A stretch of DNA of 64,000 nucleotides from Collimonas fungivorans (GTDB lineage: Bacteria; Pseudomonadota; Gammaproteobacteria; Burkholderiales; Burkholderiaceae_D): the NCBI RefSeq assembly GCF_001584145.1, contig NZ_CP013232.1:1674001-1738000 (forward strand), written 5' to 3'. Within the stretch, counting starts at the first letter, position 1. Every line of letters begins with the position of its first letter. Below, one piece after another: positions 1 through 64,000 of the stretch. Under the pieces are notes generated by a model, which was not told where the DNA came from, did not search any database, and saw only the letters and a program-made list of their open reading frames with translations. The position numbers were made by a program, and so were the translations under genes.

Positions 1-1198
1 ACCGCCGAAAGGTTTTAAAGATATCCTCGGCCTCGGCACCCTGGTCAAGTCACTGTGGGACATGGCGCCTAAGGAGCACCGTTCGGCGCCGTGCCAGGAC
101 ATCGTATGGGAAGGCAACGACGTCGACCTCGCCCGGCTGCCGATCCAGCACTGCTGGCCGGGCGACGTTGCGCCGCTGATCACCTGGGGCCTGGTGATTA
201 CCAAAGGGCCGCACAAGAAGCGCCAGAACCTCGGCATCTACCGCCAGCAGGTGCTGGGCCGCAACAAGGTGATCATGCGCTGGCTGGCGCATCGCGGCGG
301 CGCGCTCGATTTCCGCGAGCATGCGATCGCTACCGGCGGCAAGCCGTATCCGGTGGCGGTAGCGCTGGGCGCCGATCCCGCTACTATATTAGGAGCGGTG
401 ACGCCGGTGCCGGACAGCTTGTCCGAATATCAGTTCGCCGGCCTGCTGCGCGGCAGCCGCACCGAACTGGTCAAGGCGATCGGCAGCGAGCTGCGGGTGC
501 CGGCCTCGGCCGAGATCGTGCTGGAAGGGCATATCAATCCCGATCCGTCCCATCCCTCCGGTTATGAAATGGCGCTGGAAGGACCGTATGGCGACCATAC
601 CGGCTATTACAACGAGCAGGACTGGTTCCCGGTATTCACCATCGACCGCATCACGATGCGCAAGTCGCCGATTTATCACTCTACGTATACAGGCAAGCCG
701 CCGGACGAGCCGGCGGTGCTCGGGGTGGCGCTGAACGAAGTGTTCATCCCCTTGCTGCAAAAGCAGTTTTCTGAAATCACCGATTTTTATCTGCCGCCGG
801 AAGGCTGCAGCTACCGCATGGCGGTGGTGCAGATGAAGAAAGCGTATGCCGGCCATGCGAAACGGGTGATGTTCGGCGTCTGGAGCTTCCTGCGCCAGTT
901 CATGTATACCAAGTTCATCGTGGTGGTGGATGAAGACGTCAACATCCGCGACTGGAATGAAGTGATCTGGGCCATCACCACGCGCGTTGATCCGATCCGC
1001 GACACCACGATAGTGGACAACACGCCTATCGACTATCTCGACTTCGCCTCGCCGGTCAGCGGCCTGGGCAGCAAGATGGGGATAGACGCCACCAACAAAT
1101 GGCCCGGTGAAACCAGCCGCGAGTGGGGGCGCACCATCAGCATGTCGGATGAAGTGAAGACGCGCGTCGACCAGATCTGGCAGGAACTGGGGTTATGA
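1..1198 (+). CDS. ubiD: UbiD-family decarboxylase, 3' part
   Basis: The reading frame is open from the first bases of the window, so the start lies outside it; about 398 C-terminal residues are present. UbiD decarboxylates 4-hydroxy-3-polyprenylbenzoate in ubiquinone synthesis, using prenylated FMN made by UbiX. The segment [13 protein letters not shown] and the following [12 protein letters not shown] match the prFMN-binding core, and the C-terminal stretch with [18 protein letters not shown] matches UbiD rather than aromatic-acid decarboxylases of catabolic operons. It ends with TGA and is followed by the ffs promoter. Family assignment is firm. The specific substrate is inferred from the absence of a catabolic context. 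Confidence 0.93.
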
Positions 1199-1266
1199 GG
1201 CGAGGCCGGTAAAGCGGGGCTGGCAGGCGGTGCAGGCAGAAAATGGCGGCAGGGATGCAAAAAGCC

Positions 1267-1295
1267 CTGCCAGCAATGCCGCAATGCGGTACAAT
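1267..1295 (+). promoter_or_regulatory. Predicted sigma70 promoter of ffs
   Basis: A TACAAT -10 box (1290-1295) is preceded at 17 bp by CTGCCA (1267-1272), a partial match to TTGACA. The distance from the -10 box to the first paired base of the SRP RNA (1303) is 7 bp, as expected for a transcription start there. Confidence 0.6.
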
Positions 1296-1302
1296 TCACC
1301 CC

Positions 1303-1398
1303 GGCGGGCCCCTGCGCATTGTGGCGTGGTCAACCTGGTCAGGTCGGGAACGAAGCAGCCACAGCCATTTCCTGCAAGTGCCGCAGACAAGGCTCGCC
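1303..1398 (+). ncRNA. ffs: Signal recognition particle RNA, small bacterial type (4.5S RNA)
   Basis: The conserved apical domain is visible: CTGGTCAGGTCGGGAACGAA followed by GCAGCC (about 1335-1360), with the GGTCAGGTC strand, a tetraloop and the AAGCAGCC strand that bind Ffh. The ends pair as GGCGGGCC (1303-1310) with GGCTCGCC (1391-1398), allowing one G-U pair. This gives a hairpin of about 96 nt, close to the E. coli 4.5S RNA. It guides membrane proteins to FtsY and the translocon. The exact 5' and 3' ends are inferred from the terminal stem. Confidence 0.93.
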
Positions 1399-1513
1399 TC
1401 TATCCTCTGTATTCCTTCCGTACTACTCCCCACGCTCGTCCTTGCGGTTGTCGTTTCGCAGTTATTGTTTATTTACGGCAAGCCGTTACCATCCATGCAA
1501 GCTGGCAAGCCCT

Positions 1514-2911
1514 TCAAGGCATCGTCGCGTGGCTCGCGGGAATGCTGAACCCTATCGTAGTCGTACCGTCAGTGCTGTCGGCGAACACGCCGCCGCCATG
1601 CATCTTGGCGATCGCCTTGACGATTGCCAGCCCCAGGCCGTGGCCGTGCAGCTGGCTCTGGTCCTTGTCGTTGCGGGCGGCGTCAACCCGGTAGAAACGA
1701 TCGAACAGGCGCGGCAGGTGATTGTCGGCGATCGGTTTGCCCGGATTCGACACCGCGATCCGGATCACCTCAGGCTGCTCCGTGATCGTCACTGCTATCG
1801 CGGCGCCAGGGCTGGAATGCTGGATCGCGTTGTGCAGCAGGTTGCTCATTGCGCGCTTGAACAGCGAGGTTTCGATGGAGGCTTCGGCGCTCATGTCGCC
1901 AGCCACCTTGACCGTCATTTTCGAATCGTCCAGCAGGAACTCGAAAAACTCCACGGTCTTGCCGACTTCCTGCGCAATCGAGGTGCGCACCAGGCTGGTG
2001 GCGGCTTCGCCCTGGTCGGCGCGCGCCAGGAACAGCATGTCGTTGATGATGGAGCGCAAGCGCTCCAGCTCTTCCAGGTTCGATTGCAGCACTTCCTCGA
2101 ATTGCGGCGCCGTGCGTTGCCGCGACAAGGCCACCTGGGTTTCGCCGATCAGGTTGGCCAGCGGCGTGCGCAGTTCGTGGGCAACGTCGGCGTTGAACGC
2201 CTCCAGCTGGTTGTATGCGCCTTCCATGCGTTCCAGCACGCCGTTGAAGGCGATCGTCAGGTCCGACAGTTCGCCCGGCAGCGGCGAAATCTGCAGCCGT
2301 TGCGACAAGGTCTTGGGTCCCAGCGACTGCGCTGCGCTGGACAGCTGTTTCAGCGGCCGCAAGCCGACCTGCGCAATCCAGTAGCCGAGCAGCATGACCA
2401 GCAGCACGCCCAGCAGGGACAGGCCGACCAGCGCAATCATGAAGGTATGCAAGGTGTGCATGTAAGGCGCGGCGTCCACCGCCACGATGAGGCGCACCGC
2501 GGGCCGCTCCTGGAACGGCTCGATGGTGCCTACCATGGTGTGCAGCGGATATTCGCGGCCATGCAGCGACATGATGCCCATGCCGCTCGGGTTGCGGTCC
2601 AGCTGCTCAACATCGGCCAGGCCTTTGCCATACTCGAAACGGGGATCGTCGCTCAGCACCCAGTAACGGATGCTGCCGTCGGCCGGCGTCAGGGTGTCCA
2701 GCTTGGTCTGCACCCGCGGCCAGCGTGCCGGGTCGCCGTTATGGCCGATCATGTAGCGGGTATCCAGGAACCGTGTATTGAGTTCGTCCTGCTGATGGCG
2801 CGCCAGCTCGCGCTGCAGCACGCCATACAGCGCGCTGCCGATCAAGGAAAAAATCAGCAGCGCCGCTACGGCAAACATCGCCACCAGGCGCGCGGTGATG
2901 GAGCGCTTCAT
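1514..2911 (-). CDS. Heavy-metal-type sensor histidine kinase (CusS/CopS/IrlS-like)
   Basis: A 465-residue inner-membrane kinase. A first membrane segment lies at about residues 8-30, a periplasmic sensor region at 31-155 and a second membrane segment at 157-180. These are followed by HAMP and the dimerisation domain with phospho-accepting His245 in ADVAHELRTPL. The ATP domain has an N-box (NLLHNAIQHS) and a GHGLGLAIV G-box. Its start overlaps the stop of the response regulator by 4 nt (ATGA), so the two are translationally coupled. The architecture matches the CusS/CopS/IrlS family. The actual signal is unknown and need not be a metal, since the neighbouring pump is of the drug-exporting type. 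Confidence 0.9.
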   Translation of the reverse strand: MKRSITARLVAMFAVAALLIFSLIGSALYGVLQRELARHQQDELNTRFLDTRYMIGHNGDPARWPRVQTKLDTLTPADGSIRYWVLSDDPRFEYGKGLADVEQLDRNPSGMGIMSLHGREYPLHTMVGTIEPFQERPAVRLIVAVDAAPYMHTLHTFMIALVGLSLLGVLLVMLLGYWIAQVGLRPLKQLSSAAQSLGPKTLSQRLQISPLPGELSDLTIAFNGVLERMEGAYNQLEAFNADVAHELRTPLANLIGETQVALSRQRTAPQFEEVLQSNLEELERLRSIINDMLFLARADQGEAATSLVRTSIAQEVGKTVEFFEFLLDDSKMTVKVAGDMSAEASIETSLFKRAMSNLLHNAIQHSSPGAAIAVTITEQPEVIRIAVSNPGKPIADNHLPRLFDRFYRVDAARNDKDQSQLHGHGLGLAIVKAIAKMHGGGVFADSTDGTTTIGFSIPASHATMP

Positions 2912-3594
2912 TCGTTGCTCTCTTGGCTGCGCAGCTCCAGCACATAACCCATGCCGCGTATGGTATGCAGCAGCTTGGGGCTGAACGGCGTGTCGATCTT
3001 GGCGCGCAAGCGCTTGATGGCGACCTCGACGACGTTGGTGTTGCTGTCGAAATTCATGTCCCAGACCAGCTCGGCGATCGCGGTCTTGGACAGGATTTCA
3101 CCCTGGCGCCGCGCCAGCACCGCCAGCAGGGAAAACTCCTTGGCGGTGAGGTCGATGCGGACATTGGCCCGGTAAGCCTTGCGGCTGATTAGGTCGATCT
3201 GCAGGTCGGCAATCCGCAGCTGCGCCGGTTCGAAAGCGCGGCCGCGCCGGGTCAGCGCCTGCAGGCGCGCCAGCAGTTCGAGGAAAGAAAACGGTTTCAC
3301 CAGGTAATCGTCGGCGCCGCCTTGCAGGCCTTTGATGCGGTCTTCCACGCGGTCGCGCGCGGTGAGCATGATGACCGGGGTCTGCTTGATGGCGCGCAAA
3401 GCGTGCAGGACCGTAAAACCGTCTATGCCGGGCAGCATGACGTCCAGCACGATGACGTCGTAATCGTGCTGCAGGGCCAGGTGCTGGCCGTCGACGCCGT
3501 TATGCGCGACATCGACGGCGCAGCCCTGTTCGGTCAGGCCCTTGCACAGATAGTCGGCCGTCTTCAGTTCATCTTCGACGATCAGTATTTTCAT
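2908..3594 (-). CDS. OmpR/PhoB-family response regulator (CusR/CopR-like)
   Basis: 228 residues: a receiver domain with acidic residues EDE at 7-9 and phospho-acceptor Asp51 in VIVLDVMLPG, then a winged-helix DNA-binding domain ending in the recognition-helix region TNVVEVAIKRLRAKID. It lies 104 bp after the RND pump gene in the same direction, and the kinase gene overlaps its stop. An internal promoter is possible because the minus strand has a perfect TATAAT at 3670-3675. A CopR/CusR-like operator is found upstream of the efflux operon (9686-9699), so this regulator is the likely controller of that operon. That link is an inference. Confidence 0.9.
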   Translation of the reverse strand: MKILIVEDELKTADYLCKGLTEQGCAVDVAHNGVDGQHLALQHDYDVIVLDVMLPGIDGFTVLHALRAIKQTPVIMLTARDRVEDRIKGLQGGADDYLVKPFSFLELLARLQALTRRGRAFEPAQLRIADLQIDLISRKAYRANVRIDLTAKEFSLLAVLARRQGEILSKTAIAELVWDMNFDSNTNVVEVAIKRLRAKIDTPFSPKLLHTIRGMGYVLELRSQESNE

Positions 3595-3619
3595 GTGTAG
3601 CCTGTCTCCTGGCTAGGTT

Positions 3620-3650
3620 CCTGCATGCCGGCACCGTGCCGGCATGCAGG
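3620..3650. repeat. Perfect 15-bp inverted repeat between pump and regulator genes
   Basis: CCTGCATGCCGGCAC (3620-3634) is followed after one base by its exact reverse complement (3636-3650). In RNA this is a very stable hairpin. It has no following T run on the minus strand, so it is not a classic terminator. It may stabilise or partly terminate the efflux mRNA, or be a DNA palindrome. Confidence 0.6.
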
Positions 3651-3698
3651 AGGATATTTCATTGCCTGCATTATATTTGACGCATTATTTTGAATTTA

Positions 3699-6600
3699 TC
3701 ATGCCGCAGCCTTGCGGGCCGCTTTGCGCGCCTGGCGCGCTTCCTTGCGCCGCATGTACCAGTAGTGTGCGCGGTCCAGGTACAGATACACCACCGGCGT
3801 CGTGAACAAGGTCAGCGCTTGCGACAGCACCAGGCCGCCCACCATGGCGTAACCCAGCGGCCGCCGCAGTTCGGAGCCGGCGCCGTGGCCCAGCATCAGC
3901 GGCAGGCCGCTCAGCAACGCACACATGGTGGTCATCATGATCGGCCGGAAGCGCAGCACGCAGGCCTGGTAGATCGCTTCTTCCGGCTTCATGCCGTGCT
4001 GCCGTTCCGCCGTCAGGGCGAAGTCGATCATCATGATGCCGTTCTTCTTGACGATGCCGATCAGCAGGATGATGCCGATCAAGGCGATCACGCTCAGGTC
4101 ATAACCGCCCATCATCAGGATCAGCAGGGCGCCGACGCCGGCCGAAGGCAGGGTCGACAGGATCGTCAGCGGATGGATATAACTTTCATACAGCAAGCCC
4201 AGCACGATATACACCGCGACCAGCGCTGCCGCGATCAGGTAGGGCTGCGACGACAGCGAGTCGCCGAACGCCTTGGCCGTGCCCTGGAACGCGCCGGTCA
4301 GGGTAGCCGGCACGCCCATCTCGGCCTGTGCCTTCTGGATCGCATCGACCGCTTCACCCAGCGCCACGTTCGGCGCCAGGTTGAAGGAGATCGTCACCGC
4401 CGGGAACTGGCCCTGGTGGCTGATCGACAGGTAGGAAGTCTTGTTGGTGTCGATGGTGACGAAGGTCGACAGCGGCACCTGCTGGCCGGTCACCGGCGAA
4501 GTCAGGTAAAGCTTGTTGAACAGTTCGGGATCTTCCTGCAGCTTGGGCGTCACTTCCAGGATCACATGGTAACTGTTGATCTGCGTGAAGTACTGCGCAA
4601 CCTGGCGCTGGCCGATGGCGTCGTAGATGGTCGAGTCGATCAGCGCCGGCGTGATGCCGAAGCTGGAAGCGCGCGCGCGGTCGATGGTCAGGTTGGCTGC
4701 CGCCGCGGCGTTCTGCTGGTCGGAAGCGACGTCGGTCAATTGCGGCAGCTGGCGGAAACGGTTCAGCAGTTTCGGCGCCCAGACGTTCAGTTCATCCAGG
4801 TTTGAGTCAGTCACGGTGTACTGGTACTGGGTGCGCGACAGGCGGCCGCCGACGTTGATATCCTGGCCTGCCTGCAGGAACAGGTTGACCCCTTGCACCT
4901 TGGCCAGTTGCGGCCGCAAGCGTGCAATCACTTCGTCGGCGCTGGCGGTGCGTCCCTCGTCTTTCGGTTTCAGGCTGATGAAGAAGTTGCCGGTATTGAA
5001 AGTGCTGCCACCGCCGCTCATGCCGAAGCCGGTGACGTCCGGATCCTTGCGTACGACGTCGGCCAGCGCCAGCATGCGTTTGTTCATCGAGGCGAACGAG
5101 GAATCCTGCGCCGATTCGGCAAAGCCGTAGACGAAGCCGGTGTCCTGCTGCGGGAAAAAGCCTTTCGGGATAATCACGAACAGCACCACGGTGGCAGCCA
5201 TGGTAGCGAAGAACACCATCAGGGTGATGAACTGATGGCGCAGCACCACGTGCAGGCCGCGCTTGTAGCCGTTGAGCATGGCGTCGAAACCACGTTCGAA
5301 CATCTGGTACATGCGGCCATGCGATTCAGCCGTATGCGATTTCAGGAAGCGCGAGCAGAGCATCGGCGTCAAGGTCAGCGAAATCACCACCGAGACGGCA
5401 ATCGTCAGCGTCACGGTGATGGCGAATTCGCGGAACAGGCGGCCGACGATGCCGCCCATCAGCAGCAACGGGATGAACACCGCCACCAGCGATACCGAGA
5501 TCGAAATAATCGTAAACCCGATTTCTCCCGCTCCCTTGTAGGCCGCCTCCATCGGCGACATGCCTTCTTCGACATAGCGATAGATATTCTCCAGCATCAC
5601 GATCGCATCGTCGACCACAAAACCGACCGCGATGGTGAGCGCCATCAGCGACAGGTTGTCGAGGCTGAAGCCGAGCAGGAACATGATCGCCGCGGTGCCG
5701 AGCAGCGCCAGCGGCACGGTCACGCTGGGGATCAGGGTAGCGGGGACGTTGCGCAGGAACAGGAAGATCACCAGCACCACCAGGGCGATGGTCAGCACCA
5801 GCGTGAACTCGACGTCGGACACCGAGGCGCGGATGGTCTGGGTACGGTCGATCAGGGTGTTGACATGCACTGTCGGCGGGATCGCCGCTTGCAGGCGCGG
5901 CAAGGCAGCCTTGATGCGGTCTACGGTTTCGATCACGTTGGCGCCAGGCTGCTTGGTGATCGCCAGCACGATCGAACGGCCGTTGGTGATGGTGTTGCCG
6001 GCCGGCGCCGCGGCGCCGGCATAGGCCCAGCCGGCCACCTTCAGATTTTCCGCGGCGTCGATGGCGACGCCGACATCGCGCACCCGGATCGGCGCGCCGT
6101 TCTTGTAGGCCAGCACCATGTCGTTCCACGGTTCCGCGCTCAGCAGCTGGTCATTGGTGTACACGGTGAAGCTTTGCTTGGCGCCGTCTACCGTGCCTTT
6201 CGGCTGGTTGACGGTGAGGTTGGCGATGACGCCCCTGATATCTTCCAGGCTGATGCCGATCGCTGCCAGCTTGGTCGGATCGACCTGGATCCGCACCGAC
6301 GGTTTTTGCACGCCGCCGATATTCACCAGGCCGACGCCGGGAATCTGCGAAATCTGCTGCGCCAGGATATTGTCGGCGAAGTCATTCACCTGGATCAGCG
6401 GCAGCGCATCCGATTGCACCGACATCACCAGGATCGGCGAATCGGCCGGATTCACCTTGCGGAAGGTCGGCGGGCTCGGCAGGTTGGCCGGCAGCTGGCC
6501 GCTGGCGGCGGTGATCGCCGCCTGCACGTCGAGCGCCGCGGCGTCGATGCTGCGGTTGAGGTCGAACTGCAGCGTGATCTGGGTAGAGCCGAGCGAGCTG

Positions 6601-6848
6601 GTCGACGTCATTTGCGACAGGCCGGCAATCAGGGAAAACTGCCGCTCCAGCGGCTGCGCCACGCTCGACGCCATGGTTTCCGGATTGCCGCCGGGCAGGT
6701 TGGCTGAGACCTGGATGGTCGGGAAATCGACCTGCGGCAGCGGCGCCACCGGCAGCAGCGGCCATACCGCGGCGCCGATCAGGAAAATTGCGATGGCGAG
6801 CAGCGTGGTGCCGATCGGCCGTTTGATGAAGGCTGCGGAGATGCTCAT
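3699..6848 (-). CDS. RND multidrug efflux pump, MdtB/MdtC-like
   Basis: A 1049-residue inner-membrane proton/drug antiporter of the HAE1 family, the usual length for this family. The N-terminus (FIKRPIGTTLLAIAIFLIGA, then LLPVAPLPQVDFPTI) and the GSTQITLQFDLNRSIDAAALDVQAAI-type motif resemble MdtC/MuxB more than AcrB or the metal pumps. The TM4 motif VGFVVDDAIVMLENI carries the paired Asp residues of the proton relay. The start overlaps the adaptor stop by 4 nt (ATGA). E. coli MdtB and MdtC form a heteromer; only one pump subunit is present here, so it probably works as a homotrimer. Substrates cannot be read from sequence. Confidence 0.93.
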   Translation of the reverse strand: MSISAAFIKRPIGTTLLAIAIFLIGAAVWPLLPVAPLPQVDFPTIQVSANLPGGNPETMASSVAQPLERQFSLIAGLSQMTSTSSLGSTQITLQFDLNRSIDAAALDVQAAITAASGQLPANLPSPPTFRKVNPADSPILVMSVQSDALPLIQVNDFADNILAQQISQIPGVGLVNIGGVQKPSVRIQVDPTKLAAIGISLEDIRGVIANLTVNQPKGTVDGAKQSFTVYTNDQLLSAEPWNDMVLAYKNGAPIRVRDVGVAIDAAENLKVAGWAYAGAAAPAGNTITNGRSIVLAITKQPGANVIETVDRIKAALPRLQAAIPPTVHVNTLIDRTQTIRASVSDVEFTLVLTIALVVLVIFLFLRNVPATLIPSVTVPLALLGTAAIMFLLGFSLDNLSLMALTIAVGFVVDDAIVMLENIYRYVEEGMSPMEAAYKGAGEIGFTIISISVSLVAVFIPLLLMGGIVGRLFREFAITVTLTIAVSVVISLTLTPMLCSRFLKSHTAESHGRMYQMFERGFDAMLNGYKRGLHVVLRHQFITLMVFFATMAATVVLFVIIPKGFFPQQDTGFVYGFAESAQDSSFASMNKRMLALADVVRKDPDVTGFGMSGGGSTFNTGNFFISLKPKDEGRTASADEVIARLRPQLAKVQGVNLFLQAGQDINVGGRLSRTQYQYTVTDSNLDELNVWAPKLLNRFRQLPQLTDVASDQQNAAAAANLTIDRARASSFGITPALIDSTIYDAIGQRQVAQYFTQINSYHVILEVTPKLQEDPELFNKLYLTSPVTGQQVPLSTFVTIDTNKTSYLSISHQGQFPAVTISFNLAPNVALGEAVDAIQKAQAEMGVPATLTGAFQGTAKAFGDSLSSQPYLIAAALVAVYIVLGLLYESYIHPLTILSTLPSAGVGALLILMMGGYDLSVIALIGIILLIGIVKKNGIMMIDFALTAERQHGMKPEEAIYQACVLRFRPIMMTTMCALLSGLPLMLGHGAGSELRRPLGYAMVGGLVLSQALTLFTTPVVYLYLDRAHYWYMRRKEARQARKAARKAAA

Positions 6849-8035
6849 TTGCCGGCCTTGCTTGTTTTGTCTGTGGCGGCGGCAGGAGCAGCTACTGCGC
6901 TGGCTTCAGTGATCTTGGCGCCGGGTTTCAGCTTGTACTGGCCGTCGACCACTACCCGTTGTCCCGCGTCCACGCCCTTGTCGATAACCGCCACGCCGTC
7001 CTGGATGTTGGCAACCTGGACCGGCTGGATTTTCACCGTGCTGTCAGCGTCGACCACATATATGTAAGTGCCGTCCTGGCTGCGCTGCACTGCTGCTGCC
7101 GGCACCGTCAATGCCTGCTTGCGGTCACCCAGCACCAGCCTGACATTGACGTACTGGCCCGGCCACAGCACATGCGACGGATTCTGGAAAATGCCTTTCA
7201 GCTGCACCGTGCCGGTGCTGGTGTCGATCTGGTTGTTGAGCAACGCCAGGTTGCCCTGGGCCAGCATGGCGCTGCTGTTGCGCGCATAGGTCAACACGCT
7301 GAGCGGCTTCTGGCTGCCGCGCAGGGCATTGTTGATGCTCTGGAAGGTTTCTTCCGGCAAGGTGAACACCACGGCGATCGGGTCGATCTGGTTGATCACT
7401 ACCAGGCCGTTGGCGTCAGCGGCATGGACGATATTGCCAGGGTCGACCAGGCGTGCGCCGACCCGGCCGCTGATCGGCGCCAGGATGCGGGTAAAGCTGA
7501 GCTGCACCTTGGCGAAGTTGATCTGCGCTTCATCGGCTTGCACCGCGGCTTGCAGCTGGTTGACCTGGGCTCGCGTGGCGTCCAGCGTCTGTTGGGTGGC
7601 GGCGTCTTGCTGCACCAGGGTGGTGTAGCGTTGCAGGTCAAGCCGGGAGTTGACCAGCTGCGCCTGGTCCTTGGCTTTTTGCGCCACGGCCTGGTCCAGC
7701 TGCGCCTGCAGCGTACGCGGATCGATCTGCGCCAGCAGCTGGCCGGCCTTGACGTCCTGGCCTTCGACAAAACCCACTTTGTCGAGCTGGCCGTCGATGC
7801 GGGCCTTGACGGTGACGCTGGCATTCGAGGTCACCGTACCGACGCCGCTCAGGTACATCGGCACATCCTGTTGCTTGACGGCGACGGTGCTGACCGAGAT
7901 GGCGCCAGGGGCGACCTTTGGCGTGCCCTGGGCATCGGCCTTGTGCACCATGATCCAGCCGGCGGCGCCGATCAGGACCAGTATCGCGGCGGTGATCAGC
8001 AGCGTCGAACGTGGTTTGGAAAGTGTGGAGGTCAT
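6845..8035 (-). CDS. RND periplasmic adaptor (membrane fusion protein, MdtA-like)
   Basis: 396 residues with an N-terminal membrane anchor (about residues 11-30). A split lipoyl domain (SVTVKARIDGQLDKVGFVEG, then RILAPISGRVGARLVDPG) flanks an alpha-helical hairpin rich in Gln and Ala. Beta-barrel and membrane-proximal domains follow. The C-terminus is a low-complexity Ala/Lys tail. It bridges the inner-membrane pump to the outer-membrane channel. It sits 18 bp after the channel gene and overlaps the pump gene by 4 nt, a standard three-gene efflux operon. Confidence 0.92.
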   Translation of the reverse strand: MTSTLSKPRSTLLITAAILVLIGAAGWIMVHKADAQGTPKVAPGAISVSTVAVKQQDVPMYLSGVGTVTSNASVTVKARIDGQLDKVGFVEGQDVKAGQLLAQIDPRTLQAQLDQAVAQKAKDQAQLVNSRLDLQRYTTLVQQDAATQQTLDATRAQVNQLQAAVQADEAQINFAKVQLSFTRILAPISGRVGARLVDPGNIVHAADANGLVVINQIDPIAVVFTLPEETFQSINNALRGSQKPLSVLTYARNSSAMLAQGNLALLNNQIDTSTGTVQLKGIFQNPSHVLWPGQYVNVRLVLGDRKQALTVPAAAVQRSQDGTYIYVVDADSTVKIQPVQVANIQDGVAVIDKGVDAGQRVVVDGQYKLKPGAKITEASAVAAPAAATDKTSKAGK

Positions 8036-8053
8036 CTTTATCGGCTCGCGGAA

Positions 8054-9559
8054 TTAATTGGTCGTATTGTTTTGTGAATTGTTTTGCGCCTGGCCGGCGT
8101 GCTGGTCGCCGTTCAGCTGGCTGCTCAGTTGACTACTATCCCAGCCGCCGCCGACGGCCTTGATCAACGCCACGCTCGCCAGCAGCTGGCGTCCCAGCAA
8201 TTGCACCAGGGTGCGTTCGTTGCCGAGCGAAAGGGTTTGCGCTGTGACCACTGTCAGATAGGTCGCGGTGCCGGCGCGGTACTGGCTCAGCGCCAGACGT
8301 TCCGCCAGTTGCGAAGCCTGCACCGCCTGGTTCTGGGCGATCGCTTCCTGGTCCAGCACCTTGAGCGTGGCCAGGTTGTCTTCCACTTCCTGGAAGCCGC
8401 CCAGCACGGTTTGTTTGTATTGCGCTACCGCGGCGTCATAGACGGCGATGGCCTGGTCGCTGTGCGCGCGCCGCAGGCCGCCGTCGAAAATGGTTTCAGC
8501 CAGCGCCGCGCCCAGCGACCAGACCCGGCTCGGGGTATCGAACCACTGCGCCAGGCTGGCGCTGTTGAAACCGCCGCTGGCGCTCAAGGTCAGGGCCGGG
8601 AAAAAGGCTGCCTTGGCGACGCCGATGTTGGCGTTGGCGACCGCAACCTGGCGTTCAGCGCTGGCGATGTCGGGACGGCGCTCCAGCAGGTCGGACGGCA
8701 GGCCGGCCGGAACCGGCGGCAAGCCGGCCTGCATCTTGCTCAGCATCTGGGTATCGGCCGGCAGCGCGGTCAGGTTGAAGCCGGAAGGCGCTTTGCCGGT
8801 GAGGATGGCGATCGCGTGTTCCAGCTGGCTGCGCTGCGCCTGCAGGTCGAGGGCTTGGGCTTCCGCGGTTTTCAGCTGGCTTTCGGCCAGCGCCACGTCC
8901 GAACGCAGCGCCACGCCGGCGGCGTACTGGTTCTGGGTCAACTGCAGCGAGCGGGCGTAGGCAGCCGTGGTGCGCGCATACAGATCTTTCAGCAGGTCGG
9001 TGATGCGCAGTTGCAGATAATCCTGCGCCAGGGTGGCCTGGATGCTGAGGCGGGCGGCAGCCAGGTCGGCCGCGCTGGCCTGGATGCCGGCGTCGCCGGC
9101 TTCCACCGAGCGCCGCACGCTGCCCCAGATATCCGGCTCCCAGCTGCCTTGCAGGCCGGCGTTGTAGCTGTTGCCGACCTTGATGCCGTTGCTGTTGGTG
9201 CGCGAACGGTCTACCCCTGCACTGATGCCGGCCGTCGGCCAGAAGCCGGCGCGCGCCGCATCGCCGGCGGCACGCGCCTGGCGATACTGGGCTTCCGCCA
9301 CGCGGATGTTCTGGTTGGCCTGGTTGGCTTGCTGTATCAGGCCGTTCAGGGTGGCGTCGCCATAGACTTCCCACCAGTTGCTGCTGTCTATCTGTTGCGG
9401 CTGCGCCTGTTTCCACGGACCGCTTTCTTTATAGGCGGCGGGCACGTCCATGGCAGGGCGCACGTAATCGGGACCGACTGCGCAGCCGGCCAGCGCAAAC
9501 GCAATCGCGGCAGCCATGGCGGTGGCCGAGAAGGTTCTTGGGGGAAAGGGAAAATTCAT
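8054..9559 (-). CDS. Outer-membrane efflux lipoprotein, NodT/OprM family
   Basis: About 501 residues from the ATG at 9559, chosen over an upstream start at 9616 because it has an AGGA ribosome site and places the signal peptide at the N-terminus. The lipobox LAGC (about residue 25) is followed by AVGPDYVRP, the hallmark of OprM/NodT channels. The two OEP repeats supply the trimeric beta-barrel and periplasmic alpha-barrel. The C-terminal 30 residues are a Gln/Asn-rich tail. It is the first gene of the efflux operon, so the promoter should lie between 9560 and the end of the MFS gene. Confidence 0.92.
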   Translation of the reverse strand: MNFPFPPRTFSATAMAAAIAFALAGCAVGPDYVRPAMDVPAAYKESGPWKQAQPQQIDSSNWWEVYGDATLNGLIQQANQANQNIRVAEAQYRQARAAGDAARAGFWPTAGISAGVDRSRTNSNGIKVGNSYNAGLQGSWEPDIWGSVRRSVEAGDAGIQASAADLAAARLSIQATLAQDYLQLRITDLLKDLYARTTAAYARSLQLTQNQYAAGVALRSDVALAESQLKTAEAQALDLQAQRSQLEHAIAILTGKAPSGFNLTALPADTQMLSKMQAGLPPVPAGLPSDLLERRPDIASAERQVAVANANIGVAKAAFFPALTLSASGGFNSASLAQWFDTPSRVWSLGAALAETIFDGGLRRAHSDQAIAVYDAAVAQYKQTVLGGFQEVEDNLATLKVLDQEAIAQNQAVQASQLAERLALSQYRAGTATYLTVVTAQTLSLGNERTLVQLLGRQLLASVALIKAVGGGWDSSQLSSQLNGDQHAGQAQNNSQNNTTN

Positions 9560-9580
9560 GAGTCCTGGGCTGACATTCGG

Positions 9581-9605
9581 CACATCGGATGGAATGTCCG
9601 ATGTG
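9581..9605. promoter_or_regulatory. Perfect inverted repeat in the efflux operon leader
   Basis: CACATCGGA (9581-9589) and TCCGATGTG (9597-9605) are exact reverse complements separated by 7 bp. The repeat ends 21 bp upstream of the outer-membrane factor start. A TTGACC hexamer (minus strand, 9614-9609) is next to it. It could be an operator for an unlinked repressor or a leader hairpin; neither is proven. Confidence 0.45.
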
Positions 9606-9685
9606 CAGGTCAACACAAGCGCAGCACCGGACAGTATTTGAGAACACTTTAAAGCTTGCTGCGGTACGTGATGCTGTCGCTAGTA

Positions 9686-9699
9686 TGACAATTCTGTCA
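9686..9699 (-). promoter_or_regulatory. CopR/CusR-like response-regulator box
   Basis: TGACAATTCTGTCA is an imperfect palindrome matching 11 of 12 defined positions of the CusR/CopR consensus TGACAANNTTGTCA (as read on the minus strand: TGACAGAATTGTCA). It lies about 130 bp upstream of the efflux operon and overlaps the stop codon of the MFS gene. The regulator encoded at 2908-3594 belongs to the family that uses such boxes, so autoregulated control of the operon is plausible. Confidence 0.5.
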
Positions 9700-11109
9700 G
9701 TTTCGCCCGTGCTTGATGCGCAATGCACTGATGATGGTGGCAAGCAAGGTTGCGCTTGCGGCAAGCCAGAGCGACAAATGCACTGCGCTGGCGTCTAGCT
9801 GCGCAGTACTGGCGCTGGCTTGGGCGATGCTGGTAGCGGCCAGCACCACGGCAACCAATGCTGCTCCCAACGACTGGCCGAAGGTGCGGGCAATCGCCAG
9901 TACGCCGGAGGCGGTGCCGCTGCGGGCGCGCGGTGCATTGCTCAGCATTTCGCGGTTGTTTGGGCTTTGGAAGAAGCCGAAGCCGAGTCCGCAGACGAAC
10001 GCACGCCACAGGATGTCCGGGATGGAGGCATGCTCGCCGAGGCAGGCCAGCAGCGCCAGGCCGGTGGTCAGCACCAGCAGGCCACAGGTTGATAGCAACG
10101 CCGCCGAGTAGCGGTCGGCCAGGCGGCCGGCGATCGGCGCGGTGATGGCAATCGCTACCGGCCAGGGTGTAAACAAGGCGGCCGACAGCAGCGGGCTGAA
10201 ACCGTATGCGCCTTGGAACAGGAATGGCAGTGCAATAAAGGCAATGCCCTGGCCGACGAAAGAGCAGAGCGAGGTGGCGACCGCCATCGAAAAGCGCTGT
10301 GATGCAAAAATATCAAGCGGCAGCAGCGGTGCGGAATAACGACGTTGTCTAATGATAAACAAAATCACCGATGCCAGGGCGATCCCGCCCAGCAGCAGCT
10401 CCTGGGTCCAGCTATCGTGGCGCGACAGCCCGTCGACCACCATGACGATGGTGCCCAGCGCCAGCGCCGAGAGCACGGCGCCGACCGCATCGAAGCGGCC
10501 GCCGCGGCCCGGATCGCGCGGCAGCACGCGGCGCGCCAGCAGCAGGGTGACGATGCCGATCGGCACATTGACGGCGAACAGCCACTGCCAGCTCAGCACC
10601 GACAGCATCAGGCCGCCGATGGCCGGGCCGGCGGCGGTGGAGGACGCCACCACCAGGGCATTGATGCCCAGCGCGGCGCCCAGCAGGCGGGTCGGGAAGA
10701 TATTGCGGTAGAGCGCCGGGCCGATGCTCATGGCGGCAGCGCCGCCGACGCCTTGCAAAAAACGCATGCCGTTCAGCATCGCCAGCGACGGCGACAGGGC
10801 GCAGCCCAGCGAAGCCAGGGTGAATACCAGGATGCCGCTCATATATACACGGCGAAAACCCAGCACTTCGCCCAGCGAGGCGAAAGTGACCATGGTCATG
10901 GCGCCGGCGAGTATATAAGCATTGGCGATCCAGACCGCGGCGGCCGGGTCGACCTGCAGGCTGCGCGCGATCATGGGCAGCGCGACATTAACAATGGAAC
11001 CGTCCAGCACAGTCATGCTGGTGCCGAGGATCATGACGATAATCGCTACCCGGCGCGCTGCGCCGGGCAGGCCGTCGTCTTCAGGCAGATCGCCGAACAG
11101 CTGGCTCAT
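9697..11109 (-). CDS. MFS transporter, DHA2 (EmrB/QacA-type) drug exporter
   Basis: 470 residues, predicted 14 membrane segments. Motif D1-like LDGSIVNVALPMIARSL in the first helix and WIANAYILAGAM in the second are typical of proton-coupled drug exporters of the DHA2 group. Motif A is seen around GEVLGFRRVYMSG, and the motif C region shows SSTAAGPAIGGLML. It is divergent from pyrG and transcribed towards the RND operon, 137 bp upstream of the channel gene. It could belong to the same transcription unit, but the predicted regulatory box at its stop suggests the RND operon has its own promoter. Substrate unknown. Confidence 0.88.
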   Translation of the reverse strand: MSQLFGDLPEDDGLPGAARRVAIIVMILGTSMTVLDGSIVNVALPMIARSLQVDPAAAVWIANAYILAGAMTMVTFASLGEVLGFRRVYMSGILVFTLASLGCALSPSLAMLNGMRFLQGVGGAAAMSIGPALYRNIFPTRLLGAALGINALVVASSTAAGPAIGGLMLSVLSWQWLFAVNVPIGIVTLLLARRVLPRDPGRGGRFDAVGAVLSALALGTIVMVVDGLSRHDSWTQELLLGGIALASVILFIIRQRRYSAPLLPLDIFASQRFSMAVATSLCSFVGQGIAFIALPFLFQGAYGFSPLLSAALFTPWPVAIAITAPIAGRLADRYSAALLSTCGLLVLTTGLALLACLGEHASIPDILWRAFVCGLGFGFFQSPNNREMLSNAPRARSGTASGVLAIARTFGQSLGAALVAVVLAATSIAQASASTAQLDASAVHLSLWLAASATLLATIISALRIKHGRN

Positions 11110-11340
11110 GCAGCAAGGCGCGGCTTTGGCGCAACACTTGATTGAAATAATGGCGAGGTAGGCACAGGCGACAATAGAATGAGGAAAGTATTGATAGGGC
11201 GGGGCGGAAGCCGCGAATTATCACATGAAGCGCGATTTCACGCATGGGCCTGGGTTGCCGGCCAGCCGGGGCGATCACGGGTGTGCCAACAAATAGCCGC
11301 ATTTTTCAGGCCGCCGGCGGCTGCCGCGGCGCCTGTTTGA

Positions 11341-13041
<1,701 letters not shown>

Positions 13042-13050
13042 GGAAAGAAC

Positions 13051-13905
13051 ATGAAACTTTGTGGCTTTGACATCGGCCTGGATCAGCCGTTTTTCCTGAT
13101 CGCCGGTCCGTGCGTGATCGAGTCGCGCCAGATGGCGCTCGACACTGCCGGGAAACTGAAAGAGATCACCAGCGAGCTGGGCATCAACTTCATCTACAAA
13201 TCGTCTTTCGACAAGGCGAATCGTTCTTCCGGCTCTTCTTTCCGCGGCCTCGGCATGGAAAAAGGGCTGGAGATCCTGGCTGAAGTCAAAGCGCAAATCG
13301 GCGTGCCGGTGTTGACCGATATCCATGAAATTTATGAAATCAAGCCGGTGGCAGCAGTAGTCGATGTCTTGCAGACGCCGGCTTTCCTGTGCCGCCAGAC
13401 CGATTTCATCAACGCTTGCGCCCAATCGGGCAAGCCGGTGAATATCAAGAAGGGCCAGTTCCTGGCGCCGCACGACATGATCAACGTCATCGCCAAGGCC
13501 CGTGCCGCGGCGCGCGAAGCCGGCCTGGACGAAGATAATTTCATGGCCTGCGAACGCGGCGCCTCGTTCGGTTACAACAACCTGGTGTCCGACATGCGCT
13601 CGCTGGCGATCATGCGCGAAACCGGTTGTCCGGTGGTGTTCGACGCTACCCATTCGGTGCAGTTGCCGGGCGGCCAGGGCAGCACTTCCGGCGGCCAGCG
13701 CGAATTCGTGCCGGTGCTGGCGCGCGCTGCGATTGCCGTGGGTGTCTCGGGCGTGTTCATGGAAACCCATCCGAACCCTGCCGAAGCCAAATCGGACGGA
13801 CCGAATGCGGTGCCGCTGAACCGTATCAAAGAATTGTTGTCGACCATGATAGACCTGGACCGGGTCGTCAAGAAGAATGGCTTTATCGAAAGCAATTTCG
13901 GTTGA
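13051..13905 (+). CDS. kdsA: 3-deoxy-8-phosphooctulonate synthase (KDO-8-P synthase)
   Basis: 284 residues, full length. It condenses arabinose 5-phosphate with phosphoenolpyruvate to KDO-8-phosphate for lipopolysaccharide inner core. Conserved segments include [25 protein letters not shown] and the metal/substrate region [12 protein letters not shown]. An AAGGAAAG ribosome site lies 5 bp before the ATG. It follows pyrG closely and precedes eno, which supplies phosphoenolpyruvate. Confidence 0.98.
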
Positions 13906-13986
13906 TTGCTTGAGGGATGGAATATATCGCTGCCGCTATACAAGCAAGTGGCTGCGCGTGAAGTCTGTTCCTGCAAATGGTTTTAA

Positions 13987-15303
<1,317 letters not shown>

Positions 15304-15314
15304 TTGCGCAAGGA

Positions 15315-15384
15315 GTAGGGTGGGCACTTGTGGGCACGCGGATGCAGCCACTGCCGCGTGGGCAAAAAAACTTGCCCACCCTAC
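15315..15384. repeat. REP-like palindromic element after eno
   Basis: GTAGGGTGGGCA (15315-15326) and TGCCCACCCTAC (15373-15384) are exact reverse complements, enclosing internal copies of GTGGGCA. The GTAGGGTGGGCA core is a familiar dispersed repeat of many proteobacterial genomes (from memory). It may form the eno transcript end. Only one copy is seen in this window. Confidence 0.7.
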
Positions 15385-15422
15385 GTTTGATTTGATAAGA
15401 CAGTAGAGTCAATCTTGACACG

Positions 15423-15797
15423 ATGCGTTTAATTGCCATTTTCCTGACCGTCCTACTGCTGCTTGTCCAGTACCCACTGTGGCTAGGCAAGGGCGGCTGG
15501 CTGCGCGTCTGGGACATGGACCAGCAGGTGCATGCGGCGCATGACAAGATCGACGAGCTGAAGGCTCGCAACGCCAAGCTGGATTCGGAAGTACACGATT
15601 TGAAAGAAGGCACCGGTGCGGTCGAAGAGCGGGCGCGCACTGAGCTGGGCATGATCAAGCAGGACGAGATTTTTATCCAGGTGCTCGATCCGAACGGCAA
15701 TCCGGCCGATGCGCCGGCGCCGCCCAATGCGGCGTTGACAGCGGTGGAAAAGACCGTGGCGGTCGCCGTGCCGACAGAAAAGAAACCAGAGCGCTAA
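15423..15797 (+). CDS. ftsB: Cell division protein FtsB
   Basis: 124 residues: short cytoplasmic N-terminus, one membrane helix (about residues 4-20), then a periplasmic coiled coil (about 28-70) with [20 protein letters not shown], and the conserved segment [17 protein letters not shown]. FtsB forms the FtsQLB complex that activates septal peptidoglycan synthesis. The C-terminal 30 residues are an Ala/Pro-rich extension. Location after eno is the standard arrangement in proteobacteria. Confidence 0.95.
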
Positions 15798-15850
15798 CGT
15801 TCGTTAACCAGCAGGGCGCCCATGCTGTTCGCAGCGCCCATACTCCAATC

Positions 15851-16813
15851 TTAATGTTTGCTGCTGCCGGTAGGGAGCAGCGCTTCAACCGGCGCCGCGC
15901 TGGCGAACAAGTGCGCGCAATCGACTTTGTCGAATTCATAATGCTGGCCGCAGAAATCGCAATCCACCGCCAGCTTGCCGAGGTCCGCAAGCGCTTCCTC
16001 GATCTCAGGCTGGCCCAGCATCTTCAGCATGTTGCCGACTTTTTCGCGTGAACAATTGCACTGGAAGCGGGGCTGCTGCGGTTCGAAAACACGGATGGTT
16101 TCTTCCCAGAACAGGCGGCGCAACAAAGTCTGGATGTCTGTGGACAGCATTTCTTCCGGACGCAGGGTGCCGCCCAGCGCCAGGAAACGGTTCCATGTTT
16201 CCAGCTCATCGTTGACAGGCACATCGATGCCGCCGTGGTTCGGCAGTTTCTGCAGCAGCAAGCCGCGCGCAACCTTGTCGTCGGCGGCCAGCCACAGCTT
16301 GGTGTCCAGCTGTTCCGAGCGCAGCATGTAGTTTTCAATGACGGTAGCGACATTCTCCCCATCCAGCGGCACGATGCCTTGGTAAGCCTGCTGGCCGGGC
16401 ATCTTGTCCAGCGGGTCGAGCGTAATCGCAAAGCGCCCTTGGCCGTTCAGGTTGACCAGTTGCGACATGGTGGCGTCGGCGTCGATCACTGCATCCGGCG
16501 CCAGTTTGGCGGTGGCGCGCATCTGCAGCTGCGAATCGCACTCGGCCACCAGCAGCCGGATAGGACCGTCGCCGTGGATCTGCATGACAATGACGCCATT
16601 GAATTTCAGGTTAGCCGACAGCAGGGCCGCGGCCGCCATCATTTCGCCCAGCAAGGTTTTGACCGGCGCCGGATAGTTGCGGTGCACCAGCACTTGCTGC
16701 CAGGTGGAAGAGAGCTCCACCAGCTCGCCGCGCACGGCGGCGTTCTCCACCATGAATTTTTGCAGTGAATCGCCGTGTGCGTCGCCGCCATTCGTCATCT
16801 TTGTTACGTCCAT
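15851..16813 (-). CDS. hslO: Redox-regulated chaperone Hsp33
   Basis: 320 residues. Hsp33 is a cytoplasmic holdase activated by oxidation. The four zinc-binding cysteines are present near the C-terminus as CNC (in FQCNCSREKV) and CDFC (in AVDCDFCGQHYEFD), the CxC/CxxC switch. The N-terminal substrate-binding domain carries LLGEMMAAAALLSANLKF. Convergent with ftsB. The GGAAAAAAT sequence upstream supports the ATG at 16813. Confidence 0.96.
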   Translation of the reverse strand: MDVTKMTNGGDAHGDSLQKFMVENAAVRGELVELSSTWQQVLVHRNYPAPVKTLLGEMMAAAALLSANLKFNGVIVMQIHGDGPIRLLVAECDSQLQMRATAKLAPDAVIDADATMSQLVNLNGQGRFAITLDPLDKMPGQQAYQGIVPLDGENVATVIENYMLRSEQLDTKLWLAADDKVARGLLLQKLPNHGGIDVPVNDELETWNRFLALGGTLRPEEMLSTDIQTLLRRLFWEETIRVFEPQQPRFQCNCSREKVGNMLKMLGQPEIEEALADLGKLAVDCDFCGQHYEFDKVDCAHLFASAAPVEALLPTGSSKH

Positions 16814-16871
16814 ATTTTTTCCGCCGGTGTATTACTTCTAATTTATTACTTCAATACTGCTCTGCTGCCTG

Positions 16872-17396
16872 TCACCCGATTAGCTTCAGGCTGTCCTTGT
16901 ATTCCTGCCCGCGTTGTATGTAATGCGCGGAGTTGCCGGCCAGCGCTGCTACATCCTGCTCGCTCAGGGTGCGCACGGCCTTGGCCGGGCTGCCGATGAT
17001 CAGCGAGTTGTCCGGGAATTCCTTGCCTTCGGTGACCAGCGCACCGGCGCCGACCAGGCAGTTCTTGCCGATCTTGGCGCCGTTCAGGATCACCGCCTGG
17101 ATGCCGATCAAGGCGCCGTCGCCAATCGTGCATCCGTGCAACATCGCCTGGTGGCCGACGGTCACGTTCTTGCCCAGCGTCAGGGGAAAACCCATGTCGG
17201 TATGCAAGGTGCAGCTTTCCTGTACATTGCTGCCCTGGCCGACCGTGATCAGTTCATTGTCGCCGCGGATAGTCACCCCGAACCAGACGCTGGCGTCGGC
17301 TTCGATCCTGACCTTGCCGATCAGGTTGGCGGACGGCGCGATGTATGCTGACGGGGCGATGTCGGGGGCATGCTCGCCCAATTGGTAGATGGCCAT
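16872..17396 (-). CDS. Gamma-carbonic-anhydrase-like hexapeptide-repeat protein
   Basis: 174 residues from the ATG at 17396 ([20 protein letters not shown]); a longer frame to 17441 adds unconserved residues. Left-handed beta-helix repeats run through most of the protein, with metal-binding His residues in [25 protein letters not shown]. It resembles E. coli YrdA/PaaY-type gamma-class proteins, whose enzymatic role is often uncertain. Divergent from the DUF455 gene, 119 bp apart. Confidence 0.9.
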
Positions 17397-17515
17397 AAAT
17401 TTGTGTAAAATCCGCTCCGTAAAATGCTGGTTGCCGGGCATGGCCCTGATTCAGTCCCTGTAGATAGGTCCATATTGCGATTTTTCAACCGTAGCGCCAT
17501 TTTACCGCTCTCAAC

Positions 17516-18349
17516 ATGAACCATTCACCCTTTCCAGCTCAGGCGGACTTGCGCCGCGCCGCCTTGCACTGCTTGTGCGAGGCCGAGGTCGCTGCCAAGG
17601 TGGCTGTTGTCGGGGCGATGGCGACGGCCTGGGAATGCGGCGCCATGGCGCTGGATAGCCAGTGCGAACTGCATGCAGCCTCGAGCATACCGGGGCGTCC
17701 GCCGCAGCCCTTGCTGGTCCCGCCGCGCGAGGTCAGGCATCGCTCCATGGCTACCGTGGAAGGGCGGGCCGCCATGATCCACGCCCTGGCGCATATCGAA
17801 TTCAACGCCATCAACCTGGCGCTGGATGCGATCTGGCGCTTTGCCGGCATGCCGCGGGACTATTATGCCGACTGGTTGCGCGTTGCAAAGGAAGAAGCTT
17901 ATCACTTTAGCCTGCTGGCAACGCACTTGCAAAGCCTGGGGTTTGCCTACGGCGATTTCTCGGCGCATAACAGCTTGTGGGAACTGACTGAAAAAACCAG
18001 CCACGACATCCTGGCCAGGATGGCGCTGGTGCCGCGCCTGATGGAAGCGCGCGGCCTGGATGCATCGCCGCGCACCCGCGCCAAGCTGGCACAGGCCGGC
18101 GACGAAGAAGCGGCGGCGATCATAGACATCATCTTGCGCGACGAGATCGGCCACGTGGCGATCGGCAACCGCTGGTATGGCTGGCTGTGCCAGGCGCGCG
18201 GACTGGAGCCGCTGCCGACATTCGCCGCCTTGGTGGTACAGCACCAGGCGCCGCTGTTGCGCGGACCGTTCAATATGGAAGCGAGGAGGGCGGCCGGTTT
18301 TTCCGAGCCGGAATTGCAGGCCTTGCTACAGCAAATGGGGCAGGCTTAA
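17516..18349 (+). CDS. DUF455 ferritin-like protein
   Basis: 277 residues, mostly alpha-helical. Carboxylate and histidine residues sit in ferritin-like positions: HIEFNAINLALDA, KEEAYHFSLL and RDEIGHVAIGNRWY form EXXH-type pairs able to bind a di-metal centre. This matches the DUF455/COG2833 family, of unknown function, often described as ferritin-like. Transcribed away from the gamma-CA gene and convergent with the RDD gene, 7 bp apart. No activity is assigned. Confidence 0.85.
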   Translation: MNHSPFPAQADLRRAALHCLCEAEVAAKVAVVGAMATAWECGAMALDSQCELHAASSIPGRPPQPLLVPPREVRHRSMATVEGRAAMIHALAHIEFNAINLALDAIWRFAGMPRDYYADWLRVAKEEAYHFSLLATHLQSLGFAYGDFSAHNSLWELTEKTSHDILARMALVPRLMEARGLDASPRTRAKLAQAGDEEAAAIIDIILRDEIGHVAIGNRWYGWLCQARGLEPLPTFAALVVQHQAPLLRGPFNMEARRAAGFSEPELQALLQQMGQA

Positions 18350-18356
18350 GCGCGCC

Positions 18357-18905
18357 TTAGTGATACCACTTGTGCTTGCCGGGGCGTTTGGCGATTTCCG
18401 CCATGTCGACCAGCCTGGTGCCGGCGATGCGGTCATGCAGGAACTGGCGCTGGGGATCAAGATAAACTGTCATCGCCCACAGCAGGAAATTCGCGGCCGG
18501 GATCCAGACCAGCATCCAGGTATGTGCGCCCAGCGCCCACGCCAGCGCCAGCCCGGGCAGGAACCAGCACCAGCTGAGCAGGAAGCGGATGGCGGCGCGG
18601 CCAGCCTTGACGGCACTGCCGTCGCGGTTGACCAGCTGGATGCGCCAGGTTTTCATGGCCAGCGTTTGTCCGCCGTGGCTCCAGCACCAGACAAAATACA
18701 AAGTCAGCACGATGAACAGCCAGGCTTGCTGGGCATGCCGCAGGTAAAGCGCGTGGCGCTGCTGCAGCAAGGTCGAGAAAATCCAGCCCGAAATGAACAG
18801 GATGCCGAACAGCAGCATCGATTCATACATGATGCTGCCGAAGCGGCGTTTCAGCGATGGCGTCTGCTGCTGGCTGGAGAGCTGGAGTGTTGCGGAAGGA
18901 TCCAA
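18357..18905 (-). CDS. RDD-family membrane protein
   Basis: 182 residues with about four membrane helices. RDD hallmarks are the Arg before the first helix (LKRRFGSIMYESMLL), GQTLAMKTWRIQLV and the terminal HDRIAGTRLV. Function is generally unknown. It is the last gene of the sigma factor operon, 5 bp after the DUF3106 gene, which suggests an envelope role linked to that sigma factor. Confidence 0.85.
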   Translation of the reverse strand: MDPSATLQLSSQQQTPSLKRRFGSIMYESMLLFGILFISGWIFSTLLQQRHALYLRHAQQAWLFIVLTLYFVWCWSHGGQTLAMKTWRIQLVNRDGSAVKAGRAAIRFLLSWCWFLPGLALAWALGAHTWMLVWIPAANFLLWAMTVYLDPQRQFLHDRIAGTRLVDMAEIAKRPGKHKWYH

Positions 18906-18910
18906 AATGC

Positions 18911-19612
18911 TTATTTCGCGGTGGGCGTCAGCGCCGCGGCTGGCGACGTCGGAGCCGCCACCACAGCCTGTTCCTGGCCATTCGGCGGCGTCAGGCTGAC
19001 TGGCGCCGCAGGCTTAGGCTTGTTGAGTTTGGCCGGAGGCATCGTGGTCACCCGTTTGTGGCTGGGCGTGGCTTGTTCCGCCAGCTCTTTTTTTTGCTGC
19101 TCCGACAATTGCTGGTACTGCTGCCAGCGCAAGGCGCGTTGCTCGGTATCGAGCTTGTTGGCGCGCGCATAATTTTCGCGCGCGATACGGCGTTGTTCCG
19201 GAGTCAATGTTACCCAGCCGCGCATCCTGGCCTGCAGTCTTTCCTGCTCGGCCGGCGTCATGCTGGCGTAGCGGTTGCTGATTTCCAGCCATTTCTTGCG
19301 GGTAGCCGGCTTCAGCTTGTTCCAGTCGCCGGCCAGCGGCTCCAGTACGTGCTGCTGGACAGCGCTCAATTCATTCCAGTTAGGCGCGGTGATGCCTACC
19401 ACCTTGGTCATTTTGGGCGGATTGAGCGGGGCCGGCTTGATACTTGCGACAGCCGGCTGTATCGCTGCTGCGGGCTGCGCCGCGGCCTGGGTCGATGCGA
19501 GCGGCCCCAGCACCGCCAGCGCAGCACCGGCGCTCACCAGCAGCGCGCAAGCGGCGCCGATCAGGCGTTTGCGGCGGCTGCCCAGCAGCCCGGAGGAAGG
19601 TGTAGGCGTCAT
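18911..19612 (-). CDS. DUF3106 envelope protein
   Basis: 233 residues. A basic N-terminus and one hydrophobic helix (about residues 17-38) serve as signal or anchor. The DUF3106 domain (about 75-175) has repeated W/P patterns such as LSAVQQHVLEPLAGDWNKL and MTPAEQERLQARMRGW. A Pro/Ala-rich tail follows. Probably periplasmic. Its start overlaps the stop of the preceding gene by 4 nt. Role unknown; the repeats are somewhat reminiscent of Spy/CpxP-type helical proteins, which is only an impression. Confidence 0.8.
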   Translation of the reverse strand: MTPTPSSGLLGSRRKRLIGAACALLVSAGAALAVLGPLASTQAAAQPAAAIQPAVASIKPAPLNPPKMTKVVGITAPNWNELSAVQQHVLEPLAGDWNKLKPATRKKWLEISNRYASMTPAEQERLQARMRGWVTLTPEQRRIARENYARANKLDTEQRALRWQQYQQLSEQQKKELAEQATPSHKRVTTMPPAKLNKPKPAAPVSLTPPNGQEQAVVAAPTSPAAALTPTAK

Positions 19613-20022
19613 TGGTCTTGCTGTTGCTGCTGGGCGAGATAAGCGCTGAAGCCGTTATCCAGGTAAGCCGACGGCGGCAATTCGTCCGACAGCACGGCGG
19701 CGTCGATGTCGGCGGTATCGTTGATCCGGTGTTGTTGTTCGTATTGATACAAACCCGACAGCAGCAGCATGCCGACCAATATTGGCGCGGCGACGCCAAG
19801 CCGCGTCAGCCAGGACAGGCGGTCGCCGAAAAAGCTGCCGGCGTCGCCCGCCAGCACGCCTTGGCGCGCCAGCACGCGGGTCGGAGCATCTTTTTTCTTG
19901 CGCGCCATGGCCGCCTTGCGGGCAGCCGCCAGGCGGTCGGCGGTAGGGGCCGGCAAATGGTCCAGGTTTTCATTCAGTGCATGCCGCACCTTGAAAGCGA
20001 AATTGATTTGTTTGTGGTTCAT
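19609..20022 (-). CDS. DUF3619 membrane protein, possible anti-sigma factor
   Basis: 137 residues from the ATG at 20022 (AAGGAATC ribosome site). The cytoplasmic N-terminal half (MNHKQINFAFKVRHALNENL) is basic, one membrane helix lies at about residues 75-92, and the periplasmic tail is Gln-rich at the end. The start overlaps the sigma factor stop by 4 nt (ATGA). A single-span protein coupled to a sigma gene is the usual place of an anti-sigma factor, but no anti-sigma motif such as a zinc HxxxCxxC is visible, so the role is inferred from context only. Confidence 0.75.
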   Translation of the reverse strand: MNHKQINFAFKVRHALNENLDHLPAPTADRLAAARKAAMARKKKDAPTRVLARQGVLAGDAGSFFGDRLSWLTRLGVAAPILVGMLLLSGLYQYEQQHRINDTADIDAAVLSDELPPSAYLDNGFSAYLAQQQQQDQ

Positions 20023-20588
20023 AAACTGATTCCTTTGGCCTTGAGCGAAAGCGCCAGAGTGTGCGTTGCGCGAGAGCAGTGCGTCTTTACGCTGCCTTCC
20101 GAGCATCCCATTGCGGCCGCGGTCTCGGCAACATCCATGTCCTCCCAATAACGCATCAGGAAGGCTTCCCGTTGACGTGCGGGCAGCTTCTGCACTTCTT
20201 CATCGATGATGTTGAGAATTTGCTCACGTTCCAGCTTGTTGGCGCTGGATTCGGTCGCTTGCGAATCTTCATCCGATTCGAAGGTCTCCAAGACGTCGTA
20301 ATCTTCGTCGTTGGCGTTGTTGCGCCCCATGCTGGAAAACAGGCTGACCCAGGTGTTGCGCACTTTTTCCCTGCGGAAATAGTCGTGGATCGTATTCTGC
20401 AAGATGCGCTGGAACAGCATCGGCAACTCGGCCGCGGGTTTGTCGCCGTATTTTTCCGCCAGCTTGATCATCGCATCCTGGACGATGTCGAGCGCGGATT
20501 CATCCTTGCGGACGGCGTACACCGCCTGCTTGAAAGCCCGGCGTTCTACGTTTTCAAGGAAATCGGAAAGTTCTTTATCGGTGGCCAT
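20019..20588 (-). CDS. RNA polymerase sigma factor, sigma70/ECF-like
   Basis: 189 residues. Region 2 is at about residues 20-85 (ESALDIVQDAMIKLAEKYG, then LFQRILQNTIHDYFRREKV). An acidic linker follows (NDEDYDVLETFESDEDS), then region 4 at about 125-175 with LPARQREAFLMRYWEDMDVA and the helix-turn-helix AAAMGCSEGSVKTHCSRA. It heads an operon with DUF3619, DUF3106 and RDD genes, all overlapping or within 5 bp. This four-gene set is, as far as I recall, conserved in beta-proteobacteria but not functionally described. The acidic insert between regions 2 and 4 is longer than in minimal ECF factors. Confidence 0.88.
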   Translation of the reverse strand: MATDKELSDFLENVERRAFKQAVYAVRKDESALDIVQDAMIKLAEKYGDKPAAELPMLFQRILQNTIHDYFRREKVRNTWVSLFSSMGRNNANDEDYDVLETFESDEDSQATESSANKLEREQILNIIDEEVQKLPARQREAFLMRYWEDMDVAETAAAMGCSEGSVKTHCSRATHTLALSLKAKGISL

Positions 20589-21211
20589 GCATCGCGGCGA
20601 ATTGGGTCATACACTACTGCTGATTCAAGATTCTCAAGATTCTGTTATGCGGCCGGAACACGGTCAGGTCCGGGAAGCCCCGATGCTGACTGGTTTGCGC
20701 TAGCCGCCCTTGGCCTGTGCCCGGAAATCGCAGTTCGCCTTGCCTTCATAAACGATGGCTTACGATTAATTTTCAGACTGGCCGAATCCTAGCAAAAAAG
20801 GCGAGGGTTGTGGGCAAATCTACTGCAAAAGACACGATTTAACCCGGATTTGATGTAATTTGGCTTGACCAGAATGAAACTACGCATTATGGTAGCTATC
20901 CACTTCAGAACCCTGGGGTGCAAGCCTTTTCGCTGACGACTCAAGATGTTGTTCAACGGACAGGCATGCTTCACATTTGTAAGCTGTTTGCTCCAACCCG
21001 TGCCACAAGCGCGAGAAACAGGCAACGGCGTAATCAGAATTTTCGGCCGAACGAGTAGCGTTTAGCGCCATTTTGAATCGTATCTACGGCTACGCAACGG
21101 AATGACGTGATCGCACAAAAAAGGGACGCCGTGGCACTGGTACGCTGCGCCATTTCGTCAGGAAAGAGCATCCGATCAATTTCCAATGGACCTTGAAAGG
21201 ATCTAGTCATC
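20589..21211. other. Intergenic region: promoters for the sigma operon and the ilv leader
   Basis: 623 bp without a convincing gene. It holds the divergent promoters of the sigma factor operon and of ilvBHC. The ilv promoter at 20865-20893 implies an untranslated leader of about 310 nt. Short frames in the leader encode no run of Ile, Leu or Val codons, so a classic attenuation peptide is not seen. Local stem possibilities exist but I recognise no known riboswitch. Confidence 0.6.
20865..20893 (+). promoter_or_regulatory. Strong predicted sigma70 promoter of ilvBHC
   Basis: TTGACC (20865-20870) and TATGGT (20888-20893) are separated by exactly 17 bp. This gives 5/6 matches to the -35 consensus and 4/6 to the -10 consensus with optimal spacing. 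Confidence 0.65.
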
Positions 21212-22939
21212 ATGAGCAAAGATACGAACCTGCCTGTTACCGGCGCGGAAATTCTCGTGCGCTGCCTGGCGGAAGAGGGTGTCGAACACGTGTTCGGTTA
21301 TCCCGGCGGCGCAGTGCTGTACATCTACGACGCCATATTCCAGCAAGAAAAATTCCAGCATATCCTGGTACGTCATGAGCAAGCTGCGATCCACGCAGCC
21401 GATGCCTATTCCCGCAGCTCGAACAAGGTTGGCGTGGCCATTGTCACGTCCGGCCCCGGCGTCACCAATGCGGTGACCGGCCTGGCCACGGCCTACATGG
21501 ACTCGATCCCGATGGTGGTGATTTCGGGCCAGGTGCCTTCGTATGCGATCGGCGAAGACGCGTTCCAGGAATGCGACACGGTCGGCATCACCCGTCCGTG
21601 CGTCAAGCACAACTTTCTGGTCAAGGATGTCAAGGATTTGGCATCGACCATCAAGAAGGCGTTTTTCATCGCCAGCACCGGCCGTCCCGGCCCGGTATTG
21701 GTGGATATCCCTAAAGACATCACCATGCACCGCCATGTTTTCGACTATCCGAAGGAAGTCGAAATGCGTTCCTACAAGCCGGTCGACAAAGGCCACTCGG
21801 GGCAGATCCGCAAAGCGGTGCAACTGCTGCTGACCGCCGAACGGCCGATGATCTACGCCGGTGGCGGCGTGATCCTGGCGAATGCCGCGCCTGAGCTGAA
21901 CAAGCTGGTGGATCGCCTGGGCTACCCATGCACCACCACCCTGATGGGCCTGGGCGGCTACAAGTCGTCGAGCGACAAGTTTGTCGGCATGCCGGGCATG
22001 CACGGCACTTACGAAGCCAACATGGCGATGCAGAACAGCGATGTGCTGATCGCTATCGGCGCCCGTTTCGACGACCGCGTGATCGGCAATCCGAAGAACT
22101 TTACCTCGGTGTCGCGCAAGATCATCCATATCGATATCGACCCGTCGTCGATTTCCAAGCGCGTCAAGGTCGACATTCCTATCGTCGGCAACGTCAAGGA
22201 CGTGCTGCAGGAATTGCTGGCGCAGCTGGATGCCGCCGAGACCCGGCAAAATACTGCAGCCCTGTCCAGCTGGTGGAAGCAGATCGAAGAATGGCGCGGC
22301 CGCGACTGCCTCAAGTTTGCCGATTCGAATGAAGTGATCAAGCCGCAGTCCGTGGTGCAAAAAGTATGGCAGATCACCGACGGCGACGCTTTCATTACCT
22401 CCGACGTCGGTCAGCACCAGATGTGGGCGGCGCAATACTACGGCTTCGACAAGCCGCGCCGCTGGATCAATTCGGGCGGCCTTGGCACCATGGGCGTCGG
22501 CTTGCCGTATGCGATGGGCGTGCAGATGGCCAATCCCGGTTCGACCGTGGCCTGCATCACCGGCGAAGCCTCGATCCAGATGTGCATCCAGGAGCTCGCC
22601 ACCTGCAAGCAATATCATCTGACGCCGAAGATCATCTTGCTCAACAACCGTTTCCTCGGCATGGTCCGGCAATGGCAGCAGATCGATTACGGTTCGCGCT
22701 ATTCCGAGTCGTATATGGATTCGCTGCCGGACTTCACCAAGCTGGCCGAGTCGTTCGGCCACGTCGGCATGAAGATCGAAAATCCGGCCGATGTCGACGG
22801 CGCACTGAAGGAAGCATTCGGCATGAAAGACAGGCTGGTATTCATGAATTTCATCACGGATCAAACCGAAAACGTCTGGCCGATGGTCAAGGCGGGCAAG
22901 GGCTTGACTGAAATGCTGCTCGGTTCGGAGGATCTGTAA
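21212..22939 (+). CDS. ilvB: Acetolactate synthase, large (catalytic) subunit
   Basis: 575 residues. It makes acetolactate or acetohydroxybutyrate, the first shared step of branched-chain amino acid synthesis, using thiamine diphosphate and FAD. The TPP-activating Glu is in LVRHEQAAIHAADAY, the FAD region in the central domain, and the metal-binding motif appears as ITGEASIQMCIQEL with NNRFLGMVRQWQ downstream. The Asp of the usual GDGS-type motif is replaced by Glu, a form I recall as normal in beta-proteobacterial homologues. The next gene starts 2 bp after the stop. Confidence 0.96.
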   Translation: MSKDTNLPVTGAEILVRCLAEEGVEHVFGYPGGAVLYIYDAIFQQEKFQHILVRHEQAAIHAADAYSRSSNKVGVAIVTSGPGVTNAVTGLATAYMDSIPMVVISGQVPSYAIGEDAFQECDTVGITRPCVKHNFLVKDVKDLASTIKKAFFIASTGRPGPVLVDIPKDITMHRHVFDYPKEVEMRSYKPVDKGHSGQIRKAVQLLLTAERPMIYAGGGVILANAAPELNKLVDRLGYPCTTTLMGLGGYKSSSDKFVGMPGMHGTYEANMAMQNSDVLIAIGARFDDRVIGNPKNFTSVSRKIIHIDIDPSSISKRVKVDIPIVGNVKDVLQELLAQLDAAETRQNTAALSSWWKQIEEWRGRDCLKFADSNEVIKPQSVVQKVWQITDGDAFITSDVGQHQMWAAQYYGFDKPRRWINSGGLGTMGVGLPYAMGVQMANPGSTVACITGEASIQMCIQELATCKQYHLTPKIILLNNRFLGMVRQWQQIDYGSRYSESYMDSLPDFTKLAESFGHVGMKIENPADVDGALKEAFGMKDRLVFMNFITDQTENVWPMVKAGKGLTEMLLGSEDL

Positions 22940-22941
22940 TC

Positions 22942-23433
22942 ATGCGACATATCGTTTCTGTATTGCTGGAAAATGAAGCGGGCGCCTTGTCGCGCGTGGT
23001 CGGCCTGTTTTCCGCCCGCGGCTACAACATCGAGACATTGACGGTCGCACCGACCGAAGATGCGACCTTGTCACGCATGACCATCGTGACAAGCGGTTCG
23101 GATGACGTGATCGAACAGATCACCAAGCACCTGAACCGTCTGATTGAAGTCGTCAAAGTGGTCGACCTGACCGAAGGCGCACATATCGAACGCGAGCTGA
23201 TGCTGATCAAGGTGCGCGCGGTCGGCAAGGAACGCGAAGAGATGAAGCGCACCGCGGACATTTTCCGCGGCCGCATCATCGACGTCACCGACAAGTCCTA
23301 TACCCTGGAACTGACAGGCAACAAGGGCAAGCTGGATGCGTTCATCGATTCGATCGACCGCGCGGCGATCCTGGAAACCGTCCGTACCGGCGGCTCCGGC
23401 ATCGGCCGCGGCGAACGCATCCTCAAAGTTTAA
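22942..23433 (+). CDS. ilvH: Acetolactate synthase, small (regulatory) subunit
   Basis: 163 residues. The N-terminal ACT domain (MRHIVSVLLENEAGALSRVVGLFSARGYNIETL region) senses valine; a C-terminal domain activates the large subunit. Full length for the IlvH type. Only 2 bp separate it from ilvB. An 11-bp tandem repeat, AAAGTTTAAAT twice (23425-23446), spans the stop codon, a small slippage product. Confidence 0.96.
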   Translation: MRHIVSVLLENEAGALSRVVGLFSARGYNIETLTVAPTEDATLSRMTIVTSGSDDVIEQITKHLNRLIEVVKVVDLTEGAHIERELMLIKVRAVGKEREEMKRTADIFRGRIIDVTDKSYTLELTGNKGKLDAFIDSIDRAAILETVRTGGSGIGRGERILKV

Positions 23434-23464
23434 ATAAAGTTTAAATAAACAGTCATCGCGCTGA

Positions 23465-24538
<1,074 letters not shown>

Positions 24539-24572
24539 TCAGGGCTTTATTGTTTTGAGGGCAGGCATCATG

Positions 24573-24635
24573 CAGCAAGCGCCTGCATGCGCTTGCTGGG
24601 CAGGACGGCGCAAAGCGGTGCTTTGCGCCGTCCTG
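24573..24635. repeat. Twin perfect hairpins between the two copies of the ilvC tail
   Basis: Hairpin one: CAGCAAGCGC (24573-24582) with GCGCTTGCTG (24589-24598). Hairpin two: CAGGACGGCGCAAAG (24601-24615) with its exact complement (24621-24635). Two adjacent perfect hairpins with short loops resemble a REP doublet. The second may also act in 3' end formation, though it lacks a T run. Confidence 0.7.
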
Positions 24636-24638
24636 CCT

Positions 24639-24687
24639 GCCATGGATCAAAAAGAACAAGATGGTTGATCAATCGAAGAACTGATCA
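24639..24687 (+). repeat. Partial duplicate of the ilvC 3' end
   Basis: The 49 bp starting GCCATGGATCAAAAAGAACA repeat the end of ilvC and its flank (24493-24541) with 45 of 49 identities, 146 bp downstream. The copy is not part of an open gene. The mismatches are substitutions only, so the duplication is not brand new. Confidence 0.85.
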
Positions 24688-24706
24688 AATTCATTTCGAT
24701 TCAGTG

Positions 24707-24737
24707 AAAAGGACGGCGATGCCGTCCTTTTTCTTTT
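24707..24737 (+). terminator. Rho-independent terminator of the ilv operon
   Basis: AAAAGGACGGC (24707-24717), loop GAT, GCCGTCCTTTTT (24721-24732), followed by more T. The stem is 11 bp including A-T pairs. Confidence 0.85.
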
Positions 24738-24813
24738 TCAGACGCAGCGATTGACCCGCAACCGTACATTGTTTAGATTGTGGCATCACCAATCGCGTAA
24801 ATTCCTGGGCAAT

Positions 24814-25764
24814 ATGGCAACTAATGCAATCGGCAGCAAATTCGGCAAGCCTGACCGCGGCTGGCGGGAGCGTCTGTACACGATTATTTTTGAAGCCGAC
24901 ACCGCCGCCGGGCGCCGCTTCGACACTGCCTTGCTGGTCATTATCGTGCTCAGTGTGGCGACCGTGATCATCGACAGCGTCGGCGCCGTGCGTTCGCGCG
25001 ATTTCCTGGCGCTGAATATCCTGGAATGGCTGTTCACCATCCTGTTCACCATCGAGTACGTGGTGCGCCTGCTGTGCGTCAAGCACCCCTTGCGTTATGC
25101 CCTCAGCCTGTTCGGCATCATCGACCTGGTATCCATCCTGCCGACCTATCTGGCGATCCTGCTGCCGGAATTCCATTTCCTGATCGATGTCCGCCTGCTG
25201 CGCATGCTGCGCGTATTCCGCGTGATGAAGCTGCCGCGCTATTTCGACGAATCGCAGATCCTGCTGCAGGCGCTGCGTAACAGCCGCCACAAGATCCTGG
25301 TGTTCCTGGGCGTGGTGCTGATCATGAGCGTGATCCTGGGCACCATCATGTACGTGATCGAAGGACCGGAGAACGGCTTCACCAGCATTCCGGTCGGCAT
25401 GTACTGGTCGATTGTGACGCTCACCACTACCGGCTATGGCGACATCCACCCGAAAACGCCGATGGGCCAGCTGATTACTTCCTGCGCCATGCTGCTGGGC
25501 TACGGCATCATCGCCTTGCCTACCGGGATCGTCGGCGTAGAACTGGCGATGACCATGATGAAGGGCACGCCGACTACCCGCACCTGTACGCATTGCCTGA
25601 CCGAAGGACATGAAGCCGATTCGCTGTTTTGCAAACACTGCGGCGAGAAGCTGGAACCCTATCAATACGATGCCGCCGCGGCCGGCGCCGATCCGTTCAA
25701 CAAGCTGGCCGAACTCAAAGGCCGCATGGGGCGCAATGTGCACCAGGAGCCGCCGAAAAAATAA
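24814..25764 (+). CDS. Voltage-gated potassium channel-like protein with C-terminal zinc ribbon
   Basis: 316 residues from the ATG at 24814; an in-frame TTG at 24751 lies right behind the terminator and is less likely. Six membrane helices: S4 carries RLLRMLRVFRVMKLPR with regularly spaced Arg, and the pore loop has the K+ selectivity filter TTTGYGD (in LTTTGYGDIHP). After S6 a cytoplasmic tail holds two CxxC pairs, CTHC and CKHC, 15 residues apart, which look like a small zinc ribbon. No ribosome site is obvious. The tail may sense metal or redox state; that is speculation. Confidence 0.9.
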   Translation: MATNAIGSKFGKPDRGWRERLYTIIFEADTAAGRRFDTALLVIIVLSVATVIIDSVGAVRSRDFLALNILEWLFTILFTIEYVVRLLCVKHPLRYALSLFGIIDLVSILPTYLAILLPEFHFLIDVRLLRMLRVFRVMKLPRYFDESQILLQALRNSRHKILVFLGVVLIMSVILGTIMYVIEGPENGFTSIPVGMYWSIVTLTTTGYGDIHPKTPMGQLITSCAMLLGYGIIALPTGIVGVELAMTMMKGTPTTRTCTHCLTEGHEADSLFCKHCGEKLEPYQYDAAAAGADPFNKLAELKGRMGRNVHQEPPKK

Positions 25765-25921
25765 GGCGGAGGCACGGTTTTATGCGGTCTTGCGTTTGCC
25801 ACTAACTACAGGCAATATTGTCAGCGAACTAATTCGACGGAACACAATCGAAGGTTGGTCTGTAATTGATAGTCTTTGGGGCGCACTTCCGGTAGCGCTC
25901 CATTTTTTCTTGGAGAAGAAT

Positions 25922-26674
25922 ATGTCGCGATCACGCAAATTGATGTTGTCGTCACTGCTGGCTGCAACGGGTTTCGCCGCGCACGCCCAGGCGCCGACCA
26001 GCGGTACCCTGGTGGTGGTGCCGGCCTATGGCGAAGTCAAGCATGCCAACGACCAGGTAAGGATCACGTTCAACGTTGAAGAGCAGGACAAGGACAAGGC
26101 GGCAGCGGCTTCCCGCGTCAACCTGAAGATGAAGCAGGGCACCGATATCCTCAAGCGCCAGGATCCGCAAGCGATCTTGCAGACGCGCGGCTATTACACC
26201 TACCCGGTTTATCCGGAAGACCAGCCGCAACCGCGCAGCAATGCCAACAAGCCGCGCCAGCCGACCGGCTGGCGCGTCGGCCAGTACCTGGATGCCACCA
26301 CCACCAACCTGAACAATCTGCCGAAAACGGTAGCCGCGGTGCAAAGCATCCTCGGCCTCAACGGCTTGTATTTCGGTCTGAGCGACGCCACCAGCAAAAA
26401 ACTGGACGACCAGCGGATTGCCGCCACCTACCAGAACCTGACCGAGCGCATTTCTTCGATTGCCCGCGCCATGGGCCGCAATGTATCGGATGCCGTGCTC
26501 GATACGGTGGATTTCGAAGGCTCCGGCAATTATGCCCAGGAAGCGGCGGCGCCAAAAGCGATGATGATGCGCGCGGCATCCATGAACGACTCGGCCCAGG
26601 TGGAAGAACCTAGTTTCGAACCGGGTGAAACCACCTTGAACATGCGCCTGGTTGCCAAGTACCGCTTCAAATGA
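25922..26674 (+). CDS. SIMPL (DUF541) domain protein, periplasmic
   Basis: 250 residues from the ATG at 25922, preceded by TGGAGAAG. The signal peptide is MSRSRKLMLSSLLAATGFAA ending at AHA-Q. The SIMPL/DUF541 fold is seen in VVVPAYGEVKHANDQVRITFNVEEQDKDKA-type N-terminal strands and in the DLNNLPKT-like centre (ATTTNLNNLPKTVAAVQSI). E. coli YggE belongs to this family and is linked to oxidative stress defence. The next gene overlaps by 4 nt. Confidence 0.85.
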   Translation: MSRSRKLMLSSLLAATGFAAHAQAPTSGTLVVVPAYGEVKHANDQVRITFNVEEQDKDKAAAASRVNLKMKQGTDILKRQDPQAILQTRGYYTYPVYPEDQPQPRSNANKPRQPTGWRVGQYLDATTTNLNNLPKTVAAVQSILGLNGLYFGLSDATSKKLDDQRIAATYQNLTERISSIARAMGRNVSDAVLDTVDFEGSGNYAQEAAAPKAMMMRAASMNDSAQVEEPSFEPGETTLNMRLVAKYRFK

Positions 26675-26862
26675 GCCGCCTGACTGTCTTCGGCCTGATC
26701 ATGGGCGTGGCTCTGGCGCTGGCCGGCTGCAAGCCGTCGGCGCCGACGCCGCAAGTCTTCAAGACCCAGACCGATGCGCTGGAAAAGGCAAAAGGGGTTG
26801 AGCAACAGCTGCAGCAAGCCCAAGACAAGGCTAAGGCAGCGGAAGACGAACAGCAGAAATAA
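26671..26862 (+). CDS. Small lipoprotein
   Basis: 63 residues: signal peptide MSRLTVFGLIMGVALALAG followed by the lipobox Cys (LAGC, Cys20), then a short charged Gln/Lys-rich helix (about residues 33-63) likely to form a coiled coil. The ATG overlaps the SIMPL gene stop (ATGA), so the two are coupled. Function unknown. The lack of Asp at +2 (it is Lys) favours outer-membrane sorting. Confidence 0.78.
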   Translation: MSRLTVFGLIMGVALALAGCKPSAPTPQVFKTQTDALEKAKGVEQQLQQAQDKAKAAEDEQQK

Positions 26863-26865
26863 GAA

Positions 26866-26902
26866 AAGGAAGCTGGGGCGCCTGCCTCGGCTTCCTTTTT
26901 TT
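26866..26902 (+). terminator. Rho-independent terminator after the SIMPL/lipoprotein pair
   Basis: AAGGAAGC (26866-26873) pairs with GCTTCCTT (26890-26897), followed by a T run to 26902. The loop is 16 nt and itself GC-rich. Confidence 0.8.
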
Positions 26903-27232
26903 GCGATATGCCCTTATTTTGTTGTTATATTAAAAATATTTTTCTGATTGTATTTACCCAGGCCAATAAAATCGAGCGAAAAGCTTGGTCTTTTTATACA
27001 ATGCCAAGGCGCTGTTTCTTTCGCTGAACACCCGGACCACTGATATCATGCAGGCGGTCCCAAATCACCGACTTACCAGTGTTTATTAATCAAGAAGCGG
27101 CATGGGGGTTGGCAGAACTGGCTTCGCGCCCCCTGGCAAGCAATAAAGCAGCAGGTTACATTTATTTCCCGCTCGACTAGAATAGCCACGCTTTCAAATT
27201 TCCATCATTTACCCAGATAATCCGGAGTGCAG
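26903..27232. other. Intergenic region upstream of psd
   Basis: 330 bp, AT-rich in the first 100 bp. No gene or known RNA motif was recognised. A GGGGG/CCCCC pair around 27103-27132 could form a stem in the psd leader. It must contain the psd-pssA promoter, but I do not see a convincing one. Confidence 0.5.
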
Positions 27233-27871
27233 TTGAATAATTACCCCCATCCTATTATTGCCCGCGAGGGTTGGCCGTTTTTGGGCATCGCCTTTGCGGT
27301 CGCGCTGCTGATCACGTTTTTCTCTCCTGCATGGTCGCTGCCATTCTGGATTATTGCTTTATTCGTATTGCAGTTTTTCCGCGATCCGGCCCGCGTGATT
27401 CCGCAGAATCCCGCCGCAGTGCTGTCGCCGGCCGATGGCCGCATCGTCGTGGTGGAAAAAACCATGGATCCTTACGCCAATCGCGAAGCTCTGAAAATCA
27501 GCGTCTTCATGAACGTATTCAATGTCCATTCGAATCGCGCCCCGGTCGACGGCAAGATTGAGAAGGTTGAGTATTTCCCGGGCAAGTTCGTCAACGCCGA
27601 CCTCGACAAGGCCTCGATCGAAAACGAGCGCAACGCCCTGGTCATCACCGCCGCCAACGGCCAGACCGTGACTTGCGTGCAGGTCGCCGGCCTGATTGCG
27701 CGCCGCATCCTGTGCTACGTCAAGGTGGCCGACGTGCTGGCGCGCGGCCAGCGCTACGGCTTCATCCGCTTCGGTTCGCGGGTCGACGTCTACCTGCCGC
27801 TGACAGCGACGCCCAAGGTTGCCGTAGGCGACAAGGTATCCGCCACCGAGACTATCCTGGCCGAATTTTAA
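27233..27871 (+). CDS. psd: Phosphatidylserine decarboxylase proenzyme (short type)
   Basis: 212 residues from TTG at 27233, chosen because CCGGAG sits 5 bp upstream; a GTG at 27227 would add two residues. A membrane-anchoring hydrophobic pair of helices (about residues 12-45) precedes the catalytic part. [10 protein letters not shown] and SPADGRIV are conserved, and the self-cleavage site is Gly-Ser in RFGSRVDV, where Ser becomes the pyruvoyl group. It makes phosphatidylethanolamine from the product of the next gene, 42 bp downstream. Confidence 0.95.
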
Positions 27872-27913
27872 GCAGTGTTGCTGGTAATCAGAGTCGATTG
27901 AAACGGAACTTAC

Positions 27914-28789
27914 ATGGCCACATTCAAGCGCCGTAAAGCGAAGAACAATATCGCGCAGTTCCCCAAGGCGCTGCGCCCGAACAAGAACGCGGAACGCAGC
28001 GAATACCTGGACCAGGATGCGGGGGACAACCCTCGGGTCCGGCGTCGGCGCGGCATCTACCTGTTGCCGAACGCCTTCACCACGGCAGCGCTGTTTTGCG
28101 GTTTTTATGCGATCGTGATGGCGATGAACCTGCGTTTCGACCAGGCTTCGATCGCCATCTTCGTGGCGATGGTGCTGGACAGCCTGGACGGCCGCGTGGC
28201 GCGCCTGACCAATACCCAGAGCGAATTCGGCGCGCAATACGACAGCCTGTCCGACATGGTGTCGTTCGGCGCCGCGCCGGCGCTGGTAGTGTATGAGTGG
28301 TCTTTGCGCGGCATGGGTAAACTGGGCTGGCTGGCGGCTTTTGTGTATTGCGCCGGCGGCGCCTTGCGCCTGGCGCGCTTCAACACCAATATCGCGGTGG
28401 TCGACAAACGCTATTTCCAGGGTTTGCCCAGTCCCGCGGCGGCAGCCCTGGTGGCCGGTTTTGTCTGGCTGATGGACGATCTCGGCTTCCGCGGCGCATC
28501 GCTGAGCTGGGCAGCGTGGGCGATCACCCTGTACGCCGGCCTGACCATGGTCAGCAACGTCCCGTTTTATAGTTTTAAAGACATCAACCTGCGCAAGCCG
28601 ATGCCATTCATCGCGGCTTTCCTGGTGGTGCTGGCGCTGGTGGCGATTTTCAGCGATCCGTCGAAGGTGCTGTTCGGTTTGTTCGTGCTGTACGGCCTGT
28701 CCGGTTTCGGCGTGTATTTCTGGCGCTGGTTCAAGGGCAAGCCGGTCAGCATCGTGCAGACGGAACTAGAGCACGACGATAAGGACTAA
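27914..28789 (+). CDS. pssA: CDP-diacylglycerol-serine O-phosphatidyltransferase
   Basis: 291 residues, integral membrane, CDP-alcohol phosphatidyltransferase family. The catalytic motif D-x2-DG-x2-AR-x8-G-x3-D-x3-D is read from DSLDGRVARLTN through GAQYDSLSDM. A charged cytoplasmic N-terminus of about 45 residues precedes the first helix (PNAFTTAALFCGFYAIV). It makes phosphatidylserine, which psd just upstream decarboxylates. Confidence 0.95.
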   Translation: MATFKRRKAKNNIAQFPKALRPNKNAERSEYLDQDAGDNPRVRRRRGIYLLPNAFTTAALFCGFYAIVMAMNLRFDQASIAIFVAMVLDSLDGRVARLTNTQSEFGAQYDSLSDMVSFGAAPALVVYEWSLRGMGKLGWLAAFVYCAGGALRLARFNTNIAVVDKRYFQGLPSPAAAALVAGFVWLMDDLGFRGASLSWAAWAITLYAGLTMVSNVPFYSFKDINLRKPMPFIAAFLVVLALVAIFSDPSKVLFGLFVLYGLSGFGVYFWRWFKGKPVSIVQTELEHDDKD

Positions 28790-28902
28790 GGTAATGCCTG
28801 TGAAACATTAGTAAGGTTAAATGTTGTTAAACCTTGGGTTGCAAGCGGCACGGTAGCGAAGCTAGTGGCATCATCCTTTTTCAACTATTACTGGAGAAAA
28901 AA

Positions 28903-29379
28903 ATGGGTTTACTTTCTTTTTTTAAAGAAGCTGGCGAAAAACTGCTGGGCACCAAGAAGCCAGAGGAAATCGCGGCAGCTCCTGATGTTGAAGATCTGCA
29001 AAACAAGGCGGCAGACGCGATCAAGGCCTACGTTGGCACGCAAGGCATCGACACCAGCGGCCTGACGCTGGCCTTTGATGCAAGCAAATCGGAGGTGACC
29101 GTCAGCGGCGAGGCGCCGGACCAGGCGACGCGCGAGAAAATCATCCTGTGCTGCGGCAACGTCAAGGACGTCGCCAGCGTCAACAGCGACAATCTGAAGC
29201 CTGATGTCGATGAGTCGCAATGGTACACGGTGGTCAGCGGCGACAATCTGTCGAAGATCTCCAAGCAGTACTACGGCGATCCAAACAAATACAATGCAAT
29301 TTTTGAAGCCAACAAGCCAATGCTGAAAAGCCCTGACCTGATTTATCCGGGCCAGATGCTGCGTATTCCGCCACAGTAA
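28903..29379 (+). CDS. BON-LysM domain protein (Kbp/YgaU-like)
   Basis: 158 residues from the ATG at 28903 (ACTGGAGAAA upstream). The N-terminus is MGLLSFFKEAGEKLLG. A BON domain spans about residues 40-100 (VTVSGEAPDQATREKIILCC). A C-terminal LysM domain spans about 107-157 (WYTVVSGDNLSKISKQYYG and IYPGQMLRIP). E. coli Kbp with the same order binds K+ and is cytoplasmic; no signal peptide is seen here either. Single-gene unit with its own terminator. Confidence 0.92.
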   Translation: MGLLSFFKEAGEKLLGTKKPEEIAAAPDVEDLQNKAADAIKAYVGTQGIDTSGLTLAFDASKSEVTVSGEAPDQATREKIILCCGNVKDVASVNSDNLKPDVDESQWYTVVSGDNLSKISKQYYGDPNKYNAIFEANKPMLKSPDLIYPGQMLRIPPQ

Positions 29380-29400
29380 TCCGGATTCAACCCGAACAGA

Positions 29401-29430
29401 ACCGCCCGGTATGCCCCGGGCGGTTTTTTT
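29401..29430 (+). terminator. Rho-independent terminator after the LysM gene
   Basis: ACCGCCCGG (29401-29409) and CCGGGCGGT (29416-29424) form a GC-rich stem followed by a run of T to 29430. Confidence 0.9.
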
Positions 29431-29514
29431 ACGGCCGCCGTTTTGTTATTTTCATACCTGAATCCGCCAAAGTCTTTAAAATTGATGGTTTACAAGACCA
29501 ATCAGGAGCACAGC

Positions 29515-31065
29515 ATGGCAGCCAACTCGCCCGAAAAACTGATCATATTCGACACCACCTTGCGCGACGGCGAACAATCTCCCGGCGCATCGATGACCAA
29601 AGACGAAAAAATCCGCATTGCCAAGCAGCTGGAGCGGATGAAGGTCGATGTGATCGAAGCCGGGTTTGCGGCTGCTTCCCCTGGCGATTTCGAGGCGATC
29701 AAGGCAATCGCCGGCATCATCAAGGATTCCACCGTCTGTTCCCTGTCACGCGCCAACGACAAGGACATCGCACGTGCTGCCGAAGCGCTGCAGCCAGCCG
29801 AACGCAAGCGTATCCATACTTTCCTGGCGACCTCGCCGCTGCACATGGAAAAGAAGCTGCGCATGACGCCGGACCAGGTGTTCGAACAAGCCAAGCTGGC
29901 GGTGCGCTACGCCCGTAAATTCACCGACGATGTCGAGTTCAGTCCGGAAGATGGCAGCCGCTCCGACATGGATTTCCTGTGCCGGGTGCTGGAGGCGGTG
30001 ATCGCGGAAGGCGCGACCACCATCAACTTCGCCGACACCGTCGGCTACGGCGTGCCGGAACTGTACGGCCACATGCTGAAGACCCTGCGCGAACGGATTC
30101 CGAATTCTGACAAGGCGATCTGGTCGGTGCATTGCCATAACGACCTCGGCATGGCGGTCGCCAATTCGCTGGCCGGCGTCATGATCGGCGGCGCGCGCCA
30201 GGTCGAATGCACCATCAACGGCCTGGGCGAACGGGCCGGCAACACGGCACTGGAAGAGATCGTGATGGCGGTGCGCACGCGCCGCGATTACTTCAACCTG
30301 GACATCGGCATCGACACCACGCAAATCGTGCCTGCTTCCAAGCTGGTGTCGCAAATCACCGGGTTTGCAGTACAGCCGAACAAGTCGGTGGTGGGCGCCA
30401 ATGCCTTTGCGCATGCCTCGGGGATTCACCAGGATGGCGTGCTGAAGGCGCGCGATACCTATGAAATCATGCGTGCCGAAGATGTAGGCTGGAGCGCCAA
30501 CAAGATCGTGCTGGGCAAGCTGTCGGGACGCAATGCGTTCAAGCAGCGCCTGGAAGAACTGGGCATCGCGCTCGAATCGGAAACGGAAGTGAACGCGGCT
30601 TTTGCGCGCTTCAAGGAGCTGGCGGACCGCAAGTCGGAGATTTTTGACGAAGACATCATCGCCCTGGTTTCGGATGAGCAGCAGTCGCACGACAAGGAGT
30701 TCTATCGTTTCGTGTCGTTGTCGCAGCATTCGGAGACTGGCGAAAAGCCTAGCGCCAGCGTGGTGTTTTCCATCGACGGCAAGGAATCAAGCTGCGAAGG
30801 GCAGGGGAATGGACCGGTGGACGCCATCGTCAACGCCATCGAAACCAAGGTGGCCAGCGGCGCCGAGCTGCTGCTGTTCTCGGTCAACGCGATCACCACC
30901 GGCACCCAGTCGCAGGGCGAAGTCACCATGCGCCTGTCCAAGGCCGGCCGCATCGTCAACGGCGTCGGCGCCGACCTGGATATCGTGGTGGCCTCGGCCA
31001 AGGCTTACCTGTCAGCGCTCAACAAACTGCATTCGAAGTCCGAAAAACTGAACCCGCAGCTGTAG
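29515..31065 (+). CDS. leuA: 2-isopropylmalate synthase
   Basis: 516 residues from the ATG at 29515 (AGGAGCACAGC upstream); a longer frame to 29443 is not conserved. The catalytic TIM barrel starts with [18 protein letters not shown] and has metal ligands in [14 protein letters not shown]. The C-terminal LeuA allosteric dimer domain (about 390-516) binds leucine for feedback control. First committed step of leucine synthesis. The order ilvBHC, psd, pssA, leuA is typical of beta-proteobacteria. Confidence 0.97.
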
Positions 31066-31071
31066 CAGCAG

Positions 31072-31131
31072 TTAAATGGGGTCAGAGTTTTTTTTCGCGT
31101 TTTTTGCGAAAATTACTCTGACCCTATTTAA
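31072..31131. repeat. GGGGTCAGAGT-type palindromic repeat after leuA
   Basis: TTAAATGGGGTCAGAGT (31072-31088) is mirrored by ACTCTGACCCTATTTAA (31115-31131), 16 of 17 positions paired. An inner TTTTCGC/GCGAAAA stem continues the hairpin. This core sequence is, from memory, a dispersed element in many proteobacteria and is often associated with REP-associated (Y1) transposases. No transposase is present here. It may also terminate leuA. Confidence 0.8.
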
Positions 31132-31181
31132 CGGACCGCGGAGTACGTGCGGCCGCATTCGATAGTCTTCGTTGGTCGTTA

Positions 31182-31847
31182 CTAATCAGATTCCAGCTGC
31201 GCCCACAGCCGCGCCAGATACGGATCGCGGAATCCTTCTTTCAGCAGCCCTTCCAGGGTATGCCGCAAATAATCCCTCGCCGGCCCATAGAGTCCGCAAG
31301 CGTCGCGCAGGTGGGAAACCACTTTCAGGTCCGGCAGGCGGCCGGTGTAGCTTTCGTGCTGGCGGTTCATGACAAACGCCAGCGCCTTGACGCGCGGGCC
31401 GTTCTTGCCTTTGAGCTGCATCGGCAGCCAGCGCGGCAGGTAAGCGCCGGTCATCATTTCGCGGCGCCACAGCATTTTCAGTTCGGTTTCGATGCTGATG
31501 GCGGGGATGCGGAATGCAATGCCTTGGCAAGAGCCGCCGCGGTCCAGGCCCAGCACCAGGCCGGGATTGTCCCAGGTGCCGCGGTTGATGCGCGAATACA
31601 GGTAAAAGCCGCGGTGGTAGCCGTACAGCATGGCCGGCACGCGCTCGCTGTATTCCACCATCGGATTCCAGATCAATGAGCCGTAGCCGAACAGCCAGAC
31701 ATCGCCGTTGGGATCTGGCAGTGAAGCCAGCGCGGCGCGCCAGGAAGCCTCCAGCGCTGCTTCGGACAGCAGGGCAGAGGCAATCGGGGTATTGTCCAGG
31801 ATGGTCCGCAGGCGGTCCTGTTCCAGATCTTCACGGGTGATGCTCAT
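31182..31847 (-). CDS. Gamma-glutamylcyclotransferase, ChaC family
   Basis: 221 residues from the ATG at 31847; the frame is open to 31925 but the extra residues look non-coding. The substrate-binding motif is VWLFGYGSLIWNP (YGSL), and the catalytic Glu is expected in the later region with GAYLPRW. ChaC proteins cleave glutathione to 5-oxoproline and Cys-Gly in the cytoplasm. No clear ribosome site was seen. Single gene, same strand as the following kinase gene's operon but 114 bp away. Confidence 0.9.
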   Translation of the reverse strand: MSITREDLEQDRLRTILDNTPIASALLSEAALEASWRAALASLPDPNGDVWLFGYGSLIWNPMVEYSERVPAMLYGYHRGFYLYSRINRGTWDNPGLVLGLDRGGSCQGIAFRIPAISIETELKMLWRREMMTGAYLPRWLPMQLKGKNGPRVKALAFVMNRQHESYTGRLPDLKVVSHLRDACGLYGPARDYLRHTLEGLLKEGFRDPYLARLWAQLESD

Positions 31848-31961
31848 GGTTACAGAATAAGCCAGATCGATGGGCTGCAACAAGTGCTTTGCCAAACTTC
31901 CGTGGTTTAACGGCAATGCACGCATTGCATCATTCTCTGAGTGCAGCCAGGATAAGCGTTG

Positions 31962-32882
31962 CTAGCTTGATCCCAATATCTCTTCTACCTGCGCTGCGCG
32001 CGGAATCGGCGCCACCGCACCGTAACCGGTAGTCGACAAGGCGGCGCAGACATTGGCGTAGCGGGCAGCGCGAAACGGGTCGTCGCCGGCTGTCAGGCGG
32101 GCAATGAAAGCGCCGCCAAAACAATCGCCGGCGCCGGTCGCGTCGACTGCTTCCACGCCGTAAGCCGGCACCAGCCGGCGTTCATCGGCGGTCGCGACAT
32201 AACAGCCCTCGGCGCCAAGCTTGAACGCGACCAGGCCGATGCCGTAGGACAGCAAGGTATCGACAATCGCGTCGCGGTCGTCGAGGCCGGTGAGGGCGCT
32301 GACGTCGTCCCAGCTGGGCAGGCAGATATCGCACAACGCAAACGCTTCGCGCATTTTTTCGCGGGCCCGTTCCAGCGGCCACAGCTTCAGCCGCAGGTTG
32401 GTGTCGAGCGAGGTGCGTACACCGTGCTTGCGCGCATGCGCCATCGCCGCCAGTCCGGCATCGCAGGCCGATGCGCTGATCGCCAGGCTGATGCCTGACA
32501 GGTGCAGTACCTTGGCCGCAGCGATCGCCGCCAGCGGCAGCTGCGCGCTGGCATAGCGGCTGGCGGCCGAGCCGGCGCGCAGATAGTCGAAGTGATGGCC
32601 GTCCTGGTCGTGCGATACAAAATACACGCCGGTGGCGGCCTGCGCATCGCTGGCGACGTGGCTGGCGTCGACCTGTTCGGCCAGCCACAGCTCGCGCAGC
32701 TTCTGCCCGAAATGATCGTTGCCGAGCGCGCTGATGTAACCGCTGCGCGCGCCCTGGCGGGCGGCGGCGATGCAGAAATTCGACGTGTCGCCGCCGAAAC
32801 CCTGCAGGTACATGCGGGCATCATGCTGCCGCTGGTTGAATTCCACCATGGCTTCGCCATAGGCCAGGATATCTGTAGTCAT
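31962..32882 (-). CDS. kdgK: PfkB-family sugar kinase, 2-keto-3-deoxygluconate kinase-like
   Basis: 306 residues. The N-terminal glycine motif is in YLQGFGGDTSNFCIAAARQG, and the C-terminal anion hole with catalytic Asp is DATGAGDCFGGAFIARL. Overall resemblance is to KdgK, which phosphorylates 2-keto-3-deoxygluconate to KDPG for the Entner-Doudoroff pathway. It begins 18 bp after the PLP deaminase gene on the same strand, so its substrate is probably the keto product of that enzyme. The exact substrate is inferred from context. Confidence 0.85.
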   Translation of the reverse strand: MTTDILAYGEAMVEFNQRQHDARMYLQGFGGDTSNFCIAAARQGARSGYISALGNDHFGQKLRELWLAEQVDASHVASDAQAATGVYFVSHDQDGHHFDYLRAGSAASRYASAQLPLAAIAAAKVLHLSGISLAISASACDAGLAAMAHARKHGVRTSLDTNLRLKLWPLERAREKMREAFALCDICLPSWDDVSALTGLDDRDAIVDTLLSYGIGLVAFKLGAEGCYVATADERRLVPAYGVEAVDATGAGDCFGGAFIARLTAGDDPFRAARYANVCAALSTTGYGAVAPIPRAAQVEEILGSS

Positions 32883-32900
32883 TGCTTGTGCCGGATCAGG

Positions 32901-34205
32901 TTAAAAGAAAGTCTGGATCACATCGACAACCTGGTGCTGGGGATCGAGCACCGCGATCTGGCGCCACTTGTCGAAGGTCAGGCAGGGATGGGAGATGTCG
33001 AAGCCGATCATGTCGCCGACCTTGATGTCGTCGCCTTCGGTAATCTGCAAATATGCGTGCTGGTCCATCATGCCGGTCAGTTGCCAGTGCGCCGGCGTAA
33101 CCGTGGGGGCCGGATTGCCCGGGCGATAATGCGCAGCAGGCAAAGGCAGGCCGGCATCGAATGCGGCGTCGCGCTTGCCGAGCGCAATGATGGCTTTGCC
33201 GGTTTCCGGGATCGACTGTACATAAGCCCATAACTGCAGGGCCGGCAGCAGCTCGGTGCGCATCTTGCGGGCGATCGGATTGCGGGTCTGGATCTGCGCC
33301 TGCGCGGCGCGATAAATGCCGACGTCATGGGTCAGGTAGCAGCCCGGGCGCAGCACTACATCCAGCGGCAGGCCGATGTCGGTCTTGGCGAATTCTTCGG
33401 CGACTACGTCATACCAGGCCGAACCGGCGCCGGTCAGTATTACCGGCCTGCCTGCACTACCGCCTGTGCGTGCGGCAAAACGGCCATCCTTGGCCAGCTG
33501 TTTGGCGCAGGCGACTGCATGCCGCAGGAAACTGCGGATATCGGCTTCTTCTTTCAGCACGCCTTCGTACACTTCGACGCCAGCCAGCACAATGCTTTCG
33601 GGCCAGCGCGCCAGTGCCGCCAGCACCGCTTCTTGCTGCTGCGGATTGCGGATGCCGGTGCGGCCGCCGTCAGGGCCCAGCTCCAGCAGCACATGCAGTT
33701 TTTGCTTGCGCGCCTGGAAGAATGCGCCCAACTGGTCGACGCCGTCGGCCGAATCGATCAGGCAGCAGAATTCAAAGGAGGGGTCGGCCAGCAAATCGGA
33801 AATGATCGCCATGTTCTGTTTGCCGACCAGCTGATTGGCCATGATCACGCGCTGGACGCCGTGCTGGCGGGCGACCCGGGTCTGGTGCGCGGTAGCCAGG
33901 GTAATGCCCCATGCGCCGCCGGCCAGCTGGCGTGCAAACAGTTTCGGCGCCATTGTGGTTTTGCCATGCGGAGCCAGCTTGACGCCGTATTCGGTGACGA
34001 ACTGCTGCATCCACTGCAGGTTGTGGGTCATGCGCTCTTCGTACAGCACAGCAGTAGGCAGGCTCAGGTCTTCCCGCAGCAGGTTCCAGTTGCGCGCCTT
34101 GACTTCGGCGGCAGGCAGCGCTTGCTGGAATGCGCCCAGGCCCTTGTTCAGGGGATCGATCAACGGGTTCTGGTAATCGCTGTGATAGTTAATAACATTT
34201 GTCAT
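32901..34205 (-). CDS. Fold-type III PLP amino acid deaminase (D-serine dehydratase/D-threonine aldolase-like)
   Basis: 434 residues from the ATG at 34205 with a strong GGAGGAGAT site. The N-terminal alanine-racemase-type barrel has the PLP Lys in VKLAPHGKTTMAPKLF. The C-terminal DSD1-like domain has the metal-binding His/Cys pair in DMIGFDISHPCLTFD. Family members remove ammonia from D-amino acids bearing a beta-hydroxyl (D-serine, D-threo-3-hydroxyaspartate) or cleave D-threonine. D-glucosaminate, also a beta-hydroxy D-amino acid, would give 2-keto-3-deoxygluconate, the substrate of the next gene's kinase. The reaction is inferred. Confidence 0.85.
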   Translation of the reverse strand: MTNVINYHSDYQNPLIDPLNKGLGAFQQALPAAEVKARNWNLLREDLSLPTAVLYEERMTHNLQWMQQFVTEYGVKLAPHGKTTMAPKLFARQLAGGAWGITLATAHQTRVARQHGVQRVIMANQLVGKQNMAIISDLLADPSFEFCCLIDSADGVDQLGAFFQARKQKLHVLLELGPDGGRTGIRNPQQQEAVLAALARWPESIVLAGVEVYEGVLKEEADIRSFLRHAVACAKQLAKDGRFAARTGGSAGRPVILTGAGSAWYDVVAEEFAKTDIGLPLDVVLRPGCYLTHDVGIYRAAQAQIQTRNPIARKMRTELLPALQLWAYVQSIPETGKAIIALGKRDAAFDAGLPLPAAHYRPGNPAPTVTPAHWQLTGMMDQHAYLQITEGDDIKVGDMIGFDISHPCLTFDKWRQIAVLDPQHQVVDVIQTFF

Positions 34206-34268
34206 CGGATCTCCTCCATCAGAATTCATTTGACGTAATCATATCCTTGAATTTACTATATTAAAAGC

Positions 34269-34285
34269 ATGTTACAAAGTAACAT
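34269..34285. promoter_or_regulatory. Candidate RpiR operator (palindrome)
   Basis: ATGTTAC-AAA-GTAACAT is a perfect 17-bp palindrome in the AT-rich divergent region between the PLP deaminase and the rpiR gene. RpiR-family regulators such as HexR bind palindromes of this size and style (TGTA...TACA). It could control both operons. Confidence 0.5.
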
Positions 34286-34389
34286 AGGGTTTTCTTCCTG
34301 CCGTGTCTGTTGCCGCGCTTGTTGCCAGATACTGCGGCTTGTTGTTGTTTCCCGTTGCGGTTCCACCCGTATTATCCAACTGACAGCTG

Positions 34390-35270
34390 ATGACACAATT
34401 ATTCGATATTGTCTCGCGCATCGCCGAACGCAGCAGCCAGCTGCGCCTGGCTGAGCAAAAAGTGGCGCAGGCAATCCTGGGCGACCTGCCGTTTGCGGCA
34501 AGCGCCAGCATCCAGACCCTGGCCAGGCAGGCCGGCGTCAGCGAAGCCAGCGTCACCCGCTTTGCCAAGGCTATCGGCTGCCGCGACGTGCGTGAACTGA
34601 AGATGCGCCTGGCCCAGGCCGCGGCGATCGGCCAGCGGTTTTTGCGGGTAGAGAATTCTGTTGCTGAAAATCAATTTCCGCAAATCGTCGATATCGTCTA
34701 TGCCGATATCCACAAGTCGCTGGAGGTCAACCGCAGCTTGCTGAGCCAGGAAAATTTGCTGCAGGCGGCGCGGGCGCTGCTGCAGGCGCGCATGATTTAC
34801 GCCTTTGGCATGGGCGGCGGCTCGACTATGCTGTCGGATGAGGCCGTTACCGGCTGGTGCGCCTGGGGCGCCCGGTGGCCACCTACCACGACGCCATGCT
34901 GCAGAAAATGGTGGCGGCGACGCTCGACAAGGACGATGTGATCCTGGCCCTGTCGACTACCGGCAATGTGCCCGAACTCAATGCCAGCTGCGCCATCGCC
35001 AAGGAGTATGGCGTGCGGCTGGTGGCGATCACCGCCCTCGGTTCGCCGCTGGCGGCGATGGCCGATGTGCTGCTGCCGTTGAAGTCGCTGGAAACCGATT
35101 TCATTTTCAAGCCGTCGTCGTCGCGCTACGCCATGATGATGGCGCTGGACGTGCTGATGACCGAGTTGGCATTGCTGCAAAAGGACCACAGCCAGGAGTT
35201 GCTGCGGCGCCTGAAATTCACACTGGATACACATCGCGGCGGCGGCAATCGCGAGCCGTTGGGAGACTGA
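34390..35270 (+). pseudogene. RpiR-family transcriptional regulator, frameshifted
   Basis: The first frame (34390-34941) encodes the full RpiR helix-turn-helix domain (residues 1-77, with LARQAGVSEASVTRFAKAIGC) and the start of the SIS sugar-phosphate domain (FGMGGGSTMLSDEA). After GATGAGGCC at 34838-34846 the frame continues as nonsense. The correct SIS continuation (YRLVRLGRPVATYHDAMLQ, then LALSTTGNVPELN) is read one base off down to 35270. Restoring one C near 34844 gives a normal protein of about 293 residues. It is either a real inactivating deletion or a sequencing error. The regulator would normally sense a phosphorylated sugar acid and control both flanking operons. Confidence 0.88.
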
Positions 35271-35271
35271 A

Positions 35272-36816
35272 ATGAGTACTGATTCAAATACATTGCCGAC
35301 GCCCGGCAGCGCACCCAGCTGTGACACCCTGATTCGTAACGTCTCGGTGATCGACGGCAGCGGCAGCGCGGCGTATGTCGCCGATGTCGCCCTGGCCGGC
35401 GGCCGCATCCTGCATATCGAACCGCGCGGACCTCATGGCAACGCCAATGCCGGCGCGCTTTCCGGCTGGCAGGCCCAGCAGGTGATAGACGGCAGCGGCA
35501 AGGTCCTGAGCCCCGGTTTCATCGACGTCCACACGCACGACGACACCAACGTCATACGCACGCCGAGCATGCTGCCGAAGTTGTCGCAGGGCGTCACTAC
35601 CGTGGTGGTCGGCAATTGCGGCATCAGCGCCGCGCCGGTCAGCCTCAAGGCGGAACCGCCGGATCCGATGAACCTGCTGGGCGAAGCGAGCGCTTTCAGC
35701 TATCCGACTTTTGCTTCCTATGTCGAAGCGGTGACCCAGGCCCAGCCGGCGATCAATGTCGCCGCCCTGATCGGTCATACCGCCTTGCGCAGCAACCAGA
35801 TGGACCGGCTCGACCGCGCCGCCACCGAGACCGAAATCGCCGCCATGTGCGAGCAGTTGCGCGAAGCGCTGGCGCACGGCGCGCTGGGACTCAGCACCGG
35901 CCTGGCCTATGGCAATGCGATCAACGCCCCGACCGCCGAAGTGCTGGCGCTGGCGCAACCGCTGGCCGAGGCCGGCGCCATTTACGCTACCCATTTGCGC
36001 AGCGAATTCGCCGATATCCTGGAAGCCATGGATGAGGCATTCCGCATCGGCAAGCATGCCCGGGTGCCGGTGGTGATTTCGCACCTGAAATGCGCCGGCG
36101 TCGAAAACTGGGGTCGCAGCGGCGAGGTGCTGGAAGCGCTGGAGCAGGCGCAACGCTACCAGCCGGTCGGCTGCGACTGTTATCCCTACACTGCTAGCTC
36201 CTCCACCCTGGATTTGAAGCAGGTGACCGACACCATCGACATCATGGTGACCTGGTCGGAACCGGAGCCGGCTATGGGCGGCAAGCTGCTGGCCGACATC
36301 GCCGCCGAATGGCAGGTCGACCTGATGGCGGCCGCGCGCCGCCTGCAGCCGGCCGGCGCGGTCTACCACTGCATGCAGGATGAAGACGTCAACCGCATCC
36401 TGAGCCACCCGGCCAGCGTGGTCGGTTCCGACGGCCTGCCTAACGATCCCCTGCCGCATCCGCGCCTGTGGGGCGCCTTCCCGCGCGTGCTGGGTTATTA
36501 CAGCCGCGAACAGAAACTGTTCCCGCTGACCGTGGCGATCCGCAAGATGACCGGCCTGTCGGCCGAGCGTTTCGGCCTGGCCGAACGCGGCCTGGTGCGC
36601 GAAGGATATTGGGCCGACCTGGTGCTGTTCGATGCGGCGACCGTGCGCGACGCCGCCACCTTCTCCGATCCGATGCAGCCGGCCGAAGGCATCGATGCGG
36701 TGTGGGTGAATGGCGCGTTGTCTTACCTGGGCGGCGCGCAAAAAGCGCCGACCGAGTTGCGGGCAGGGCGGTTCCTGGCGCGCCAGGCCGGCGTCAGCGG
36801 CGTACTGGCAAGTTGA
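35272..36816 (+). CDS. D-aminoacylase (N-acyl-D-amino-acid deacylase)
   Basis: 514 residues, amidohydrolase superfamily. Metal and catalytic residues typical of D-aminoacylases are visible: HxH in GFIDVHTHDDTN, the bridging Cys in VVVGNCGISAAP, His in YATHLRSEF and ISHLKCAG, and the catalytic Asp in VGSDGLPND. It hydrolyses N-acyl-D-amino acids to the free D-amino acid and carboxylate in the cytoplasm (no signal peptide). It starts 2 bp after the regulator gene. Together with the deaminase and kinase it could process N-acetyl-D-glucosaminate. Confidence 0.93.
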   Translation: MSTDSNTLPTPGSAPSCDTLIRNVSVIDGSGSAAYVADVALAGGRILHIEPRGPHGNANAGALSGWQAQQVIDGSGKVLSPGFIDVHTHDDTNVIRTPSMLPKLSQGVTTVVVGNCGISAAPVSLKAEPPDPMNLLGEASAFSYPTFASYVEAVTQAQPAINVAALIGHTALRSNQMDRLDRAATETEIAAMCEQLREALAHGALGLSTGLAYGNAINAPTAEVLALAQPLAEAGAIYATHLRSEFADILEAMDEAFRIGKHARVPVVISHLKCAGVENWGRSGEVLEALEQAQRYQPVGCDCYPYTASSSTLDLKQVTDTIDIMVTWSEPEPAMGGKLLADIAAEWQVDLMAAARRLQPAGAVYHCMQDEDVNRILSHPASVVGSDGLPNDPLPHPRLWGAFPRVLGYYSREQKLFPLTVAIRKMTGLSAERFGLAERGLVREGYWADLVLFDAATVRDAATFSDPMQPAEGIDAVWVNGALSYLGGAQKAPTELRAGRFLARQAGVSGVLAS

Positions 36817-36854
36817 GTCTTGTTTTGAATTTTGTTCTTTACTGAGGAGTTGTC

Positions 36855-37238
36855 ATGACAATCAAACGATATGGTGTTGAAGGTGGTTCGGGAACCGGCG
36901 GCCAGCATCTGCCGTTCGCGCGTGCGGTGGAAGCCGACGGCTGGCTGTATGTTTCCGGCCAGGTAGCGATGGTGGACGGCGAAGTGATCGACGGCGGCAT
37001 CGTCGCCCAGTCGCACAAGACCATCCAGAACGTGCTGGCGATCCTGAAAGAGGCCGGCTACGGCCCCGAGCACGTGGTGCGTTGCGGCGTCTGGCTCGAC
37101 GATACCCGCGATTTCCAGTCGTTCAACCGGGTCTTCAAGGAATACTTTGGCGCCAATCCGCCTGCCCGCGCTTGCGTGCAGTCGAGCATGGTGGTCGATT
37201 GCAAGGTGGAAGTGGATTGCATCGCTTATAAAAAATAA
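36855..37238 (+). CDS. RidA-family enamine/imine deaminase
   Basis: 127 residues, YjgF/YER057c/UK114 fold, trimeric. The key Arg is in NPPARACVQSSM and the Glu in CKVEVDCIAYK, the residues that bind the carboxylate and activate water. RidA proteins hydrolyse enamine or imine intermediates released by PLP dehydratases. Its place between the D-aminoacylase and the permease fits the PLP deaminase encoded across the divergent promoter. Confidence 0.92.
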   Translation: MTIKRYGVEGGSGTGGQHLPFARAVEADGWLYVSGQVAMVDGEVIDGGIVAQSHKTIQNVLAILKEAGYGPEHVVRCGVWLDDTRDFQSFNRVFKEYFGANPPARACVQSSMVVDCKVEVDCIAYKK

Positions 37239-37376
37239 ACCAGGACCAGGTCGTTGAATTGACTGGCAACTGGTAGTTAATGGCTGCAAAATGGCGCCGT
37301 TATGGATTTGTGCGCCGAGGCAGGCGGCAGGTATATGGTGGTGTCAAAAAAATAAATCGGACTTTAGGAGGATTTG

Positions 37377-38729
37377 ATGGAGATGGTTCAAGGAAACATG
37401 TTGCTGCTGTATGCAGTGATTGCAGTGATCGCGCTGGTGGTGCTGATCGCCAAGTTCAAGATGAATCCGTTCATCGTGCTGATCGTGGTGTCGGTGATCC
37501 TGGGGCTGGTGGTCGGCATGCCGATGGCCAGCATCGTCAAATCCTATGAAACCGGCGTCGGCGGCGCATTAGGGCATATTGCGCTGGTGGTCGGGCTGGG
37601 CACCATGTTCGGCAAGATGATGGCCGAATCGGGCGGCGCCGAGCGCGTGGCCAATACGCTGATTGGCGTGTTCGGCCCCAAGCGGGTGCACTGGGCCATG
37701 ATGGTGGTGGCCCTGATCGTCGGCCTGCCGGTGTTCTTTGAAGTCGGTTTCGTGCTGCTGATCCCGATTGCATTCAACGTCGCCAAGCGCACCGGGACTT
37801 CGATGATCATGGTCGGGATTCCGATGGTTGCCGGCCTGTCTGTCGTGCATGGCTTGATTCCGCCGCATCCGGCCGCGTTGTTCGCCGTGACCGCCTACAA
37901 CGCGGACATCGGCCGCACCATCATGTACGCGCTGATCGTCGGCATTCCTACCGCGATCATTGCCGGCCCGCTGTTTGCCAAGCTGATCAGCCGCTTCGTG
38001 GTGCCGAATCCAGACAATCCATTGATCGCGCAATTCGTGGAAGAAGGCAAGACCCGCGAATTGCCTGGTTTCGGCATCACCATAGCAACCATCCTGCTGC
38101 CGGTGGCGCTGATGCTGATCGGCAGCTGGGCCGATGTGTTTTTCACGCCAAAAACTTTCGCCAACGATTTCCTGCGCCTGATCGGCAACTCGGTGATTGC
38201 ACTGCTGATTGCTACACTGGTAAGTTTTTACACCTTCGGCAAGGCGCGCGGTTTTGATCGCGCGGCGATTCTGAAATTTACTACCGAGTGTCTGGCGCCT
38301 ATCGCCGGGATCACGCTGATCGTCGGCGCCGGCGCCGGTTTTGGCCGGATCCTGATCGACGGCGGCGTCTCCAAGGCGATTGTCGAACTCGCCAACAACG
38401 CCCATTTGTCGCCGTTGCTGCTGGGCTGGTTCGTGGCGGCGCTGATCCGCGTCGCTACCGGTTCCGCCACGGTGGCGATGACCACTGCCTGCGGCATCGT
38501 CGCACCTATCGTCACCGCCGCCGGCGTTACCGTCAGGCCGGAACTGATGGTGCTGGCTACCGGCGCCGGTTCGCTGATCCTGTCGCACGTCAACGATGGC
38601 GGTTTCTGGCTGGTCAAGGAGTACTTCAACATGACCGTGACGGAAACCTTCAAGACCTGGACTGTGGCAGAGACCATCATTTCGGTGGTGGCGCTGTTGC
38701 TGACCTTGGGCCTGGCTACAGTGATCTGA
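37377..38729 (+). CDS. GntP-family sugar-acid:H+ symporter
   Basis: 450 residues from the ATG at 37377 with AGGAGG 5 bp before it; about 12 membrane helices. The family signature is seen in GLSVVHGLIPPHPAALFAV and in RVATGSATVAMTTACGIVAP. GntP permeases import gluconate and related aldonic or keto acids, some also D-serine. As last gene of the operon, followed by a strong terminator, it is the likely entry point for the substrate of the D-aminoacylase. The substrate is inferred. Confidence 0.92.
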   Translation: MEMVQGNMLLLYAVIAVIALVVLIAKFKMNPFIVLIVVSVILGLVVGMPMASIVKSYETGVGGALGHIALVVGLGTMFGKMMAESGGAERVANTLIGVFGPKRVHWAMMVVALIVGLPVFFEVGFVLLIPIAFNVAKRTGTSMIMVGIPMVAGLSVVHGLIPPHPAALFAVTAYNADIGRTIMYALIVGIPTAIIAGPLFAKLISRFVVPNPDNPLIAQFVEEGKTRELPGFGITIATILLPVALMLIGSWADVFFTPKTFANDFLRLIGNSVIALLIATLVSFYTFGKARGFDRAAILKFTTECLAPIAGITLIVGAGAGFGRILIDGGVSKAIVELANNAHLSPLLLGWFVAALIRVATGSATVAMTTACGIVAPIVTAAGVTVRPELMVLATGAGSLILSHVNDGGFWLVKEYFNMTVTETFKTWTVAETIISVVALLLTLGLATVI

Positions 38730-38777
38730 TCCATCCGAAGGTCAACTCGCCACGGGCGAGGCGGAACAAACGCTGTC

Positions 38778-38816
38778 AAAACGGCTTGCAGAACACCATT
38801 CTGCAAGCCGTTTTTT
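38778..38816 (+). terminator. Rho-independent terminator of the aminoacylase operon
   Basis: AAAACGGCTTGCAGAA (38778-38793) pairs exactly with TTCTGCAAGCCGTTTT after a 5-nt loop, and more T follows. The stem is symmetric, so it could work in both directions. Confidence 0.92.
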
Positions 38817-39702
38817 GCGTCTCCCGATTGTGAAAGGCGCACGTCTCAAGATAATTTCATAATGTTGTATTTCTGAAACATCATTTTGTTAATTCTGGGA
38901 ATACTTTTTATTTAACAAAACAGAGCTGCACCTGATCTGGGTTGATCGAGAAATAAACTGGCTTGGCTACTTGTAAACCTCGTTATATATAGGCAGCTAT
39001 TGCGTCACATCCATATGTGGCAATCTCAGGCCAGACCATCCTGTCGGGCGCGGGGACGATATATTTCCATGTGGAATTGTAAAAAAATATTCTAAGAATG
39101 TTAATTTACAAAATGTAAACGTTAACTAATGTTAATTATTAAAATAAACATTACTTCCATATTCAATATCTTTGAAATACGTCTAAAATGACAATTAATT
39201 TCCATGCCGCATTGTTTTCATATGGAAAGCCCGAGCAGGGTATTCAGCGTCATTCCGGGCCTGCAGCATCGCGCAGAATCATTCTGTGCCTGCAACGATG
39301 CGGCAAGCATGTCAGTTTCTTACATCTCATTTTCCTGATGTAGCCGCCGCCGCGGAAATTGAGCCAGAGGTTGTTGGACCAGCAATTGGAGTCAGCCATG
39401 GCAATACGGATTTATCCCCCAACAGAAAGTATTTGCTCCGCCCACACGTACTTCGCCATCCAGGCGAGGTGCACTCTTATCGAAAGTTTTGTTGCCGCCG
39501 CAATGCGTTGGGGATAAGCCGCCTCAAAAGCATCGCCGGCAGTGTTTAGCCAAACGGGCAATTCTGCATTAGGCATGCTTGGTCTCAATTCAGACTGAGA
39601 CAAAATCCCTGTTTTTTTACCCTCAATTTTCTTCGCTATGGACCCGTCCCGGCGTTGAGGGCGTCTTTTTGCCTATTTTTTTGTATTTTTCCGGAGAACG
39701 TC
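38817..39702. other. Long AT-rich non-coding region upstream of the autotransporter
   Basis: 886 bp. The part from about 38850 to 39230 is clearly AT-richer than its surroundings. It has several palindromes, among them TTTACA-AAA-TGTAAA (39105-39119) and repeated TTCCATGTGGAA-like sites (39067, 39226). From 39290 to 39600 base composition returns to normal and short frames of 63-87 codons exist on both strands, but none looks like a protein I know. A weak promoter is possible at TTGGTC (39579) and CAAAAT (39601), 16 bp apart, overlapping the palindrome GTCTCA-N8-TGAGAC. Confidence 0.5.
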
Positions 39703-42700
39703 ATGAGCAAGACTTATCGTTTGGTATGGAGCAAGACACAAGGTGCGCTGGTAGTCACATCGGAACTGGCCAAGACCAATGGCAAGGGAGCATCGAACCT
39801 GCTGTTGTCGACTGGCCCGGTCGGCGCAGCCGGCGGCCTGTCCGGCCAAGGCGAAGCGGCGCCGCAACTGCGGCGCTTGCCGGCATTGCTGGCGCTGGCG
39901 ACCAGCGGTTTTTTTGCCCTGAACGGTTCGTCAGCCTGGGCCAATTGCACGCCGAGTAATCCGGCTAACGGCGCAACAGTCACCTGCACCGGCGCCGCGC
40001 CGTTGCTGGCGCCTTCATTCAGCAGCGCTGCCAATAACCTGACGGTGAACGTCAACACCGGCGCCAGCGCCGGAGTACTGCTGGGCCTGCTCGGCACGGC
40101 AATGAATTTGACCGGCAACAATGTCACGCTCAATAACGGCGGCACCATAGATCCGTCGCTGCTGGGGGCGGCCAGCCTGTTATCGACCGGCACCGTGATC
40201 GGCAATGCCGCGGCCAGCACCGTTACCGTCAACAACAGCGGCACCATGAAGGGCACCAGCGGCTTGCTGGGGGTGAGCCTGAGCAATCTGAACGGCGTCG
40301 CGCTGGCTGTGCAGAACGGCACCGGCGGCGTCAGCAATCTTTCCAATACCGGCACCATCGGCAGTTCGCCTTTGCTGGGCGTCTCGCTGTTCGCATCCGA
40401 TGCGCCGGTGGTTGCGGCCTACGGCGGCGGCCAAGTCAACTTCGTCAATTCCGGCACTATCACCGGCCGGGTTGCGTTCGAGGCCTCGGGTACTCCGGGC
40501 ACTGGCAACACCTTCGTCAATTCCGGGACCATCACCGGCAGCGTATCGATGGGCGCCAACAGCAGCAACACCTTTACCGCGGTGACCGGCTCCAACGTCA
40601 ATTCAGGCGGCAGCCTTGGCCTCAACCTGCTGAACGTGGTCGGCCTCAATCTCGGATTTGCGTCGACCGGGACGGTCGACGGCGGCGCCGGCGGCAACAA
40701 TACCTTGCTCCTGCAAAATACGGCAACGGGTACCGGCAGCGGCAGCACCGGCTCGGGCACCATTACCAGCGGCACCTACGTCAACTTCCAGCACCTGGGA
40801 CTCAACAGCGGCAGCTGGACCTTGAGCGGAGCGCAGACATTCCAGGATGCGACACTGAACGGCGGCCTGGCGCTGTTCGATAATTCCGCCTCTTTCGGCA
40901 CCGGTGCAATTACGGCCAACGGCGGCGCGATCCAGGCCACTGCCGCCGGCCTTGACCTTGGCAACAGCTTCAACCTGCAAGGCGGCGGGCTGACGGTCCA
41001 GGGCGCGAGCGCACTGACCATATCGGGCATCATCTCGGGCGTCGGCGGATTGACCAAGAACGATAGCGGAACGCTGACCTTGAACGGCGCCAATAACTAT
41101 AGCGGCAACACCAATCTCAACGCCGGCGGACTGGTCTTGGGGAACGCCACGGCTATCGGCAGCGGTGCTTTGGCAGTGGGGGGCAATGCAACACTGGATA
41201 CCAGCATCGGACTGACTCTGGGCAACAACATCAATCTCGCCGGCGGAGCGGACCTGACCCTCACCGGCAGCAATAACCTCGGTTTGAGCGGCATCATTTC
41301 CGGCGCCGGCGGCCTCGTGAAAAACGGCAGCACCACGACCACGCTGACCGGCGCCAATACCTTCACTGGCGCTGCGACAATCAACGCCGGGACGCTGGCT
41401 ATCGGCGCGGGCGGCAGCCTGGCGCCGATCGTGGCAGTCAACGTGGCCGGTATCGGCGCCGGTTTCGACATTTCTGCCGGCGGCAACCAGACCATCGGCT
41501 CATTGGCTGGCGTGGCAGGCAGTACAGTCGCCTTGGGCGCCAACACCCTGACCTTCGGTGACGCCACCAACCAGACCTATGGCGGTGTCATTGGCGGCAC
41601 AGGTGGCCTGATCAAACAAGGCAGCGGCACCGAAACCCTGACTGGCGCCAATACCTTCACTGGCGCTGCGACGATCAACGCCGGGACGCTGGCCATAGGC
41701 GCAGGCGGCAGCCTGGCGCCGACTGTGGCAGTCAACGTCGCGGGCGCTGGCGCCGGCCTGGATATTTCCGCCGGCGGCAACCAGACCATCGGTTCGCTGG
41801 CAGGCGTGGCAGGCAGCACAGTCGCACTGGGCGCAAATACCTTGACCTTCGGCGATGCCACCAACCAGACCTTCGGCGGCGCCATCGGCGGCACCGGCGG
41901 CCTGATCAAACAAGGCAGCGGTACCGAAACCCTGACGGGCGCCAACACCTTTACTGGCAGCGCGACGATCAATGCCGGTACGCTGGCTCTTGGCGCGGGC
42001 GGCAGCCTGGCGCCGACCGTGGCAGTCAACGTCGCCGCAGCTGGCGCCGGCCTGGATATTTCCGCCGGCGGCAACCAGACCATCGGTTCGCTGGCAGGCG
42101 TAGCAGGCAGCACAGTGGGCTTGGGGGCAAATACCCTGACCTTCGGCGATGCCACCAACCAAACCTTCGGCGGCGTCATCGGCGGCACTGGCGGCTTGAT
42201 CAAACAAGGCACTGGCACGGAAACCCTGACGGGCGCCAATACCTTTAGCGGCGGCGCAACCATCAACGCCGGCACGTTGGCCCTGGGCGCTGGAGGCAGC
42301 CTGGCGCCGACCGTGGCAGTCAACGTCGCAGGCGCCGGCGCCGGCCTGGATATTTCCGCAGGAGGAAATCAAACCATCGGTTCGCTGGCTGGCGTGGCAG
42401 GCAGCACAGTGGCCTTGGGCGCCAACACCCTGACCTTCGGCGATGCGACCAACCAAACCTTCGGCGGCGTCATCGGCGGCACTGGCGGCTTGACCAAACA
42501 GGGGACGGGTACAGAAACCCTGACAGGCGCCAATACCTTTACCGGTGGCGCGACGATCAATGCCGGTACGCTGGCCTTGGGTGCTGGCGGCAGCTTGCTG
42601 CCAACGGTGGCGATCAATGTCGCCGGCGCCGGCGCCGGCTTTGATATTTCTGCCGGCGGTAACCAGACCATCGGTTCGCTGGCTGGCGTAGCAGGCAGCA

Positions 42701-45700
42701 CAGTGGGCTTGGGCGCCAATACCTTGACCTTCGGCGATGCCACCAACCAGACCTTCGGCGGCGCCATCGGTGGTACTGGCGGCCTGGTCAAACAAGGCAC
42801 GGGCACCGAAACCCTGACTGGCGCCAACACCTTCACCGGCGGCGCGACGATCAACGCCGGCACGCTGGCCATAGGCGCTGGCGGCAGCCTGGCGCCGACT
42901 GTGGCAGTCAACGTTGCGGCCGCTGGCGCCGGCCTGGATATTTCCGCCGGCGGCAACCAGACCATCGGTTCGCTGGCTGGCGTGGCCGGCAGCACAGTAG
43001 CCTTGGGCGCGAATACCCTGACATTCGGCGACGCCACCAATCAAACCTTTGGCGGCATCATCGGCGGCACCGGCGGTTTGGTCAAACAGGGTACTGGCAC
43101 TGAAACCCTGACGGCAGCCAATACCTTTACCGGCGGCGCAACCATCAACGCCGGCACGCTGGCCATAGGCGCAGGCGGCAGCCTGGCGCCGACCGTGGCA
43201 GTCAACGTCGCGGGCGCTGGCGCCGGCCTGGATATTTCCACCGGCGGCAACCAGACCATCGGTTCGCTGGCCGGCGTGGCAGGCAGCACAGTCGCCTTGG
43301 GCGCGAATACCCTGACCTTCGGCGACGCCACCAATCAGACCTTTGGCGGCGCCATCGGCGGCACCGGCGGCCTGGTCAAACAAGGTAGCGGCACCGAAAC
43401 CCTGACTGGCGCCAATACCTTCACTGGCGGCGCCACGATCAATGCCGGTACGCTGGCTCTTGGCGCGGGCGGCAGCCTGGCTCCAACCGTGGCAGTCAAC
43501 GTCGCCGCAGCTGGCGCCGGCCTGGATATTTCCGCCGGCGGCAACCAGACCATCGGTTCGCTGGCCGGCGTGGCAGGCAGCACAGTGGCTCTGGGTGGTA
43601 ACACCTTGACCTTTGGCGACGCCGCCAATCAAACCTTCGGCGGCGTCATCGGCGGCACCGGCGGCCTGGTCAAACAAGGCAGCGGCACCGAAACCCTGAC
43701 GGGCGGCAATACCTTCACTGGCGGCGCAACCATCAATGCCGGCGCCTTGATCCTGGGCGCAGGCGGAAGCCTGGCGCCGAGCGTGGCAGTCAACGTCGCC
43801 GGCGCCGGCGCAAGCCTGGACATTTCTGCCAGCGGCAACCAGACCATCGGTTCGCTGGCCGGCGTGGCAGGCAGCACAGTTGCCTTGGGCGCCAATACCT
43901 TGACCTTCGGCGATGCCACCAACCAGACCTTCGGCGGCGTCATCGGCGGCACCGGCGGCCTGGTCAAGCAAGGCACGGGCGCGGAAACACTGACCGGCGC
44001 CAATACATACACCGGCGGCACGGCCATCAATGCCGGCTCGCTGATACTTGGCAACAGCTCAGCGATCGGTACCGGTGCATTGACTGTCGGCGGCGCCGCA
44101 ACCGTCGACAACACCATTCCGCTGACATTGAATAATGCGGTAGTCCTCAATGCCGGCCTGACCGTGGCGGGCAGCAACGACCTGACATTGAGCAACGTGG
44201 TGTCCGGAACCGGCAGCCTGACCAAGGATGGCGCAGCCAACCTGACCCTGGCCGGCGCCAATACCTACAGCGGTGGCACGGTTCTGAACAACGGCACGAT
44301 CACCGTGGGCAATAATTCTGCGCTTGGTACAGGCAGCCTGGCTCTGAATGGCGGCCAGCTCGATGTGAACGGCTTCCAGATAACGGTGGCCGGCTTGAGC
44401 GGCAACGGCAATGTGACCCTAGGCAGCAACAGCGGTAGCGTGACGGTGAACGGCGGCGGCACGTACGGCGGCGTCATTTCGGGAGCCGGGACGGTGGCCA
44501 AGGACGGCAGCGATACCTTGACGCTGACCGGCGCCAACACTTACACCGGCGGCACCACCATCAATGCCGGTACATTGCAGATCGGGAATGGCGGCACCAC
44601 AGGAAGCATTGTGGGCAACGTGGTCGATAACGGCACACTGGCTTTCAATCGCTCCGACGATATCACTTATGGTGGCGTGATCAGCGGCAGCGGCAGCGTG
44701 GTCAAGCTGGGCGCCGGGGTGTTGGATTTGAGCGGCGTCAGTACTTACAGCGGACCAACCACTGTAAATGCCGGTACGCTTGCGGTAAGCGGTTCGATCG
44801 CCAATTCGACTGTCACCGTCAACAGCGGCGGCGCCATCCAGGGGCCCGGCACTATCGGCGGACTGCTGGTCAACAGTGGCGGCACGGCTGCGATCGCCGC
44901 CGCCGGCCAGCCTATCGGCAGCCTGACGGTAGCCGGCAACGCTGCCTTTACACCTGGATCGTTTTACCAGGTGAAAGCCACGCCGCAGCAAGCCGACTTG
45001 ATCAGCGTCGGCGGCAGCACCAGCTTGACTGGCGGAACGGTGCAGGTGATGGCGGCGGTGGGCGACTACAAGCCGACCAACAACTATACGATTCTTACTT
45101 CTGCCGGCGGCGTCAGCGGCACGTTTTCCGGGGTGACGTCAAACCTGGTATTCCTGACGCCTAGCCTGAGCTACGACGCCAAGAACGTATTTCTGCAACT
45201 GGTGCGCAACAGTGTGTCGTTCCAGCAGGCGGCCAGTACGCCGAACCAGCAAAGCGTGGCAAACGCGGTCGCCATCCTCGGCGGCGGCAATACGATTTAC
45301 GACACCATCACCTCGCTCGACCTGGCATCGGCGCAAGCGGCGTTTGACAGCCTGTCCGGCGAGACTCAGGCCAGCGCACGCAGCGTCATGCTGGAAGATA
45401 GCCGTTACATCAGGGATGCGGTCACGGCGCGGGCGCGCCAGGGTTCGGCTGCCCGTTCCGGCGTCTTGTCGGCGCTCTCGGCCGGCGGCGCAGCCAGCTG
45501 CACGACAGACAGCGCAACCCAGCAGAACGATCAGTTGCGAGTCGATAACGCCTGCGCCGACGACCGGCGCAATGCGCGGGTAGTCTGGGGCCAGGTATAT
45601 GGCGCCAAGAGCAACCTGGATGGCGAGAACGGCGTGGCCAACGTGAACCGCAGCACCGGCGGCTTCATTGTCGGGGTCGACACACCGCTGAACGATACCT

Positions 45701-46401
45701 GGCGTGCAGGTGTCGCCGGCGGCATCGGTCACACGTCGTTTGACACCAGTCGTTCCAACGGTTCCGGTTCCATCGATAGCTATCACCTGGCGCTATACGG
45801 TGACGCGCAGTTCGGCGCGCTTGGCGTACGCCTGGGGACTGCATATACCTGGAACAAGCTGGATACCGACCGCAGCATCGTGTTCCCGGGTTTCTCCGAC
45901 AGCACCAAGGCCAGCTACGATGCGCACACCACCCAGGTTTTCGGTGAGCTGGGCTACGCCATTGCGGCGGGCCGGGTAGCGCTGGAACCGTTCGCCGGCC
46001 TGGCGTATGTCAACCTGCATACCGACGGCTTCAGCGAAAACGGCGGCGCCGCGGCCCTGAGCGGCAAGAGCGACAGCCAGAATGTCACCTTCTCGACATT
46101 GGGTGTAAGGGCGGCAACCCTCCTGGGCGCTCCCGGCTCGGGCGTGACTGCCCGCGGCACGGTCGGCTGGCGCCACGCATTCGGCAGCGTGACGCCGACC
46201 GCCGATCTGGCGTTCAAGAGCAACGCCGCTGCATCATTCGCGGTGACTGGCGTGCCGGTAGCGCGCGACGCCATGCTGGTGGAAGCCGGGATTGATGTCG
46301 GCATCGGCAAGAGCGCAACGCTGGGCCTGGGATATTCAGGACAGTTCGGCGACAAGGTAAGGGATAACGCCATCAAGGCAAACATAGCGTGGAAATTCTG
46401 A
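39703..46401 (+). CDS. Giant autotransporter (type Va) with near-identical passenger repeats
   Basis: 2232 residues from the ATG at 39703 (CCGGAGAACG upstream). Residues 1-28 (MSKTYRLVWSKTQGALVVTS) are an extended signal peptide region, with signal cleavage predicted after SSAWA at residue 80. The passenger (81 to about 1900) is a Gly/Ala/Thr/Asn-rich beta-helix with many passenger-associated transport motifs (LTGANTYTGGTTINAGTL). Nine 98-residue units form its core (41308-43953). The C-terminal 275 residues are the autotransporter beta-barrel, starting near VVWGQVYGAKS and ending in the outer-membrane signature IAWKF. Probably a surface adhesin or biofilm factor. No protease motif was noticed. 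Confidence 0.95.
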   Translation: MSKTYRLVWSKTQGALVVTSELAKTNGKGASNLLLSTGPVGAAGGLSGQGEAAPQLRRLPALLALATSGFFALNGSSAWANCTPSNPANGATVTCTGAAPLLAPSFSSAANNLTVNVNTGASAGVLLGLLGTAMNLTGNNVTLNNGGTIDPSLLGAASLLSTGTVIGNAAASTVTVNNSGTMKGTSGLLGVSLSNLNGVALAVQNGTGGVSNLSNTGTIGSSPLLGVSLFASDAPVVAAYGGGQVNFVNSGTITGRVAFEASGTPGTGNTFVNSGTITGSVSMGANSSNTFTAVTGSNVNSGGSLGLNLLNVVGLNLGFASTGTVDGGAGGNNTLLLQNTATGTGSGSTGSGTITSGTYVNFQHLGLNSGSWTLSGAQTFQDATLNGGLALFDNSASFGTGAITANGGAIQATAAGLDLGNSFNLQGGGLTVQGASALTISGIISGVGGLTKNDSGTLTLNGANNYSGNTNLNAGGLVLGNATAIGSGALAVGGNATLDTSIGLTLGNNINLAGGADLTLTGSNNLGLSGIISGAGGLVKNGSTTTTLTGANTFTGAATINAGTLAIGAGGSLAPIVAVNVAGIGAGFDISAGGNQTIGSLAGVAGSTVALGANTLTFGDATNQTYGGVIGGTGGLIKQGSGTETLTGANTFTGAATINAGTLAIGAGGSLAPTVAVNVAGAGAGLDISAGGNQTIGSLAGVAGSTVALGANTLTFGDATNQTFGGAIGGTGGLIKQGSGTETLTGANTFTGSATINAGTLALGAGGSLAPTVAVNVAAAGAGLDISAGGNQTIGSLAGVAGSTVGLGANTLTFGDATNQTFGGVIGGTGGLIKQGTGTETLTGANTFSGGATINAGTLALGAGGSLAPTVAVNVAGAGAGLDISAGGNQTIGSLAGVAGSTVALGANTLTFGDATNQTFGGVIGGTGGLTKQGTGTETLTGANTFTGGATINAGTLALGAGGSLLPTVAINVAGAGAGFDISAGGNQTIGSLAGVAGSTVGLGANTLTFGDATNQTFGGAIGGTGGLVKQGTGTETLTGANTFTGGATINAGTLAIGAGGSLAPTVAVNVAAAGAGLDISAGGNQTIGSLAGVAGSTVALGANTLTFGDATNQTFGGIIGGTGGLVKQGTGTETLTAANTFTGGATINAGTLAIGAGGSLAPTVAVNVAGAGAGLDISTGGNQTIGSLAGVAGSTVALGANTLTFGDATNQTFGGAIGGTGGLVKQGSGTETLTGANTFTGGATINAGTLALGAGGSLAPTVAVNVAAAGAGLDISAGGNQTIGSLAGVAGSTVALGGNTLTFGDAANQTFGGVIGGTGGLVKQGSGTETLTGGNTFTGGATINAGALILGAGGSLAPSVAVNVAGAGASLDISASGNQTIGSLAGVAGSTVALGANTLTFGDATNQTFGGVIGGTGGLVKQGTGAETLTGANTYTGGTAINAGSLILGNSSAIGTGALTVGGAATVDNTIPLTLNNAVVLNAGLTVAGSNDLTLSNVVSGTGSLTKDGAANLTLAGANTYSGGTVLNNGTITVGNNSALGTGSLALNGGQLDVNGFQITVAGLSGNGNVTLGSNSGSVTVNGGGTYGGVISGAGTVAKDGSDTLTLTGANTYTGGTTINAGTLQIGNGGTTGSIVGNVVDNGTLAFNRSDDITYGGVISGSGSVVKLGAGVLDLSGVSTYSGPTTVNAGTLAVSGSIANSTVTVNSGGAIQGPGTIGGLLVNSGGTAAIAAAGQPIGSLTVAGNAAFTPGSFYQVKATPQQADLISVGGSTSLTGGTVQVMAAVGDYKPTNNYTILTSAGGVSGTFSGVTSNLVFLTPSLSYDAKNVFLQLVRNSVSFQQAASTPNQQSVANAVAILGGGNTIYDTITSLDLASAQAAFDSLSGETQASARSVMLEDSRYIRDAVTARARQGSAARSGVLSALSAGGAASCTTDSATQQNDQLRVDNACADDRRNARVVWGQVYGAKSNLDGENGVANVNRSTGGFIVGVDTPLNDTWRAGVAGGIGHTSFDTSRSNGSGSIDSYHLALYGDAQFGALGVRLGTAYTWNKLDTDRSIVFPGFSDSTKASYDAHTTQVFGELGYAIAAGRVALEPFAGLAYVNLHTDGFSENGGAAALSGKSDSQNVTFSTLGVRAATLLGAPGSGVTARGTVGWRHAFGSVTPTADLAFKSNAAASFAVTGVPVARDAMLVEAGIDVGIGKSATLGLGYSGQFGDKVRDNAIKANIAWKF
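41308..43953 (+). repeat. Nine tandem 294-bp repeats in the autotransporter
   Basis: Units start at 41308 + 294n. Anchor sequences recur in exact register: the ACCATCGG-type site at 41491, 41785 and on to 43843 is eight periods of 294 bp with no indel. Each unit encodes 98 residues around NQTIGSLAGVAGSTV, TLTFGDATNQTFGG and TETLTGANTFTGGATINAGT. A tenth partial unit begins at 43954. Length variation by unit gain or loss would keep the frame. Confidence 0.97.
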
Positions 46402-46430
46402 TGGCGCGACGTTGGTGTAGCTGAAAACAG

Positions 46431-46484
46431 CCCTGCATTTGCGGCGTTGTCTCGGGAAAAGCCGGGATAGCCGCATCTGCAGGG
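46431..46484 (+). terminator. Imperfect hairpin after the autotransporter
   Basis: CCCTGCATTTGCGGC (46431-46445) pairs with GCCGCATCTGCAGGG (46470-46484) at 13 of 15 positions. No T run follows, so it is at most a weak terminator or an mRNA-stabilising stem. Confidence 0.45.
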
Positions 46485-46638
46485 CGATCGTCTGGCGGTT
46501 CCCGGGGCCTGTCCATCAGGCCTTCTCCTTGTCATTCCCGCGTCACATTCCCTCCTTACAATCAGCATTGCCATATTGGTAATTGCTGAAAAATCCGCCT
46601 TTATCTTACATATTCCCCGACTATTTTCTGACCAGACC

Positions 46639-48693
46639 ATGACTTTCCCATTGCTCAATCGCGAACTCGGTGTGCTTGCCTTTAACGAGCGGGTCCTGGC
46701 GCAAGCTGAAGACCCTGCGGTCCCCTTGCTGGAACGGCTGCGCTTTGTCTGCATCACCAGCAGCAACCTGGACGAGTTTTCCGAGATCCGCATGTCCGGT
46801 TTGCAGGAACAGATCAGGGTGGCGGTGGACGGCGTGACGCCAGACGGCATGTCGCTGCAGCATGCCTACAGCACCATCAGCGAGCGCGCCCAGAAACTGG
46901 TGGCGCGCCAGTACGCCTTGTTCAACGATGTGCTGCTGCCGGCGCTGAATGCCGAGGGCATCGCTTTTTACCAGGAGTCGGAGTGGAACGAGGAACAGAC
47001 TGCCTGGGCCCATGAGTTTTTCAAGAGCGAGCTGTTGCCGGTGCTGACGCCGATCGGCCTGGATCCGGCCCATCCTTTTCCGCGGGTACTCAACAAGAGT
47101 CTGAATTTTGCTGTCAAGCTGAGCGGCAAGGATGCCTTCGGCCGCGAGACCGAACTGGCCATCGTGCAGGCGCCGCGGGTGTTGCCGCGCCTGGTCCGGA
47201 TGCCGGAACATCTGTCGGCGCATGCATACGGTTTTGTGCTGCTGAGCAGTTTCATGCAGCGTTTTGTCGGCGAACTGTTTCCGGGTTTGTCTATCGGCGG
47301 CTGTTATCAGTTCCGCGTGACGCGCAACAGTGACTTGTTTGTCGACGAGGATGAAGTCACCGACCTGCGGCTGGCCTTGCAAGGCGAGTTGCCGACGCGC
47401 CAGCTGGGCAATGCGGTGCGCCTGGAGGTGGCGGACGGCACGCCGGCTTCGCTGGTGCAGCGCCTGCTGAACCAGAACGGCCTGGCGCCCGGCGATTGCT
47501 ACCGGGTCAACGGCGCGGTCAACCTGGTGCGCCTGATGCCTTTGCCGGACCTGGTCGACCGGCCTGACCTGAAGTTCACGCCGCATACGCCGGTGCTGCC
47601 GAAAGCTTTCGTTACCGGCGCCTCGGTGTTCGATATCATCGACCAGCAGGATGTGCTGCTGCACCATCCCTACGAAAGTTTCCAGCCGGTGCTGGAGCTG
47701 TTGCAGCAGGCGGCGATCGACCCCGATGTGCTGGCCATCAAGCAAACCATTTACCGTACCGGCAACGATTCGCCGCTGATGAGCGCCCTGATGCAGGCGG
47801 CCAAGAACGGCAAGGAAGTCACGGTGGTGCTGGAGCTGATGGCGCGCTTCGACGAAGAAACCAATATCGGCTGGGCGGCCAAGCTGGAAGCGGTCGGCGC
47901 CCATGTGGTGTACGGCGTGTTCGGTTACAAGACGCACGCCAAGATGCTGCTGATCGTGCGCCGCAAACGCCACGCCAAACATACCAAGCTGAAGCGTTAT
48001 GTGCATCTCGGCACCGGCAACTATCATCCGAAAACCGCGCGCCTGTACACCGACTTCGGCCTGATGACCAACGACGACAAGATTTGCGAAGACGTGCACC
48101 ACGTATTCCAGCAGCTGACCGGTTTTGGCAAGCAGGTGGCGCTCAAGCGCTTGTGGCAATCGCCGTTCACCTTGCACGCGAACGTCTTGCATGCGATCCA
48201 GAAAGAAGTCGACGCCGCCAAGGCCGGCAAGCAGGGCTACATCATCGCCAAGATGAATGCATTACTGGAACCGACGGTAATTGAAGCCTTGTACCTGGCG
48301 TCCCAGGCCGGGGTCAAGATCCAGCTGCTGATCCGCGGCGTGTGCGCGTTGCAGCCAGGCGTGCCGGGTTTGTCGGAAAACATCAAGGTGCGCTCCGTGA
48401 TCGGGCGCTTCCTTGAACATCATCGGGTATTTTATTTTTACGCCGACGGCGAGGAACATGTGATGCTGTCCAGCGCCGACTGGATGGACCGCAATCTGTT
48501 CCGCCGTATCGAAACGGCGTTCCCGATCCTGGATGGCAAGCTCAAGCGGCGTGTGATCGAAGAGAGTCTGCTGGTGCATCTGCAGGATAATGCATCGGCC
48601 TGGGACATGGACAGCGACGGCAGCTACAACAGGGCCGATCCTGGCGAAGCCACGCCGCTGGTCAGCCAGATCGATCTGCTGTCGCGCTTTTAA
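46639..48693 (+). CDS. ppk1: Polyphosphate kinase 1
   Basis: 684 residues from the ATG at 46639 (MTFPLLNRELGVLAFNERVL, the conserved N-domain start); an open frame to 46576 is not conserved. The autophosphorylated His lies in FGYKTHAKMLLIVRR, with the second conserved His in the region KRYVHLGTGNYHPKTARLY. PPK1 reversibly polymerises the gamma-phosphate of ATP into polyphosphate at the membrane. No ppx gene is adjacent. Ends convergent with the ABC permease gene. Confidence 0.96.
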   Translation: MTFPLLNRELGVLAFNERVLAQAEDPAVPLLERLRFVCITSSNLDEFSEIRMSGLQEQIRVAVDGVTPDGMSLQHAYSTISERAQKLVARQYALFNDVLLPALNAEGIAFYQESEWNEEQTAWAHEFFKSELLPVLTPIGLDPAHPFPRVLNKSLNFAVKLSGKDAFGRETELAIVQAPRVLPRLVRMPEHLSAHAYGFVLLSSFMQRFVGELFPGLSIGGCYQFRVTRNSDLFVDEDEVTDLRLALQGELPTRQLGNAVRLEVADGTPASLVQRLLNQNGLAPGDCYRVNGAVNLVRLMPLPDLVDRPDLKFTPHTPVLPKAFVTGASVFDIIDQQDVLLHHPYESFQPVLELLQQAAIDPDVLAIKQTIYRTGNDSPLMSALMQAAKNGKEVTVVLELMARFDEETNIGWAAKLEAVGAHVVYGVFGYKTHAKMLLIVRRKRHAKHTKLKRYVHLGTGNYHPKTARLYTDFGLMTNDDKICEDVHHVFQQLTGFGKQVALKRLWQSPFTLHANVLHAIQKEVDAAKAGKQGYIIAKMNALLEPTVIEALYLASQAGVKIQLLIRGVCALQPGVPGLSENIKVRSVIGRFLEHHRVFYFYADGEEHVMLSSADWMDRNLFRRIETAFPILDGKLKRRVIEESLLVHLQDNASAWDMDSDGSYNRADPGEATPLVSQIDLLSRF

Positions 48694-48697
48694 TTAA

Positions 48698-48736
48698 CGT
48701 TTTTAATTTGCGTTTTTAGTTCGCGTTTTTAGTTCG
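48698..48736. repeat. Three 13-bp tandem repeats between ppk1 and the permease gene
   Basis: CGTTTTTAATTTG (48698-48710), then CGTTTTTAGTTCG twice (48711-48723, 48724-48736). The third unit contains the stop codon of the permease. Convergent gene ends are a tolerant place for slippage. Confidence 0.85.
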
Positions 48737-49391
48737 ATTTGTGGGCCTGTCCCAGCTTGTCTTCCAGGCGGCTCTGCAAACGCTCGAAGCACAGGCTCAG
48801 GCACCAGTAGATCGCCGCGGCCGCCAGGTACAGGGGCAGCGGACGGAAGGTCACGGCGATGATTTCCTTGGTGGCCAGCATCAGCTCCGTTACCGTGATG
48901 ACCGACACCAGCGAGGTATCCTTGATCAGGCTGATCAGGGTATTGCTCATCGATGGCACGGCGATCCGGATCGCTTGCGGAATCACGATGTGGCGCAGCG
49001 TTTGCCAGTAGTTCAGGCCGATGCTGTAGCTGGCGGCCCATTGCCCCTTGTGCACGCCGAGAATGGCGCCGCGCAGGCTTTCCGACAGATAGGCGCCGGC
49101 ATTCAGGCTGAGAGCCAGGATGCCCGCGGTCAGCGGCGAAAAACTGATGCCTATGCTAGGCAGGCCGTAATAGATCACGAAGATCTGCACCAGCAGCGGC
49201 GTGCCGCGCATCAGGCTGACATACACGCTGGCTGGCCAGCGCGCCAGGCGCGCAGGCAGGATGCGCGCAATCGCCAAGGGAAAACCGAGCAGCAGGCCGC
49301 CCAGCATCGACGCCACCGCAAACACCAGGGTGTAGCCTACGCCGCGCAGCAAAGTCGGCGCCGCCTGCTGCAGCAAATCCAGTAATTCCAT
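48729..49391 (-). CDS. Polar amino acid ABC importer, permease (HisM/TcyL-like)
   Basis: 220 residues, about five membrane helices. The N-terminal signature TLLRGVGYTLVFAVASM and the EAA loop ESLRGAILGVHKGQWAASYSIG identify the polar amino acid permease family. It lies 116 bp after its binding protein gene, with a terminator-like hairpin between. No ATPase gene follows, unlike most such operons. Confidence 0.9.
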   Translation of the reverse strand: MELLDLLQQAAPTLLRGVGYTLVFAVASMLGGLLLGFPLAIARILPARLARWPASVYVSLMRGTPLLVQIFVIYYGLPSIGISFSPLTAGILALSLNAGAYLSESLRGAILGVHKGQWAASYSIGLNYWQTLRHIVIPQAIRIAVPSMSNTLISLIKDTSLVSVITVTELMLATKEIIAVTFRPLPLYLAAAAIYWCLSLCFERLQSRLEDKLGQAHKSN

Positions 49392-49423
49392 AAGGTCTCT
49401 GTTAAATCCGGACTTCCCAGGTT

Positions 49424-49453
49424 AAAAAAACATCCCCGCGGCGGGCGGGGATG
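49424..49453 (-). terminator. Attenuator/terminator between binding-protein and permease genes
   Basis: On the minus strand a stem CATCCCCGC/GCGGGGATG (49453-49445 with 49439-49431) is followed by seven T (49430-49424). It would let the abundant binding protein be made in excess over the permease. Confidence 0.82.
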
Positions 49454-49507
49454 GTGGGTGAGTCAGAAGTGTAGCGCAGAAATTACCAATGCGTTATCAA
49501 TGCGCTC

Positions 49508-50311
49508 TCATTGCACGGATGGCGCTTTGCTAACATCGAAACCGAACCACTTGAAGGACACTTGCTTGAAACTGCCGTCTTTCAGGATATCGTCGAGCGC
49601 TTTGTTCAGCGCTGCCTCGAATTTCGGATTGCCTTTCTGGAAAGGGATGCCGATCTTGTCGATGTCGCCGAAGGTGGCGCCGGCTTTCAGCGGCAGGTTC
49701 GAGCTCTTCAGCAGGTAGCCGACCAGCAGGCGGTCGTTCAAGGCCGCATCGATGCGGCCGCTGGCTAGGTCGGCCAGGTATTCAGGCGAACCGGGATAGG
49801 TTTTGACATCGATGCCCGCAACCGCCTTGGCTTTTTGCTCGAAGTTGGTGCCCTGGCCCAGACCGAGCTTGTAGCCCTTCAGCGATTCCAGGGTAGGGAA
49901 GCTGCGCTTCTCGTCTTTGCGGACAATCAGCTGCGCAGTCGACAAGGTGTACGGCTGGGAAAAATCGAAGGCTTTCTGGCGCGCTTCGGTAATCCCGACC
50001 TGGTTCAGGATGACATCGTATTTGCCGGCGCCGAGGCCCGCCAGGATGCCGCTCCATTCGGTTGTAGTGAATTCCGGCTTCACCCCAAGCTTGGCCGCCA
50101 GCAGTTTGGCGACGTCGACTTCAAAGCCGGTCAGTTCACCGCTTTTCGGGTCCTTGAAATTGAATGGCGGATAGTTGCCTTCCATCGCTACTTTCAGGGT
50201 GCCGCGGGTTTTGACGGTATCCAGCAGGTCTGCTGCGAACGCATTGAGCGTGACGCCGGCGATCAGTATCGCTGCTGCGATCTTGCTCAGTTTTGAGAGT
50301 GTGGCGGCCAT
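49508..50311 (-). CDS. Polar amino acid ABC importer, periplasmic binding protein (FliY/TcyJ-like)
   Basis: 267 residues from the ATG at 50311 (AAAGGAAA upstream). The signal peptide ends at AFAADLLDT. SBP_bac_3 features are GTLKVAMEGNYPPFNFKD, ELTGFEVDVAKLLAAKLG and WSGILAGLGAGKYDVILNQVGIT. It resembles cystine-binding proteins, but the ligand is not certain. First gene of a two-gene importer unit. Confidence 0.92.
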   Translation of the reverse strand: MAATLSKLSKIAAAILIAGVTLNAFAADLLDTVKTRGTLKVAMEGNYPPFNFKDPKSGELTGFEVDVAKLLAAKLGVKPEFTTTEWSGILAGLGAGKYDVILNQVGITEARQKAFDFSQPYTLSTAQLIVRKDEKRSFPTLESLKGYKLGLGQGTNFEQKAKAVAGIDVKTYPGSPEYLADLASGRIDAALNDRLLVGYLLKSSNLPLKAGATFGDIDKIGIPFQKGNPKFEAALNKALDDILKDGSFKQVSFKWFGFDVSKAPSVQ

Positions 50312-50469
50312 TTTTTTCCTTTTTTGGTTGGTGGGCATTGGCTGACGACTATGTTAAGCGGTTTCTCCTGCAAATGTGAAATGACCGTTTCGCCACTCCA
50401 TATGCACTTATTGTCTTTGCATTTCAGGAAAATATCAGCTATCGGCGGTCTGCGCAATTTTATGACTTG

Positions 50470-51362
50470 CTACGGCTTGCCGTTTTTCTTGCGCAGGGCC
50501 AGATCGCCAGTCAATGCAGCGAATTGCTGGTACAGGCTGGCAACCTGCGGTTGCCACTTCTGGATCGCCTGATATTGCCTGGCGACGGTAGCCATGTCGC
50601 CGCGCGCGATGGGGCCGGTGAGGGCGGCGGCGGGGCCGAGCCTGAAGGCATTGGCAGCGCTTTCGGACAGCAATGGCTCGATCAGCTGCAGAGCAAGTTC
50701 GGGGCAATGCCGGCTGCCGCATAAGCTTGTTGCGCCACGTCTATCAGCGTTACCTGGTAGTTGGACGCGAAGACCGCGGCAGCGTGGTACAGGGTTTTTT
50801 GCTCACGACGGATAGCCACCAGTTGCGCGCCGATGGCGCTGAACGCCGGGCCGAGGACGGCAAGGGCGGCGGCATCGCCTTCGCTGCCGCACCAGGTGCC
50901 GGCGAAATGCTCGGCTACCTGTTGCGGCACGGCGAAGCTGCGGATCGGGTGGATGCTGGCGACAGCGGCGCCGCGTTCGGACGCGGCTGCCAGTTCGAGC
51001 GACGACAGGGCGCCGCTGCAATGGAACACGATGCTGCCGGGCTGCAATTTTCCGGCGGCGGCAAGGGTGCTGCAGCAAGCAGCGATCTGGTCGTCGCCGG
51101 CCGCGATCAGGTAGGCGTCGGCAATGCGCAGGTCGACGCAGGAAGCCGCTACGCTGCCGGCGCCGATGAAGGCGCTGGCTTCCTGCGCGCTGGCAGTCGA
51201 GCGGTTCAGGATGTCGAGCAGGGTAAACGTCCGACTGTCGTACCACAGCCGGCCCAGGGTGCGGCCAAGCTTGCCGCAGCCGATGATGCTCAGGGTAGGC
51301 GCGTTTGCGCCAGCTGCGCCTAGCTGCCCAGTTGCTCCAGCGCTTCCTGCTGTTCCAGCCAT
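50470..51362 (-). pseudogene. Rossmann-fold/DUF2520 protein, frameshifted
   Basis: The N-terminal part (51362-50682, 226 residues) has the NAD(P)-type motif SIIGCGKLGRTLGRLW and the DUF2520 start (TLYHAAAVFASNYQVTLIDVA). It stops after AAAGIAPNLLCS. The natural continuation (ELALQLIEPLLSESAANAF, then GPAAALTGPIARGD) is read one base off and ends at 50470. Adding one C on the plus strand at about 50700 restores a protein of about 297 residues. Related to COG5495 proteins of unclear role. Real inactivation or sequencing error. The start overlaps the end of the ABC-F gene by 43 nt. Confidence 0.85.
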
Positions 51363-53338
51363 TCCGCCTCCAGTTGCGTCAGTTCCTTGGCATAAAACGC
51401 CTGATCGGCGAGCAGCGTCGCCAATTCTTTTTTCTTGTCTTTATCGTAGATTTCTGGATCTGCCAGGCGCGTATCGACAGTATGCTTCTGCGCGCTGCGT
51501 TTGGCGATCTGTTCATCCAGGCGCTTGATACGCGCTTCGATAGGCTTCTTCTGTGTCGCCAGCTTTTGCCTGGCTTCCGCTTCCGCGCGTTTCTGTTCCC
51601 GGCGGTCGGCATTGTCGACTGCAGCTGCTGCCGCCGGCGCTACTGCGCTGGCGATGGTGGCCTTGCTGCTGGCTTTTGGCAGCGCGGTAGCAGCAGTCCC
51701 GGCGGTCGCGCTGTTCTTGGCCGCGAGCTTGGTCTTGAACAGCCAGTCCTTGTAATCGTCGAGGTCGCCGTCGAACGGCGCTACCTTGCCGTCGGCAACG
51801 ATGATGAACTGGTCGGTGGTGGCGCGCAACAGGTGGCGATCATGGGATACCAGCACCAGCGTGCCCTCGAACTGCGCCAGCGCCATGGTCAGCGCCTCGC
51901 GGGTTTCCAGGTCCAGATGGTTGGTCGGCTCATCCAGCAGCAGCAGGTTGGGGCGTTGCCAGACGATCAGCGCCAGCGCCAGGCGCGCTTTTTCGCCGCC
52001 GGAAAACGGCGCGATCGAGCTGGTCACCATGGCGCCGTTGAAATTGAAGCCGCCGAGGAAGTTGCGTAGTTCCTGTTCGCGCACGGTAGGCGCGATCTTG
52101 CCCATGTGCCAAAGCGGCGATTCGTCGTGGCGCAGCATTTCCACCTGGTGCTGGGCAAAATAACCGATCGACAGGCCTTTGCCGAACTGAGCGTCGCCGC
52201 GCAGCGGCTTGAGCTCTTCCGCGATGGTTTTGATGAAAGTCGATTTGCCGGCGCCGTTGACGCCCAGCAGGCCGATACGCTGGCCGATCTGCAACGAGAA
52301 GTTGATGCAGGAGACGATTACTTTTTCGGTGACATCGTGGCTGGTCTCGCTTTCAGTGCGGTAGCCGGCGCTCACATCTTCCATCACCAGCAGCGGGTTA
52401 GGCGCGCTCAGCGGCACCCGAAACTCGAAAGAGAATTCCGCTGCTGCGCGCAATGGCGCCAGCTCTTCCATCTTGGCCAGCGCCTTCATCCGGCTCTGCG
52501 CCTGGCGGGCCTTGCTGGCCTGGGCCTTGAAGCGGTTGATGAATGACTCCAGGTGGGCGCGCTGGCGCATCTGCTTTTCCAGGGTGCCGGCAGCCAGTTC
52601 CAGCTGCGCGGAACGCTGGCGTTCGAACGAGGAATAGTTGCCCGAATAGCGCTTCAGCTTGCGCTCGTCGATATGCACGATGACATTCACCACGCCGTCC
52701 AGGAAATCGCGGTCATGGGAGATGATGATCAGGGTGCCGGGATAGCGCTTGAGCCAGTCCTCCAGCCAGATGATGGCGTCCAGGTCCAAGTGGTTGGTCG
52801 GTTCATCGAGCAGCAGCAGGTCGGATGGGCACATCAGCGCCTGCGCCAGGTTCAGGCGCATGCGCCAGCCGCCGGAGAAGCTGGCTACCGGCTGGTCCAT
52901 TTGCGCCAGTGAAAAACCGAGACCGGTCAGCAGCTGTTCGGCGCGCGAACGCACCGTGTAGGCATCGGCATCGGCCAGGGCGCTGTACAGCTCGCCGATC
53001 AGGATGCCGTTGGAAGTGCTTTCCGGTTCGCTTTCGAGGAACGCCAGTTCTTCTTCCAGCCGGCGCAGGGTGACGTCGCCGTCGATAGCGTATTCAATCG
53101 CCGGGCGATCCAGCGCAGGGGTTTCCTGGGCAACGTAGGCCATGCGCCATTTCGAGGGGAAGTCGATCTCGCCCTGGTCGGCATGCAGTTCCCCGCGCAG
53201 CAGCCCGAACAGGCTGGACTTGCCGGCGCCGTTGGCGCCGATCAGGCCGATCTTGTCGCCCGGATTGAGGGTGACCTCGACATTGTCGAGCAATGGCTTG
53301 ATGCCGCGCATCAGGGAAACTTGTAAAAAACGTATCAT
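51320..53338 (-). CDS. ABC-F ATPase, YheS-like
   Basis: 672 residues, two ABC domains and no membrane segments. Walker A motifs: GANGAGKSS (about residue 35) and GVNGAGKST. Signatures: SFSGGWRMRL and FSGGEKARL. The domains are joined by the ABC-F linker (KRYSGNYSSFERQRSAQLEL, then helical). The C-terminus has an Ala-rich spacer and a basic coiled coil (KRAEAEARQKLATQKKPIEA). ABC-F proteins act on the ribosomal E site. The N-terminal sequence with YVAQETPALDRPAIEYAIDGD closely recalls E. coli YheS. Confidence 0.92.
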   Translation of the reverse strand: MIRFLQVSLMRGIKPLLDNVEVTLNPGDKIGLIGANGAGKSSLFGLLRGELHADQGEIDFPSKWRMAYVAQETPALDRPAIEYAIDGDVTLRRLEEELAFLESEPESTSNGILIGELYSALADADAYTVRSRAEQLLTGLGFSLAQMDQPVASFSGGWRMRLNLAQALMCPSDLLLLDEPTNHLDLDAIIWLEDWLKRYPGTLIIISHDRDFLDGVVNVIVHIDERKLKRYSGNYSSFERQRSAQLELAAGTLEKQMRQRAHLESFINRFKAQASKARQAQSRMKALAKMEELAPLRAAAEFSFEFRVPLSAPNPLLVMEDVSAGYRTESETSHDVTEKVIVSCINFSLQIGQRIGLLGVNGAGKSTFIKTIAEELKPLRGDAQFGKGLSIGYFAQHQVEMLRHDESPLWHMGKIAPTVREQELRNFLGGFNFNGAMVTSSIAPFSGGEKARLALALIVWQRPNLLLLDEPTNHLDLETREALTMALAQFEGTLVLVSHDRHLLRATTDQFIIVADGKVAPFDGDLDDYKDWLFKTKLAAKNSATAGTAATALPKASSKATIASAVAPAAAAAVDNADRREQKRAEAEARQKLATQKKPIEARIKRLDEQIAKRSAQKHTVDTRLADPEIYDKDKKKELATLLADQAFYAKELTQLEAEWLEQQEALEQLGS

Positions 53339-53472
53339 ATCTACTGTCTGCTAATTATCTGTTAACTATCGTGCTCAATGAGTGGCCATGCATGTGTCTG
53401 TAACGACATGCAGGTTGTGATGATCTTGCTTGCTGCTTATTTGCCGTCATTTGGGCGCCGGGCCCGCGCGGG

Positions 53473-54357
53473 CTAGGGCAACTGGTCTGCCGTCAGCAGG
53501 AACACCATGTCGTCGCCGGCGCTGGTCGAGACCCAGGTCATTTCCAGGTCCGGGAACGCAGCTTCGGCGAAAGCGCGCTCGTTGCCGATTTCGACCACCA
53601 GCACGCCGTCCGGGGTCAGGCGCTGCTTGGCGCCGGCGACGATCTTGCGCACCAGGTCCATGCCGTCGTCGCCGCCGGCGAGGGCGATTTGCGGTTCGCG
53701 CAGGTATTCCGGCGGCAGCTTGCCCATCGAACCCGAATTGACATACGGCGGGTTGGTGACGATCAGGTTGTATTTCTTGGCAGGCACCTTGCTGTACAGG
53801 TCGGATTCGATCAGCGTGATACGGTCCTGCAATTCATAATCGTCGACGTTGCGGCGCGCCACGGCCAGCGCATCGGCCGAAATATCCGCGGTATCGACGT
53901 GCGCCTGCGGGAAAGCGTCCGCCAGCATGATAGGCAGGCAGCCGGAGCCGGTGCACAGTTCCAGGATATTGCTGACCGCTTCCGGGTCTTGCAGCCACGG
54001 CGAAAAATGGTCCGGGATCAGTTCGGCGATGAAGGAGCGCGGCACGATCACGCGCTGGTCGACGTAGAACCGGTATTCGCCCAGCCACGCCTCGTTGGTG
54101 ATGTAGGCGGCGGGGATGCGGTCGACGCTGCGTTTTTCGATGACTTGCAGTACGGCGTCGACTTCATGCCGCAGCAGGCGCGCGTCGAAAAACGGCTCGA
54201 TTTTATCCAGCGGTAGCTTCAGCGTGTGCAGGATCAGGTAAGCCGCCTCGTCCAGCGCGTTGCTGCTGCCGTGGCCGAAAAACAGGCCGGCGGTGTTGAA
54301 GCGGGTCACGGCATAGCGCAGCAGGTCGCGGATGGTGGTAAAGGATTGTGGTGTCAT
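53473..54357 (-). CDS. prmB: Ribosomal protein L3 N5-glutamine methyltransferase
   Basis: 294 residues from the ATG at 54357 (MTPQSFTTIRDLLRYAV); an upstream in-frame start at 54414 is unlikely. The SAM-binding motif is ILELCTGSGCLPIMLA, and the substrate Gln motif is NPPY in LIVTNPPYVNSGSM. The all-helical N-terminal domain is typical of PrmB/PrmC. PrmB rather than PrmC (release factor) is suggested by FFGHGSSNALDEAAYLIL. It methylates ribosomal protein L3. Confidence 0.93.
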   Translation of the reverse strand: MTPQSFTTIRDLLRYAVTRFNTAGLFFGHGSSNALDEAAYLILHTLKLPLDKIEPFFDARLLRHEVDAVLQVIEKRSVDRIPAAYITNEAWLGEYRFYVDQRVIVPRSFIAELIPDHFSPWLQDPEAVSNILELCTGSGCLPIMLADAFPQAHVDTADISADALAVARRNVDDYELQDRITLIESDLYSKVPAKKYNLIVTNPPYVNSGSMGKLPPEYLREPQIALAGGDDGMDLVRKIVAGAKQRLTPDGVLVVEIGNERAFAEAAFPDLEMTWVSTSAGDDMVFLLTADQLP

Positions 54358-54503
54358 GGCGCGGATAATAAAAGTAAGGCTGGTAACGCAGCGGCTTGGG
54401 GTAGCGCTTTGCAAATGTCAGGCGGATTCTAACGGAAATGCCCGGTCGAAAGGGCACAGCGGGCTGAATAAGCCGGGTATCGGCGCTAATTGGCGCTATA
54501 TTG

Positions 54504-56135
54504 TCAGGATTCGATCAAGACAGCATTATATCTGAGTGCGTGCAGGGCATTCCGGACATGCTCGCCGGCCTCGGTGCGCAAGGCATGCGGATCGGCTATG
54601 CGTTGGCCGTCCTTATCCTTGAATTCGAGCATTTTCTGCTGTTCCTGCTGCAGGATGAAGTCGACCAGCTGGGCCTGGGTATGGCTGCCGTCAAGTTTGG
54701 GCAACAGCAGTTTCTGGATGATATTCAGGGGAATCCGCTGGTGCCACAGGCTGGTAGGCATGAATTCCGGGTCCAGTGCAATGTCGGCGCGGGCCGCGGC
54801 CAGGGCAACCGGCTTTTCCGCCACGCTGTACGCGGCATCCAGTGCCCGCGTCCGGTAATCGACGGCGCCGCGGATGATCAGTATCTCCATCAGCTTGACC
54901 ACAGTGCCGATATCGACTGCCGCAGTATCGACTGCCGCAGTATCGACTGCCGCAGTATCGACATCCTGCTCGCGTCCCAGGCGCTGGCGAACGGCGGCAA
55001 CGATCTCCGCCACGCGCATGGTGGCAGGGAAGCGTTCGCCCAGCACTTGCAGGGCGACCTTGTTGACTTGCCCCGTGATCAGCAATTGCTGGTCGCCGAG
55101 CTTGATCGATTGCCCGGCATCGTCGTGGGTGATCGCGGCGCCGCCGCTGTCGACCACACAAGCGTAATGCAACTGCGCCAGCCGGGCCGGATCCAGCTGG
55201 TACCTGATCTGGCCTTGCTGTTCCGCATGCACCAGCAGGGTATGGCGGAACTGGCGGTTGCGCAGGAAATCCATATACTGTTCCAGCACTACCTGGTCGT
55301 TACCGCATTCGCGCAGCAGCGGCTCGGAAATGTTGCTGCCCAGGTTGCCGACAAACATGGATTGCGTTTCGGCATCCGCCAGGTAAGCGAGTTTGTGTTC
55401 GCGCGCACGCGCCATGAATTCGCTCAGGTAGCAGGGCGAGTTGTACGGCTCAAGGTATTCGTGCAGCAGGTAATAATCGTCGAACTGGCCGTTGAGCACA
55501 GCGGCATGCTGTTCCAGCACCTGGTTGAGCACGCTGCCTTTGCCAGACATTTCATGCATGAAATTGAACATGCCGCGCGCATGCGCAAGCTTGTCGGCCG
55601 GATTCTCATATTTGTTGCCGCGAAACAGCATGGCTTCACGCACCACTTCCTTGAACTTCCAGCCTGGATAGGTGTTGTAGCTGATGATGGCGATGCCGTT
55701 GGCCGCCAGGTTTTCAGCGCAGACGCGCAAGATGGCGTCCTGCACCTGCGGCGGCACCCAGCTGTAGACGCCGTGGCAAATGATGTAGTCGAACTGGCCG
55801 AGCGCCGGGCCGATATCGGTGATGCTCATGTGATGCAGGGCGATGTTCTGCAGTCCGAGGGCGGCGATGCGCCGTTGCCCGGTCTTGATTTGCACCTGAG
55901 ACAGGTCGATCCCGACGTAGCGCCCGCCAGGGTTTTGCTGGGCATGCGGGATCAGGTTGCCGCCGGAGGCGCAACCCAGCTCCAGCACGCGCGCATTGCC
56001 GGTGCCGGGCGGTTCCAGGCTGAACAGGGTTGCTACCGCCGCCAGGTGTTCCGGCGCGGTGGCCTTGAAAGGATGAGAGGTGTATGGCGTTGCATCGTAT
56101 GCTTGTTCGACGATGTCTTTTTTTGTATCGGCCAT
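54504..56135 (-). CDS. SAM-dependent methyltransferase with regulatory domain
   Basis: 543 residues from the ATG at 56135, chosen over the GTG two codons upstream for its AAGG spacing. A class I methyltransferase domain lies at about residues 30-185 (VLELGCASGGNLIPHA, then FDYIICHGVYSWVPP). A MethyTransf_Reg-type helical domain follows (about 215-300), then a winged-helix-like C-terminal part. Substrate unknown. A Thr/Ala/Val-rich stretch in the C-terminal third (VDTAAVDTAAVDTAAVD) is encoded by a 15-bp tandem repeat. Confidence 0.85.
   Translation of the reverse strand: MADTKKDIVEQAYDATPYTSHPFKATAPEHLAAVATLFSLEPPGTGNARVLELGCASGGNLIPHAQQNPGGRYVGIDLSQVQIKTGQRRIAALGLQNIALHHMSITDIGPALGQFDYIICHGVYSWVPPQVQDAILRVCAENLAANGIAIISYNTYPGWKFKEVVREAMLFRGNKYENPADKLAHARGMFNFMHEMSGKGSVLNQVLEQHAAVLNGQFDDYYLLHEYLEPYNSPCYLSEFMARAREHKLAYLADAETQSMFVGNLGSNISEPLLRECGNDQVVLEQYMDFLRNRQFRHTLLVHAEQQGQIRYQLDPARLAQLHYACVVDSGGAAITHDDAGQSIKLGDQQLLITGQVNKVALQVLGERFPATMRVAEIVAAVRQRLGREQDVDTAAVDTAAVDTAAVDIGTVVKLMEILIIRGAVDYRTRALDAAYSVAEKPVALAAARADIALDPEFMPTSLWHQRIPLNIIQKLLLPKLDGSHTQAQLVDFILQQEQQKMLEFKDKDGQRIADPHALRTEAGEHVRNALHALRYNAVLIES
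54911..54955. repeat. In-frame 15-bp tandem repeat (three units)
   Basis: TATCGACTGCCGCAG occurs three times in a row (54911-54925, 54926-54940, 54941-54955) with perfect identity, followed by TATCGAC of a fourth. It codes for repeated Asp-Thr-Ala-Ala-Val. Confidence 0.97.
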
Positions 56136-56179
56136 AGGCACCTTTCCGTGATTCAGTGCTGATTGGTGGGCAGATGCCC

Positions 56180-57714
<1,535 letters not shown>

Positions 57715-57741
57715 AGATTGAATGCGGTGTGATGCGGATGT

Positions 57742-58887
57742 TTACAGGTCCAGCGTGAATTCGGTGAAGGTCGCGCCTTCGACGCGTTCCGGTTCCGGCA
57801 GCGTCGGCATCGAATTCTTCTTCGAGCTAGGCGTGTGGTTGTTGATCAGCCAGTACAGGTTGCTTGGCGAATCGGCGTGCGCCAGCGCTTCGTCCTGGGT
57901 GATGACGCCGTCGTCGATCAACTGCATCAGCGCTTGTTCGAAGGTTTGCGAACCGGGCGCCAGGCTTTTTTCCATCGCTTCCTTGATCTGGCTGATATTG
58001 TCTTCTTCAATCAGTTCGGAAACGTGGCGGGTGTTGAGCATGATCTCCACTGCCGGCGTGCGTTCGCCTTTGACGGTGGTGACCAGCCGCTGCGAGACGA
58101 TCGCAGCCAGCGTCGACGCCAGGTCTTCCAGCAGCGCTGGCCGGTTCTCCAGCGGGTAAAAGCTGATGATGCGGTTCAGCGCGCGGTAGGTATTGTTGGC
58201 ATGCAGAGTCGATACCACCAGGTGGCCCGACTGGGCATAGGCCATGGCGGCCGACATGGTCTCCTTGTCGCGGATTTCGCCGATCAGGATGCAGTCCGGC
58301 GCTTGCCGCAAGGCGTTCTTCAGGGCGCCGCCGAGGTCGGTGGTGTCGCTGCCGATTTCACGCTGGTTGACGATGGAACGATGACTATGGAACAGGAATT
58401 CGATCGGGTCTTCCAGGGTCAGGATATGGCCTGCCTGGGTCTTGTTGCGATAGTCCAGCATCGAGGCGATGGTGGTCGACTTGCCGGAGCCGGTGGCCCC
58501 GACCACCAGCAGCAAGCCGCGCTTGCGGCCTATCAGCTCGGTCAGGGCGGGCGGCAGGCGCAGGTCTTCGAAAGCCGGGATTTCATACGGAATATAGCGG
58601 ATCACGGCCGAGATGCTGCCGCGCTGGCGGAACGCCGATAGCCGGAAACTGCCGACGCCGGGCACCGGCAAACCAAGATTCAACTCATTGTTGCGCTCCA
58701 GTTCCTGCAAGCGCTCGACAGACAGCACTTCCTTCAGCAGCATCTGGATCGTGTTGTCATCCATCGCCTGCTGGTTGACCGGGACCATCTGGCCCTTGAT
58801 CTTGAGATGAATCGGCGAACCGGGCGCCAGGAACATGTCCGACGCCTCCTTCTCCTGCATCAGATGAAACAAGCGATCCATTGCCAT
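57742..58887 (-). CDS. pilU: Type IV pilus retraction-type ATPase, PilU-like
   Basis: 381 residues from the ATG at 58887, behind GAGGAG. The PAS-like N-domain starts MAMDRLFHLMQEKEASDMFL. Walker A is VVGATGSGKSTT, the Walker B region is APDCILIGEIRD, and the His box is GHLVVSTLHANNTYRAL. It resembles PilU, an accessory retraction motor that needs PilT; pilT is not in the window. It lies inside the dap gene group. Confidence 0.9.
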   Translation of the reverse strand: MAMDRLFHLMQEKEASDMFLAPGSPIHLKIKGQMVPVNQQAMDDNTIQMLLKEVLSVERLQELERNNELNLGLPVPGVGSFRLSAFRQRGSISAVIRYIPYEIPAFEDLRLPPALTELIGRKRGLLLVVGATGSGKSTTIASMLDYRNKTQAGHILTLEDPIEFLFHSHRSIVNQREIGSDTTDLGGALKNALRQAPDCILIGEIRDKETMSAAMAYAQSGHLVVSTLHANNTYRALNRIISFYPLENRPALLEDLASTLAAIVSQRLVTTVKGERTPAVEIMLNTRHVSELIEEDNISQIKEAMEKSLAPGSQTFEQALMQLIDDGVITQDEALAHADSPSNLYWLINNHTPSSKKNSMPTLPEPERVEGATFTEFTLDL

Positions 58888-58983
58888 CAAAAAAACTCCT
58901 CAATGCAAGAAAAGTGCAAATTATTATTATGAAATCGCAATGGGCTTGCGCATTTTCATACGTCAAGCCCGGTCACACTTGGA

Positions 58984-59811
<828 letters not shown>

Positions 59812-59925
59812 GATTATTCGTTGATATGAAAGTTTAAAAACATGGATTTGACCATGAAGACGCTTGGTAGCACATCGTCATGGTGCAATACGTAGGATCA
59901 GGCTGCTGCCGCTCAAAGTCGCAGG

Positions 59926-61128
59926 CTAGAGGCCACGGCAAAACGCTGTAATGCGTTGCGCCGCTTCCAGGCATTCCTCGACTTCGGCTACCAGCGCCAT
60001 GCGGATGCGTTGCCGGCCCGGATTGCTGCCATGGGCGTCGCGCGCCAGATAGCTGCCGGGCAATACCGTTACATTATATTCGGCATACAGCCGCTTGGCG
60101 AAGTCGGTATCGGAGATTGCTGCCAGCTTGTCCACTTTGGCCCACAGGTAAAAGCCGGCGTCGGGCAGCGCCACATCCAGCACGGTTTGCAGCACCGGGG
60201 TGACTTGTTGAAATTTAGCCATGTATTTGGCGCGGTTTTCGACGACGTGGGTTTCGTCGTTCCAGGCGGCGACCGAAGCCGCTTGCACCGGCGGGCTCAT
60301 GGCGCCGCCGTGATAAGTACGATACAGCAGGAATTTCTTCAGTATGGCGGCGTCGCCGGCGACGAAGCCGGAGCGCATGCCCGGCACGTTGGAACGTTTC
60401 GACAGGCTGGAAAAGGCGATCAGGCGCGGATAACCCTCACGGCCCAGCATGTGGGCCGCCTGCAGCCCGCCCAGCGGCGCTTCCGGCTTGAAGTAGATCT
60501 CGGAATAGCACTCGTCGGCGGCGATCACGAAACCGTGGCGGTCCGACAACGCAAACAGTTCTTTCCAGTCCTCCAGCGACAGCACGGCGCCGGTCGGATT
60601 GCCGGGCGAGCACAGGTACAGCAGCTTGACGCGCGGCCAGACATCGTCCGGCACGCTGCGGTAATCCGGAGCGAAGTTGCGGCTCGGGTCGGAATTGACG
60701 AAATACGGCTCGGCGCCGGCCAGATAGGCCGCACCCTCATAAATTTGGTAAAACGGATTGGGGCACATCACCAACGCATCTTGCTGGGCCGGATCGACCA
60801 CCGTCTGCGCCAGCGCAAACAGCGCCTCGCGCGAGCCATTGACGGGCAGGATCTGGGTTGCAGGATCCAGCGGCGGCAGCCCGTAGCGGCGCTCCAGCCA
60901 GCCGGCAATCGCTGCCCGCAAGGGTTCCGCGCCTATGGTGCTGGGATAGCTCGCGAGGCCGTTCAGGTTGTCGGCCAGGGCTTGCTGGATGAATTTCGGA
61001 GTCGGGTGCTTGGGTTCGCCTATTCCCAGGCTGATTGGCTTGTACGCAGGATTGGGCGTGACGTCGGCGAACAAGGCGCGCAGTTTTTCAAACGGATACG
61101 GCTGCAGCCGGTCTAGTAATGGATTCAC
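59926..61128 (-). CDS. dapC: N-succinyldiaminopimelate aminotransferase
   Basis: 400 residues from GTG at 61128 (VNPLLDRLQPYPFEKLRALF); the frame is open to 61278 but the upstream part looks untranslated. A fold-type I PLP aminotransferase: CSPGNPTG, the Asp/Tyr pair in VIAADECYSEIY, the PLP Lys in FSSLSKRSNVPGMRSGF, and the carboxylate-binding Arg in GRQRIRMALV. It transfers the amino group from glutamate in the succinylase branch of lysine synthesis. A TATAAT at 61192-61197 (minus strand) may be its -10 box. Confidence 0.93.
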   Translation of the reverse strand: MNPLLDRLQPYPFEKLRALFADVTPNPAYKPISLGIGEPKHPTPKFIQQALADNLNGLASYPSTIGAEPLRAAIAGWLERRYGLPPLDPATQILPVNGSREALFALAQTVVDPAQQDALVMCPNPFYQIYEGAAYLAGAEPYFVNSDPSRNFAPDYRSVPDDVWPRVKLLYLCSPGNPTGAVLSLEDWKELFALSDRHGFVIAADECYSEIYFKPEAPLGGLQAAHMLGREGYPRLIAFSSLSKRSNVPGMRSGFVAGDAAILKKFLLYRTYHGGAMSPPVQAASVAAWNDETHVVENRAKYMAKFQQVTPVLQTVLDVALPDAGFYLWAKVDKLAAISDTDFAKRLYAEYNVTVLPGSYLARDAHGSNPGRQRIRMALVAEVEECLEAAQRITAFCRGL

Positions 61129-61448
61129 GTGTTTAGTAACGGATGGATAACAAAGGTGAAATGGGGGAATCGCAATGATTACGCTGTTTGCATTATATAC
61201 AGAACTCTGGCTCCGATCGTCAGAAATGGCTGACTTCTCCTCGGGCGGAGGCAAATTTAGCCTGGTCATCACTGACAACTTGAAATATAAGCACTGGTCT
61301 TATTTTTCTGCGTTGTTTCCCATGCAATAAATAAAATTCGATAGACTGGGTTTTCGCCGCTTTGCCATGCTTTTGCCAGCACCCCGCGCTTGTCCGACAG
61401 CCGAAGTCTGCCGGAAGCCAGGTGCGTCACCTATCAGCCAGACTTGCC
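61129..61448. other. Intergenic region between dapC and the DUF1016 gene
   Basis: 320 bp holding divergent promoters. A TATAAT on the minus strand (61192-61197) is the best dapC element. The part from 61270 to 61345 is AT-rich and probably drives the nuclease gene. No RNA gene or repeat was recognised. Confidence 0.45.
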
Positions 61449-62492
61449 ATGATTTCCCCTGCACTTAGCGATGCCGCACTGATTGCCGATATCCGGCAGC
61501 TGATTGACGCCGCCCGCCGGCGCGCGGTGCAGACCATCAACGCTGAACTGAGCTCGTTGTATTGGCAGGTAGGGCGGCGTATCCATGCTGAAGTGCTGGG
61601 CGGGAAACGGGCTGCATATGGTCACCAGATTCTGCGGAACCTGGCTGCTCAATTGACCGCTTCCTACGGTCGCGGCTGGAGCGAAAAGCAGCTGCGCCAT
61701 TGTCTCCGCTTCGCAGAGACAATGCCCGACGAAGACATTGTCACCGCACTGCGGAGAGATTTGAGCTGGACCCATATCAAGACACTGATCTATATCGATG
61801 ACGAGCTGAAGCGCAGTTTTTACATCGAACTGTGCCGGCTCGAACATTGGTCCTCGCGGCAGTTGCAGGAGCGCATGAATGCCATGCTGTTTGAACGCAG
61901 CACGCTGTCGAAACAGCCTAACAAAATCATTGCGCATGAAGTGGCCCAACTACGGCAGACAGGGCAGGTATTGCCGGCCTTTTTACTGAAAGACCCTTAC
62001 TTGCTGGATTTTCTCGGGCTGCAGGATCGTTATCTGGAAAAAGACCTGGAAGACGCCATCTTGCGCGAGATGGAGCAGTTCCTGCTGGAGCTGGGAGCGG
62101 GATTTACATTTGTGGAAAGGCAGAAACGCCTGCAGATAGATCAGGATGATTTTTACATCGATTTGCTGTTCTACAACCGCAAGCTCAAGCGCTTGATTGC
62201 CGTCGAACTGAAGTTGGGCGATTTCAAGGCCGAGTATAAAGGGCAAATGGAGCTCTATTTGCGCTACCTGTCGAAATTCGAACAGGAACCGGACGAAAAT
62301 CCGCCGCTGGGCATCATCCTGTGCACCGGCAAGAAGCAAGAGCAGATCGAATTGCTGGAGTTGAACAAGAGCGAAATCCATGTGGCCGAATATGTGACCG
62401 TGTTGCCCCCGCGCGAAGTTCTGCAGGCACGCCTTAACCTTTCGGTAGAACAGGCGCGTCAACGGCTGGAGAGCCTGGAGAAGCATACCTGA
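61449..62492 (+). CDS. DUF1016 PD-(D/E)XK nuclease (YhcG-like)
   Basis: 347 residues from the ATG at 61449 (MISPALSDAALIADIRQLID); earlier codons to 61362 look non-coding. The N-terminal DUF1016 domain (about 10-150) has LYWQVGRRI, ASYGRGWSEKQLRHCLRFAE and LSWTHIKTL. The C-terminal nuclease domain has DDFYIDLLFYNRKLKRLIAVELK (split here: Asp in DFYIDLLFYN, Glu and Lys in VELKLGDFKAEY). The family is thought to act on DNA, possibly branched or in defence contexts. It stands alone, with no restriction-modification or transposase genes next to it, between two core genes. Confidence 0.88.
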   Translation: MISPALSDAALIADIRQLIDAARRRAVQTINAELSSLYWQVGRRIHAEVLGGKRAAYGHQILRNLAAQLTASYGRGWSEKQLRHCLRFAETMPDEDIVTALRRDLSWTHIKTLIYIDDELKRSFYIELCRLEHWSSRQLQERMNAMLFERSTLSKQPNKIIAHEVAQLRQTGQVLPAFLLKDPYLLDFLGLQDRYLEKDLEDAILREMEQFLLELGAGFTFVERQKRLQIDQDDFYIDLLFYNRKLKRLIAVELKLGDFKAEYKGQMELYLRYLSKFEQEPDENPPLGIILCTGKKQEQIELLELNKSEIHVAEYVTVLPPREVLQARLNLSVEQARQRLESLEKHT

Positions 62493-62753
62493 CCGGCGTC
62501 AGTCGTGAAAACGCCGTCCATGCCGGCAACGGCGAACCGGCGCAATTCGTTTCCCTATCAGGAAATGGCCTTCCTCCTACGTGATTAACAGTAAGGTAAC
62601 AATCACATTTCACGCTTGTCATCGCCATCCATATCGCATATATGGCAGGGCAGAATGTTATGATGTCGACCTCCTGCGAGGTTTTTCCTCGTTTTTATAG
62701 TGTGAAGTATGGCGGCTGCTTTTTCGCCGACTTTGATAAGAACAGTCGATAAC

Positions 62754-64000
62754 GTGCGTCTAACCTCCATTAAATTATCAGGATTCAAGTCTTTCGTCGA
62801 TCCCACCAATTTTCAGGTCCCGGGCCAGCTGGTCGGCGTGGTCGGACCTAACGGCTGCGGCAAGTCGAATATCATCGATGCGGTGCGCTGGGTCTTGGGC
62901 GAATCCAAGGCTTCCGAGCTGCGCGGCGAATCGATGCAGGACGTCATTTTCAACGGTTCCTCGCACCGCAAGCCGGCTGGCCGCTCATCGGTCGAACTGG
63001 TGTTCGACAACGGTCTCGGCAAAGCCGCCGGGCAGTGGAGCCAGTATGCCGAGATCGCCGTCAAGCGCACCTTGACGCGCGACGGCACCTCCACTTATTA
63101 CATCAACAATCAGGCGGTGCGCCGGCGCGATATCCAGGACATTTTCCTGGGCACCGGCCTCGGCCCACGCGCTTACGCCATCATCGGCCAGGGCATGATC
63201 TCGCGCATCATCGAAGCGCGCCCGGAAGAATTGCGGATTTTCCTGGAAGAGGCCGCCGGCGTTTCCAAGTACAAGGAACGCCGCCGCGAAACCGAGAACC
63301 GCCTGAACGACACCCGTGAAAACCTGGTGCGGGTCGAAGACATCCTGCGCGAGCTCAACGCCAACCTGGAAAAGCTGCAGTCGCAGGCCGCGGTCGCCCA
63401 GAAATTCCATGAACTGCAAGGCGACCAGGAAGAAAAGCAGAAACTGCTGTGGCTGCTGCGCAAGAACGAAGCCAAGACCGAGCAGGAAAAGCATTTCCGC
63501 GATATTGAAAAAGCGCAGCTCGAACTGGAAGAACAGACCGCCAAGCTGCGCCATGTGGAAACCGAGCTGGAGCACATGCGCCAGGCGCATTACGCAGCCG
63601 GCGACCGCATGCACCAGGCACAAGGCCACCTATACCAGACCAATTCGGAAATCGGCAGCCTGGAAGCGCAGATCAAGTTTGTTATCGAGTCGCGCAATCG
63701 CCTGCAATCGCAGCTCAATTCGCTGACCGCGCAGCGCGACCAGTGGCAACGCCAGGGCAGCCAGTTCCAGGACGACCTGGTCGAGGCCGAGATGCACCTG
63801 GAAGAACTGGCGGCGCGGGTCGAGCAATCGCAGGTGGTCTCGCAGCAGCACAACGACCAGTTGCCGGCGCTGGAGCAGAGCTGGCGCGAGGCGCAGCTGA
63901 AGAGTACCGAGTCGCGCGGCAAGATCATGCAGATCCAGCAGCAGATCGAACTCGAATCCACCCATCAGCGCAACGCCTCGAATATCTTGAACGGCCTTGC
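62754..64000 (+). CDS. smc: Chromosome segregation protein SMC, 5' part
   Basis: The frame starts at GTG 62754 (MRLTSIKLSGFKSFVDPTNF) and is open to the end of the window, about 415 residues of a protein normally near 1170. Walker A is VVGPNGCGKSNIID, and the conserved RAYAIIGQGMISRIIEARPE follows, then the first coiled-coil arm (from about residue 170, KYKERRRETENRLNDTRENL). SMC dimers with ScpAB compact and segregate the chromosome. GTG is the only start that retains the conserved N-terminus. Confidence 0.96.
   Translation, partial: MRLTSIKLSGFKSFVDPTNFQVPGQLVGVVGPNGCGKSNIIDAVRWVLGESKASELRGESMQDVIFNGSSHRKPAGRSSVELVFDNGLGKAAGQWSQYAEIAVKRTLTRDGTSTYYINNQAVRRRDIQDIFLGTGLGPRAYAIIGQGMISRIIEARPEELRIFLEEAAGVSKYKERRRETENRLNDTRENLVRVEDILRELNANLEKLQSQAAVAQKFHELQGDQEEKQKLLWLLRKNEAKTEQEKHFRDIEKAQLELEEQTAKLRHVETELEHMRQAHYAAGDRMHQAQGHLYQTNSEIGSLEAQIKFVIESRNRLQSQLNSLTAQRDQWQRQGSQFQDDLVEAEMHLEELAARVEQSQVVSQQHNDQLPALEQSWREAQLKSTESRGKIMQIQQQIELESTHQRNASNILNGL

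Follow-up and report, generated by a model that had tools for sequence, protein, structure and literature searches.

A probable Burkholderiales form of the ong (oxidized chitin) catabolic cluster in Collimonas fungivorans

The closest described system is the ong cluster of Pseudoalteromonas prydzensis ACAM 620 and its kin, which includes a PfkB kinase and for which the order deacetylase, deaminase, 2-keto-3-deoxygluconate (KDG) kinase was shown biochemically (PMC9537276). The chemistry, which acts on N-acetyl-D-glucosaminate (GlcNAc1A), has been proven gene by gene in P. prydzensis (PMC9537276; PMC12017989). PpOngB (PDB 9KB1/9KB3) is a proven GlcNAc1A deacetylase with no detectable activity on N-acetyl-D-amino acids; in enzymes of the D-aminoacylase type, position 292 is Thr, and position 298 is Leu in AfDam and Arg in BbDam (PMC12017989). 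The deaminase OngC also deaminates D-serine and D-threonine, and ongOT-1, for the TonB-dependent receptor OngOT, is the sole part of the cluster that is not highly conserved (PMC9537276). A betaproteobacterial holder, Achromobacter piechaudii, is named in the Fig. 6 legend of the same paper.

We find that a six-gene locus in Collimonas fungivorans, lying within the 64,000-nucleotide stretch of DNA that was analyzed (the window), is very probably a Burkholderiales form of this GlcNAc1A cluster, with the same predicted chemistry (Table 1). It probably consumes the oxidized sugar left at cut chitin ends. Unlike in the ong cluster, ongC-kdgK runs leftward, divergent from rpiR-ongB-ridA-gntP, which runs rightward. 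The six genes and two divergent operons of the initial annotation were each found where it had placed them, and the marine route of the same chemistry that it mentioned is the ong cluster. Its suggestion of a soil betaproteobacterial version holds insofar as this is a Burkholderiales form, but a betaproteobacterial holder had already been published. Its view that 'different enzyme families' are used here is for the most part not supported: the P. shioyasakiensis proteins OngB, OngC, OngR and OngD have counterparts at 53, 45, 47 and 64% identity (the OngR value comes from an intact relative, the 293-aa copy in sister genome G028), and the deacetylase, deaminase, RidA and RpiR are of the ongB, ongC, ongD and ongR families, which leaves the family of the transporter and the branch of the kinase as the sole differences of this sort. 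The gene set itself is thus known from marine bacteria; the uptake permease and the kinase are different here, and a conserved palindrome is new. On this reading, a pathway of marine bacteria extends to soil betaproteobacteria.

Table 1. Features of the predicted GlcNAc1A locus (positions within the window).
Feature	Positions	Strand	Basis
kdgK-like PfkB sugar kinase, 306 aa, candidate KDG kinase	31962..32882	-	PF00294, 188.8 bits
ongC-like fold-III PLP D-amino acid deaminase, 442 aa	32901..34229	-	PF14031 + PF01168
Predicted sigma-70-like promoter TTGACG-N18-TACTAT, toward rpiR-ongB	34230..34259	+	Consensus match only
Palindrome TGTTACAAAGTAACA, candidate RpiR (OngR) operator	34270..34284	.	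Conservation between ongC and rpiR
rpiR (ongR-like) regulator gene, frame-broken	34390..35270	+	HTH_6 (N part), SIS (C part)
ongB-like GlcNAc1A deacetylase, 514 aa, predicted	35272..36816	+	PDB match, residues, tree
ridA (ongD-like), 127 aa	36855..37238	+	PF01042
GntP-family permease, proposed GlcNAc1A importer replacing OngIT	37374..38729	+	PF02447, 537 bits

The identity of the deacetylase carries most of this argument. Among solved chains, the window protein scores highest against PDB 9g5m (664 bits), followed by PpOngB (522 bits, 53.6% identity), AfDam (1M7J; 450 bits) and BbDam (3GIP; 380 bits), the last two being of the same fold family. The top-scoring entry, 9g5m/9gv8, is named only 'Amidohydrolase family protein'; it is 64% identical and shares Ser290-292 and Gln298. 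Metal- and carboxylate-binding residues are common to the window protein and both D-aminoacylases (by sequence comparison for AfDam, and with residues taken from PMC12017989 for BbDam), but AfDam differs from it at positions 193, 256, 290, 292 and 298. In contrast, 19 of the 20 residues checked are as in PpOngB, including the metal ligands, the catalytic Asp, Ser290-292 and Gln298; the exception is Cys for Gly at 348. Positions 292 and 298 thus hold Ser and Gln and not the D-aminoacylase-type residues. Ser290, Ser291, Ser292 and Gln298 occur in the window protein and in 79/79 related loci, whereas Ser292 and Gln298 occur in none of the nine weaker relatives fetched from the same family. In the tree, the window protein falls in an 18-row clade with PpOngB (support 100/99). 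It is therefore well supported, from pocket residues and homology, that the putative 'D-aminoacylase' is an OngB-type GlcNAc1A deacetylase. Ala256 and Glu226 were also considered as diagnostic residues and rejected, being present in 7/9 and 9/9 of the weaker relatives, respectively.

The remaining genes would complete the route. GlcNAc1A would be imported through the GntP permease (496 bits against TIGR00791, cut-off 292.75), deacetylated to D-glucosaminate by the OngB-type zinc amidohydrolase and deaminated to KDG by the OngC-type PLP enzyme, with RidA also taking part in the pathway. The OngC-like protein matches PDB 3gwq with 595 bits, and its start is more likely at 34205, where GGAGGAG precedes the ATG. 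Phosphorylation of KDG to KDPG would fall to the PfkB kinase. The top curated model for this protein, KDG/KDGal kinase, scores 193.9 bits where 400 would be needed, and because it reaches no curated cut-off the protein has no NCBIfam assignment; its top PDB chain, 1wye, is named 2-keto-3-deoxygluconate kinase or hypothetical fructokinase. At only 28% identity to KdgK of the P. shioyasakiensis ong cluster, it is, as judged by sequence, a member of another PfkB branch and not a clear orthologue. KDPG could then be split by a KDPG/KHG-family aldolase, for which two genes are located elsewhere in the genome. Homology thus supports the substrate and chemistry proposed by the initial annotation as probably right, given OngB-type residues at 292 and 298 and an order of steps as in the ong cluster.

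The neighborhood recurs across 80 loci, so the grouping of the six genes is not due to chance. The ridA gene adjoins ongB in all 80, and rpiR and ongC are each present near ongB in 79 (the exception, L009, is a cut contig). Downstream of ongB-ridA, gntP is found in 63/80 loci, and kdgK adjoins ongC in 60/80. Neither gntP nor kdgK was matched in any of the 17 Pandoraea loci within the sequence stretch covered at each, although at one of them (L058) the contig stops inside ongC and kdgK is not assessable. Beyond the Proteobacteria, gntP adjoins ongB on a Gemmatimonadota plasmid (Gemmatirosa). The ong cluster has the SSS symporter OngIT where the Collimonas cluster has a GntP permease, and PsOngIT was matched in 0/80 loci; GntP is absent from the main text of both PMC9537276 and PMC12017989. 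The ong cluster also has the periplasmic GH20 enzyme OngA, for which no PF00728 match was found in the Collimonas genome at E ≤ 0.001, and PsOngA was matched in 0/80 loci.

Between ongC and rpiR lies a palindrome, TGTTA-N5-TAACA, that is a candidate OngR operator. Of the 80 intergenic regions compared (the window and 79 loci), 70 have it without a mismatch and all 80 with at most one, against 0.02/80 and 0.61/80 in shuffled regions. The same palindrome occurs in two Pseudoalteromonas ong clusters, each of which holds it twice, 32 bp apart. Counts across whole genomes do not exceed those of a backward control pattern (2 places vs 3 in the window genome; 0-3 vs 0-5 in genomes of the genus), so it is only the conserved place and spacer that speak for a function. 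The other exact copy, at position 518404, was considered as a second operator and taken as chance: its spacer differs, and G028 and G117 have one exact palindrome each. We suggest that RpiR would act as a local repressor on this site, just downstream of the predicted rpiR-ongB promoter (one found vs a mean of 0.6 in shuffles), and that GlcNAc1A, or a compound formed from it, would lift the repression. No OngR site is described in the GlcNAc1A, OngR and RpiR literature searched, nor is a palindrome or operator in the main text of PMC9537276; the conserved palindrome thus appears to be a new element of the pathway. It offers a specific DNA site for the study of the OngR repressor.

The source of the substrate is less clear. 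The initial annotation tied the locus to C1-oxidizing LPMOs, and co-occurrence is indeed enriched: an AA10 LPMO is present in 11/27 genomes with an ongB orthologue vs 11/168 without (family sample) and in 10/22 vs 17/377 (order sample), with P = 1.2 × 10−5 for the family, 1.3 × 10−7 for the order and 1.9 × 10−4 by genus, kinship being ignored. In two genomes the LPMO gene lies ~4 kb from ongB. However, the link is loose, as the single AA10 match in the Collimonas genome is a gene with an in-frame stop and no AA10 match was found in 16/27 holders in the family sample. Likewise, no LPMO was found in 12/22 holders in the order sample or in any of the 11 genomes with an ongB orthologue in one genus (g27). 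The holders without an LPMO match in the two samples, along with the lack of a detected GH20, would fit a main natural substrate of D-glucosaminate or another N-acetyl aldonate, derived for example from oxidized free GlcNAc or glucosamine and not from LPMOs; passages of PMC2842291 and PMC3734047 propose glucosaminate use in Cupriavidus and Ralstonia from genome annotation. We consider this unlikely, given the LPMO enrichment and proximity, and with D-glucosaminate as substrate a dedicated deacetylase would have no work. The many key-gene genomes in which no LPMO was found suggest that GlcNAc1A may be a shared soil nutrient. We tentatively propose, at somewhat less than even confidence, that the GntP-linked GlcNAc1A module, controlled through an OngR operator that beta- and gammaproteobacteria have in common, serves soil Burkholderiales (Collimonas, Herbaspirillum, Cupriavidus and Pandoraea) and others (the Gemmatirosa ongB-gntP pair) as a stand-alone unit for scavenging. 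Many holders would then perform no oxidative chitin cleavage of their own but take up the oxidized end unit that fungi or other bacteria release.

The regulator gene raises another possibility. A single RpiR gene had been annotated at the correct position, but it had been overlooked that the gene is not a single open frame in this assembly: its N-terminal part (34390-34941) and its C-terminal part (34857-35270) are in different frames. Alignment with four relatives places the break between ~34846 and 34857, and intact copies are present in relatives. A genuine break could leave the operons constitutively expressed. Together with the stopped LPMO gene and an LPMO orthologue in G028 that lacks its middle part, this could mean that the oxidative route is decaying in the window strain, which would be compatible with the other readings. 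Such decay seems improbable, since ongB, ongC, kdgK, ridA and gntP are 96-100% identical at full length to the sister genome. Moreover, a second gene is also frame-broken (2 among 46 compared window genes, surveyed with a codon-position filter for GC-rich DNA), and an assembly error is therefore possible.

Far less credible than either is a general operon for N-acyl-D-amino acids (or D-serine and D-threonine), composed of a D-aminoacylase, a D-serine-type deaminase and a DsdX-like GntP permease: the family names fit, the permease scores 332 bits with the model of the D-serine transporter DsdX, which has a cut-off of 618, 3gwq is the closest PDB deaminase and is named D-serine deaminase, and OngC takes both amino acids, but the Ser292-Gln298 pair sets the deacetylase apart, PpOngB with these residues lacks detectable activity on N-acetyl-D-amino acids, and a sugar kinase commonly stands beside ongC. 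For the preferred GlcNAc1A reading, the Ser292/Gln298 residue test provides a means to separate likely GlcNAc1A deacetylases from D-aminoacylases. In the annotated records examined, both kinds of enzyme are named D-aminoacylase.

We find that the window encodes a real but already known pathway, probably for N-acetyl-D-glucosaminate (GlcNAc1A), the ong pathway of marine Pseudoalteromonas (PMC9537276), with a different transporter and a different branch of kinase. Domain and curated-model searches of the window recovered all six genes where the initial annotation had placed them: the ongC-like deaminase and PfkB kinase genes read leftward, and rpiR, the ongB-like amidohydrolase gene, ridA and gntP read rightward. 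Its pathway chemistry appears well read, judging from the GlcNAc1A pocket residues, the OngB clade and the ong counterparts of OngC, OngD and OngR. Its suggestion of different enzyme families is mostly not supported, as four of the proteins belong to the same families as those of the annotated P. shioyasakiensis cluster (OngC 45% identical, OngB 53%, OngD 64%, and OngR 47%, the last measured with the intact relative in the sister genome G028). The differences are a GntP transporter where the ong cluster has an SSS symporter, and the kinase. Because the window kinase is 28% identical to the P. shioyasakiensis ong kinase and the two match different KdgK models best (KDG/KDGal kinase at 193.9 bits and another KdgK model at 257.9 bits, respectively; both below the cut-off of 400), it looks like a replacement from another PfkB branch. 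We infer that it phosphorylates KDG. The genome, a single contig of 5.6 Mb, encodes two members of the KDPG/KHG aldolase family.

The amidohydrolase carries most of the substrate assignment. By phmmer, its nearest references were PDB 9g5m (664 bits), PpOngB (522), AfDam (450) and BbDam (380). PMC12017989 gives GlcNAc1A as the sole substrate of PpOngB, and N-acetyl-D-amino acids, not GlcNAc1A, as substrates of AfDam and BbDam. The sugar-contacting residues named there (Ser290, Ser291, Ser292, Gln298 and Glu226) are all kept in the window protein, at positions 309, 310, 311, 317 and 245, as are two small residues, Ala193 and Ala256, at 212 and 275; position 348 (PpOngB numbering) is Cys where PpOngB has Gly. 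Among the best 80 of 351 relatives, minus the incomplete L009, Glu226 is present in 78 of 79 loci and the other six in 79/79. The family search also gave 11 weaker full-length matches, and nine of them (46 to 53% identity; all but G017 and G143) served as a control. In each of the nine, residue 193 is Phe or Tyr, residue 292 is Thr and residue 298 is not Gln. Ala256 and Glu226 do not discriminate, occurring in seven and nine of these nine. Opposite Gln298, AfDam has Arg in our sequence alignment and Leu in the structural alignment of PMC12017989, neither being Gln. In a tree of 32 sequences, the window protein falls in an 18-row clade (support 100/99) together with PpOngB and the ong copies of Pseudoalteromonas and Vibrio. 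Ser292 and Gln298 both occur in 17 of these rows and neither in the outermost, a long-branched Pantoea sequence; the clade of the 17 has support 96/92.

We propose TGTTA-N5-TAACA as a candidate OngR operator. OngR represses the operons ongOT-1 and ongCRBD in P. prydzensis (PMC9537276); no binding site is described in the main text of that paper or elsewhere in the literature searched. The palindrome is exact in 70 of 80 intergenic regions (the window plus 79 loci) and within one mismatch in all 80, against first-order Markov shuffle expectations of 0.02 and 0.61. It occurs at two places across the window genome, and the window's exact 15-mer is present in 12 of the 15 genomes of the genus search. 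Note that per-genome totals do not exceed those of a backward control pattern, and the argument therefore rests on position and spacer, not number. Two Pseudoalteromonas ong clusters, L114 and L122, each carry the palindrome twice, 32 bp apart (shuffles 0.06 and 0.02): in L114 in the gap that separates ongC from divergent reading frames on its left, and in L122 upstream of a 1072-aa open frame preceding ongC, tentatively taken for ongOT-1. A single exact copy is present in the C. metallidurans cluster, the Vibrio cluster has only a copy with one mismatch, and none was found in Gemmatirosa.

An association of ongB with AA10 LPMOs exists but is loose. The family sample of 195 genomes includes 27 with an ongB orthologue (76 to 100%): 11 of the window genus, five of genus g15 and 11 of genus g27, which by identity only we take for Herbaspirillum. 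AA10 matches occur in 11 of these holders (seven, four and none, respectively, counting the stop-containing gene of the window genome and a fragmentary match in G186) versus 11 of 168 others (P = 1.2 × 10−5, ignoring kinship). In the order sample, where 22 of 399 genomes have an ongB match at E ≤ 1e-165 (64 to 100%; pocket residues checked in part only), the counts are 10/22 versus 17/377 (P = 1.3 × 10−7), or 6/13 versus 8/145 by genus (P = 1.9 × 10−4), both ignoring kinship. The proximity of AA10 genes to the cluster, which the initial annotation had proposed seeking in related genomes, is seen in g15 genomes G054 and G077 (about 4 kb from ongB) and not in G096 and G112, or in G014, which shows no AA10 match.

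The assembly of the window strain shows breaks in both its LPMO gene and its regulator gene. The single AA10 match has an in-frame stop at a Gln codon of four compared orthologues; the orthologue in G028 is missing its central portion, though that genome has another AA10 gene. The window rpiR is frame-broken. A comparison with G028 covered 46 filtered genes. Of these, 42 are complete and unbroken, and two, one of which sits at the window edge, match only in part from their start. The remaining two, rpiR and a DUF2520 gene near 50.7 kb, carry frame breaks, so assembly error is possible. A profile search of the genome found no GH20, three GH18 matches (two barely above cut-off) and two GH3 matches, one narrowly passing the beta-N-acetylhexosaminidase model (211.6 versus 207 bits) and lying, with two GH18 genes, in the chitin locus L086 tabulated below. 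It is plausible that this putative GH3 hexosaminidase cuts oxidized dimers in place of OngA.

Coordinates of features in the window and in compared stretches
Feature	Location	Strand	Remark
Sigma-70-like promoter	window 34230-34259		divergent region
Palindrome TGTTACAAAGTAACA	window 34270-34284		divergent region, after promoter
ChaC-like gene	window 31182-31925	-	downstream of kdgK
Autotransporter-like open frame, 2248 aa	window 39655-46401	+	by eye, some ten nearly identical repeats
DUF2520/Rossmann-like gene	window 50479-51320	-	frame shift near 50694-50703 versus G028
AA10 gene of window genome	C1:3272730-3273227 (L085)		in-frame stop
Chitin locus	L086 9008-18986		two GH18, GH3 hexosaminidase, AmpG-like permease, NagB-II-like protein, GntR regulator
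AA10 LPMO genes, two g15 genomes	L090 3239-4813; L091 11859-12494		adjoining ong cluster
Gemmatirosa ongB and gntP	L116 4627-7428		plasmid

An OngB relative is encoded on 351 stretches in genome_contigs. Among the best 80, ridA accompanies ongB in all 80 and ongC and rpiR do so in 79 each, whereas gntP is present in 63 loci and kdgK in 60 loci. The 17 loci without gntP are all Pandoraea; these and L013, L024 and L009 are the 20 without kdgK, although L009 and L058 sit on contigs that stop too soon for kdgK to be scored. The closest named kin in this set are Collimonas: OngB of a C. fungivorans MAG contig is 100% identical to the window's across the 403 residues that the contig contains, and seven other Collimonas records are 87 to 94% identical. 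A plasmid of Gemmatirosa (Gemmatimonadota) carries ongB (66%) divergent from gntP (68%), with no ongC, rpiR, ridA or kdgK match in the 13-kb stretch; its OngB has Gly at 290, yet keeps Ser292 and Gln298. Loci of other Collimonas, of Glaciimonas and of g15 likewise have a ChaC-like gene near the cluster.
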